Assembly: GCF_040807025.1 (NCBI RefSeq)
Contig: NC_090946.1
Location: forward strand, 82,954,641 to 83,018,640
From: Struthio camelus
Lineage: Eukaryota; Chordata; Aves; Struthioniformes; Struthionidae
Length of the DNA stretch: 64,000 bases
Direction: 5' to 3'
Shown: piece after piece, positions 1-64,000 of the stretch
Position numbering within the stretch: the stretch's first letter is position 1
Layout of the letters: each line of letters starts with the position of its first letter
The notes under the pieces: generated by a model
Database searches by the model: none
Told to the model about the DNA's origin: nothing
What the model saw: only the letters and a program-made list of their open reading frames with translations
Position numbers and translations under genes: made by a program

Positions 1-1507
1 AAAAAAGTGATTTTTCTAAGAAAAGTAACTCTTTAAATACAGAAAAGTGTAATTAATTTGCAATGCCAAAAATATTTTCTTAGTCATTCCCTCAGCCAAT
101 CTCTTCTCAGTTTTAAAAATGAATTTTCTGTGAGCACAAAATAAGCGCTCAGACGGCAGCTTACTGAAGATAAAGCCCTGCTGCTGCTTGGCTCCAAGAC
201 AGTAAGCTCCGAGGACAAAGAGGAAATGGAGCCATTTTGGCAGTCTGACAGCAAGGCCCAATACAACCGCTATCCCCTTTAACAGGTCCACATAAGAAAA
301 ATGATAGATCCTTCAAAATAGTCGTCAATACAAAAAGCAAGGAATACCCAAAGCATCTGCGTTAAAGAGCAGTTAGAACATGACTGCTTTGAGAGCCTGG
401 ATATATGAAGCTTAGAGAAAAATAATTAAGTTAATTTGGCAATCACTGCAGAAAGAATCTGGGATGAATCCGTAGCCAACACCCTATTCTAAATTAATGC
501 TGCTTAAGAGGAATCAGCCTGTATTTCTCAAACCTCTCCAATTATAATTGCTAGAGACTATGCCTGTACAGTATGGTGTGACAATGTTTATTAGGGACTC
601 AAAAACAAATCTCCAAAAATCTTGAGAACTAGGTTCAAGTCCTGTTGAGAGAGTGAGAGAGAGAGATCAATCAATATTGCTACTACAATATTTTTGACAT
701 AAGTCTAGGAGATGTTGCACTCTTCATAACTAACACATAGTTCAGGGATGTAGCAGAGGAAGAAAAAAAGAGAGAGCTGACGGACCAGAAAACTAGGAAC
801 ATTTATCAGAAAAGCATATCTCATGGTCTTTCCTTTTGTTTATGAGAATAGGAAGGGAGCAGGCGCGCTCTACCCAGCATCCATACTCCCAGACAGAACA
901 TTGCAGCGTTGAATTTCCATGGAGTTCCGGACCGAGGGCTACCTGGACAAGGGAGAAAGGGCAAGAAAGAGTGCTCAGCTGTAGTCAAAAACCAGGCCGG
1001 TCCAAAGTGATTAGGATAACTAAAAATTTCTACTGCCTTATTTAAGACACCATCAGAAAGAAGACCCAAGAACGATGGCATGGCAAGGAACCCAGAAGGC
1101 ATTTTCAAACAGCAAGTTGCTGAAGAGGGAAAAGACAACACAAGCAAAAAATTTCATCTCCCATTCTTGAAGATGGTTGTCAAGACAACGCACCAGAACT
1201 CCCCCTAACAGTTCAGGTGACAAGCGTGCCATCCAAACAACACGGCCAGGGAGACAGCGCGAACGGCAGCTGCCTTCGGTTCTCTGTGCTACAATTTGCA
1301 CAAAGACAAGAGGAACCTGTGAGACCATGTGCTTCAGCAATACACGGTGTTCGTACTGTCCAACACTATGTAAGCATGAAGGCCTCCAAAGGCTGGCAAA
1401 ACTTAGTAACAGATACTCCTCAAAGCTCTGGGCTCAATAACAGAGGTATTCAGTTTCTGTCCCTGGGCAGAACAAATACTGTGGGCTGTCAAGACAATGA
1501 AACCCGC

Positions 1508-1545
1508 ACCTGACAAGGCAAGGGGAAGGAATCCCCTTGTCAGGT
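1508..1545. repeat. Small inverted repeat (hairpin) in FANCM intron 11
   Basis: ACCTGACAAGG (1508-1518) and CCTTGTCAGGT (1535-1545) are perfect inverted arms. An inner AAGGGG/CCCCTT pairing offers an alternative register. Confidence 0.8.
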
Positions 1546-2195
1546 AAAGCAGAACCGCAGGAGCCAGTAGGCACTAGGTTAATGCCCAAATTACAGGTTG
1601 CACAACTACTCCCTTAATCAGAAACAAAAATTTCACGCAATGTGAGGAAAGGCCTCACCATCTGACCCAAATACTTGGCTATCTCGGGCTAAGGAAGAAA
1701 AGCATGAGGTGAAGTCTGCTTGCAAGCCCTTTTCAGCCACTAAGCCTACTCACTATTATAAAGACAGGGAAACTGAAGCAGATACCATACTGAAGAAAAT
1801 CATCTTAAAGCAAATTATTGTGCAAGTTATCACTTCTACTTTTTAACATTTAACCCATCCCCATTGTCATTCCAGTCACCTTAGATGAGTAAACGTCACG
1901 TACTGTGACAGGACTGCAATTCCACACCGAGTGAACAGAGACAGTCAGGGACCGAGACTAACCTAACTGCTATCACCATATATGTAAAATACAATTTCAG
2001 ATTTAAAGGCTGGCAAAACCAAAAAAACCCTTACATTTTCCATGTTCAAAAACTGTAAATTGAAGAATTCCTTCTTAACAGAAGGGAAAAGATATGTCAC
2101 CAGGAGACTTCTCTGTCATAGAGCTCTCTGAAATAATAGTTTGATAACAATCTAGGCAACGTGTTGTCCGTTGAAACAGGCACGTATTTGCACTA

Positions 2196-2235
2196 AGTCA
2201 GAGAGCCTAACATCCAGTCAGAGATCCTAACATCC
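2196..2235. repeat. 20-base tandem duplication in FANCM intron 11
   Basis: AGTCAGAGAGCCTAACATCC at 2196-2215 is followed at once by a copy with one G-to-T change at 2216-2235. Confidence 0.95.
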
Positions 2236-5200
2236 AAAGAGAATATTATAAAATCTGCAGATTATGAAGTGCTTCATTTTTACACAAAGCCACAATTCAG
2301 AGATTACTAAAACTCACTGTGTGGATGACAAAGAGCTCTCAAAACTAAAAGCAAAAGTTAAGCCAAAGATGCCAAGACATTTCAAAAATACATTGACTGA
2401 GTTATCAGAAATCAGTAACAAATAACATATATACTGGCATAGATCAGTTTACAGGTTAGCTTACTGTAACCAGTCCTGGAGCAAAGGCAGGAAGTTTCCA
2501 TTCTGGTGATCAGATTTGCATGGGGAATGTAGATTACTGTGAAACATGGATATTGCATTAATATCATAAAGCTAAAGCTTTTTACAGTATGTTTTGTATT
2601 ATTAGCTGTATGCTAATGAGCAATTGCAAAGAACCAGAAATTCTTATTTAGTTCTCTCAGAAAAAAATTTCCCATCCAAATGTGGAGTTATTAGGCTGTT
2701 TGGAAATATAGTTGAGAACGATCATTGTCTGTTTAGAAGCTGGCAACAGCATCTCCCCTTCATATGAAGGACCACATACTCACTTTAAGGGATAATTATC
2801 TTTAAGAGTAGTAGAGCCAGCCATGATACATAAATCCATCGCCATTCAACTGGTGCAAGGCTCTGCCGGCTTCCCCAAGAAATTATGAACGGACGAAAGA
2901 GAGTAAGAATACTTCCTTTACTCAAAGCGTGGGAATCTGTGAGAAGGAAGGGGGGCGTGGGAGAACGACAGGGAAAGCAACAAGTACCAGACTGCTGCTG
3001 GGGTTGCTTTTGATCAGATTAAAATTGATGCTCGCGCTCCCATGAGTAGCCCAAGCAGCTTGCTTGTGGCAGGCTTGACTACACAAGAAGGATGCAGTTG
3101 GCATTTTGTAGAAGCCATATCACTGGCCAAAAACATTAATTCAAAATAGGTGCAGCTGAAATGAGTTTAAGTAAAACAAAACTCACACAAATCAAAGAAA
3201 AATCATTAGGATAAAGTTTTATGCAGCTATCATCCTGAAAACAATGAGAAGGAGCAACCCAAAGGAGGCAAAGGAGAAACTCTCTTTTTCAATTAATATA
3301 TACAAAGAAGCAGATGATTGAGTTTTTAAAAGCCAAAGGCCGAGTGTTATCTTAATCTTAAAGATGAAGAAAGTTCATTCTTGAGGAAAACCAGAACAAA
3401 ACAAAGCTGATGTGAGGCACGCACCAAGGGCTACATTCTTAGCACCGCATACAAAGCAGTGCGCCTTTCTACTAAACCGGTACTATCAGCACAAGAAATC
3501 TGAACCTCAGCAACTGAAGCACATGTCTAGAACAACAAGTTCTTGATTCTCTGCTTTTCTTAAAGAAAATAAACATTCCAAACAACAGACTTCTGCAGTA
3601 TTCCCACAGAGTTTGCTAACAGCCACTTGAGAAGGCAACGTGAATTACTGTGCACATTTAATTTGGAAAGGAGATGAATGCTGAAAATTTATACAGAGGC
3701 CTTGCCACAACTATATTGAAAAGCAACCTGAAACGACATCAAAACACCACAGAGGACTGCAGAAGGCATTGGTATATTTTAGAAAAAGACAGTAAAAAAA
3801 GAAGATTGTGTAGTTAGGGTAAAAACTGCAATTAAGGAAATAATACGAAACTCTTAAAAGCGGGGAGAAGAGTGCTTGTGAAGAACCAGGAGGAAGAGAA
3901 CTCACAAAACGAGATTCCACCTGTACAACTGCAACGCAAAAAGAAAAACAAAACAAACTATTGATAGCTTAAAATGACACTTAGATCCCAGTAACAACAG
4001 AGCATGAGGTAAGCATGTTGTAACGGACATTAGCTATTATGTGCCGTGCCCACTGGGGCTTCACATCTCTCACAGAACAGGGAGATTTGCAGAGAACTTG
4101 GAAAGATTATAACCTTGGAGACAATTATCCAGATCTTTCAGCATTTTCACCTTTTCAATTCCCTTTTGGGATAAATAGTTATTCTCATTTTATAAATTAA
4201 AAAAGACCAAAAATCATGAGCTTTCTCCAAAGACTTCTGTTCAGAGATTTTTTCCTCCAATATGTCTTAGCAATGTACTTTAAATGCAAAATCATTCTCT
4301 TTCTTCTATGCTTGGTTTACTACACTTCCTAACACGCTCCTCAGCTTTAGCAAACCAGAGAGAGAAAGACAAAGAATATCTACAACTTATTCATTACTGC
4401 TGGCTTTTTCATTTTTCCCATGTGACAGGAAGCACTAAAATAAGAACAAGAGAAACAAAAAAACAAAGACTTTTCTTTTCAAAATTTATCTTGAATGTGA
4501 CCCACATCAGAAGCAGACCGCCACTTGCTTCGTACAGTAATGAAGAGGACTTTGATAAATCCATATAAAGTTGGTGTTCCAGATGAAAAAAAGTTTCAAG
4601 AATTTGCACTCAATGTAACACTTGCAAGACAGAAGTCAATCATGTTCATCTTCAGCAACTGAAAGATCCCCACATACGCTCTGTACTCCAATTGTGGCTG
4701 CTGCTAACCTATTTCACACAAAAGGAACCTGGTAATTACTGCCTTTCAAGTGCTATTCCCTCAGCAGGAAATATGTTCAGCATATTATCTTCTTTATATG
4801 CTTACTGCCTCTGATTTCTATTTCCTAGGACAGACTTTTATAAACACTCTGAAATGATGTTTTTAATTCCATGTTTTGCTCTGCTGATTTTCTTGCACCT
4901 TGTATGTCTGTCTGTACCACCTCCGGTTTTCCTTACCAGCTGCCGTCTGCGCTGTGTGCAAAATCCAGACGAGCAAGCTTTATAGAGAGCTCCAGTGGCA
5001 GAATGGGAAAACATTACCATCAGGAGCATCATCCCAAGTGTGCCACAGTTGTGTCTGCAGCACAGGCATACTTACAAAGTGTTGGGGCTGGAGATGTCAT
5101 GGATGGACTTACAACCAGTACTAATCCCTCTCCTGTACATTTCTACCCTGCAAAATGGGAGATAATATGAGCAAGCCAAAGGGTAAACTGCCTTTTTTCC

Positions 5201-6105
5201 TGCACGATTTCATAGCTTGCTTCCCCTTTCTGTGTTCAGCCGTTTGCTTCTGCTGGATGATGTTCAGAAAGATATCAGATGTATATTCTGATAATAAGAA
5301 ATTTAAGTTCAGAAGCATTTAAAAACCTTAACCCTGATGGGTCCAACTACACAGATACTGCAATACAAAGCTACTGAAGTCTTTCAGGAATTTCTTCCTT
5401 CAAAATAGCTCCTATTGGTCTTTAATGCTAGTCTAAATCTAGCATGAAAATTTCAAGTATTTACAGAACATTAGCTTTTTCCTCCTATCATAAAAGGCAA
5501 TCAGCTGAGGAACAATTTCTCTTTTTAGATTCACTTTTCTCCAGCAGTGTGCAGTTCATAAATAAACTACCCTCGCTTCCTCCCTTTCTTCCCCCCCAAA
5601 ATCCTTTAGTTTTAATGCACTTCTGTATTACTGTCATTTGCAAAGGCAGAAAGGAGCTGTTCCTTGTATTAATAAAATCATTAAGCCCAAGCATTATAGC
5701 TAAAAAACAGATTTAGTACAGAATTATCACTAAACATTTAGTGATGATTATGTCATCTGACATAGGCCTATCAGAAGGCTCCACAGGCATCATTAACATT
5801 TGCCTCTTCTGATTGTAGCAACGGCTGGAGGCTCATTGACTCCAGGGGAAGCTCTACGGAGACAGACAAAAAAAACATCTGATTTGAAGTACAGACATTT
5901 AAGGACAGAACTGTAAGTTGAGGAACCGAATGTGGAATCAAAGTTGCCGTCAGCACAATATCACAATTTAAGGGTTACAGCTGATAGAAGTGACACTTGC
6001 ACTACAGACTCAAAACTCGTGAGTGCACAGTTTTGATACGCTGCAATATAACAACGTGAGATAGCAGCTTACACAGTGCTTACAGAAACACCATAATCCT
6101 CTTAC

Positions 6106-9100
6106 CAGTGACACAGGAAAAGAGAGCAGATTTATGCTGGAGAGAACTAGATCTTCTCTCTTTGGAAAGCACTCTTGAATTGCTTGGTTCATATTCTTCT
6201 GCAGTGATGAACATTTTATGCAACTTTGGATTTATGCCTTCTGGAATCATACGTGGGCTATGTTGGTAAAAATGAAGCATTTTGTTTTCTGCAATAGCTT
6301 TGTGAATGCTCCTCTTGTTAGACTGGCTTTGATTGTAAGTCTGTAAAAGATAGCATAAATCATTTGCTGTTGGACAGTTTATTGACCTAACTTTATCAAA
6401 AGCAAAAGAACACCTGAGTATCTATGAGGTTTCTCATAATTTCACCACGTTCCATTACAAAGCTGCAAAATCTTTTACAAACACAACTAAAACAAAACAT
6501 GATATAGAGCCCAGAGAGCTAACCAGATTCCCTCTTCCATGAATACGGTCAGTTAGGTCAACATAACCACTTGTTCAAGTGTCAGACTTGCAGTATGACT
6601 CCCCATTATGGTAACGAAAGCAGAGAGAGGAAAGGAGTAGAAGGATGTATAAGAAAACAATAAAGTAATAAGACTGCATGGAAAATATCATAATGTTTAC
6701 TTTAAAAAATAGTTACTAAGTTCTTTTTTTTGAAGGGAAGTTTCATAGATATTCTAAAATATCTAAGTCCAATTAAATTTGAAAGATCATCTTTTTGTGT
6801 TTAGGTAAAACATTCAAAGCAATGGTGGCAAAAAACGAAAAAGAAACAAAGAACGATTGTTCTTTAAATTGCAAGTGCGCCTTAGAACATGAAATCCTTA
6901 AAATACACCAACCAAAACATAAACCTTGATATACAGCTATTTAGTCTGTCCTTGATATACAGCTATTTAGTCTGTAAATAGCTCAAAAGCGGGCACAGCG
7001 CTGGAGAAGAAAGAAACACGCAGCCCTTGCCTGGAGGAATTCACAGCCTGCCGTAGACGTAGGGATGCTGCAGATTAGACGAGAACAGGAACAAAGACAG
7101 GGGGTCATGCAAAATCAGGCAGAGGGTTATTTGTATTTGCCATAGATACTGCAAGACCTTTCAGCTCCGCTCCGCTTTCATTGTGAAACAGAAACAAAGT
7201 CATTGATGGAGAAAGGAAGGAGAGAAATGAGCCTGCACTTTTCACGTTTCTCCTAGTGCTCTCCTCCGAGCCTCTGCTACAAGGTCACGGCCGGAGAGGG
7301 CGGCCGGCCGGCCGGCTGGCCGGGGCGGACTCGCCGCCCTGCGCGTGCCGGGTCCGGCAGCGGCGCTCCCATGGCAGATGGCCTCTGACAGCGGGCTCCG
7401 GGAGACGCACAGAAAAGGCTCTCTCCGAAGGCGAGTGAAGAAGGCTAACGGCAGAACGAGTATATTCGCATTTGGGGCAACTAACTTCAAAGGGGGGAAA
7501 AAGTGGGGGTTTTACTGTTTGTTAGGGTGGGGAGGCAAGGAGGAGAACAAAGGAATAAAAGACTTCTGTAACAAAAATTCTCATCAAATTAGAAATTTCC
7601 AGACCTGCATTTTCTCATTTTTTTCCAATACAACTTCTTCAAAAGCTTTATGATTGGCTTTAGAGGTGTTTTTTTGGTTGTTTGTATTTAAACAAATTCT
7701 CAGGAGTTAATAAGACACCATCAATTACTTAGCTACAACTTTCGTGATGCAGGAGAATCTCCACGTTAGCAGGAGAGCTGTTATTCTTCAGCAGTAAAAG
7801 TTGCTTTGATTATCTCAAAATGAATAAAGCGACTATTCGACCCGCAGCAACGTTCTGCTTCCAAGATTTCTGAGCAAATCTGAAGAACAGTAACGCAACT
7901 GCTTAAAGAGAAACTTTAAGGAATTTTAAGGGACCATATTAATACCCTATTACAGAGTGAAGCTTCCAATAGTTATCAATCTTCATAACTAGCATGTGAA
8001 AATGCCTACTTATAGATACTATTCACGTTTATCATTTTTAACTCAGTAGATCCTTCAAAGAAGCTTTTTATTCCCCAGGTAGGAGTCTTCCGATCCCTCA
8101 CTTAGAATTAAATCTCTGCTATCCACAAACTCAAATCAGAGAGACTCAAGATCAACTGGAATAAATGAAATAATAACAAGACAAATTTTGAGTTTACGTT
8201 TAGCATACACAGATCCCAGATTTCACTTCATGAAACAGTATCCAACTGAGAACTCACCTCGCAAGTAAAATAAAACCAAAACCAACACAGAACAAAATCA
8301 GTTTTCAGCCAGAACAGCGAGGTGCCTTGCATTCAAAACGGGGTTGCATGGTAAAACTGTAAAGCTGCAGTTTCATATTTCACTGCAACCACTCTAACCA
8401 AAGACGGATGTCAACATCCAAAGGGATTGCCTTGCCTCCTCCTACTCAAACATAACCCTTGCCACCTCCCTTGGATCAGACCGAGCAGTGGAGGGACCGC
8501 AGGACGGAGGAGGTCAGTGTGCCGATACAGCGGGAGATCAGTCCCCCCACCTCACAGCTTAGTCTTCTACTGGTACGCTAGCTTCCCAAGGGGCAGCCTG
8601 CAGTCAGAGAAGATTAATTCTACCCTGAGTTGAGTGCTGAGGTTCAGGAATTTAGCAAAAGGAGATTTCCACTTAAGCTGATCTCTTCAGACCTCACACG
8701 CCTGGCTGCTACGACTAAGTACTTGTCTGAAAGCACAGTGTCGTCAGCAAATCAGCCCGAGGCACTCTCAGCCCTCTACTCTCAGGGCTTCATTTCCATC
8801 TTCTCCGCAGATTATTCTGTAGCCTTGGCAAAAAAACAAACAAACAAACAAACAACCCCCTAAAATATTTTCTGTGTTTCAGTTTATCATTTAAAAAATA
8901 ACAGTTATTAAGAACAAAGGCTCAAAGGCCTTAACGCTGAGAAAGCACACGGACTTTTAGAATATTACAGGCCAAATTTCCCTGCATGGAGAGTTAAAAT
9001 GCTGCTAAAAGAGGTCAGGATTGCCATGATTTTAAGTGTTCTGAAACAGACTGAACAAGTCATTTGGTTTTCCCCAGATCTGAATGCTCCGTAGCAGGAG

Positions 9101-12100
9101 GAAGCGACATGCTCACCCGCTCTTCCCGCCCTTCCGCAAGGATAACCACAATTCTGCCTCGCCGTTTGCGTCCAGTTCGGCCCATTCTCTGCACAAGGCG
9201 AATCGGACTTTTCTGAGCATCAAAGCAGATGATGAGATCGACTTCTCCAATGTCCAAGCCTTCTTCCCCAACACAGGTCGACACCAGAGTGTTATACCCA
9301 CCTTCCCGAAAGCGTTTTACCACCTAAATAATGGATTAAAAGCAGTTTTAACAGGCTACCTGCAGGGCTCCTTATACACATGCAGCATTGTTTATTAGCT
9401 TCATCCAGAAGTTGAAAAACTGAATTACATTTTAAGGTTACAAATGCTCGATCACCCTTTCCAACTTTGTCAACTATGTCTTTCAGGACTGGTGATCAAA
9501 ATACAACACACTAATGTTATCAACATCTGATTCTTCTTTTCTTAAATAAAGGAGAAAAAGAACACCATTATTCTAATTTTAAATGTTATGTTCCCAACTC
9601 TACAATGAAGTACTTTTTTTTTTTAATTTTATTAAATCAAAATTTAAGGATATCTCTTCTCTATTTATAAGAAAAAAATCCGCTAAGCAAACAAATAACT
9701 ATTTAAATGTTTCCACATTTTCAAATATGTAAAACTTAGCATTTCATATTATACAAATGTAAACGTATAAAATATTTCTATTTATGCATTCTGCTCAGTG
9801 GGTATCATCTCAGATACCCTAGAAGCAATTGCATTACACAGGAGTTCACTACTTACACTGTAAGGTTCAGTTACTGCTATACAATCTATATTAATTATTC
9901 ATACAATTAGTTACACAATTAATATTCTTTGTAACATCATCTTCTATAACAAGCGTCATCTTCTCTTTACCTCAAGTTGTTCCTTTTGTGTGAAGCCTTT
10001 CGTGCTCTTTCCTGTGGAGTGGCCGACAAAGGTCATTACTCTGACAATCGGATTGAGCCGGGAAAGCATTTCTGCAATTTCTTGCACGCTATCTCGAAAC
10101 GATGAGAAGATCATTACTCTGGTATCCACAGTATCCACCGATTTGTTTTCAGTCATGTTTTGATCTGTTTAATTTAAAAAAGCCATAAAAGCATTTTTGT
10201 ACATAATTTTAAAATAACAGGAACAATAATAAGGTGACGACAGGTCATCCCACAAGTTACAAATTCACAGCTCTCATCTGACTCAAGGGTTAGAAGATTT
10301 TGTCCACACATAGTGTATTTTCATTTCTCATTTATACAAAAAAATCAAAAAATAATTTAAGTAGGTCAATTCAAAATATCAATAGGGAAAAGTGACAATT
10401 AGGAACTTCAAAGTCTGTTTAGAGAAACCTCTTCATTCTCAGAAAATGCTCTGAGATATACCTGCCAAGCGATTCCTCCCTGGAATCAAAGTGGTGCTCC
10501 GATTTCGCAGAACTTGCACCAACTGTGCTGAGAATTTCTTATCCCTGAGGTACCATTATTAATGTTGCTTTGAAAAGCTCTAGTTTGCTACTAAGTGTCT
10601 TGAAATAAAGTTTAAAATGCTTCCTTCCAAAGAGACTACAATGTGATTTTCAAATTTGTCACTTAAGTGCCCAGAGGCAGATAAGTTTATCAATGTATGG
10701 CAATAAAAAACACTGTTAGTCTAGCATAGAGCGTGACGGAGTACTAGAGCTGTATATCAGCATTTTATGATTTACTAGAGTCATCTCTAGATCTACAACT
10801 TCGGATCCTCATGAGAGCAGAAAAAGAAACGTCCGCAAATCTGCCTCATCTACCGAGATCTGTTGCATCTGAACAATCGGTCATCACCATTCTTCATATT
10901 ACTCATTTTAATGGCAAAAAAAGAAAACTATTGCCTCAAAGAAAAGGGAAAAATAACTGGTTTGATTAATTCATTCTGAAGTTTACTCTGATTTAAATCA
11001 GCTGAAAAAGCCTTTTTGCTCTGCAGATGTTTTATTTTGACAATAGCATTACAGTCACACCCACATGTTGCAATTAATCAAAAATGAAGCTATTTCATTA
11101 AAATCTCTTCAAACAACAAAATCTATTTCCAATAGCCAACACACCACAAGGGAAATATAATTTCACAGAAACCCAGGGTATTAATTTAAAAAGATTTTAA
11201 CAAGCTAATTACCAATTCCTAAAAAAAACCCCTTCCCATTTCCCGAGCACACGCTGAAGCATTCCTTGCAGAACGACCACGTTTAGCCTCCAGTTAAACC
11301 ACACGTGCTCCCTTCCCATCACAATATCCTCGTAGCAGTAATAAGCAGAGAAAGAGCTGACAAACGAATATCGACTACTAGACAGGCTTTCTTAGCAACG
11401 TGCCCCGGACCAGAAACACGTTTCTTACGTTACATTGCCACAGTTCAGATTCTGACTTCCGGACACTGAACTTCTCTCTTTTTCCACGTAAGGCTACCGG
11501 CCCTCCAGAGCACAGGCAGAAGCTACGGGAGCAACGTGCACGTCCTCTGAACGGTCAGCTCTGTCTGTCCTTCCACACACTAAAACAACATGCCCGTTGC
11601 TGCATGCTGGGGTGTCAAAGCCTCGTATCTTAAAAGGAGAATCTCCAGTAGGATATCATGAATTAACGAAACCAGTACAGCCTGCACGCGTTACCTACAC
11701 ACAGTCCCCAGTTAAAAATCAAACAGATTTCAGGAGATGAAGAGCTCCTTTATTACACAGTTCTCCACAAAAGAACTTTACCTCATCAAAAGTAATAGGA
11801 AAGTTATACAAAGAATAAAAATTCTCAAGACTGACTTTATAAAAAGATATTTTCCTGAACATATGAAGAACAGTCACATGCTATGCCTGCAATTGTGGTA
11901 TCAAGTTGTTTCCTGAAGTTAACGCCTAAGTACGGTTGAAAAATATACACATCTCTGACCAACTAGCCAAATTCCAGTTTCATTTTTGATTTTGCATACA
12001 GATGCAGAGACATGCTTTGAGCAGCTTAAGTCAAAGGAGCCTTTACTGCCATAAATGGACCAGCTGAAGCTAATCATTTTCCCCATTTCTAAGATAAGCC

Positions 12101-15100
12101 TTGAAGTCACAGGTCGATTATGAGAACTGCTGCCTCTGGTCAAAACAAATTTCACTCTTGAGGCTGAAAACCAGGAGGTTAGATGAGATGATCTCAAAGG
12201 TCCCTTCCAAGTATTACAAATTATTCTAGGATTCTAATTACACTGTTTCAGGAAATTGCAGGTGACACTGAAGGTCATCTATCAAGTACAGAAGTAAGTC
12301 CAAAGGAAGGCCGAGAAATCAAACAGTGAGTACGACTCAAGATTTTTAACTAGGGACCTTGTCTGGAGGAGGGAGAAATCAGGACACGGGTGTGTTCACT
12401 GTTCAGCCAGAGTGCAGGAACACAATTTAGGGTGTAGCTACTTTTGCACACGTGACTTTGGAGATGACTTGCAAGAACCTGGAAGTCAGGGTGGAAGTAC
12501 AGGTTTTGGGCTATTGTGCAAAGATATTATCGAAGATGCTATGACACAATGAATAACAAGCCAAATAAATAAAATCATAGTGTATCACAGTATTTCTGTC
12601 AATTGCCCAATACATTGGGTTCGGAGACGCATAAATTTAGGACACACAAGCTGGAGCTTACTACATTTCCTGAGCAATTAGGATGCCTCCAACTCTGTGA
12701 TAAGGCTGAATTTTCAAGTGCTTTCTGACCTTGCATTATAAACACAGACTTCAGGATCAGCTGTTTGTCCTTGTTTCATATTTAACTACATGTATCTAGA
12801 GAACTGGTTTCGGGACACTGCTGTGTGTTCCCTATGGTCGTTCTCCCTTTTAGCCCAGACAAAAAAGGAGGAGAGAAAGAAGACTGCTTTCAGAAAAGAA
12901 GGCTTTGAATTTCAAATTGAGGCCCAAGAGGTTATCAACCTTAGTGACCAGCTGCATATCAGGAACTCGTCTATATATTTTCCATTCATTTTAAAAGAGA
13001 TGGAAGCGAATTTAGCATTAAAATCACCCATCATAGAGGTGGAACGCAGGTAGTGGTGGCAAAACGTACATGTTTGCTAGCGTTATTAAAAAGTAATTCT
13101 ATATTTGTATGTGTGGAGAGGGGCGGAAATAACTTCTAGCTTCACAGGAAATGTTAATTATGTTTTCCATTCCTATATATGCATACAGAAACTACAAAAA
13201 TCATATGGAACAAAAAGATACCAGGAGTAAAGAACTTACAAACATTCTCCCAAAACCTGCCAGCTTAATTCTACACATCTTCACTCAGTTATTTTAATAG
13301 CATATTAAACAAAACACTAGACGAACTATATATTTTTATATAAAAAAGGAAAATTGATGCTTTGATGACCAAAAATGGCATGAAGTAACAGCTGTAATGA
13401 TCAAGATGTATAAAACAATGAAAGCATATTAAGGTAAAAATGAAACACTCAAACTTCTTTTTAAGGCCTCTTTGCATAAAAATAATTTATTCTCATTTCA
13501 GATAAGCACAAATATACATGCAGTACCAGCAGTAAGAAATATTTCATATAGCAGTCCAAGTCACTATTGGATGTTTCAAGAGAAAAAACGCAAAACAAAA
13601 ATAATGCCTGTCCTAGTGTGCCATAGTAGAAGCTGCCTCCTTCAAGTATGCATAAATGGTGTTTCAATACCGTATTGCACAGCATTTCAAATTCCTTATG
13701 AATATCCACGAGCAGACCAGGTAACTCACACTGAAACTCTATCCAGCCTGTTACATAGCAGTAAATCCATTTGCTTAGGTGCAACGTTCATCTGGACCTA
13801 TGCACCGTATCTGCAGCAACCATACTTATTACCCACTCAATGTTACATAATTAGCTACACCATCTTCCAAGAAACTGTAAGACTCAGAAAGTTTCTGCTT
13901 TGAGTAAAAATTTTACCTTAAGCTTAGTTACTGGATTATTGGCTCTGTCCTCATACTCATGTACAATATGAAGACAGCAGCAATTGCACAGACATAGAGT
14001 CAATAGACTGGGCAGACTAAAACACTCCCTGCTAATAGTAGCTATACACTCATTTGTCTCAAATTTATCTTACAGATGTTGATTTCAAGCCTTCTCCAAG
14101 GAAAAGGCGTAAGAGACGCTCCAACATTAAGAACTGAGGGATTTTTTTCCCCCCAAATATTCAATTCATTCTTTCTTTCAAAACTACATGACAGGACTGG
14201 AATAGAAGAGAGACTATTTTGCTGTTATAATTTCTCAGCACTGTAAGAATAATTGGTCTACAAAAAATATTCAAGAGTATTTTTTTAAATTAAGGAAGAA
14301 AATCTTTCAAGTACAATCATTTTGGAACTTAATTCACTTAATATAGTTTAATCATTTAAATTAATCAGAAATATACTTTTCTTTAACAAATATTTTGTAT
14401 TTGTCCTTTAAGTAATCAAACACCTATGCTGACTTATGCCCTTTCACAGAATCCCAAGCATTTTATCCTTAAACTCCATAATTGTCGCAACTTTTTTCTC
14501 TTCCCAAGCAAGTTATCAAGAGAAGAATTCTTCAAAAATGCTTTTTAAAAAAAGAAATAAACAAGCCCTGTAATCCACTTAAGTGAACTACAAAAACTAA
14601 TGCAGCTATATATACACACACACAAACACACACTGACAAAATCAAACATTCAGTAATTTTCTAGACATTTGGGTTTTGCATAACCAACAATTTATCTTTG
14701 ACGGCTGCAGGGAACAGCGCTAACTCACATATTAACGCACTGTTTGTGACACTATTTGCAAGTGTGACTTAAGGAGAGCACAGTTTACGATATCACTGCT
14801 TTGAGAGCTGGCTTCTGGAACAAATTCTGTGGCTATGAAAAACATGAGACATTGTAAAGTAGTAAAAGTTGGCTATCACTGCTCCACTAAGTGGTTAAAA
14901 CAGTTTATATCAAATTAATGGTGATAACTTACAGAGAAGTTTTTTCTTAAAAAAAAATGGTATAGTTTTTCTAAGGAGGAGTTTTTCACATGGGGGAGAC
15001 ACGCACATGCAAGACAATAAAGAAACACTTGCATAAATTAGGTAATAAATCAGTAGGATCGTACTCATTTTCATCCACAAGTTCAACTTTTCAGATACTG

Positions 15101-18100
15101 TGAGTTTTTAGTACTTACCAGAACATCCTTCTTCCCAGGATTCAAAGTGTTTTACTACAATTTCTTCCAATTTCCTTAATTTTGGATGACTGTAAACAAA
15201 TTCTTTTTTATTTTCAGACACTGGAAAGGACAAAAAGCAATTAAAGATATAAGTGCACCTACAGTAAGTATAAAGGGTCAGTGAACTTCATTTTCTTGCA
15301 TCCTAACTCTGAGTCAGACATACAAATTCTCCACGCTAGTTCGATTGACAGTCAAACAAAAACCTCCTCAGTGAACTACTTACCAAAGCATGTTTGTTAA
15401 ACCCAGTTCTTGAAAATGTACTATTACTTTTGTTATGTTCTCCTTGTATACACGTACAATCAGCTTACTTAAATAATAGTATTTTATCCTTCCATTTTAA
15501 TTCAAATTAAAAGCTTCAAACATACAAAGCTCATTTGAAGGTAGCTAGAACGACTAAGAGAAGATGAATACAAAAAGCGGTCTGGTGAAAACTTAATCTT
15601 GAATATAGAATATTAACCAAATATCAGAACAAAGGTCTTCCTGCATCCAAAAACCATGTAGAAGTATTTCTTGTTTCATTTAACATTGGCTCTGCTCTAT
15701 TAAAATTTGAATTAGGGAAGAAGGAGACGTGGAAAGTAAATATTCTGTCTTTAAAAGGGAAATACTGACCTGTTCTATCCGCGTAAAGACTTCCATTTGC
15801 TGAAGTCAGAGCTGTGTCTGCAAACATGTCTCTAAGCTGCTGATACAGCTTCATGAAGTCCTCGTTACGACCAAGTTCATTTCTTGTACGAGTTAATCCT
15901 TTGTAAAAAGTTGAAATATCTTAGTATTCAATCTCCAGAGTCTATCTAATTTTCGCTCTCCAAAAAACACACTTCTCGGAAGTACCAAGCTCCTTCCCAG
16001 AGCTCAAAGTTACATGTTAGCTTTAGAAAACATAAAAAACGTTGTGTGGAGCAGGTATTTTTTTTCAGGGAAGATGCCATTATCAAATTTAAAAAAGAAA
16101 TTATATGGATGAAAAAGAAGCCTTGGCCCTATGGAGAAACTGAGAAGTTTTATGTCAGTTGCTTTACACTAGAAAAACTCTACAACTACCAGAAATGCTT
16201 CAAAGTACCCAAATAAAAGGGAGCCCACTGCTAAAAATGTTTCTTGAATAATTTTAGGACAACGCTGAAAAGAATGTTGTTCTATTGGAACCAGAAAGCA
16301 AACTTACCAGAACCAGGACAGAGAAACTAGTTATTAGAAATATTTCCATCAGTTACCTTCGACGGCAGACACGAACTTAAGGAATCTGAGAAACTACGAA
16401 ATACATGAAACGCTCGCCAGTGCCTGGGTCTAACAACAGCACTATGCTTTCAGAAATGGGAACATCTGCATGTACAGAAGTACTAAACTGCAAAAATACC
16501 AAAAGTATAATCACAAAAATGATTAGGATATGCACCCTATATATATATATGTATATTCTAGATATGCACACTATATGTATGCTACTATGCGCATAGATAT
16601 TCTATAATATACAACGTGCACCGTACATTCTTGGTTTCGCTGTAGGACAAAGCAACGCCATTTTAATGAAGTAGTGCTGTAGAGGCAGTAGTTTTTATAA
16701 GCTAGCACACAATTACATAGCTAAGTGGCCTCTTTGTAAACGAAAAGCAAGCAGGAAAAACGAGAGCAACACCATGGGCGCTTCCGAACAGCTGGAACCT
16801 GCCGTTGGACGAACGCTGCCGGGGGGAACGTGGCCCTCCCAAGAGGCGCCAACGCCAAACCAGCTCTGGGAGCTGGCAGCGGCCAGCCAGCAGGTCTAAA
16901 ACTGACTGTGAGGAGTTGCAGAAGGCTCACAACGTTCAATGATAGAATTAAGAAAACAAACCGAGGCCAAACAGAAAACACTACTGCATCACTGCATGAA
17001 TTCATGCTGTATCCACATCTAGAAGAGCGGACATTGTTCCTACCATCTCCTTTCGAGAAAAGGACAGAACAGAACTAGAAAAGGGATAGAGAGAAACAAT
17101 AGCAATGAGCAAAAGTATGAAATATTCTCTACAGAAATGTTAAAATTAGATGACTTCCACTTAATATAAAAAAAAAAAAAAGACCTTCTATAACTTGATG
17201 GGGAAGAGAATAAGAATTTGAGTTTAATTTTCAGGTGGAACAGTTCATTGTGAGGATACGCAAATGTCAGCACCGAGAAAAGGAGCGGCGTATTCCAGCT
17301 CCGTTTCTGGCTGGAAACGGAGGTGGAATAAACTACCAGCAGCAACATGAAATTATGTTGACCAAGAGTAACCACCTTTCACCCCAAAGAAAAATTCTGC
17401 ACCTGGCAATGGGACCAGCACTACGTCCTTAGGCCAGTCACGTATGAACAGAAACGCGCGCCAGAAACTAGTTTAATCGCTAACAAGTGGCAGCAGTGAC
17501 AGAGAACCAGAGCGTACTGCAACTAGTCAGACCTGAGTTAGAGATGGACTTAAAAGGTTTGCGTGCCAGGGTTGCCTTGCTTTGATTAAAGAATTATGCC
17601 GGACACTGGAAACCTCCCACATAAGCCCTGCTGACACTTCAGTCCAGTGAGACTATAGACGTGGGCAGAAAAGCAGTTGTGGACACCACAGGTAAGTAGT
17701 ATTTCTGCAAGACTACTAGCAAAAGCATTCCAGAATAGTTACAAGCATAACAGCACTCATCCTGCAGACACAAAGAATCATGAGACTCATTTCACCAGTA
17801 AAAATAAAGACAATGCTTAACACAAAGTTCTTGATACCACACACACATCAGAGTAGATAGGGCTAGAGATTTCTCATCTATCTACACAAAACAGAGCCCT
17901 AACCCTTGTGATGTTCTCACTAGCTCAGAACAGGTACTAAACTGCTATACAGAGTGGAGGGAATTCGGGATCTGCACGAGATTCAGCACAAATCAGAATC
18001 CCTGTGACGAGTGTGTCAGATCCATATTCCTTTAGTGAGCAGCACAGCAGAGATAGTCAGCAACACTAGCATTACCCAACAGATTTAGGCAAATTCAGGC

Positions 18101-21100
18101 ACTTAAGACACAATATTTAACTCGCATTGCTTCTGGTTTACCTTCTTCATGGCACTTCATTTTTAGCACAAAACTGTGCTAGTAGATTAATCAAGGAGTT
18201 TTATGTCAAAAAATTCTCCTTGGGTTTATCACTGGTGCAGTATTATGGCATAAAACAGAATCAAGCAGTGTCAGTCATGTCAAGGGGCAAACTTCTTCAT
18301 GCAAATCATTCACAACACTCATGAGTGCAACAGATGGGCTGAGAAACTTATATATCGAAAATTTAATCACTTCAAATGAAACATATACTTCTCAACTGCA
18401 CAAGAGTTTTGGTCCAACAAACTTCTCAGATCTCAGTGAGGACATACATGTATACTGCAGGCAGTGGAGAACTTCCTCATTTGATTTCCAGAACCAGAAT
18501 GATGAATCTTACATGCTGGGTTTGGTCAACCTAATAAACTGAAAAACTAGTGCTAGCTAGGGCGAGGAACCTTTTCTGTTTTTCATCAGCCTGCTAGGAC
18601 ACAGATTGTTTTTTACCATAAAAATCTGGACCTCTCAGTCCTCTTTCAACTACACCAAAACTTCAAAGCTAGGCTTAGGGAACCATGTAAGATATGGCTC
18701 TCGATACTGCTTACTCAGGGCTCCCTTCCCATAAAGAATAGCAGTTCTCTAGAGCTGATGCTGGACTGACCTATTGCCAGAGACTTATCTAACCGGGCTT
18801 GAGGAACCTGTGTATTTGTGGGAGCAGTTTTGAGAAGAAAGGGAAAGAAATCAGCAAGTATATGCATATAAGTGAGAGGGCAGCTGAGGACATTTCCCAT
18901 TTTAACCTTCATTTTTTAACCTTCCTAATAGGAAACTGTGTTCATATATAGAAGCCTTAGAAAATTAAAGCCTCACATGAGGAAAGTGAAACTCATGTTC
19001 TAAACCAGGGTAAGACCTTGTCTACAGTATAAAAAAAGGAATTATATACGCTTCCTTAGTAAGCAGGGCAGATGCTGCACAGCCAGTATATAAATTCTAG
19101 CATTATGCATCTAAATTTGTACTTAGAAAGTCTTCTGGCAAAGAGGCTTAAAGCTCATGCATATATTGCAACTATTTTTGCTATAATGGAGCTAAATAAG
19201 GGAATTACTTTAAAAGGTCAAACCCGTTCTTGGTTTAAATTGTTTAACAGTTATTCTCTGCCTCTCCTAAGATATTACTGTCACTTACGCCAAATTCTAG
19301 CTATGTCTTCTCCCTTTTCCAAACAGCTCCCATACATACACCTTTGCTTTCCAAATGCACTATATAAATACTTTTAGCATTGAATGACACATTTCCAATG
19401 CGGATGAAGAGGAATCAAAAAGCAGTAACGATTGCATCCTATTTGTTAAATTAACTATTTTGAGCAAAAGTCACCATATATATGAGGTAAATTAAGTGAC
19501 AAGGATTGGAGTCAAAAGGAAAGATGTTTCTGAAGACTTTTCACCTTTTGATCCATCCATAATTCCACCAAGGTAGATAAATAATGACCGTAATCCCATT
19601 TGCAGCAGTAGCTCATAACCGTGATATAAACTGATACAAAGTGCAAAATCTCCTTCAATTGTGCCTTGCTGTATTCCCTGCAAAAACAAAAATGACTCAT
19701 CAGATTACAGTCAATAAGCAACAGGAATCATATTGCAATTCTTATGACAAAAATTTGATTAACATCTGAGAAATTGAACCAAAGAAAAAAAGTAATGCAC
19801 AGTGAGTGGTTTGTCTATCAAAAACTTTAGGAAACAGGCTACCGAATTCCTAATGATCAGTCAATGTAATTTGCTCCCAACATTCAAATTATTTCCAGAA
19901 TACTTGTATTATATTCCAAGATTAGCTCATTACTTTCCAATGCAATAACATTTGAAATCTTACGGCTGAACCAAACATCAAGATTTCACAAAATAAGAGA
20001 TTTCTGTCATGTCTATCCAGACCACAAAGTTTAAGTGTCTTTCCTACTGTTAACTATATTTCCCAATATTCTTTTTAAGGTACGCTGCCTTTTTTTTTAA
20101 GGCAATATTCTTTCTAAGTTTTCAATTCCATAGCAATTCAACTCCAGTTTAACAGCTGCATGGCAATTTACAGAGAAAAAGGAGTAGTAATGTAGTCTTG
20201 AGGTCAAAGTGTAATTTTGACAGTCAGAAAGTACAATGCAAATTCTTAGTACAATTCCAGCTTGTAAATGAAGTTCTTCATTTTTTTCTTCAACTCTCCT
20301 ATGTTAGCATCAAGAAATCTGGAACAAGGAAGCATATTTTATCCCAACGCTACAAACAGAACGTTACAATGAAAACGTAAGTTAAAACATATCAAGAAAC
20401 TGTGTAAACTGTGAAGTGTTACTATTTATTCGATACTCTAACAACACGAAAAATAACTATATTACATTTACCGCATTTTGTGAAGAAGGGTTTTTTCTAA
20501 ATTGATCCCTTGCTAGAATTATCTGGTACTTCGTAAGACTGGGAATATCCCGCCTTGCTAAAACTCCTATTTTAATCAGGCGTCCAGCAAATGTTTCTAG
20601 CACCTGCAAACAAAACAAAAAAGGCATACAAGAGATGTGAAGGTAAGGATATTTAGCCCTTCCAAGTAGTTTTATTTTTACTCTGGATAAGTGGCTCATG
20701 TATTCTCTCTGAAAGGTATTTTGCCAGACAGGCAGTACCCACCGTAACGCTCTCCACCCCAGTCTATGTTCCTGTGCTAATTTGCAAAAACTGCTCTAAG
20801 AGCAGCAGAACTATTACAAACTGGTTTCCAATGGATTTGTGCTCTGTATCCCATACACAAAACGCCCCTCACTCCCAAGACCACCCCATAACCACCAGCT
20901 GCCTGAGAAGCGGTACCACACGCTGTGTTTTCGTCGTTGCGCAAGGGCTGACTGCCAGGGCAGAAAGGGGCAGTAGCTGCTGAACTCATGTTGCAGCTCC
21001 CGCTCTTACTGGGAGCACTAATTTCGATGTCTTTTCTACTAGGCCATCGGTCTCGGGAAGACTTGTAGGAACGCATCCATCTTTGAGAGCTCTAAATTAC

Positions 21101-24100
21101 CACAAGTGGATGACTAGCCAACAGGTTGAAAGTCGCGTGTGCGGGGAGGGGGAGCGAACAGAGAAGGAGCGAGTGTCAGGCAGACGGACACAGCTGGGAA
21201 ACGGCACGGCGCCTCGCTTCCTTCGAAGGCATGCCAGAAATACAGTTGTGGTTTTATACATCACATGTACCTGCTTTCCACATCAGTGAAACAAGGGAAG
21301 TGACCTGCACTAATTCATCTTAATCCTGTTTTTCTTCTTTGTTTCTCAGCCTTAGGTGGTCAGGATTTTTTTCATAGACTTAGTTTTGCATGAGTACTAA
21401 CTCTGCAATAATTGGACTAATCAGATTTGTACTACAGAAATGACTTACAATCTCTTGGCTCGGTTGGCTAGCAGTACCACAAACATCTCAGCACACCACA
21501 GCACAATCACAAGCTTCTCCAAAGACTGCCTTGACTTAGCTTGACAGGAGATAGCTCTTGACAGCTGTTTACACGCATACAGCGTTTCCCAGCTTCCTAA
21601 GCATTTTAACACCAGTTTGGCTGAACCAGCGCTAGGAGGAAAGAAGGTTATAGCACAGCAAAGTCTTGAACGTCTCTTCCTTTTTTAACTGTTCCTTCAG
21701 CTCACTGAAGAGTCAGTCCAAATGAAATAAGAACAGGTCTGACTTTTGAACTTCTAACAAAACTGACTCAAGCATGTCTTCAGCTTCTGAAGACAAAATG
21801 CCCTAACAGGGAAAGACGATCCATTTTAAAATACAGGGCATGTTTAAACACTAAGTAACAACACTATTTATCCTCTTCACACTTTTAGAGCGTTCTGGGC
21901 TATGAGAGTCCGTTAAAACGCACTAAGATTATCAACAACCACTGTCTATTTGCACCCCTCTACTACGACGGCAGCTTAGCCTAACTCCTCCTCTCTCTGC
22001 TTGGTTTGATTATTTTTGCCGTCTGGTACCGCTTTAGCTTCTTATTCTGGCTACGGTACCCACATGGCACGAAGTGGGACGCCCTGAGGAAAGGGGTGGG
22101 AATAACTGACACTGCAACAGTATTAATCCTAAAAGGGATCAACAAGGCCAAGAACTTTGAAAGAGCAAATGAGAAATTGTAAAGGCACCAGCTAACTTGA
22201 GAAAACAATGTACTGGGGAATTTCCACACCGCAGGCTCCGTGCACACAAATCTGTTAAAAAAACAACGAGCTGGAGTCAGCAGACTAAGCAGATGATAAT
22301 AGATCCAGGCTGGTGAGACATAACTGAAATGAAGCCTAAACCCTGACTACCACCTGAATGCTCTGGTGCATCTCAGACTGCTCCTCCTCCCTACTCGAGG
22401 GCCTTCAGACCAGGATATCAAGTCTCACTCAGCCTGCCATCTCTACATCAGATGAGCTGATCTCAGCTCATCGTACCCTGCTGCATGCAAAAGACAAGTT
22501 TTGTCTACATTAGCAAGCAGCACAGGCCAACAGGAGCAGATCTGCAGGTAAAACAGTCAGTGCTGAGGACCAATGCCCACTCCATGCGTGCCAGCAGATT
22601 TTATTTTGGAGTAGCTCCCACGGACTGAACGCCCTCACGCTGCCGAGGAGCTCGGATGCAGTTCTGATCTTCAGGCTTACTCTCACCTACAGGGAACCCG
22701 GTCCATGGGCTCCTACGCTGCTCCGTAATGCAAAGCAAAGCACAGCACCGTAAGTAGGGACAGACAAGGGATTTCATCCCAAAGCATTCATTCCCATTAA
22801 GACTAATGGGCTAATCAGACCAACTAAACCAGTAATACAAACACACCCACAGCGACCTGAAGGCAAAAAGAAACCTGCAGCAGCAGAACAGACTGTTTAT
22901 TGTTTTTTTCCAAGGGTTTCTTAATTTTCTTGTGACACGTAAAAGAATGTTTCTGCTGATCCATTCTGAGATGGTGCATAGATTACACACAGCATATCGG
23001 GAACTGCATGCATCTGTCTTTACGTGACTTTTGTGTTGATTTGACAGGCTAGCACCAACTAGGACCTATACCATTGCTAAGGATTCCCAGAGGAAAGGAA
23101 CAAATCCAATATATTTTTCTGAAAATGCAGTCAAAAACATTCACCAAGGCACCTGGAAGTCCAAATGCACAAGAAATTAGTTTCTCGTATCTGGTTTAGC
23201 CTTAAAGGTTTAAAATTCAAAATTTTGTCTTTTACCGAGCAGTTTGTTGTTGTTATGCTGCTTTTAAAACTAGCCTGTAGCTGATGAGCCACTTTAAAAG
23301 GAGCAAGGTGGAAACATCTGTTCCAGCCTGTAAGAAAAAAAAGGTATTTCCAAAAAATGGTCACCATGCAAGGTATAACTCAGTGCTTTTATTTTAATGA
23401 TGTTTCATTAAAATTGCAATTTACCCTCTCCTCAAACAGTTCAGGGATAAGGATACTTGAGACACTGGAGATCAAGCTCAAACTATGGCTCAAGTAGTGG
23501 AAATGGAGTCAGTCTCTGAACATAAAAATGTTTCCTTAAAAAAGAAATTAGTTCTTACATTAGAAAGTAATGCCCACCTAACTGTAATATTGCAGTACGG
23601 GTGTGTTACGTCTCATACTGGTTGCACAGCTCTTTTTTAAATTTTCCATTACTTGTATTTTTATGTTTCATCTCTTGGCCTGATTTATAACATTTGAGAA
23701 AATTATATTGTCACTGTGTGCTCAATGTACAACCCCTGTCTGATTTAATCATCATCTACAAAACAAGCCAAGGAAGACTATTACGAAAGACAGCAGGATC
23801 CAGTCACCTGTAGCTTCAAAACTGGTAAGAACAGTAAACATAACCTACTTAGAAGAGATACAGAAACAAGCACTACTCAACGTGATTACATTTATCATGT
23901 TTCCATACCTTTACTTTTAATTAAAAAGATAATACTCCTGGAAAGTCTCTTCAATCTTTCCAGAACATTTAAGTGTTATGTCACTTATTTAAAAATAGAA
24001 CTGTAGAATTCATTTATATGAATTTCTTATTAGCGCTAATGACTTTCTCTATCTCCCTAAAATTAGTTGATAAGGGTGACAGACATACTGCCAATATACA

Positions 24101-27100
24101 AAGGAGAACCTGTAGAGCTATCCCATGCTAGAGTAAACTTGCCAAGACCAGAAGGGTATTTGTTGAGCAAGGTATCTTTCCCCAGCACACCACGCTATGC
24201 CTTGAGATTACCCAAAGACCTGTGGTTTGGGCCTACAACACTAGTTGAGAACAGCTGCGTACTACACGTAAGCGTTGTGAGCAGTGACGAGGCACAGAAC
24301 TGCCTGCTGTTTCAGCTACATCTTACTAATAACGGTTTTTAATTTGTTTTCTCTTAGCACAAATAAAAAACGAAGGCTCTAAATTTGTTCCCCAGAGACT
24401 AACTGGAAACAAAAGATCTGGCCTAGTTTTTTCACCACAGGTTCGCAAACTTTCTTTGCCGAAAGAAAAAAAGAAAGAAGAACCTGAGAGCCTATAATAC
24501 GTTAAGAACTCAGTTTACACGGCATCTCTTTTAGAGAAGAGAATGAGAGCTTGAGAGAAACTAGCTACCAAACAGACGATATCTTCCCAAAACAAAGGCT
24601 GACAAGATCTACTTATATTCATTTCCTTACAGCCACCGGAAATTCAAAGTGCCAGGGAGCTTTCTGTAGTTCTCTGAGCTGTGACTAGCAGAATCTCCCC
24701 ATTTTAGACAGCCACACCGTACTCAAATAAATAAATGAGGCTGCCTTCTCCATCATCTCTTTCCTGCCTTCCCAACTCATCCAGCTCCAGCTTTTTCAGC
24801 GCACAGTATGCCACAGTTCACTTCCAAACATGTTGCGGCAGACGCAGAACTGACGTGGAAGGAAATGGGCCTCCATTGTGCAATGGTGTGGCAAATCACA
24901 TCCCGCAGCTGTGCTGGAACGCTAACGGGCCCCGCGCCAACCTACTGGTCTGGCTCAACTCGCGACCGCTGAAACACAGCGGTTCAGACAAACAAGCAGC
25001 TCCAGAACACAAACCCAGACGGCTGTCGTTGCTGTGCACCATATGGACGCTACGTTGCTCCCGCTGCCTGCTCCACGTTTTCAAACTCCCAACTAGGGGA
25101 GGGCAGAAAGGGAAGAAGCGGGGAGAGAAGACTTTTCTCAGGCTTCCCTCCCAGGCTCCAGTGCTACGAACCACAGCTGAAAAGCCAGACCAAAAGGTGA
25201 ATTTAACCTAAGTATGAGGACTAGAGCACTGTGATTGTACCATCCTGGAGGAGAACAAACTGATTTGATATTGCAGGAAGGCATGAAAGCAACCAGGGCC
25301 TTTTGCAGCTCTAGGAAAGAGCAGCCCCAGTGAACATGAGATGAAGAAAGACCGAGGGCATTCATTATTTTGTTTTAGGACTTAAACTAAAATGGTTTGG
25401 GTTTAACAAAGTGTAGGATCTTGAGAGGTGGTAGGTGTGGCAACCTTAGACTCCTAAACATAATTTCCAAGAAGTCATCCTAGGAATGATATGGTTTGCA
25501 GAATGTATACTGTGTTTAAACACTGCCAACCATAGCTCAAGGTTGAGAGAAAGAGTCTTACGACTCCATCAAAGAGCGTATTCTGGAGCCTGAGAGCCCA
25601 GCAGAGCTCCAAGAGGCAGTTAGTCCAACACCTGTAAGAGTGTCTCTCGCAGAAGAGCCGGGGCAGGTAACCGGTATCCTTTCATCGATTCTAAAAAAAA
25701 CTTTATGTACATATTATGCACAGTGTGCACTGTTTATTGTCATGTTTGATGAAGTGTCTTAAATTATAATACAGTCCAGTGAAAGGGGGAAAGACGACAA
25801 GTATTCACCCACAAAAAAGCTGGTTTATGACAGAGAAGATAACCGAGAAACTTGTTAGGAACTACTCCTAGCGCTGAATTTTACTTATTCTCTTTGTATA
25901 ATTTCAGAATCAAGACAGAGATAGAAGAACTCTAAATAGGAGAGACAGAAGTGCTATTTTGTGTAAGCTTTGGACTGGCACTTACTTATCTTTCCAATAA
26001 TGAAAAAAATAGCAGAGACACAGAAGGATGCAACGGGTTTTTTTTTTTTAAATTAACTTTTTAATTCTTCCAAACTAACACTGATTAACCTAGCAATGAT
26101 CTCAGCTCCTCTGCAAGTTTTATTGTCAGGACTATATTAAGCCATTCAGACCCTTCACAGTCTACCTGCTCTCCAGGAATCTTTTACACACATTTAAAAT
26201 ATACTGTTCTTCCTTGGAAGCTGATGTTACTGACCAAAAAGCCACAAAGTTTCATTTTTTGTCAACATCTTGTTTTTCTCTTCTTATAGCATTTTTCACT
26301 TCTTAAAAGGTTTAAAAAAAAAGTCTGCAGTTTTTATTTTTCAATTAATTTGACTAAGAATGTTTTTACTCTCGAGAAGTTATAAAACAGAAGTGGCACT
26401 TTTATATAAATCCGCAGTTCGATTAGAGTAAATGTCATCACTTTACCACATGATAGAATTAAGCTTCCTACTGAGGATGCTCTGTATCCTCAGTTTGAAA
26501 GACTAAATATCTGTTTTTCCATTAGATTCAGAGATACAATCGGCCAGGAAAGCACCAAGACGGCAGCACTAACAGAAGCATAATCTTGCAAGAGTATTTA
26601 TTAGCCAACAGCCACATACAAAATTAACAAGTAGGGGAAAAAAACATCAGCTTTTTTCAACTGTGATTAGTAACAACCAACTACTCTATCAGTCCAAGCC
26701 GATAGCAGTGTCTAGACATAGACCATAATTCATTTTTAGTACTATGTCAAGTTTAGCTCTTTTTACTTAATTATAAGCATATCACAACACAAAAACCAAT
26801 CAAAACACACAAGCATTTATCTGCTCAGATGGATCACTCAAGTACGACCTTAAACTCCAACAGCCTCTTTCTTTCAGGTGCCTGGTCAATATTTATTGGC
26901 ACTTCTCACAAACTGAGCAATTGTGCTGTGGTTTTAGACAAATTTTCTGCTTTTTTTCCCCCATCTCCAGCAATGACGCCTAGCAATCCTCCAAGCAGAA
27001 ATAGTTCTATTTAAGTACCTATTTGTTCAAATATTATTTAGAGAATAAAAGAGTTGGGGATATTTTTGTGAGAAAGCGTTGGAGGTATTTATGCAGAAAA

Positions 27101-30100
27101 GGCAGAGGAAGAGCCTCTACACATTGCCTCAGAAAGTCAGCTCTTCTTAAGAAGAGTAGTTTCCTGGAAGAAACCTCCAAGAACCAGGATGCCCTCACTT
27201 AGAAGTAATAACCCAGCTTCAAAAATTACATGAAAATTCTTTGCCTAGATAACTGAAGTTATGGAATTTGCACTGTACTAATGTGTAATTTAAGTCATTA
27301 CTTGGACTGATACACGTTGTGACGTACTTCAAGGTATGCACCCACAACGGCATAGCTGGCCCATGAACAGTTTAATAACATCTTTGTAAAGAAAGTCTGA
27401 TAGCTGCTAAAAAAATACAGCCCACTTCAGCACATTTTCAGTGAATCCTGTGATTTGATGCACTAGGGAGCTGACCATGAAATCAAATCATCAAGCAGAC
27501 AGCCAAAACACTTCAGGAAGCATCATCTCCAAGCACTCGTCAAGGATTTGCCTCCTCTGTGCGCTTGCAGATCCGTCCGTCTGTGATGCGATACACTGCC
27601 CACAGATGAGAGGTCAGACGTCCTCTCTGCAGAACCATCCGCCTCACTCACTGCACCCCGTGACTGCGCTCCGCTTTTCTCCAAGCAAGCAAAACAAAAA
27701 CTAAAAAACCCCAAGTGCTAAATTCACTCGGTGAGAAAAGAAGTGTTCTTTCAGGACATTCCCACTGGTAATCGTTCCTCCATTTTCATGTTCTCAAAGC
27801 AGCAACGTTCTTCAGCTGGTCATCTCGGACAGGCAGAAGGCACGCTTTATAGGAGTAGCAGGACTTCAGCCTTTGATGTCCTAAGCATACAGTCAGGACT
27901 CGTGTCTCTCTCATTTCTATGGCAGTTAACACTTAACTGTCACACCAAGATCTGCGCCTGGGATTAGGTAACAGAAGCTGAGGCTGGGAGAAAGATGCTA
28001 ACCAGAAAAAGGGGGGGGGCGGAATTTAGCATCACATCACAAAGTCAGGAGTTTGATCCCTAGACTTTGGTCTCCGTCTCAGCAGTGCTATGGGAGAGGA
28101 CTGCTTTCCTAATGAAAATTTTAAAAGCCCAGCGGCTTCCTTTTTCTACCTGAGAACAAAGGACCACAACACTTCTCCCTCGCTACGTGTCAAGCTGGCA
28201 ATCCAGGGGGAGACAGCTGCAAGCAGAACCGCTCAGAGGCCGGATCGCAGCCTGGGTGCAGCTTCACCCCTCGAGCCTGGCACAGGGCAAGGCCGCTGGG
28301 CACCTTTCGGCTAACGGCTTTCCGCTGCAACCCCTCAGTCACGCGGCTGTCGACCTCCAGACTTCCCAAAACCAAACGACCCCGGGGCTTTTGCGCTCCT
28401 GACTGGAGTCAGCTAGGAATGACCTTGCAGCCAGTTCTGAACAAGAAGGAAGATCTGACTTTCAAGCGGGGTTTAAAACAAATGAAAACAAATCGCAGCT
28501 TGGAAGGACCACCAGCAGAGGAAGAGCGGTAGCGGGGGGGGGGGGGGAAGCCCATAGGGAGAACAGGTAGGGAAGAGGGCATCGGCTAACCCCGAAACGC
28601 ACGAAGCGCGGAGCCGGGGGCCGCCCCCTCGGGGCTGCTCCCGCCCCCCCCCCCCCCCCGGGGCCCTTCATAAAGCGGCGCCGGGGCCGCGCAGCCCGGC
28701 CGCGGCCATGGAGACGGGCGGCTGCCGCATGGGCGGCGCGGGCGCGGGGCCGGCCGCGATCACGCTGGAGGACCTGGACGGCATGGCCGAGGAGAGCGCC
28801 GACTCGGCGTACCACAGCCACGGCAGCAGCCCGGAGGAGGAGGCGGCCGAGCGCACGGAGGACGAGGAGCAGGAGCGGCTGCTCAGCTACTGGCAGAGCG
28901 TGGGCCGGGGGCACCAGGTGGACGTGCCGCGGGGTAAGAGCCGCTCCCACCCCCGCCGAGCCCGGGCCGGGCCCCCCGGACCCCCCGGCGGGGCGAAAGC
29001 CGCGGCTCAAGCGCTGCGGAGCCGCGCGGGTTCTTTCTCTTCCTACTTTGCTGGCTGTAAAGCCGGGGATGGACCCGTTTGCGCTGAAAGAACCGGGGGG
29101 GGGGGGGGTCCGTTTTGATTTAAAATGTAATGGACTGCCTCCAAACGACGCTTTTCTTAAGACAAACGTGCCCTCGCTGTCACCGCCCGGGAGGCTGGAG
29201 CTGCACGGCTGAACAGAGCCGAGGACAGCGCTGCCTTTGCTCTCCCGACAGTAAGCCTCCCAGGCTTGTGTGTTATTAGAGGTGTTTATTTCCCATTTCA
29301 AGACAGACAAACTGTCAGATTCTTTTGTACCAAGTCAGGTAGCTCCTAACAACAGGCAAAGAGTAACTGCAAGCTTACTTTATTCCGAAACAGTAACTCC
29401 TCCGCAGTAGCTCATAGCACGAAATAAATAGATTTTTAGGATCTCAACTGTTCAGATAAACCGATTTCAAAGACAGCAGGAAGTGAGGAAGAAGGAGCCT
29501 TCCTCCCACCCCCCTTTTTCCTACCTGAGTTCTGCAAGACTTCAGCAAAAACTTAAGCAGGCTGCATTAGACACTACCAAAATGAAACGACCAGTTATTT
29601 GAAAACTCCCTCTATATTCCAGCACAAAGCAGGTACATCCTTATTTTCTCCCTCCTTTTCAAGTCATGCCTGAAGTCTCATCTGTCTAATGTTTTAACAA
29701 GGAATATTAATTAGTGCTTACCCTTTAGGTTTTTAAAGGGGGAAAAGCCCTAAAAAATTGTTGGCGAATGGAGTTCACTGGTGTGCTGTGTCCTCGTGCT
29801 CCCCTTTTTAGCAGTCCTTGAACACAGTGCGCCAGAAGAAAGGTAATCCCTCAGGTTTAACCCGCACCCAGCCGTCACACCGGTTTGCTTCTGTAGCAGC
29901 CACATCAAAACCGGGCGCCGCATCAAATCCAGGCGCTGGGTGCTGCGCAGACCAAAGGGAGGGGAACAGGAGGGAGAGCAGAGAGCCGCCCGCGCAAGGC
30001 ACCTGCAGCCAAGGCCCGAACACATGCGTGCTAGCCTGCTCCCAAGGGTAGCTTTGTGTCTAGAAGGAAATAAGATTCCTTCCCACAAAAATATCCAGTA

Positions 30101-33100
30101 CACTCATACACAGAGATTTCAATGCCCTGTTTCAGTGAGATTTAATAGGCAGGATATCATGTTTAGGAAATGTGTCAAAAGTAGTATTTTGCCACATTTT
30201 AGTTACTGTATTATGTTTTTAGTTGCTATGTCTTTGTAGTGCTAAACAAATACTTGGGGGAAAAAAACAAAAACAAAGGATGTTTCAAACGTTATTCAGA
30301 GCTGTTGTACCAGTTTTGCAGACAGTACTACAAAAGAGGCTAGAATGGAATCCAAAATAAAAACGGCAGTATAAGGTTTTAAAGTCAACTAAGTCAGGTA
30401 TTGTGTTTTATGAAACAGTTCAGAAATCTCATGGTGGCCTCAGAAAATGGACCAGACACATAGCCAATGCATCAAGACACTTGCAGTTACTTGGACCTTT
30501 AGTAAAGAGGAAGACAGACGACTAGAGCAGGGTCTTAGTACGTTTCTAGAAATAGCATGCATCATCTTCTTCACAGTGAGGTTTATTACAAGAAGCAACT
30601 GCTAGTGTGCATTCCCAGGTACAGTAAGGTCAGTCAAACAGTTTTTTTTTTCTTGGACTATTTCCTGGAATCAGGTGCCAGATGATACTTAGGAGCAAAT
30701 CTGAGCAGGTCCTCACCCTCTTCTAGAGTTAGGCAAAAGGAAAGAAAGTTTGTTTAAAAATACAGGGAGTGGATATGTCAAGAGTGGACTGCACCTCAAC
30801 TAGAGCAGCCTAAGAGTTAGTCAGATTGGTTTACATGCTCCCTTTTACGTTAACTGTTAATATCTGCATTTAGCACACAGTCAGCTAAGGCTCAGCGATG
30901 CTTTAGGAAATGCACAGAGAACGCACAGGTGACGTCCTGCGAAGAGAAACCCCCCCCCGGTCCCGCAGGGAGCAAACTGGGTCTCTGCCTCCCACACCCC
31001 ATTCAAGCAGCTGGCATCGCCACAGCATCGTTTAAGAAAGGACAAGACCATTACTTGGCCGGCTGCTTACAGCCATATGGGCAGCCGTGTAGACAGAACA
31101 TTCCTTAAAATGTGTATTTTCTGTAGTCTCATGATATCATTTGCAAAATAACAGTGCCATCCATCTCATCCATAGTTCTCAACTCCCACAAGCTTTGCCA
31201 CCTCTTTTGTACTGTGGTAACAACATATCTTTCAAAAAGATTTGCTTTTTAGCTTTTGTTACCACCTTTCTGTGAATCATAAGGAACATCAAAAGCCTTC
31301 TAAAAACCGCAAGATTTTGTGAGGTTTTGACAGCAGCTTATCAATTATCTTCTGGCCTATCAATATAGCACTGTTAAGAGCGTAACCTATGGACTGACTC
31401 ACTGGAATAGGCCAAACTTCTCAAGGGTGAAAGAAAATTAAAGATGCAGAAAGATATAATCTAACCTTCTTGCCTGGAAAACTCAATTTCATTGTATCTA
31501 TTACCAGTAGAAGCAGAAGGTGTGCTACAGCAATTAAACTTCTCAATTCTAATTTCAATACAGGATTAACAAACAAGCTCAGAAAAGTTGCCACCCATCA
31601 AAACCATCCACTTGCTAAAGCATAAAGTTGTCTCAGATGCTCAGTGTACAAAGCAGCATGCTCTGAGAGCAGGTGTCCCAGCTCCAGATCACACTTTGGA
31701 TCTTGAATTGCACGTGGTTGTCCATCAGTTCAAATATACCACCCAGGCAGAGACTGCCACAGACATGGCAGCACAGCTGCGTGGGCACAGAGGCTGCTGG
31801 AAAGCCTTAGCATCTGGCTGTCAAAGGAACTGGGCAGGGAAGGACAACAAAGGCACCATCGCTGCGTCATCCCGGTGGTGCAGCCTCAAATTCAAGCCTA
31901 GCCCCAGTCAAGCACTGGGAGTGCTTGCAAGACAGGGCTTGTAAACTCCTCCCAGAGCTGTTTCCCGATTACCCTCTCCAAGAGGCATAGTGCATTGTCC
32001 AGTGGTTCTCTTCCATACGAAGATTTGGTTCCTAGTATTATAAAGTCTGTCTCCTATTACAGAATGAAAGTTTTGTGTGCCTATACGTTAAGGTGCACCT
32101 GGCAAATACATCCCACTTCCTACTATGAAAGAAAATTCATAGTAGGTCTGATCAGGCACACATTAAGACATGCAACATTTCAAACACTGTTCACGGTTCT
32201 CTCTGCTACATACATACGCCTTATCCCTATAAATCCCTTTGTAAAGATTTGCCTCTTTCGTAACACCTATCTATAGTACCAACTGTAAGTACAGACTGGA
32301 AGTCTGGCTAAACACAGCCTTCACCTAGCTACCCTGCTACAACTCATTATCACCTTATTTCTTGTTTTTTCACACCAGTATTTAAGGTTAAAAGCTTTGA
32401 CTGATAGAGGACATGTAGCTCAAGCAACTCGCTTGTTTTGGGCAGTATAATCTTAAGTATAGTGCAAGTTAATACATGTGTAATTCAAGCGTTAGAACTG
32501 AATGATGGAGTGAAGCTGAACACATTTTCCATGTGTGAGTTTGTCCTGGACACTCAAGTCTGGGAAATGAGACATCCACAGGGGAAGCATGGCATCTGAT
32601 CCTCACTTCCTTGGAAGGAATATGCTTCTCTTTCAAGTCCTGGCTCAGCCTTACGCTTCAGCTTCCCACGGGCCTTTGTGCTGTAAGAGTACTTGGGGCA
32701 GCAGTGACGAATCCTCACAACCTTTTTGCTGACCTTTTTTGATCTGTGACTGATGCACTGGAAGAAACATCCAGTTCTTGTCAGCAGCTCATCAATAAAT
32801 ACGATCAGACCAGTCAGCCATGGATGAAAGCTGCACCACCTCCTCCTGACTCAAAACCTGCTTCTCCTGCCTCGGTGGCTGAGCTCATCCTGAGGCCTCT
32901 CCCTGGACAGACTCAGTGGCCCTCGATAGCTGCGAGCTTCCTCTGCAGAGGGTCTCCTGTGCCCAGCTCCTTCCTCGGTCCGTTTCTGTTGCCGCAGCCA
33001 CTCACTCCTTGGCTGCGTTACCTACCTCGCTCCTATTGACTCTCCTGCAAGTTCTGGGGTTTTCCTCCCTTCAAATGTTGAGGCTACATCCTCATTTTCT

Positions 33101-36100
33101 AGATGGCAAATTTAATGCCTGTGGCCTAATTCATAACATTTCCAAATTGTCATAGATACAGCCAGGACAACTGAAGCTGAGCTTGCAGCTACCTAAAGAT
33201 CAAGTAGAGCTGGGCTCTCATAATAAACTAGTAATCAAAAATTAAATGCTTTTGAGTTTAGCCTCTGCTGCTCCCAAGGTAAACTGGCTAATCCCACTGC
33301 TGTATGACCCCCTTTGTAAACTTCAGTTAAGGTTAATGAAGCAAGCACTCAAAATGGAAATTAAACTTAAAAATAAGCTTGCAAGAAAATTAATTTTGCA
33401 TTCAAAGATGGGCTTCAGCAGTGCTTTGGAAGACAGGCATGGAGCTGTGAACTGAAGACTAAAACTCCTGAAAGGACATTTGTTAATTGTAGCCCCCTAT
33501 TCTCTACATTAACATGGAAAAAAAAATGTGATCATAATTTATCAGTGAAAGAGTTGGAGTTAAAGTTTCTAGAGTCCTAACATTTCCTAACTTTTGAGCA
33601 CTCTGCTGAAAGTTCAGTGTTGGATATTTAATTTATTTCTAGTTTTACTCTCAGCCTCCAAAGAGACCAACTTCAAATGTCAGTTATTACTTATATTTTA
33701 AATTTATTTCTCAAAGAGTATTTTAAAAAATGTTTACAGTTCACTACAGTGTAGCTTTCTCCTCTGTTAAAAAAATCTCTACCACTGTAAACAGTCTTAT
33801 AGCTAAAACCCCCGCACTGGATGCCAAGAGATGTGGGTTTGATTCCTAGCTCAGTTACAAATTTACTGAGTGACCTAGGCTAAATTTATTCTTCTGCATC
33901 TTAATTATTTTCTTTTCTGAAATACTCTCTTCCCCACATCATGCTGCTTTTTCCACTTAAGGGAGTGAGGCATTTAAAATGCATAAGAGCAGAGATCTCA
34001 TTTCAGCTGAAGCTTCTACTCCTTTTTGGCACGTTTGATATATACCATGAAGTAGTATGATAAAAATGTATATACTTATTTTCAAACACTGTACAAAAAA
34101 AACTTTCTAAGCCCTTATCAAAGCATATAAATGCTACATCATTCTTCAAATCCCTTGAGAGGCAAGGGACCAACACTTCTGAAAGAGTGGCTCCAAAATC
34201 AGAGTGGGTCCAGCCTTTCGTTCCTAAGACTAACCTTTTATCACAGAATTTGCAAGCCTTTCTGACAGGGATCAACTTCTAAGCAGAATTTATGAACTAC
34301 AATTAGAACTGATGTCAAAGGCAGCCACAGTCGCAAATACGCCTGTGTTTGACTACCTTCACTGTGGGTTTTTTCCCCCCAAATACCTACTCAGAATTTT
34401 CTGTGCAGCAACTTATGTCTGCTGCCTGTCATCCTTTTGCTCTGTACCTCTGTATTATGTAGTGGAGAGTGCAATTAAATCCCACCTCCACCCCTGCCGC
34501 CTTCTCCTCTCCAGGCTGAAGACATCCAGTTCTCTCAGCCTCCCTCTATGCCTCTTCCTGCCCAGTCATCCTGGTGGCCCTCCACTGAAGTATCTCAAGT
34601 GTGTCAGTGCCATTCCTGTACCGCAGAGCCCCAAACAAGGCACAGCACATGAGATGCAGCATCACAAGCACTAGATAAAGGAACAGTCACCTCCCTTGAC
34701 CTGCTGGCTGCAATCCTGTTAATACAGCCAGTGGGTAGCTAGCCTTTGTCATTGCAACCGCACACTGCTGACTCTTGGACTCCCTGGTCCTTTTCTCTGA
34801 AGTCTCCCTCTTAAGTTACAAAGAAAAGTTTATGTTCTTTTCTACTTCTTGATAAAATCATTTGTTTGCCTTTTCTCTTTAAATCCTCCCCTCCTTTGAC
34901 GCCTTATTAGAAAGGCTTGCATAAAGAAATTATTATATAATTCCCTTAAGATTCAGAACTTCACTTTACATACACAGAAGCACCACAGCTGGAATGCACT
35001 TTCTATGAGTTTCAGTTGAAACACTCCCAGTGATTGCAGCTAGCAATGACTCACAGAGAAAAGCAATGTCCTAACTGGGTATCAATAACAGAAGAGCTAG
35101 CTAGGACACTGACCTAACCCCTGGTCTAACATCACAGCCTTGCCTATGCTGAACCAGCTGCCAAGGCACTGCAGTTGATGGGTGACAGTGCTGGCTTCAC
35201 ACCTGACAGCCATCCCGATTAGCAAGTAGCACTGAAATTTGCATAATTTCAAGCTCAAAAGTAAAATATGGGACGTAAAACATGTTTAGGAGGTGACAAA
35301 TAGTTTCCACAGTAACGTTTTCCAGAACGTGTGAACAAGAAGAGCCAGTTCAAGAACACTACTTGGTACAAATACACGTTAATCCAACACGGAAAGATTT
35401 GCTAGAACTGGCAGTATCATCTGCACAGAACCAGAAAACTGCCAGAGGCTTCTCTAAGTTAATGTTTAACATCATCAAGAGCCTTGAATAGATGCTTGTG
35501 TAGTTGCAATATATGAGGAAAGGGAGAGTAAAATCTGCTCTATTTAGCACTGCAAACACAATAGAAGTCAATTGGCTATTTCTATTAATATTGAAAAGCA
35601 AACTAAATTTGTTCTAAACACAAAATCCCCAAAAACGTAGCTAAGAGAAGGTAAAATGAAACATGTCATTCTTATTTCTACAGCTTCACTTCTGAAATTG
35701 AAAATGTGTTATCTCATTGCAGACATGGCAGAGCCAATTCAGCAGCTCACTAGAAATAACAGTCCCCAGGAGAGACAGACCATCCCATTCACTCTGATCC
35801 AGCGCAAAGAAAAGGTAATGCCTTCATTCCCAATTGAGATTTTAGCAGCATTTTCAGTATTCATACCTAGCTCTCAAGACCATCTTCCTTTATAAAATTG
35901 TATCCGCTTGTGATTTTTAGCATTCCAACTGGATAGGTAGTTGGGCGTTTCATTTTTAGCATACGTCATCATTTTTACTGGGTGTATTTTTCTTTCTTAG
36001 AACTAGAAAGCAGCAGGAAAGTCAGAAGGTCAGGAATTACAGTATTTGTGATCATTTTAGAATTAATTTAACAAAAATAAACTCACATTTTCACATTTAA

Positions 36101-39100
36101 AAAGCTCATTTCGATCACTGAAATCAATGCAGTTGCTTTGTTAACATGTTAATTAACATTCAGCATAGAGTAACTGAGGGAGATTAATATCTCAGTTTAA
36201 AACCAAACTTGTCCTTTTGTATCATGGATCGTTATCAGACAAATTGTAATTTACAAAGCCATTTTATCCTCTAACAAAAACCTGAAACTGATGTTCATAC
36301 TGTTTGCAGCTCAGAAAATGTGCAACTGAGCATCCAACCTTAAGTAAGTGACAACCTAAGAAAATCTTTACTAACCACGTATGAAGACTTCCTGTCACCT
36401 TTTTTTTTTTTAAATAAATCCACATAATTCAAATTTATCAACATCACTATTTGAGTTGAGTTATTTTATACAAACAATTTGGGACTAACTCAATTTTTTT
36501 TATAATTAGATGTCCATTAACGAGGTCAAAGATAGGAACTGCTTTCAAGGACTTTCTCAGTAGTATTGTAAAGGGGTAGATTTAAAAAAAAAGGTTTTCC
36601 AGTGGTAATTTCAACTAAATATTTAGTACCGCACGTTCAAAAGCTGACAGCTCCTATTTTTAAAGGCAAACCACCTCTATTATCAGCAGCTGCTGAAAAA
36701 TATTTTGAACAAAGATAGGCAGCTTATCCCTTCTTGCTTTATATGAGGAAGGATTAAAATTTACATGTTCATTTCAAGATCATTTCACTGACAGTTGGAA
36801 AAAGAAAGATGTTGTTATTCTCATATTCAAATAAGATGCATGCACACAAATTCTGCATTGTTTTTGTATACCTACCTATTATATGCCAACTTAGACCTTG
36901 AAATGAAGTGCTTGTAAAACTCAGTATACTGTGAACTAAATAGTAAACAGAATGCACTAAAGTTACAGCTGACACTGAGCCTTAAAAATCATTCCTCATG
37001 TATGACCAGGAGAACGGCAAGCATGCAGAGAAGCTGATTTCTTTCGGTTATAAGCAAAGCACTGAAATACCCTGTGAAATCTGTTTGTTTTGTTTTTTTA
37101 AGTGATTAACTTGAAATATAAAATTATCATCTTACTGTGTTTGCAGCTTGGAGATCTGCTTTATGAAAAACGTCAGTATGGAAAAGCCAAGTGGGCTTGT
37201 ATAAAAATGAAGGAAAAACAGTACGAACAGAGCATATGCCTGGGATTCATGAAGCTCATGAGGTACATTTGCGAGCAGAATTCCTCAGGTAATTGGATAC
37301 CACAGTTCTACATGAAAAATTAAAATGTGATAGTATTTATACACCAGCTCCTCCTAATTACAGGGATATTTTTATTAAACTTTTTCACATACACCGCCCT
37401 CTCTATACTAACATTCTCCTGCAATATAGCCTTTCCACTAGAATTTAAAATGAAGTGCTTCTCCTTCTGTATACACGTTAGGAGAGAATGTCTAAAGGTA
37501 AGTGATCCCTGAACCGATTTCCAAAGGTATTCTGACCACAGCAACTGCTTGGGAACCGAAACTGGCTGTTTTTGTAAACTATCAGCAGTAAACAAGGTTT
37601 TTGCTATAGAATTTGAGTAATTTAATTTTCACAACAGTATTTAAAAAGCCTGTTCTAAGAACATGTTCAGAGTTTAATGCCAAAAGAGACCTTAACAAGG
37701 TCTTGCCTCCCTCATTTTAGCTCATAATACTTAATTTGTGCATGTCTGAATGGACACCAAAAACTTGCGCGGTTGAAGCATATTTTCCAGAAAGATAATC
37801 CAGTTTTAACTTGAATACTTTAAAAGGATGGCAAATCCGCCATGTTCTTGGTTGTGCCTGCATCAAAAATATGCAACTAGTTTCCAATCTAAATTTGTCT
37901 GCTTTCAGCTCCAAGCCGTCAGTTCCTGTTTTTGCCATTCTCCAGTTGATTGCAAAGTACTGCAATACCCAGTGTTTTGTTTTGTCAAGTACTTGTGTGT
38001 TATTATCACGTGAACCTTAATTTTCTTTCTAAGAAGCTAGAAATACCACAAACATTTTTCCTTAATCAGGTATTCTCCCCACTCCCTCATTCTTTTAACA
38101 TTTTTAATATGGCTTAAAAATTATTTTGGCCCCAGAACACTGCACAGAAGTTTTGTTTCCAAGCTGCGAACAGAAGCAAAGTTCTCACTCCAAATCATCG
38201 CTACTGTTTGCACAGTCACGATCATAACCTTTTACTGCAGCATGGCACACGTACAGCAGCATTTGTTAATAACAACTCCTAAACGAAGCCACAACACAGC
38301 CTCCTTCTCTAGCAAAGGCCTACGTTCTTTGTTCTCAAATATGTGAAAAACGAGACAACTGCCGTTTAAACACAACCTTCAGAGGAAAAATCAAATAGTC
38401 TTCAAGTCAAACTCTGCCCTACATGTAGAAGAGCTCACCAAATACTGCATTTTAGACAGACGTGCACCCATCAATTTACAGATATGCACGTGTAGCTTTT
38501 ATATATATATTTATATATATAAAAATACACACACATGCACATTACAAGACATGTAAAAAGCTACTTCCAACTCTGAGTACACAAAGACATTTCCTAAATC
38601 ATCCTACTGAATTCCATTTAGCAATGAAAATCTTGTCTGCTCTGCAGTATTCACTTTATATTATTCAGTGTGAGTTCAGAAGTCAAGCACAGTATGCAGA
38701 CCTCCTTTGGTATTTTCTAAAAGTCACATATGTCTTCTCAGGACTGTACTTGGGGATAACAGTACCCATTGTGACTATAGTGCATACAAATGAATCTCAA
38801 TCGGAGATGACACAGTCAGTGACAGTAGCATACTACCTGCCTGAAGTACTGCAGGATCAGCCTCCTCATCCTTTTGACTCTGACATAATCATTGAAGAGT
38901 GGCCTTCTACTATTGTTTACAGTAGGTAAGAAAAATTTTAATTTTGTTCTAGTAACAACTCTAAAAAAAATGCAGTTTACAATTTGGATGTTACATAATT
39001 TAAAGTGAATTCTAAAAGCGAACAGTAAAATTTGATTTTTAGTAACTGTTAAAAGCTGCTTGCTTTATGAAACTGGGATATTCAGGAAGTAACGGTTACC

Positions 39101-42100
39101 AATTTACTTGGGCAAATGATGTTTCTGTAAACGTGAGATGGAACAGCAGCTCAACACACAGTACTTCATGGAGCTGTGAACAGAGTGCCTGACATACCAC
39201 TGAAAATGCTGAGTTAATAAGAGAATGTTATCTCTGAGATAAATCACAGGGAGGAAGTACCATTTGTGAATTCTAACCAAATACCTTATGAGAGAAGGAG
39301 AAATTTCTAGGCTCTGGAAAAATTGTGGATTTTAAAAAGAACTTGATGTGAAGTTGATTGTTACAGGAGCTTCAGAGGAATCACCAATGAAGACTCTATA
39401 ATGAGGGAAATAAACCTGCTGGCAGAAATTCTGGAGAGCCCCGAGTTATGTTTGCAGGATACATTCATCATTGCAGGATATACAAATCCAGCTGCTGCTA
39501 ACCGACTTAATGAAATTTGGTTCCTTCAGAGACCATAGTCTCCCACTTCTAATGCCTCTCCAGTTACAAGATTCAGTTTTGACTTCATGGCAGAATTTTG
39601 CAAGTGAATCACGTGAGACTAGAGGACAAACACTACAAGAATTTAGAAAAGTGGCTTTTAGCCAATTAGCAAGACAGTCAATACAACTTAATAAGCATAC
39701 AGAGGTAACAGCTGCTTGCTTTATAGAGGTAACACCCAAAATATACACAATTTCCTATGTCAAATGTTACATTTTTAAAATAATTGCTATGGAGACTTTT
39801 AGCACTTTTAAGATTAGTTCACTTTTTTTTTTCCTCTCCAAAAGATAAGGGAGATAGAGACCTCTCCCCCCGCTCACTTATTAGCATCCCTAAACTGCTT
39901 GTGGCTTGGGACTGTCCTACGGGAGATCCTGGAGCCTATGCCCTGGGCAGGCCGTGCTGCACCAGCTGCAAAAAGGATACTGTAGGGGCGTTAAATGGGG
40001 GACACATTAAAACCACCTCCCACATGCAGACTGTGCTTCAAACAATAATTTCCAGGTCTTCATTTCTGAAGAATTTAGGTCACTGGGATTAAACCACGGA
40101 GCAAGACTAGCCCAGTGCTGACTAGTTTCAATACTGTCACCCATGGAGCAGAGATTCTTAACGTTTACCTCAAAGAGCATTTAACCAAAGTACTTTTTTA
40201 ACTATGAGAAGAGACCAAGAAGTCAAAACAGTCCTAATGCCCGTTAAACTTTTGATAGCCAAAGTTAAGGTATACCTTAATCACACACTCATAGCAATCT
40301 CATGACTGTATGTGGCGTCCACACATAGAAAGTGCCCATGCTCAACAGTTCAGCTTTCTGACTACTATGGTTTTATAACACAACTTTGCTGAATGTTAAT
40401 GTGCTGCAACTGAAGTAATCGGTTAACTACTTTTTATGCTCAACTTTTCTAGCAGTGTTACATAATTAAAGTTATAAATATGACACAAATATTTCATAAA
40501 ATCATAGAAAGACTTAGGTTAGGAGTAACCTCTAGCAGTCACTGGGTCCAACCCTCTGCTGAAAAAAGGCCAACTTGGATGGTAGAGCAGGCGGCTAAAG
40601 GTCTCATCCAGTCGAATTTTGAGCATCCCCAGGGAGGGGGGTCCACAACCCCTCCGGGCCGCGTTCCAGTATTTGACCACTCTCACTGTGAGAATTTTTG
40701 TCCTAGTATCTAATTTTGTGTGTTGCAACTTGTTTCCTTTACCCTTCATCCATATGACAAAAGGTAATTCTTCAAGTTAGAAAAGGACTAGTGTAGCATG
40801 CTGTTGCTCAAAGACAAGCTTGTGTAATTCTAAATGCATCAGAAAGTCTGAAAGCACCATTCAAATTTGGCTGCATATTACAATTCAAGAGCACCAAATG
40901 CACTTTAGAACCAAGTTAGCAAATAATTTTGTTCTTAGAAATCCCTTCTTAACCTCTCCCCTTAAAGATCTGATAGTAGAGTTTACTCACATTACTGAAT
41001 ATAAGTAATTTAGTTTATATCAAGTGTCAAGCGTTATATATCACCAGAATTATTTATCAATTACAAGATTTAGGCTCTAGAGCTTGTGTGTTCTTCAGGC
41101 AAAACAACATACAATATGACCACCAGAACCAGGGTTTGCTAGGGCACAGTACTCTTAATTGGCAAACCAAATGGATTTATATAGTACTTCTGTGAAAAAA
41201 CCTACAGATCGAGAACTTTAAGCCTCCTAGCTCCGCAAGGCTTTCTCCTGCACAAAGCCGACTTTATTCTTCAAACTAAAACCTCTTACTGTGAAGCTGA
41301 ACCCGAAAAATACTGATGGGAAGCTGGTTGATCATGCTTAAGCACGATCAGGGTGCCCTCGAGTGGCTGCTCTCTGCAAAGATGACTTCAGTAAAACAGC
41401 AAGGGGCGGCGGGGGAGGAGAAAAGCCTTATTTTTAAACATAATTAAGCTGATAGCGTTCGCAGAAAAAAATGAGCAGTCCTCACTTCCTTCTTCTGAAT
41501 CTCTAATTCCTCCAGCTTTTCAGACGCCTTGCACTGCTTCAACACAAACATTTGCATTGCCACAAATTAACTGGATGTTAGAGCTGATCTCACTTGGGGG
41601 GAGAGGAAATCTCAAGAGATTGTGGTTTATTCTTTGTTTTCTTCCCCGAAAGCAAGCTGTCTGATCTGATTTGCCAGGTGGCAACGCAAGTGCTTGTGTC
41701 AGTTGTGGCCATAAGTAGGAACCACAGGGTAAACGCACGCCAAGGTATCTCTTACTTAACAGGACAAGAGGATGGCTATACCTGTCATATATTTTATTCC
41801 TCTCAATTTGTTAAAGACATAGGATCACAGCTAGGAAAAAAATTATGCAGACTTCCTTTTCAATATGTTCAGTCAGTCGTTTCCTGTCTGATTACCCCTG
41901 AAGTTAGTGACCAACTAGAGCAGCTATTTTAGCTTGGCTTTTTACTTTAACGTTTCTTCACTTTGTTAGAAACACCAGCCAGTATTACAGTAAAAGCTAG
42001 TAAGTTAATGGAAAACAATAAAAACTTTCAAAGAACTGAGTTGAATGGGGGATTCAGGGATGCATTAAATAACAGGTTTTGTTTTAGTCCCGCCCAAAGA

Positions 42101-45100
42101 AAAAGGTTTTGTTTTGTTTTTTTTAACTATAAAGGCAAATAAAAGATACATTTTGACCACTGACAAAATCTTATGGCAAATTAAAGTAGTTTTTTCAAAT
42201 TGATTACTTCTGACAGTTATAGAAATAATACAGATGCTTTGGTACAAGAAATGTCTAATAGCTATAGGAAGCAATTAAATCCTCTCACCAGAAGGCATCT
42301 ATTTGTATATATTTTACATTAAAAAACTGTTTTAAAGTGTTTGCTACATAGTACATCTCTTTCCATAAGCAACCTTCACCTAAATATTTGTCTGACTCAG
42401 TTGCTTGTGGGTATGGTATAGAAACGTACTTGTTACTAAAATATAAAAATGAGCTGTTTATCTGAATGTGCTGATATCCTAACCACAGCAAAACGTTCAG
42501 TGTTGTTTTACTTAAAACTGTGAATTCCAAGATAGTTTTTATTTTGACTCATGTTAGACTGCTTATGCTGCTGAGAAAGAACCAGTTAATCTTAAGTTTG
42601 AAGATACACTTTACGGCTATGAAACACTGTACCACCGTCTATAAATGGCCCTCACGGAGCATGGCACTAAGAACTGCATTTCTTTTGATTGAGATACAGA
42701 GTGAGCGTACTTAATAGCTACACCAATAAATGTCATGGAAATGTTACTATTCCTCAAAAATACCATCTTAGAAAGCTTGAAAACTTTGTCAAGCCTGCTT
42801 ACCTAGCTCCTATTATTAGAACAGGTATTTTAATATCCTTCTATCTCTCTACTTTGTAAGCGATTAAAAACAAAAATCCTTTGGCTAATCTGAAGCACTT
42901 GATTTGCACTACTAAAAGGAGATAATAAAATATAATCCTGTACTCTATAATCCCGTAAAATATAAACCCGTACTTTTGAAAATTAAATGAAGTAGCCTAA
43001 GTAGATGAATGTTGTCCTGCATATTGTGTATTTTTCAAACACGTATTAGTGCCTAAAAAGTTTATTCCAGTTATTGTGATACTCAGGGCCTTGCTTATTG
43101 TATGTATACAAATATAAACTATAATTTTTCCAGCATTGTTGAGTTGTGCTGTTTAACTCTGTCCTTCATTTTCACTGAAAAGTTGTCTTGTTTACTGTTA
43201 CTGTTTGTTAAAATTAAAGCTAATGATTTTATTGTGCAGAGTGTACAGCTGGATTTTATTTTTCTAACACTGGCATACTTTAACATTTACTTTAGAATTC
43301 AGTGTTTCACAGTCTCTTTATTGCCATCTTTCCTTTGAATGGAAACAACATAAATCACAAGGTACTATTTTGAATTCACAAAACCCATTTTAGCCCCAAA
43401 TTTGAAACGGTCACCATAAAACCCCAAAGGACTTGACTTAAATAATAAATCTATATATAACATACCTATATGGAGCTACACATCTACGTGCTGTAGTCAG
43501 CAAGCCTACCAGCAAACTCTTATTGCTCCTCACTGCAGAGGTCATCTGCAACCTCGTTTGCAGAAGTATTCAGAACGGTCTCCACAGTTCTTACAGGAGT
43601 CGCAGAATGAGTTAAAAGCAGTTTCACAATCAAACTGTAGAGAAGCAGTATTTAATAGTGTGATGCATGTACTTGAGTTTTCTATTCTCCCAAACCCAGA
43701 CCTCCTTCAGAAGGTACCTCACAACCAGTTCCTTTGGGGAGGAAAGGATCACAGCATGTACTTGTTACTTCCTGTGACTGCTCTCATACTCCGATATCAA
43801 AGCATCCAGAAGCCAAAACGCACGAGCATGTTAAACACCATAAAAGACAAGTTTAAGGGCACGGCCAAGGCCCATCACCATTCTGCAGAAAACAGCACAG
43901 CTACAGAAGCACCTTTCTACAAAGTGAGGTATAGGAGCCACTTCTGCAAGTGGTAACATCTCTGAGATTGAGGCATGGTTTGCCCACTGAAAACAGAATG
44001 GAGAAGACTGGGTAACCACCCCTTCACTCTGTAATAATTGTTTGTACAAGAAGTCTTATGTTCTAATTAAAGTAGCAATTCAAATGCAAATATCAGATCA
44101 AAGAAAGGAAATTGAAACCACCGAAGCCACAGTGGCAGCCATTGACGTTAATAAAGGTTTGTCTGTGCTCCACAATTACACCAGATTAGTCAAACCTACA
44201 GGCTGATTTCAGCTTTAATCTAAAAGCAAAAACCTCAGACTCTAAGGCTACCTGTTTGAAAACAGCTGATCCAAAAAAGCTAACTCTAAACACAGAAAAC
44301 AAAGGCACAGATTTGCCTTCCAGTGGCCTTCACACCGATTACAGCAAAATCACTAAACATTTAACTCCAAAACATACTTTAAGGGCAACAATCCCATACT
44401 AAACTTATTCCTAATTTTTTATGGTTCTTACCAAAAAAGAACTTTTTAGAGTGATGGCTTACATAATGCTATGTGTCTGCTAGCACCAGACTGAGAAGAC
44501 GCAGATGATTAGCCATCAACTAGCTAACAGTTCTGGTACCTGCTAATCTCTACTCTATTTGAACAGTAGCTACTAGTAAAAACTACTCACAAAAATAAGG
44601 GAAACTATGTACACTTACAGAGGAGTTAAAGCTCTAAAGATTATTCTTGACAAGAAAAAAACATTTTAATCCATATACGGATTCATGTAAAGTTGACAAC
44701 CTGGATAACACAAGCACAGCAACTTCCAACCTCTCAATACTACTAAATTCCAGCCCAATTAAAAGAGGTCCTCAATTTAGGTCTCAAATACCATTTTTAC
44801 AAGGAGATCTGAAAGAGCATAAGAAAATTAATCTCATGGTAAATTTCCTAGAGCTTTAAGTTATTGCAAGGTAATGCATATCATTAGTACAAAATGAAAC
44901 AGTAGCTGCTGTAGTTGAAAGCATTTTTTTTCCCCTTTGCCTTATATTCAAAGGCAACGTGAATTCCATAGGAAAGCGTTAACTTTGTAAGTTATTGCTA
45001 GACTAGATAAAAATGTTAAAATAGGAAGGGAGATTATTTCTTTAGCGATGCTATCCATTAAACAATAAAGAAATCCAAAAACTCACCCGGATGTAAGCAT

Positions 45101-48100
45101 TCTGAATTTCTACTAGTTCTTCACCAAGTGGAACAACGATTTTTTCCACGCATCGCTCATGAGAATAAGGTTGAATTTCTGGAGAATCTTCAGAACAAAG
45201 CTCTATCTGCGCAATGAGCAAGTTGGAAATAACTTGCTGGACAGCCTATTTGAGAAGTCAAAAGAAAAGATTGTATTTTCTTGTTATCACTCCAGTGATG
45301 CAAGTCAATAGCACGTGAAAGTAACTATTCCCATATTTTAATAGGCCTTGAATATAATAGTAAGGAAAAGATACTTCCTGCCTATGTAATAGATGGATGA
45401 AAAATGAAAGACTCTCCAGTTAAGGACTTTTAGTGTGTAAATAACCTATATGATCAATTTGTGAATGGAAAAATCATGCAATTGCCTTAGCATTTGAGCA
45501 GCAGAACTCTCTTCAGGCTTGGTTGTGCCGTGAAATCTCTCATGAGACATTACCAGGAACATGCTAATACTTTAACAGGTGAGAACTCTTGTAGCCTACA
45601 GCGCATGTCAAGCTGGTACTCGGTAGCCTAAATATATACTACCTGCACCATGACAGAGCTACGGCCACTGCCACACACCACCCCGGAAGATGAACGTGCA
45701 AATACCAACGCACTAGGTCTTGCTGAGTAAGAGCAAGAAAGACTAATAAAACTCTTTTAAAAGTGTTCTCTGTTTAGCTCCTCTTTAATATTGAGGTTTT
45801 AGAGCAGTAAACAATTCACACAGCACTTATTTTTTCAAGCATTAACATCTTGAAAAGCTCCATATAGAAGTCAAACTACACAGCTTTTCCGTAGACTGAA
45901 AACTTCAGCCTTATTTATATTTATCCAATAAACTGCACTCAATAAGAAAGCCACCTTGTATTGAGAGTATGCTCTTTTTGGTTCAAGTAGGTGTGTATTC
46001 TCTAACAGCAAAAGGTATGTTAGCTCTTTCACGATATAATCTTATTTCCTTTAAGAAAGGACAGGAAAAAAGTAAAGTCTATAGCAACAGAAAGACAAAC
46101 ATTCAACAACTAATAGATTGTGAAGTGGTTCAGTTTTTATTTGGAACTCTGAAAGACTTCAATATCCTCCATGTCGTTCAACAGGTACTAAACATAGCTT
46201 CTATTAAAACTGTTACTCTAACCATGAAAGTAGGTTTGACTCACCTTTGTGTCGCTGCCTGGAGTGGCACTTAGGGCCAAGATCCGAAACTGAGTTGTGT
46301 ATTTGCTTAGTTCCCTCACAACCTAAGAGGAGGAAAGTTTCATGTAAATATCCTTACAAGAGATTATCTGCTGATACAAACTATATTGATGAAAATATCA
46401 ACTAAGTGGTAAAGGCTCAATAAAATATCCTAAAAAGAGTGCACCTAAATTCAAATGGGAACCAGAAATTCCTCAGCTGATCATGTTTTTAATCCAAGAA
46501 CGTTTCATCTTGATTATGTTAGCCCAATTCCACTCAACAGAACAAACTTTTTAAGTTATATGAAATGATTTTTCACTTGATTTAACAAAAAGATTAACAG
46601 CATGTTGACCCAAATAAGCTGCCAAAAAATAAATTTGAAGAGCCACTCTACAAAAGTAAATTGCAGATGACTAGTTCCACCTAATCTGAACCCAGATCAG
46701 ATGAAAGCTGCTGTGAAAACCAGCATTCACCGGAGTCTCGCTTAAAATTTTTCAGTAGCAGTTAGGAAAAGAGCTTAATATTCCTTAGAACTCTCAAATT
46801 CTCATCCTACAACCCTCCATAAGACCACAGACGCGACAATCGTTATTTGCTGAACGTTCAAGCAATAGCCAAACTGCCTCTCTACTTCATTTGCCTACAT
46901 AGCTCAACTCCACCAGTGCTGTCAGAGAAGAAACGCTGTTCCTTCTGACCAACAGCCTTGCACTGCACAGAGAGGAAGAAAACAAAATAATTACAAGTAA
47001 TAAATATAAAAGCTACAGAAAATAAATGAATGGAAACCAAAGAAGATAGAAGAATTCAATTTATGTTTATACTAAAAAGCAAGAAAAAAGCCTGGTAATT
47101 TCACAGTTACAGGGACTGACAAGAGCAATTGAAGATTTTTCTCCTCTATAACTAAGACCACTCAAATGTGAACAAATACAAATTTTGGCTCTATGTTACA
47201 GACTGATTAGCATAATAGCAAAATAATTGTTTCATACAGTATCTTGAAATAAAATAACCAATAAGCTTAAATTCTTTGAAAATGAAGTTACTATCGGTTC
47301 TGAAAAATGAAAGAACGATAGAAGACAAAACTGCAACAACAGTGAGCCAACACGTACTATTTTAATTTAGCAAGCTATCATCTTCCTCGCAGCACGTCAA
47401 GTTAGACGAGCATTAAAGAACAACTTTCATCTAAAACCTCCTATAGCTCCTTTCAATCAATTTCTCTAATACCTACAACAGTAACTTTCTCTTGAGTCAC
47501 ATATTATTAGCAGGAGATTAAGCATGATACCACAACACACTATTTCCTAATCAAAGCAAAGCTTTGTTTGAAAGGGAAATCTCCAATTCACTTCACTTAA
47601 GATAAAGAACTTGCACTACCAAAAAAAACCCCACATTTTTTCTGAAAAATACATCCCTCCATTTAGGATTTATTCAAACACTGCATAAATATACTGGTGC
47701 GCACCAGCAAATATGAACACATCTGAAATACAGAGCATACTTGTTTTATATTCATAGCCTCTGTTCAAAACATATTTTGAAACAAAAATTACAATTTTAC
47801 TCAGACATGAATAAAATTTCCATCTAATCTAGTTTTAATATAGTTTGTACTTAAAATCAAGGTGCTGATCACACGGAGCGTTGCTCGCTCTCTGCTCGTT
47901 TTTCAAACGAAGCTGAGGAACTAAAGAACATCATCCGTAAAGCCACGATGCCAGTGACGCTTTCAGGAGAACCGGTGAGCCGTTTTTTGGTAACTGCGTG
48001 CCAAGAGCGGCGTTTGTCCCTCCAGCGTTACCTGACAGTAGGCGTGATTGCCAAGCGCTTTGTGGGCTTCGTCGATAACCAAACACTTAATCTCTGCAGC

Positions 48101-49061
48101 GGGACAGGTTCCGCGGGAAAGATCGTTCACCATGATTTGCGGCGTAAGGAAGAAGACTCTCTTGACAGCCCACAGCTCCCTCCGATCGAGGACCTGCGTT
48201 CCCCCTGGAAACAAAACAAGCGACGTCACCAAGGTGGCCAAGTAAGACCAAAACACGTAAAACCCCCATGTGCTGAGAAGGGCCTGGGGGGGCCGGCTGA
48301 CCGCCATCCACTGGGGGAAATGAGTTTTTTTTAAAAAAAGCATGTATGTTAATGCTATTCCCTTTGCAGGCGAGGAGGAGTGAACGCAATGCGTGGGAAG
48401 GTTGTCTTTTCCAGTGAAACAGTAAGTTTAGAGCCACGGAAAACAGAGCTAGAAAGATCAAGCTGCCCCGCTGTGGACCCCTCGGGGCCTGCAGCCCCCC
48501 CCCCCCCCCGCGAGGGGCCTGCACCGAAGAGCAGGTAACACAAGCAGCCGTTGGGACCGTTGCTTCAGTCAGGGCCAAACCGGTGCGGCCTCCCCACCTA
48601 CCCGTCATCTCGGCCATGTGGCGGGCCGGGATGCCCATGAGGCGGGCGCAGGCCTCCCGCTGCTGCGCCACCAGCGGCTTGGTGGGGGCGAGGAAGAGCA
48701 CCTTGCCGGAGGGGAACCAGCGGTAGAAGTTGTACATGACCACGGCGGCCACGAAGGTCTTGCCCAGCCCGGTGGGCAGGCACACCAGCGTGTTGGCCAG
48801 CAGCGCCGCCCCGGCCATGCGCAGCTGGTAGCCGCGCACCGGCCGGTTGGTGGGGTAGATCCACAGGCCGCCCGCCGCCGCGCAGAAACCGCCCCCCGCC
48901 GCCGCCGCCGGGCCGGGGTCGGCCGCCGCCGCCGCCGCCGCCAGCAGCTCATCGTCGGCCGCCGCCTCCTCCTGCTCCTCCCGCCGCGCCTCGCCGCCGC
49001 CCGGCCGCCGCCAGGCCTGAGGTAACGTGCGCTGCCGCCCGCCGCCGCCGCCGCCCCTCAT
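6106..49061 (-). CDS. FANCM: FANCM, DNA translocase/helicase of the Fanconi anemia pathway (exons 1-11, 3' part outside window)
   Basis: FANCM is an ATP-dependent DNA translocase that remodels stalled forks and anchors the Fanconi core complex in the nucleus. Coding exons read on the minus strand: 49061-48602, 48204-48032, 46322-46245, 45245-45087, 20603-20472, 19677-19545, 15898-15770, 15220-15119, 10164-9971, 9323-9117 and 6340-6106. All have GT-AG borders and consistent phase, giving 667 full codons. Motifs seen: Walker A PTGLGKT (about 96-102), DEAH box VIDEAHK (198-201), motif III LSATPGS (228-234) and motif [10 protein letters not shown] (565-572). The ATG at 49061 is supported by an in-frame TGA two codons upstream and by the GRQRTL stretch also found at the human N-terminus. 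Residues 3-8 are Gly and 41-47 Ala, from GC-rich triplet runs. Intron 4 (24.5 kb) houses an antisense gene. The large acidic exon and the C-terminal ERCC4-like part lie left of position 1. Confidence 0.97.
6924..6975. repeat. Exact 26-base tandem duplication in FANCM intron 10
   Basis: The 26 bases beginning CCTTGATATACAGCTATTTA at 6924-6949 are repeated without change at 6950-6975. Identity of the two copies suggests a recent slippage or duplication event. Confidence 0.95.
7256..7450. other. Isolated GC/CpG-rich patch with (GGCC)n inside FANCM intron 10
   Basis: About 200 bases of CpG-dense sequence, including GGCGGCCGGCCGGCCGGCTG, stand out from AT-rich surroundings. No reading frame here resembles a known protein, and neither strand shows a convincing exon. 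It could be an orphan CpG island (alternative promoter or enhancer) or a GC-rich repeat remnant. Confidence 0.5.
8829..8857. repeat. (CAAA)n tetranucleotide run in FANCM intron 10
   Basis: AAAAAACAAACAAACAAACAAACAACCCC; about four to five CAAA units. Confidence 0.85.
12172..12238 (+). mobile_element. CR1 LINE extreme 3' end
   Basis: GGTTAGATGAGATGATCTCA, AAGGTCCCTTCCAA and ATTCTAGGATTCTAAT resemble the CR1 sense 3' end (GATGATC...GGTCCCTTCCAACC...ATTCTATGATTCTATG). It is a short, heavily 5'-truncated copy in FANCM intron 8. Confidence 0.75.
14606..14633. repeat. (TA)n(CA)n microsatellite in FANCM intron 8
   Basis: Short TATATATA followed by CACACACACAAACACACAC. Confidence 0.85.
16538..16560. 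repeat. (AT)n microsatellite in FANCM intron 6
   Basis: About seven AT units with one G interruption, within an AT-rich stretch. Confidence 0.8.
20604..28539 (-). other. FANCM intron 4, part between exon 5 and the nested gene's island
   Basis: About 8 kb of unique-looking AT-rich intron with a few more GC-balanced stretches (20700-21300, 24730-25210, 27480-28400). No conserved coding motif, RNA gene or confidently classified repeat was recognised. It probably includes cis-regulatory sequence for the nested gene, but this is not visible directly. Confidence 0.6.
28540..29110 (+). promoter_or_regulatory. CpG-island promoter and first exon region of the nested SOUL-domain gene
   Basis: GC content and CpG density rise sharply here within an otherwise AT-rich FANCM intron. 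The island surrounds the ATG at 28708 and the donor GTAAGAG at 28934. A CATAAAG element at about 28670 is a weak TATA-like candidate, but it would leave a 5' UTR of only a few bases, so the start site is uncertain. Homopolymer runs flank the exon: G at 28534-28548, C at 28644-28659 and G at 29095-29108. Confidence 0.75.
28708..39538 (+). CDS. SOUL/HEBP-family heme-binding domain protein, nested antisense in FANCM intron 4
   Basis: Five exons join in frame with GT-AG borders: 28708-28933, 35723-35814, 37147-37288, 38742-38925 and 39367-39538. They give 271 residues ending in TAG. Residues about 105-271 match the SOUL/HEBP fold. Exon 3 has [11 protein letters not shown] and GFMKLMRYI, exon 4 has LGITVPIVT and VAYYLPE, and exon 5 has IIAGYTNP and [10 protein letters not shown]; each has a counterpart in HEBP1/HEBP2. 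Family members bind tetrapyrroles or act in cell-death signalling. Residues 1-75 are an acidic, Ser/Glu-rich extension not found in human HEBP1 or HEBP2 as I know them. No signal peptide or membrane helix is evident, so a cytosolic or nuclear protein is likely. The start has a near-ideal Kozak context (GCGGCCATGG) inside a CpG island. It is a paralog of HEBP1/HEBP2 whose exact name I cannot assign. A fish-type 'soul' family name is possible. Confidence 0.9.
32119..32146. repeat. Perfect 11-bp inverted repeat in SOUL-gene intron 1
   Basis: CCTACTATGAA (32119-32129), a six-base loop, and TTCATAGTAGG (32136-32146). Confidence 0.85.
33803..33925 (+). mobile_element. MIR-like CORE-SINE relic
   Basis: Blocks GGATGCCAAGAGATGTGGGT, TTGATTCCTAGCTCAGTTAC and TTTACTGAGTGACCTAGGCT align in order with the MIR segment GGGTTCGAATCCCGGCTC...CACTTACTAGCTGTGTGACCTTGGGC. 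A tRNA-type B box (GGTTTGATTCC) is still visible. It is very diverged, consistent with an ancient amniote element. It sits in SOUL-gene intron 1. Confidence 0.55.
34460..34800 (-). mobile_element. CR1 LINE internal fragment
   Basis: Contains TCTCCAGGCTGAAGACATCC, TTCTCTCAGCCTCCCTCTAT, CATCCTGGTGGCCCTCCACT, GAGCCCCAAACAAGGCACAG and CACCTCCCTTGACCTGCTGG. These match successive blocks of the avian CR1 ORF2 end and 3' UTR in reverse orientation. It is diverged, lacks the 3' terminal repeat and sits in intron 1 of the nested SOUL gene. The fragment borders are approximate. Confidence 0.85.
38499..38540. repeat. (TA)n/(CA)n microsatellite in SOUL-gene intron 3
   Basis: Two (AT)5 blocks separated by T, then an A-rich spacer and a short CA run, lying about 200 bases before exon 4 of the nested gene. 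Confidence 0.85.
40465..40470 (+). promoter_or_regulatory. Candidate polyadenylation signal of the SOUL-domain gene (ATTAAA)
   Basis: ATTAAA lies 927 bases after the stop codon at 39538 and just before the CR1 fragment at 40492. I saw no canonical AATAAA between the stop and this point. Weak support. Confidence 0.3.
40492..40715 (-). mobile_element. CR1 LINE 3' fragment
   Basis: Starts CATAAAATCATAGAAAGACT, a degenerate form of the CR1 3' terminal repeat (ATTCTATG)n in reverse. It continues through GGTCCAACCCTCTGCT, GAGCATCCCCAGGGAGGGG, TCCAGTATTTGACCACTCTC and CCTAGTATCTAAT, all hallmarks of the avian CR1 3' region. Divergence indicates an old insertion. It lies in FANCM intron 4, about 1 kb downstream of the SOUL-gene stop. 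Confidence 0.9.
41329..41350. repeat. 22-bp near-palindrome in FANCM intron 4
   Basis: TGATCATGCTTAAGCACGATCA, centred on CTTAAG, with one A/C mismatch pair between the arms. Confidence 0.8.
46323..48031 (-). other. FANCM introns 2 and 3 region
   Basis: Intron 2 (46323-48031) and the shorter intron 3 (45246-46244) are AT-rich. No repeats or RNA genes were recognised. GC content climbs towards exon 2 at 48032. Confidence 0.7.
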
Positions 49062-50437
49062 CCTGCCTCAGGGCGCCGCCGCGCGCCGGCCCGCGGGGAA
49101 CACGACCCGCCGCCCCCGGCCGCCACCGCCGCCGCCGCCCCGCATCCTCCCTCAGAGCGGCGGCGCCGCCCCCGGCCGCCGCTTAAAAACCCCGCCGGCC
49201 TCGCGGGGCATGCCGGGAGGTGCAGTCCTGACCCCCCCCCTCACCCCCGGGGCATGCCGGGAGGTGCAGTCCTGACCCCCCCCCTCACCCCCGGGGCATG
49301 CCGGGAGGTGCAGTCCTGACCCCCGCGGGGCATGCCGGGAGGTGCAGTCCTGACCCCCTCACCCGCGGGGCATGCCGGGAGGTGCAGTCCTGACCCCCCC
49401 CACCCGCGGGGCATGCCGGGAGGTGCAGTCCTGACCCCCCCTCACCCCCGGGGCATGCCGGGAGGTGCAGTCCTGACCCCCCCCTCTCCCCCGGGGCATG
49501 CCGGGAGGTGCAGTCCTGACCCCCCGGGGCATGCCGGGAGGTGCAGTCCTGACCCCCCCCTCACCCCCGGGGCATGCCGGGAGGTGCAGTCCTGACCCCC
49601 CTCACCCCCGGGGCATGCCGGGAGGTGCAGTCCTGACCCCCCCCTCTCCCCCGGGGCATGCCGGGAGGTGCAGTCCTGACCCCCGCGGGGCATGCCGGGA
49701 GGTGCAGTCCTGACCCCCCCCTCACCCCCGGGGCATGCCGGGAGGTGCAGTCCTGACCCCCCCCTCTCCCCCGGGGCATGCCGGGAGGTGCAGTCCTGAC
49801 CCCCCGGGGCATGCCGGGAGGTGCAGTCCTGACCCCCCCCACCCGCGGGGCATGCCGGGAGGTGCAGTCCTGACCCCCCCTCACCCCCGGGGCATGCCGG
49901 GAGGTGCAGTCCTGACCCCCCCTCTCCCCCGGGGCATGCCGGGAGGTGCAGTCCTGACCCCCCCTCACCCGCGGGGCATGCCGGGAGGTGCAGTCCTGAC
50001 CCCCCCCACCCGCGGGGCATGCCGGGAGGTGCAGTCCTGACCCCCCCCTCACCCCCGGGGCATGCCGGGAGGTGCAGTCCTGAACCCCCCCCCCCAAACA
50101 CCGCGGGGCATGCCGGGAGGTGCAGTCCCGACCCCCGCGGGGCATGCCGGGAGGTGCAGTCCTGACCCCCCCCTCACCCCCGGGGCATGCCGGGAGGTGC
50201 AGTCCTGACCCCCCCCAAACACCGCGGGGCATGCCGGGAGGTGCAGTCCTGACCCCCCCAAACACCGCGGGGCATGCCGGGAGGTGCAGTCCTGAACCCC
50301 CCCCCCCCCCAAACACCGCGGAGCATGCCGGGAGGTGCAGTCCCGACCCCCGTGGGGCATGCCGGGACAGGCCGGCCGCCGTTCCGCCCGCGCCGCGCGG
50401 GGCACGACGGGAAGGGCGGCGGGCGGCGGGCGGGAAG
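49062..50437. promoter_or_regulatory. Bidirectional CpG-island promoter between FANCM and FKBP3
   Basis: The two start codons are head to head and 1376 bases apart, with no other gene between them. The segment is extremely GC- and CpG-rich and lacks an evident TATA box, as usual for divergent housekeeping promoters. CpG-rich sequence continues into FANCM exon 1 on the left and FKBP3 exons 1-3 on the right. The 49205-50370 minisatellite fills about 85% of it. Transcription start sites cannot be placed from sequence alone. Confidence 0.85.
49205..50370. repeat. GC-rich minisatellite of about 29 units in the FANCM-FKBP3 bidirectional promoter, each unit a ZNF143/THAP11-like site
   Basis: A near-invariant core, GCATGCCGGGAGGTGCAGT followed by CCTGAC, recurs about 29 times by eye. 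C-rich spacers of a few recurring types separate the copies (short CCCCG; CCCCCCTCACCCCCG; CCCCCTCTCCCCCG; CCCCACCCGCG; and CCCCAAACACCGCG near the FKBP3 end). The unit period is about 31-50 bases. The reverse complement of the core, ACTGCACCTCCCGGCATGC, resembles the ZNF143 (Staf)/THAP11 consensus ACTACAATTCCCAGCATGC. The copies nearest FKBP3 are the most diverged (GAGCATGCC at about 50322, GGGCATGCCGGGACA at about 50356). A still more degenerate GGGGCACGACGGGAAG follows at about 50399. Copies are homogenised, suggesting recent unequal exchange. The minus strand is very G-rich and could form G-quadruplexes. Confidence 0.95.
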
Positions 50438-50445
50438 ATGGCGGC
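50435..50445 (+). promoter_or_regulatory. YY1-type motif overlapping the FKBP3 start codon
   Basis: AAGATGGCGGC at the FKBP3 ATG is an exact match to the well-known YY1 consensus found near transcription starts of housekeeping genes, often over the start codon. It also supplies a strong Kozak context (A at -3, G at +4). Binding is inferred, not shown. Confidence 0.65.
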
Positions 50446-53315
50446 GGCGGGCCCGGCGCAGCCCTGGAGCGCGGAGGAGCTGCGCAGCCCGGCGCTGCCC
50501 AAGAAGGACATCATCAAGTTCCTGCAGGAGCACGCGGCGCAGGCGGTGCGGGGGCGGCGGGGCGGGCCGGGCCGGGCCGCGGGGCGCGGGGCTCCGGGCG
50601 CGGCGCTCACCGTCTCGGCCGTGTCTTGCAGTTCCTGGCGGAGCACAAGCTGCTGGGGCAGGTGAAGAACGTGGCCAAGACGGCGAACAAGGAGCAGCTC
50701 ATCGCGGCCTACACGCAGCTCTTCCTGACGCAGGTCCGGGCCGGGGCCGGGGGGGCGGCGGGGAGGGGGGGCGGCGGGGGCTGACGGCTGCCGCCCCCCT
50801 CCCCTCCCCTCCCCTCCCCTCCCCTCCCCTCGCAGCGCTTTAAGGGCTCGGAGGGCGCGGAGAAGGCGGCGGAGAGGGCGAAGCCCGCCAAGGAGAAGGC
50901 GGAGGAGGCCAAGGAGAAGGCGGCCAAGCCCGAGGAGGCCGTCGAGGAGGTAGGTGGGCGCCCCGGAGGCGGCTGGGGGCCTTCGCGTCGCCTCCAGCCG
51001 GCCCTCTGCTTTACCCCCCCCCGCTTCCGCGCCGCTGTCGCGCCCAGGCGCCGAACAACGCGGCCGGTCGTGTCCTCGAACCAGCCGCCTCCGCGGTCTC
51101 GACCGCGCTTAGCCTGAGACCGGGTGACGCAGCGGTCGTAACTCTTGCTTTTTTTATAAACTCAGGGTCCACCAAAATACACCAAATCAATTTTAAAGAA
51201 GGGTGATAAAACCAACTTTCCGAAGAAAGGAGACACCGTTCATTGCTGGTATACGGGAAAACTGCAGGACGGAACCGTCTTTGATACCAACGTTCAAACA
51301 AGTAAGGTCACGTATATATCGGCTTTTGTCTCATGCGGACGCGGAGGACGTTAGCGGGACTCATCAGGCAGGCTTGGGCAGCGGCTCGCTTCTGGAAGGT
51401 TTGCGTGGCCAGAGTCCCGATAAACTGCTTTCATCCCCATCCGGCAGTGTCCTTGCACTCCGTTCTGAGAGTCAGTTTTTCCATGAGAGAAGGCAGGGCA
51501 TTATTTTAGGACCGGCTTGTGTAAAGTGATACCTGGTGCATCTGGCCAGAGCTCAAGTTTGGTATTTTCCAGGCCACAGATAACGTGCAATATGGGTGTT
51601 TGGTCAGCCTGGAGACTTAGTTAAGAGGAAAGATGATTCTCACCCTGGTACTTTTAACTTATCTGCAGAACTCGTGCACTTACAGTGTAGCCAGCTTCTC
51701 CAGGTGGGCTGCTCTCGGTGTACTTCTGTAATAAACCCTTAAACGTGGGGGCCTTGGAACAACAGTGCTTTGAAATAGTCTGGTTCACCATATCTACTTC
51801 GGACAAGTATACTAGTGTTTTTGTTACTGTTTTGATCTGAGAGTTTAGGTGTATGAAATTCTGAGGTAAATAATATGTTTAGCACAGTTGAGAGGAAGAG
51901 CAAAGCTGTCATTGAAATACTCTGATCTGTCTTACTTGTTTTGTAATGTTTTTATAAAAGATTGTATTGAAAGCAAAATTGGTTCTCTATTGACGTTTTG
52001 CTTCACCTCTGCATGTATTACATGTATGTTCAACTTCAGTAGTGCAGAAAAAGAAGTCTTTTAGGTTCACTGGATCATTTTCTGCAGGATGCAGATCAAC
52101 TTCAGCTCTTTGTGGAATATTTAATAAAAACAGTCAGTGCATAGCACTAAAGTTTTACGCAATGAGCTGCTGTTCTGAGTGAAAGAATAAATAATAGGAA
52201 CTACCAGGAAATCTATCTGTGTGCTATAATTAAAAATATTATAAAAAACAGATCTTTATGTAAAGCACAATCATAATAGTAATTTTAGATGGAAGTACGG
52301 CATGTGCTGGTGTGATGTTAAAGCAAATTAACATAAAACTGTCTTTCAGGTTCAAAGAAGAAAAAAGCAGCCAAACCTTTAAGTTTCAAAGTTGGCATAG
52401 GAAAAGTTATCAGAGGTGTAAGTAAGCCATTAATGACTCCCTAAAAATCCTCAAGATTTTTTCAGTCTGCAGAATTTATCACTGGGAAGCAAATTTTGAG
52501 CTGCTGTTCTTGTTTCTTTGGGGGGGGGGTGGTAAGAGACAAGTTGAAAGCTTTTACATCAGCAGGATGTAATATTTTTGCAGATGCATTCATCCATCTT
52601 CAGTGTCATTTCTCTCGTTAAATAGTATGTGGAAAACAGTTTTACAACTACATGTTCCTCAGGACAGGTACAGTCTCTTATGCATTTATGTGTAGCGCTT
52701 TGCACAGTGGACAAGATTAGTTACTGGGTTCCTGGGGCTCTACTGCTGTACACACACACACAGCATGTTATTAGTCAATCAAAATATTTTTTTGCTCTCA
52801 GCATCTTTTCGTATTTACCTCAAGTACCTCTTCCTGCATAGGTTAGTTCATCAATCCTGAAACTCCAGGCTCTAATTGCTGACATGTATTGAAAATAGGT
52901 GATGTAGTGCCTATTCTCTGAATTTTTCTTCAAAATCCTGAAGAGCCAAACAAGAGAGAACCCCATTCAGTGAAGCTTGCTGTAATTCCTCTACTGTATC
53001 CAGCACTGAGTGTTACAGTAGTGCAGTTAGAAGCTGTGTGAGAGGATTATCTAAGTTAGCCTAAAAGTACTAAGTAGAAGAACCAAATGAAGAAGAATCA
53101 GAAGCACGTTCATCTGCTTGTCTAAATCTTGAAGTCACAGGTACTCGTGTAAGCTTGGTGTCTGGGAGAAACCAGCTTATGCACAAATGAGGCGCTTCAC
53201 TGTGCATCTTGCTGCTGCTGCTGAGCCAACGGTGAAATTGGTGGCTGTTAGTACAGGATACGAATATCTTATGCTTGCACTACTTACAAAATGAATACAC
53301 ATGCACACACATGCG

Positions 53316-53372
<57 letters not shown>

Positions 53373-55209
53373 GTATATATACACACACACAGAGAACTTC
53401 CCATACTGCTGCTATGCAGGAAAAAGGCCTTTATGTCTGACTCTGGATTGGAGTTGGAAAGGGCATAACGTCCCTGGGCTTGTGTGCAGTGCTGCCAAAG
53501 AAACAGTCACCTGGCTTTCTCTTAGTCTCTTGGTGCAGCGCTCCGGTTCTGTATGGCTGCCAGGTATTGGCAGTTTTAGGACACTGAGTAGCAGCTCTTC
53601 TTTGTGAAATGCTGATACAGTGCGCAACTGTTAACAGTAGCTGTGAGGCAGTGTGGGTGAGAGACTTCAAGAAGGACAAGTGCTGAAATAAAACCAGGCC
53701 TTAGGCATCAGCCTTAAAAATAAGGCTAATCCATTGACAATGCACACTAGTAAGGAGAGAGAGGCAAACCAGTTAGTGCCACGTACGTGTTGTCCAGCTG
53801 TGAAACGTTCTGAAACTGCGGATACTTGCATCGAAATGTTTACTCCATCAGTTTACTGGTATCTTCACACCATGAGATCATGAACCCAGAGTATGATGTC
53901 CAGACTAATTTGGGAAAGGGGAACATCCGGTGGGGGAGAATGCTTCCACATATAAAAAGAATATATAAAACTACCTCACAGCGTATACTCTTGGGTGGGT
54001 GAACAAGCTGGGAAGAACTATGCGTTATTGCGCAGGTATTTAGAGAAACAAGTTGGGAAAGCATGTAAAATAGACGTTCTTCAGTGCATTAAGACCCTTT
54101 TTGTTTTTTTAGTGGGATGAAGCTCTCTTAACAATGAGTAAAGGAGAGAAAGCTCAACTGGAAATTGAACCTGAATGGGCTTATGGCAAGAAAGGGCAGC
54201 CTGATGCTAAGTATCCTTTCATGATCAATTACTTATTACTATTTTAAGCAACTTGGAAATGCTTGGCAGAAAAACTGCATTGCAGAGAGGGATATAAAGG
54301 GGGCGTGCTCATTTGCTGCTGGTAGCAGGTTTCAACGTTAAGGAGCACAACACAAAGCTGCTCTGCAGAGCAGCTCCTCTAGGGTGCACTGCATCCAGCT
54401 GACAGTTCCTTGAGAACAAGGATAACTTTCTGTTGATGTCTGCCTGCTTTTTTATTTAAGCTGCTTGTAAATGTTTATTCCCTCAGCACAAATGGATGTA
54501 CTAAGTGTAGTAGGGAGGTGGGAGGAAAAGTTTCTGCTGCTACTGTATAGAGTGGTTAAAACTGGCTAGAAGCTCTGGTCTTCTAGAAGGTTCTGGGATA
54601 CAACTGAAACACAGGAGGATTGAATTGAGCTACCCCTGCAGAACTTTTTGCTGCAGTCGTGTTTGTATTGTCTGTCCACTCTTCCTGCTGGTTTCACAAG
54701 GCTGGGAAGTGATTTTCTCTCCTGCTCTCATCTTGTGTGCTGATAATTTAAATAGTTGTCTAACAGAAGTGGAATGATTTTTTTTTTTGTCTTCAAATAG
54801 GACATTCTAACTTCCCAGAGAAAGACCAGTGCTAGTGTCCCAAAAGGGAGACAGCACTTAAGCAGTTAGTTTAAAACTCAGCTGTTTGTCTTACAAAGAA
54901 TTAGAATAATGAGAACTATGTCTTAGGATAAAAGGCGTAGCTGCAGAACTGGTACTGAATGTCTCTTATGAGCACTCATGTTAAACAGCAGCTGTGATTA
55001 CATACTAAATACAGGATGTTAAAACGGGTAAGTGAAATGTAAAACTGACACCTGAGCAACAGGAGAACAGGTGATAAATCACTTAACATTGATCTATAAA
55101 CTAACTTAATTATGTTTTTTTTTTTTTATAAGCTTCCTTAACTTATGCAAACAGGATACCACCAAATGCAAAACTCTTCTTTGAAGTGGAATTGGTGGAT
55201 ATTGAGTGA
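50438..55209 (+). CDS. FKBP3: FKBP3 (FKBP25), nuclear FK506-binding peptidyl-prolyl cis-trans isomerase
   Basis: FKBP3 is a nuclear prolyl isomerase that binds rapamycin more strongly than FK506 and also binds nucleic acid. Exons: 50438-50545, 50632-50733, 50836-50949, 51166-51301, 52350-52417, 54113-54210 and 55155-55209. All are in phase and give 226 residues (human 224). Residues 1-70 form the basic tilted helix bundle ([30 protein letters not shown]). Residues 71-108 are a Lys/Glu/Ala-rich linker that differs strongly from mammals. Residues about 109-226 are the PPIase domain ([52 protein letters not shown]), ending in [10 protein letters not shown]. The first three introns are tiny (86, 102 and 216 bases) and GC-rich, while the 3' introns are longer and AT-rich. 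The ATG has a strong Kozak context inside a YY1-type motif. The gene is head-to-head with FANCM and tail-to-tail with PRPF39, as in human. Confidence 0.97.
50794..50831 (+). repeat. (CCCCT)n pentanucleotide microsatellite forming the polypyrimidine tract of FKBP3 intron 2
   Basis: About seven tandem CCCCT units run directly into the CGCAG acceptor at 50831-50835. In a 102-base intron this repeat is the whole polypyrimidine tract. The minus strand is (AGGGG)n, a potential G-quadruplex former. Confidence 0.9.
51302..55154 (+). other. FKBP3 introns 4, 5 and 6
   Basis: Introns 51302-52349, 52418-54112 and 54211-55154. Apart from the compound microsatellite at 53296-53392 and short homopolymers, no element was recognised and no C/D-box snoRNA signature was noticed. 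Confidence 0.7.
53296..53392. repeat. Compound (CA)n/(TA)n microsatellite in FKBP3 intron 5
   Basis: Alternating purine-pyrimidine sequence: interrupted CA and CG dinucleotides, then a long CA run, about ten TA units and a second CA run. Such tracts can adopt Z-DNA and are length-variable. Confidence 0.95.
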
Positions 55210-56730
55210 AATGAAGAATTTTCTTTGCTGCTGGGAATCCATTTATGAGCAAGAAAGCTTCCGACAACTACAGTTTTGCTCTTGTAACTTCAGGATATAG
55301 TTACAACTGTGGCCTTGTATTGAAATCAAGTTCCCCCCCCAACTGCTGTACAGTAACATACCACTAAAGAAAACATAGTTTATACATGCAAACGATCTGA
55401 CTTCTTTATGTGTGTAGGCTCACCTCAAAAATTATTTCTCCTAGTGTGGGGAAAAAATTGCTCAAGTCTCCAGTAAACTGTTAGAGTGGAAACAGACCCA
55501 TCTTGAACTTCCATGATTGTTTTTACTATCCCTTCCAGTCCCAAGTAATCTTTTACTGCAAAGTATTTTCTTCAAGAGTTAGCTCCGGTCTTTGGTAATT
55601 CACTTTTTCAGCTTTAGCTTCAGTGTAGCTGCTAAATTTTACTACAGTAGTAACCCAACAATTTTAATTAGACTTAGAATATTTGAAGAGTGAAAGAGGG
55701 AAAAGTGAAGAAAAAAATTGACATTAATATGCTAAGCATTGCTCAAATTAAGAAAAAACCCTTCAGGTCAGGTGCTACTAAAATTATCCTTCAACGACAT
55801 TTTAGAATGGACATGCTCATGGCTGTCATGAGCTGTTTCTAGAGCACAGACACAAACACAAGTTAGTTTGAACAGTTGTTGAATTGAGAATCTGAAATTC
55901 TTACTCTTAGCTTGAATGAGAAAATCCAAGAAAGCTCAAAGAACTACTGAATTCCTTGCTTTTATTACGAAAATGAGAATGATCACTTTGATCAAAATGA
56001 AAAAAGTTTGCTCACACTGTGTACATGAAAAACTCTAGATACAAAAATCCATCCCAAACACAGTTTGTGCTTTTAAAAAAGAATGCAACATCATTTTGCA
56101 CTGCATTTTAATTTTTGACCCCCACATAAAATAGAAAATACATATCACAGCTTACAAAGGCTGCCATCTTCATCTGAAGAGTTTCAATCATGACAATATA
56201 AACAGTGGTCTGGGCTTTGCTCACCGGGGTGTGGGAAAAGATTTCATGATCGAAGCAGGTTATGAATTTTTGGTTGGAGAGGAGAGCAGGTGAAAGGACA
56301 GCTTTGCTCGTGAACTGGCAGCCTTCCCTGACCTGCTTGTTTCCTGTAGCAGCCATTGTGGCTAACACTGGTCATCAGAAATGCTTTTTAAAAAAAAAAA
56401 AAAAGCTACAGCTTTACTGATTTTTAAGTCTACGGAATCATTATGAAACTGCAAAAAAAATTTCCTCAAATAATATCTCCATAAGTTAGTGCAGGGAAAT
56501 AAAGAAATGCATTTATGGTAAACTAGCAGTGTACAGAGAGACCATTTATCAGTTACCAACACACGAATCTTGCTTCACACATACCCTGTGAACATCAGCT
56601 CATTTCACATGCAAAAGACCAAATAGCAGGTATTACAACAGTTCTTTCACATCCCTAATTTAGAAAAATATATCTTTTAATCCATCTTTGTTGAAACTGC
56701 ACGATGAACTTCACTCACTCTTCTTTCTGA
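55210..56730. other. FKBP3-PRPF39 convergent 3' UTR region
   Basis: The two stop codons face each other 1.5 kb apart. The PRPF39 3' UTR probably covers 55940-56730. For FKBP3 no canonical AATAAA was seen on the plus strand; an AGTAAA near 55471 is a weak candidate. The two 3' ends may approach or overlap. Confidence 0.6.
55961..55966 (-). promoter_or_regulatory. Candidate polyadenylation signal of PRPF39 (AATAAA)
   Basis: TTTATT on the plus strand reads AATAAA on the minus strand, 765 bases beyond the PRPF39 stop. It is the first canonical hexamer I saw in the right orientation and implies a 3' UTR of roughly 0.8 kb. Confidence 0.55.
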
Positions 56731-59700
56731 TCAAGGAGGAGGATAATACTGTCCATAATTCCATGCATTCTGGTAGTTGTACTAGGAAAAAAAAAAAATG
56801 TTATGAGGTAAGTCAGAATACTCATGTTCCATGACCTCAATGTGATATAAAGGGCAGAACAATTGAGGGTGTTTCTATGCTATTCAAAGCCTGTGGGTTA
56901 GCAGAAACTCTGAAAAACCTTACAAGATCCTCTGAAAATCAATTTTGTTACTGAAGCAAAATTGGCACCCAATTCAGTCACAAGTCAGCAATCAGATTTT
57001 TTTAAACACGAGTCAGTGCAGCAGCCGGTATTGCTGCCTGCAATGTTTGTAGCTGCTTCAAAAAAAAAAAAAAAAACACACCTGAGGAGCCTTCACATAT
57101 GGTTGGTCAGAGGTTCGATCTCGTTCCTCAGATTCTCCCTTTGGTACCTAATCTACAGCTCCTTGTCACTTCCACATTCAACAGAATCTCACAAGAGGAA
57201 GAGGGAAGGGAATGATCAGAAAGTAATGAAAACAGGAATATTGCATCTATGGGAGAGTCTGTGTCCTAGCTTCATGCTCCGTATTACGGCAAACCCCACC
57301 AGATGGGAGAGGAAGGTAGAGTCTCGTAGTGCCGTAACACTACTCCCCCTTCAAATCTATTGGCTTGCAGCTAGCAGAGACCATCAGTATATTTTAGGCT
57401 TGGGAGATGGCTTTATGGCCACCAGTTGCAGCCCCAATTGTCTCACTTAGGTTGGCATTTAGCAGCATAATGTTCTCAGGTGTGTTGCGGACAAAGGTCT
57501 CCAACCTCTCAGAGTTTCCACAATGTCTGCTATCCTAAAGCAGATTTTGAAATGTGGGAAAGGCATTTCAACCACAGGACTAAGATCTTTATAAACCGTG
57601 TAATTTTACTGCTCGCATGCCTCTGTGGCCTAATACTGAGTAGAGTTCCCCAGGTTGGGCGAGACACCTTGCACTGCCTGGCTTCGGAAGGAACATTTCT
57701 CTGTGACACGGACACCTCCAAAACAGGGTTATAGAGCTGTGCGCTTATGTCATATCTGCAGCCACTGTTCTCGTTTGCCTGACGAGATCTGATCCCTAGC
57801 TCCTTACAGCCTGAACAAAAGCTTTCCTCAACTGCTTCAGCAAGCGTTTCAGTTGAACACTACAACTCACAACCAACAAGAAAAGCATTCCCAGCCCACA
57901 CTACACGACTCATCCCAGCTGAGGGGGCACCAGCAGGGCCCACGTTTGGTAGTATTAATCTCACACAGAAAGGACAGATGTTGAAGCTCAGACTTTATGA
58001 CCTGTCCCTTGTTCAAGTCAGAATACCGAAATGGACTGTCCCTCTAGAAGCAAGCAGAGCATGTGTCGGAGCCCTCGCTACCTCAAGCGAGGAGGAAACC
58101 TCTTACGTTACTGAAGGAAATGCTTGTATTACTGATTCAGTCTTTATGCCCCTTTATGCCCCTATAAAAGACAAAATGAAATAGCATGCAAGAATAGCCT
58201 CAAACAGACAAGCTGTTTAACAGATTGATCTTGCATGTTATCATGCACTACTGCAATAGAATCCACACTGATGTGACAAGCAGTAATACTCTGAAAAAAT
58301 AACTATGAAAACACTTAGTAAATTGGCATCCCAAGGTGACTTCCCTGGGCAAAAAAGTTTCAGCACAAAACAGGTCTATTACCCTTAGCCAGGAATGCCC
58401 TTAATTGCTGTTACACTTCCTTTTACACAAAGAGAAGAGCCTGCCACATAATCTCCTAATTTTTCTCCGCCTTACAAAGATATAAATTTACACAAAAGGA
58501 AGAAGGAGCTATAAAATTTATCGCAAGCTTTCGTTGCCAGCTGACACTCGGCCACAGACTGAAGAAAGTCGCTGAGAAAACAATAATTTGCATATATTCA
58601 GCAAACACGTCAGAAGAAGCAATCAAAGCATACCTACCTGATACCAGGCATTATAGTTGTATGCTGCCTGATTGACTTGCATGTCTCCATCCATCATCTG
58701 TGCTGATGCCAAACTTGGGTCATCTGGGTGCATTTTTTTTTCATCTGGCTCCTCTGATCTGCAAAGTTAAAATATGCTTGTAAACAGTATCTTAAATTCT
58801 AAAATTTTCTTTATACATTACACTTACTACACAAAAATAAGTAATATTTGCAAAATCGGTGGGTGACCCGTCCAAACAGGAAAACAGGATTTGATTTAGA
58901 GAAAGACTGTATACGGTGCTTCAGAACAATGGTCTGCTTTTTAAATTATTATGGTTCTTAAACCTAGACATCAAACATCAAGCTTCTGCTCAGAGACTGT
59001 TACTTTTTGGCAGTATTATTTAATGTTTCTGTGATACATAATTTAAAAATGTTATTTTCTCCAGTAAGTCTGTTTCCAAATATTTAAGCCAGTTGTATAC
59101 CCCTACCTGGGGTATACTTTTCAGTGATTTAAAAAAAAGTGATGTCCTTGTAGTGGTAACTAGAAGCATGGATGTAAGTGCTGGCCATGCCTAAGCGTCT
59201 AAGGCCATGCCTGTTCAGGTATCAGACAGAATAAAAGTTGCCTAAATAATCACTCCCAGATGACTGAAGAAAAGCAAATTTGCCTATGTTAAGTTTCCAG
59301 AAGCAATTTCCTAAGGAGCCATTAGTCCAAGTATTTCTTGTTTTAGATTTAACCAGTTGCATATATGGATATTTTACAGGACTTCTGGAAGATGAAGACT
59401 GAACTGCTGCTCTGTTCAATGTATGTATGTACAAGGAGACTGGGTTGGCTTTTTAATCAGTTGCAGCCACAGTGCCCCTCTATTGTGATAACTGTACAGT
59501 TAAGATTAGAGAGAGGTTTATTGCCCACTCCTAGTGGGCAATTCCAGCTGTTGTCTAAAAACAGTTCAGACAGTTTTACTTGCTGAATTTGGGGTAATTT
59601 AAAGCAGTGTCTTTCTTTGTATGAATTAAAACTCCACATTTGAAAGTCTTCATTTCTATTTCAGCTCCATCCTCCTACGCATTCTGCTAGTCTATTCTAA

Positions 59701-62700
59701 AGCACAAATTGTCTGTATACGAACTATTTCTGGCTCATAGTTTTAAACACCCTTAACAATCTGGCATACCTTAAAACCTCCTACACATAAACCATAAAAG
59801 AAGTATGAGACTTAAAAATGCAGTTATTTCTATGGCTGGAATAGACAGAGTCGGCTTACAGAACTGCAACTGATTCAAGTTCTAACAGCTTTTCCTTTTT
59901 TACATATTTGATAATGGCACTTAACTTACTTCAAAGCTTTAAGTCAGAGACAAAAAAGTTACTGGACCGCTGTAAGTGAGACGCGTTTAATGATTCTTGT
60001 TTTTACACGTAGCGAATACAGATCCCAGTAATTTTAAGAACCGTTGAGATTCAAATGCTATAAGAAATAGGAAAGCGTAACTCTCCATTTCACAGGTCCT
60101 AAAAAACAGTCTCTGATGATCATTCTCTGAACTATTTTTAAAGCATTTCCAAAATCCTTTGTATCAGATATAGTTCAGTATAACACATGTTCCCACTACC
60201 AATACTGTGTAACCTATTGGGTTAGTTTAAATTTTCAGGTGAACAGACTTCCTACCCGTTCTCTGCTTTCCTTTTTAAAGAGTCCTGCTCCTGTAGAAGC
60301 GCCTGATGTTCATCATACGCATCCAAAAGCCTAAAGGAAACAAAATTAAACTTTTGCTCACAATTTCCACGTAAAAATTTTAAATACATTTTAAAATGGT
60401 AGCTCATGTATCTATTGCAAACTGCAATAACGGAAACATTTTAAATTAAACTTAATTATAATCAAATTAAAAGTTTCATCAAAATCAGAGTGATCCATCA
60501 TGAAGATAAGAAAGCCAGAAAAACACCATTAGTTTGAAGGGAGATTCCACACTGCATAAAAATGAATGTTATCAGAAACGCTAGCTAAGAAATCCCTAAC
60601 TTGCTAAACTTTTAGCTTACTTAATGCAGTTGTTTCATAAATTTAGTTTATGAATAAATTTTTTAAGACTTGCTTGCGATACAGCTGCTCCTCCCAACAA
60701 TGATTGCATTATGTAGGCTAGCTGTTGATACTGCCCAGAGCAGCACTGATGTTCAGAATACACATTTATTCAAATAGCAAGAATCAGTATTACACAAAAT
60801 TAAAACAATTCTGAAGTACTACCTACAGCCTTTTCCCAAATAGCATGGTGAATTCAATGCAGCCATATTATTATTGATATATCAATAATAGTGGCACTTC
60901 CTAACCAAAATTTAAACAAGTATCTAGATTACTTTTATCTGCTGCATATTGCAATTTACAAAGTAACAAATGAAAACTGAATACTTATTCGAATAAGTAG
61001 AGTAAGTATTTATTTAGAGTCTTATTTTAAGTGAATACTTAGTTCTATCCTCTAGATTACTTGGGAACTTAAAACTACATTTTGTTTGGTCTGTTTATGA
61101 TCCCAAAGTTGCACGCTTCGCTGCCATGCAAGCTCGTATGCTAAGAGTCAGCAGAAATTATGGACAGCTATTCCTAAAAACATACAAAGCATGAAAAACT
61201 AACTTATGGCTAGTCTTCCCAAGCAAGTTAGCTGTAAAATGTAAATAAAAACAAGGGCTTATTTTACCATAGAGAATTAAGGGGAAAAAAGCATGTCCGG
61301 TATTTAATTAAGAAGTTGCACTTCCGGTATGTGAACCTACTGCATAAAAGCATTTTCTTTTTAATGTTTAGACACGCTAACAAAGGTGATGGGATTTTGG
61401 GAACTCAAGCAGCAATTCCGAGGTTATTGAAGAATAAAATTGTATCTCTGTCACAAAACGCTTCACTTCCTCTTTGAAGGACACCCTCCTTCATGCCCTT
61501 AACCTCTTCTTACAATTTTCACTTGCTAAGGTTGACAGCTTTGCTCTATAAAGTGTTAGGTATTTCAGAGAAAAGGAGATTAATTTTCTGAAAAAAGCTT
61601 CCTTTAAAAAAAAAAAAAAAAAAAAAAAAGAGGATGTGGTTCCGGCACCTATCTGTTAAGAGAATTTAGCGCACAAAGAAAAAAAGTTAATGGATGCCCA
61701 ACCTCTTCCCCATCACTTTTACAAGCACATCTTTTGGTGACCTTAATATGGCCATTGCCCATATTAAATCTTACTGGTTTACATCAGAACCAAAATCTTC
61801 AAGAAATTCTACTTTTCGCTGAGAAAATGTAATCCTCATTTTTATAGACAAGGCGCCATGGACAGCTTTATCAAAACAGCTCAAGATGTTTTCTTCATTT
61901 TGCTTGAGATCTCCACTGTACTCCATTTCAAGTAAGTTGAGATAAAGTTTTGTATTTTCCTGTGGGGGGAAGAAAAATGCTTGTATGGCAAGTTGTACAC
62001 CTGTCATGTTATATATTTAACACTACATAATACTATATACACCAAAACTTTTGCATCATAAATATATGCTATGGAATAGTCAATACAAAGATCTTCTCTC
62101 TGTATTGGTCATCTTTGACCTGGTTTGTTTCATAAACAAATAAAAAGCGATCTAATATTACAAAAACAGGTATTACAGTTTAATATTAAGATTTGAAGGG
62201 GCAAATATTTCTGTGGCTATACAAAGTGATTCAAGAATACCGCCTACATTATTCATTTTGTTGGCCTTGAAATGCAAACATTCTTATATTGTTTCAGTTT
62301 CTAGAAGGGGAAACAATAAAGAGTATGAAGTGCACTGCGCATCTGATGAGAAAAGATTTAGAAGTTGTAAACTTGTAGATTTGCAAGCCACAAATTTGGC
62401 AACATCAGTTTAGAGGGACTAGTGTCTCCACGTAGTAATGAAACATTACATACAGTTAGAACATCTGTCATCATTGTTGCCGTATTTAAAAATATGGTTC
62501 AGAAAAAGAAAAAAATACCATGAGTCTGTTTTTATACAGCAATAAGGAAACACATACGGGGTCATTTTCTATGGCTTCTGACAGCACTTCTCTTGCCTTT
62601 GGGAGATTTTTCTGTACTTTGAAGAGATGTCGAGCTAATTTGATGGCATAAAACGACGCTTCACTAATTGATCTGGCATTCCTAATAGCATCTTGAAGGA

Positions 62701-63530
62701 GGTGTTCAGCTTCTTCCATGTTTCCATGTCTGCGTTCTAAACTTACTCTTCGCAAGCGAACCATTGCTAGTCCTAGAATAAACTCTTCAAATGTTTTCAA
62801 GATTCTTCTTGCTTCATTGATGTTACCTAGAATACCAGTGAAGATGCTTTGAAATACGACACATCCAACAGCTTATTTAAGACAGAACCCTTCCCAGGAA
62901 AAAACAACTTTGTACTTACCCTGCTGTTCCTCAAAGGCAGCCCACAGCATGTGAACCATTGGTTTCTTAGGAAGATGTATTGTGCAAGCCCTGCTGTAGA
63001 CATGCCTCACTCCTTCAATACTATGATTCTCCATGTATTTGGCATACTATAGTTGAAAACAGAGCAGAGATTGTATAATTTTATAGCTAATCTTTGGTCT
63101 TTAAATACATGACAGAACGATAAAATTCTTTTGTTTAAACCCATTCAGCACCTTTATTGAACCACTAGACTAGTTTCTGTAAGGAAGGACGTAGAGAGGC
63201 AACGAAGTTGGCATATGCAGCAGTCAAATCTGGTTGCAAGCAGACCATCTCCTAATGCAACAGATATAGTTATATATGAACAACATTCAGCAAGAGTACA
63301 AAAGGTTAGTCACTAGATCAATGTATGCAATCAGTAAGAGACCATTGGTAAACTACTTCCCTTACCTTAATCCAGAAGTCCTCATAGAGGGCACATGAAA
63401 TAACACATCTTTCAAAGAGGACCACAACCCGTTCATGAGTTCCGTTTTCTATCTCAAATTCTAAGTATTCTTTCCAATTTTTCAGCTGAGCTTTCTCCAG
63501 AGGTTTTACATGGAAGTAAGGCCTCTTTAT
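56731..63530 (-). CDS. PRPF39: PRPF39, U1 snRNP-associated pre-mRNA splicing factor (last seven coding exons; 5' part outside window)
   Basis: PRPF39 is a HAT-repeat scaffold that binds U1 snRNP and helps select 5' splice sites. Exons on the minus strand: 63530-63366, 63046-62920, 62826-62558, 61959-61775, 60330-60256, 58758-58638 and 56781-56731 (stop TGA at 56731-56733). Phases agree throughout. Diagnostic stretches, in order, are [93 protein letters not shown], and a Tyr/Asn/Gln-rich tail ending [12 protein letters not shown]. The first exons encode paired helices typical of HAT repeats. The tail is slightly shorter than the human one. The intron 61960-62557 carries SNORD127. The exons encoding the N-terminal half are expected beyond 64000. 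Confidence 0.97.
59520..59542. repeat. Perfect 10-bp hairpin in PRPF39 intron
   Basis: ATTGCCCACT and AGTGGGCAAT flank a three-base loop (CCT). Too short for a miRNA precursor by itself. Confidence 0.8.
61606..61629. repeat. Poly-A run (24 A) in PRPF39 intron
   Basis: Twenty-four consecutive A on the plus strand (poly-T in the PRPF39 transcript). No SINE or processed copy is recognisable in front of it. Confidence 0.9.
62398..62481 (-). ncRNA. SNORD127: C/D-box snoRNA SNORD127, guide for 18S rRNA 2'-O-methylation
   Basis: Read on the minus strand, the element has 5' stem GGCAACA (62481-62475), box C ATGATGA (62474-62468), box D CTGA (62408-62405) and 3' stem TGTTGCC (62404-62398). The seven-base terminal stem is perfectly complementary, as expected for a C/D kink-turn. 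The bases just before box D (GTCCCTCTAA) pair with the 18S rRNA segment TTAGAGGGAC. By the box D plus five rule the modified residue is the G of TTAG, which corresponds to human 18S G1447. SNORD127 is known to lie in a PRPF39 intron in mammals, so position and guide agree. It starts about 76 bases downstream of the 5' splice site of its host intron and would be released by debranching and trimming. Confidence 0.93.
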
Positions 63531-64000
63531 CTGCAAGAGTCATAGTATGGCAATGCATGACTAAGAAGTATAACACCAGGTTGGATTAAAAAAATAAAAT
63601 CAACCACACACCACTCAAATAACACCATTTTTTTTTTTAGACCAGACTTCAGAATAACACTTTATCATCTATTCAAACAAGCCACATGGGGTTATTCAAC
63701 TACTGCCGAAGAAATGTTAGGGCCAATTACGTTTCAAGCTAGTTTCTGTCGAAAACCTTTGAGTAAAAGCATTTACAGAATTCGAGAAAGAACTCAATGC
63801 AAACGGTTCTTCCCTTGCAAATCTGCAGTTGCAACAACATGACAACCAAGAAATTGCAAACAACAATTAATATTGTCCACATACATATATACAGCCAACT
63901 AAAGTACTTACTGTTGTACTAACACACATCCTCCAAATTAAGTTTAAAATCGTGTTGAGAATCATGGGAAGGAAAGACAGAGCATTTAACTGAACTTCAT

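Follow-up and report, generated by a model that had tools for sequence, protein, structure and literature searches.

A tandem array of ZNF143-type sites lies between FANCM and FKBP3 in the ostrich genome

Results

The FANCM-FKBP3 interval contains a tandem array

We analyzed a window of 64,000 nucleotides from the genome of the ostrich, Struthio camelus (C5:82954641-83018640), which belongs to an 84.6-Mb contig and stops about 1.6 Mb short of the contig end. The original prediction had placed an array of repeats between FANCM and FKBP3, and protein matches support this placement. The open reading frame of the first FANCM exon matched PDB 9el5, "Fanconi anemia group M protein," in a phmmer search (E 1.3e-49), and the first exon of FKBP3 was recognized by its BTHB domain. 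The array lies in the interval between the two genes, which has the following features.

48087-49061, minus strand: first coding exon region of FANCM, ATG at 49061 (ORF compared with PDB 9el5)
49202-50413, minus strand (toward FANCM): whole array of 30 STAF/ZNF143-type sites (SBS), 12 exact and 18 with one mismatch in a scan with YWCCCRNMATSCMYYRCR
49202-49219, minus strand: first full SBS, CTCCCGGCATGCCCCGCG (consensus scan)
49324, 49364, 49405, 49684, 49844, 49970, 50011, 50102, 50136, 50223 and 50266, minus strand: starts of the other 11 exact SBS
49208-50341, plus strand: 28 invariant copies of GCATGCCGGGAGGTGCAGT (exact match)
49435-49560, plus strand: 126-bp block with an exact second copy at 49715-49840, a mark of multi-unit duplication
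50351-50368, minus strand: copy 29, an SBS with one consensus mismatch and without the THAP11 half (scan)
50396-50413, minus strand: copy 30, a diverged SBS with one consensus mismatch and without the THAP11 half, 45 bp beyond copy 29
50435-50445, plus strand: AAGATGGCGGC, which we take to be a YY1-type motif, spanning the FKBP3 start codon
50438-50560, plus strand: first coding exon region of FKBP3, ATG at 50438 (BTHB domain PF18410, E 2.3e-9)

The sole Rfam match in the window is SNORD127 (minus strand, 62397-62482); the exons adjoining it look like those of PRPF39, presumably giving the gene order PRPF39-FKBP3-FANCM. A scan of the window for a sequence that we take as the tail of the avian CR1 element gave a single weak match, which chance would explain. 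Two papers, PMC8227816 and PMC8967306, mention both genes of the interval along with ZNF143 or THAP11.

An exact search of the window revealed 28 mismatch-free copies of the 19-nt core GCATGCCGGGAGGTGCAGT, all on the plus strand, for which dinucleotide shuffles gave a chance expectation of 0.01. TRF called the repeat at 49204-50351 with a period of 43, 27.8 copies, and a score of 1531. Core-to-core spacing among the exact copies ranges from 33 to 51 bp, with a median of 42 when decayed copies at 50357 and 50402 are counted. The earlier estimate of about 29 near-invariant copies was therefore close, there being 28 exact cores and two decayed ones. No relatives of the array were found in the viral_contigs or genome_contigs collections (0 matches in either).

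The array has a GC content of 0.76 and a CpG observed/expected ratio of 0.48, and its 500-bp flanks have GC contents of 0.80 and 0.77 and ratios of 1.07 and 0.87. The locus is thus a tandem array inside a promoter CpG island, as in a promoter minisatellite (VNTR). Such repeats can be harmful: according to excerpts of PMC10814315, the CSTB promoter normally carries two to three GC-rich 12-mers, and 30 or more cut expression. An expansion of this style would push core elements apart or close chromatin, lowering expression of the adjoining genes. Full SBS are found at most about 160 bp from each of the two start codons and the first-exon frames beside the array match FANCM and FKBP3, observations on position and sequence rather than on expression that nonetheless make a silencing expansion very unlikely.

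Long open reading frames cross the array. Since GCATGC is palindromic, each of the 28 copies places an ATG on both strands (28 per strand, 49210-50340), and transcripts initiated within the array would carry upstream start codons. Helical phasing was rejected as a property of the array, the phase concentration being about equal for all periods from 10.0 to 11.0, as expected of mere uniform spacing. An array of CTCF sites was rejected as well: the best match to CCASYAGRKGGCRS, which we take as the CTCF consensus, had 3 mismatches in 14 positions, at 6 places. Neither strand of the array holds a canonical G3+N1-7 G-quadruplex motif. G4Hunter scores reached -2.44, with 26% of 25-nt windows below -1.2, and the C/G runs may form some structure.

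Spacers record growth by multi-unit duplication

The spacers comprise 17 exact variants in mosaic order. The longest exact repeat is the 126-bp block (at 49435 and 49715); spacer types also reappear in blocks of three units. Such repeated blocks suggest that unequal duplication copied several units at once, in keeping with the amplification by duplication that had been proposed from the window. The FKBP3 side carries odd spacers (AAACACC type) along with the decayed copies, so that the diverged copies expected at this edge are indeed there.

Exact 126-bp repeats in a single assembly could also arise if copy number had been inflated or collapsed during assembly. The mosaic of spacer variants, the position in the interior of a large contig, and the presence of arrays with other spacers elsewhere in the genome all argue against an artefact, which we regard as extremely improbable.

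The unit matches the STAF/ZNF143 consensus and departs from the THAP11 module

The original prediction ended the motif at GCATGC. The core it described was retained, and its end point was not, since the relevant unit extends beyond GCATGC into the spacer (CGCGGGGCATGCCGGGAG), where some of the copies have the remainder of the STAF/ZNF143 consensus. Compared with the 18-nt consensus YWCCCRNMATSCMYYRCR given in the consulted part of PMC5006282, the reverse complement of the unit reads CTCCCGGCATGCCCCGCG and agrees at all 18 positions in 12 sites, and 18 sites miss one position (n=30). Fifteen of the 28 copies owe their mismatch to a C replacing G at -5, five bases ahead of GCATGC. A reporter site described in the same source misses one SBS position too.

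Comparison with random sequence favored the ZNF143 part of the prediction, the SBS being far rarer in composition-matched simulated units. Simulated 43-nt units with flank-like composition yielded 0 exact SBS in 200,000 and 0.000265 per unit within one mismatch; with array-like composition the frequencies per unit were 0.000025 and 0.000625, respectively. The 25-nt composite within two mismatches occurred at 0.000005 per random unit (flank composition, 200,000 trials). Outside the array, the window contains one further SBS with one mismatch, at 53642.

We also built a weight matrix from 50 sites located elsewhere in the genome, which were of our own choosing, lean towards clusters, and were themselves scored by the matrix they define. 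The 28 array copies scored 35.0-37.5, within the range of the 50 sites (30.7 to 44.5; lower quartile 36.1, median 38.6), and the remaining window scored at most 2.8 (125,182 positions). In the SBS tail, which lay outside the search pattern, C was found at -4 in 86% of the 50 sites and G at -5 in 72%; the complete tail was present in 10 of the 50, compared with 12 of the 28 array copies. The ZNF143 (Staf) reading is thus strengthened both by the consensus matches and by the resemblance to other sites of the genome.

The core of human ZNF143 ChIP sites is TGGGA in the excerpted preprint PMC11118474. All 28 copies have CGGGA, not TGGGA. The older SBS consensus permits CGGGA, and 46 of the 155 TGTAGT-type sites of the genome carry it. 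Because of this substitution we speak of a ZNF143-type site and not of a proven ZNF143 site.

The THAP11 part of the prediction fared worse. The module required by THAP11 is ACTAYR (PMC5006282, in excerpt), and in 28 of 28 copies it reads ACTGCA. A THAP11/HCF-1 hub, that is, a multi-copy Ronin-binding promoter tethering other promoters, has a precedent in the mouse Gsk3a promoter, for which the available text of PMC10329844 reports 11 RBMs and a correlation of loop number with RBM number. By our count the array units satisfy the RBM CTGGGARWTGTAGTY at only 12 of 15 positions, and with the same break in ACTAYR in every copy we consider such a hub improbable.

Other arrays occur in the same genome

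Using the 1.45-Gb assembly (G000, 262 contigs), in which counts of repeats are lower bounds, we found at least 46 exact sites of GCATGCCGGGANNTGTAGT, 109 of GCATGCTGGGANNTGTAGT, and 46 of GCATGCYGGGANNTGCAGT (201 in total), with 0 for each reversed pattern. The TGCAGT form, in which the THAP11 module is broken, accounts for 28 sites in the window array, 7 in an array on C2, and 11 at other places, including one in an array on C33. Same-orientation RBM half-site pairs spaced 15-45 bp apart numbered 216, 27 from the window array, against 0 for the control. Among the approximately 100 matches listed, we counted 38 loci, some of the listed pairs being minisatellites without GCATGC (e.g. C7:15903214). 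Tail-to-tail pairs occurred at 5 loci genome-wide. Further arrays include the following.

C2:539503-539937 (L011 3004-3438): 11 SBS/RBM-like copies of the TGCAGT form, mostly in 44-bp units with GGGCGGGG
C33:133165-133708 (L031 4160-4711): 15 copies, consensus RBM units, spacing 40-42 and 31 bp
C36:746389-751730 (L032 890-6230): about 90 copies, with a unit of 52 bp in about 81 and of 63 bp in 10
C177 (L013): five copies, 62 bp apart, in a unit that includes GCTTCCGGG and GGCCATTTT

The C36 array gave 96 matches within three mismatches across 5.3 kb. The spacers are unlike between arrays, which points to separate origins. The C2 array sits in minisatellite-rich DNA within an intron of a nitric-oxide-synthase-family gene, whose flanking exons match adjacent residues of PDB 1f20 (238-268 and 268-303). 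The C33 array has other minisatellites nearby (154 and 72 bp). A Pfam search of 20 ORFs around the C33 and C36 arrays gave no match. The flanks of the C36 array have GC contents of 0.84 and 0.79 and CpG ratios of 0.79 and 0.81; the ratios are 0.63 and 0.67 for C2 and 0.57 and 0.34 for C33. Inside the arrays, that of the window included, the ratio is lower than in the flanks. The existence of many multi-copy clusters, together with the Gsk3a promoter, weakens the earlier statement that such sites usually number one or two per promoter.

Two other promoter motifs served as controls. ETS core pairs numbered 39,251 (control 16), and the approximately 100 matches listed come mostly from three satellites, at C6:47749681-47757960, C2:172348404-172349952, and C3:142852266-142861915, satellite-like stretches with the ETS core CCGGAAGTG every 20-25 bp or so. 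YY1 pairs numbered 121 (control 0), 60 of the approximately 100 listed belonging to one dispersed family on C5; true tandem YY1 clusters exist too, as at C10:1722313. The C5 family comprises at least 60 identical 55-bp stretches between 5.9 and 14.9 Mb, each with two YY1-type motifs, at intervals ranging from tens of kb to about 1.1 Mb, and appears to represent a single promoter shared by the members of a large amplified gene family.

The ETS and YY1 controls show that this genome duplicates promoter motifs in tandem generally and not ZNF143 sites in particular, which rules out a unique proneness of the ZNF143 motif to amplification. The window array appears to be an extreme instance of something that has happened repeatedly.

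Conservation of the core differs between arrays

Substitutions in the window array numbered 0 in the 19-nt core, compared with 0.051 per site elsewhere. Variable columns were 6 of 35, none within the core (Fisher P 0.005), in a test that, like the other column tests here, treats copies as independent although they share ancestry. Two of the six (-5 and -1) fall inside the SBS, and the contrast for the 25-nt composite is weaker (2 of 25 versus 4 of 10 variable columns, P 0.043). The longest invariant run, 25 of 42 columns, was matched in 2,470 of 200,000 column shuffles. As the copies are of recent common ancestry, the invariant core may reflect homogenization.

The first C36 block behaves similarly over part of the unit. 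There, 79 of 83 readable copies preserve GCATGCTGGGAG unchanged, and the 8 nt that follow it occur in at least 11 versions; variation is 0.7% in the first 12 bases, a window picked after inspection of the data, versus 24% in the TGYAGT part. A 13-column low-variation run in this block was matched in 63 of 200,000 shuffles, and over the full 19-nt core the block ranks only 16 of 52. In the C33 array the whole core ranks first of 40 and the 12-nt window third. The second C36 block has a core that ties with other invariant stretches, and the C18 array, of only 3.5 copies, places its core at rank 5 of 45. The core was no better conserved than the spacer in C2 (rank 27 of 44) and C177 (rank 44 of 62). 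In all, two of the six other blocks show the tendency seen in the window array.

These data bear on whether the array is a neutral GC-rich minisatellite, produced when slippage and unequal crossing-over in a recombination-prone CpG island multiplied any sequence that lay there, a promoter site among it; no more than one or two copies would then be needed, and the others would be passengers. Such an origin accords with the generality of promoter-motif amplification, with the excess of same-orientation over tail-to-tail RBM pairs (at least 38 loci against 5) that duplication predicts, and with the placement of one array in the NOS-family intron. Excerpts of PMC10781513 report recombination elevated at CpG islands and regulatory regions in a PRDM9-less bird, and by our count all three differences from the RBM are AT-to-GC. 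Neutrality accounts less readily for 28 invariant cores among variable spacers, for a C36 block that retains the ZNF143 half while the adjoining half drifts, and for decayed edge copies that, without a THAP11 half, still have 17 of 18 SBS positions. We regard passenger copies as a substantial possibility, although not the one to which we lean.

Discussion

About even chances attach, in our judgment, to the proposal that a single ZNF143 site was amplified by unequal duplication into a homotypic ZNF143 cluster, which probably drives both genes. One STAF/ZNF143 site would have been present in the FANCM-FKBP3 bidirectional promoter, and repeated unequal duplication would have generated the approximately 30 same-orientation copies. 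The resulting cluster would bind ZNF143 and recruit the initiation machinery for FANCM and FKBP3, activating both, with the contribution of THAP11 reduced or lost and with selection keeping the cores intact.

In the excerpted preprint PMC11118474, ZNF143 stimulates initiation, its motif spans 29 bases, and some sites at which the two factors overlap are contested by SP1. ZNF143 could accordingly occupy neighboring units of 33-51 bp side by side, and mixed occupancy is conceivable, as the C-rich spacers resemble SP/KLF sites. A role of the array in looping is doubtful. The original prediction had invoked ZNF143 at loop anchors; excerpts of PMC11687419 describe loss of ZNF143 without effect on looping and an antibody that cross-reacts with CTCF, which weakens that suggestion, and the promoter contacts mediated by Ronin (PMC10329844, in excerpt) would depend on the module that is broken in the array.

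A broader proposal, which we consider unlikely, is that in some arrays selection maintains the ZNF143 half and the THAP11 half is released. Such arrays, the largest being that of about 90 copies on C36, would serve as dedicated ZNF143 platforms or sinks and compete for the factor across the genome. More generally, the data suggest that core-promoter motifs (ZNF143, YY1, and ETS) seed tandem repeats in the ostrich genome.

The arrays constitute a natural dosage series of a widespread core-promoter element, with copy numbers that run within a single genome from 1 to about 90 and with the THAP11 half present or absent, by which output, start-site choice, and use of ZNF143 versus THAP11 can be related to site number. 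The window array also bears on the tolerance of a repeat-filled promoter by a DNA-repair gene, FANCM. A search of titles and abstracts, mainly of non-subscription literature, found no tandem array of approximately 30 homogenized SBS units, and no titles on the FANCM-FKBP3 promoter. Multi-copy RBM promoters and GC-rich promoter minisatellites are already known from the excerpted PMC10329844 and PMC10814315.

Like known STAF/ZNF143 SBS, the ostrich sites agree at 18 of 18 (12 sites) or 17 of 18 (18 sites) positions and are located in a promoter between divergent genes; they differ in forming some 30 homogenized tandem copies in a single orientation. The M4/Ronin (THAP11) motif is approached in its correct geometry beside the SBS and in 12 of 15 RBM positions, but ACTAYR is broken at its fourth position in all 28 copies. 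With multi-RBM promoters of the Gsk3a type, the array shares several copies of a motif class in one housekeeping promoter, whereas it has more copies, homogenized units, and an altered THAP11 half. With the CSTB dodecamer it shares a GC-rich promoter tandem repeat and a copy number, about 30, like that of expanded CSTB alleles, whereas the ostrich unit is longer and carries a factor site.
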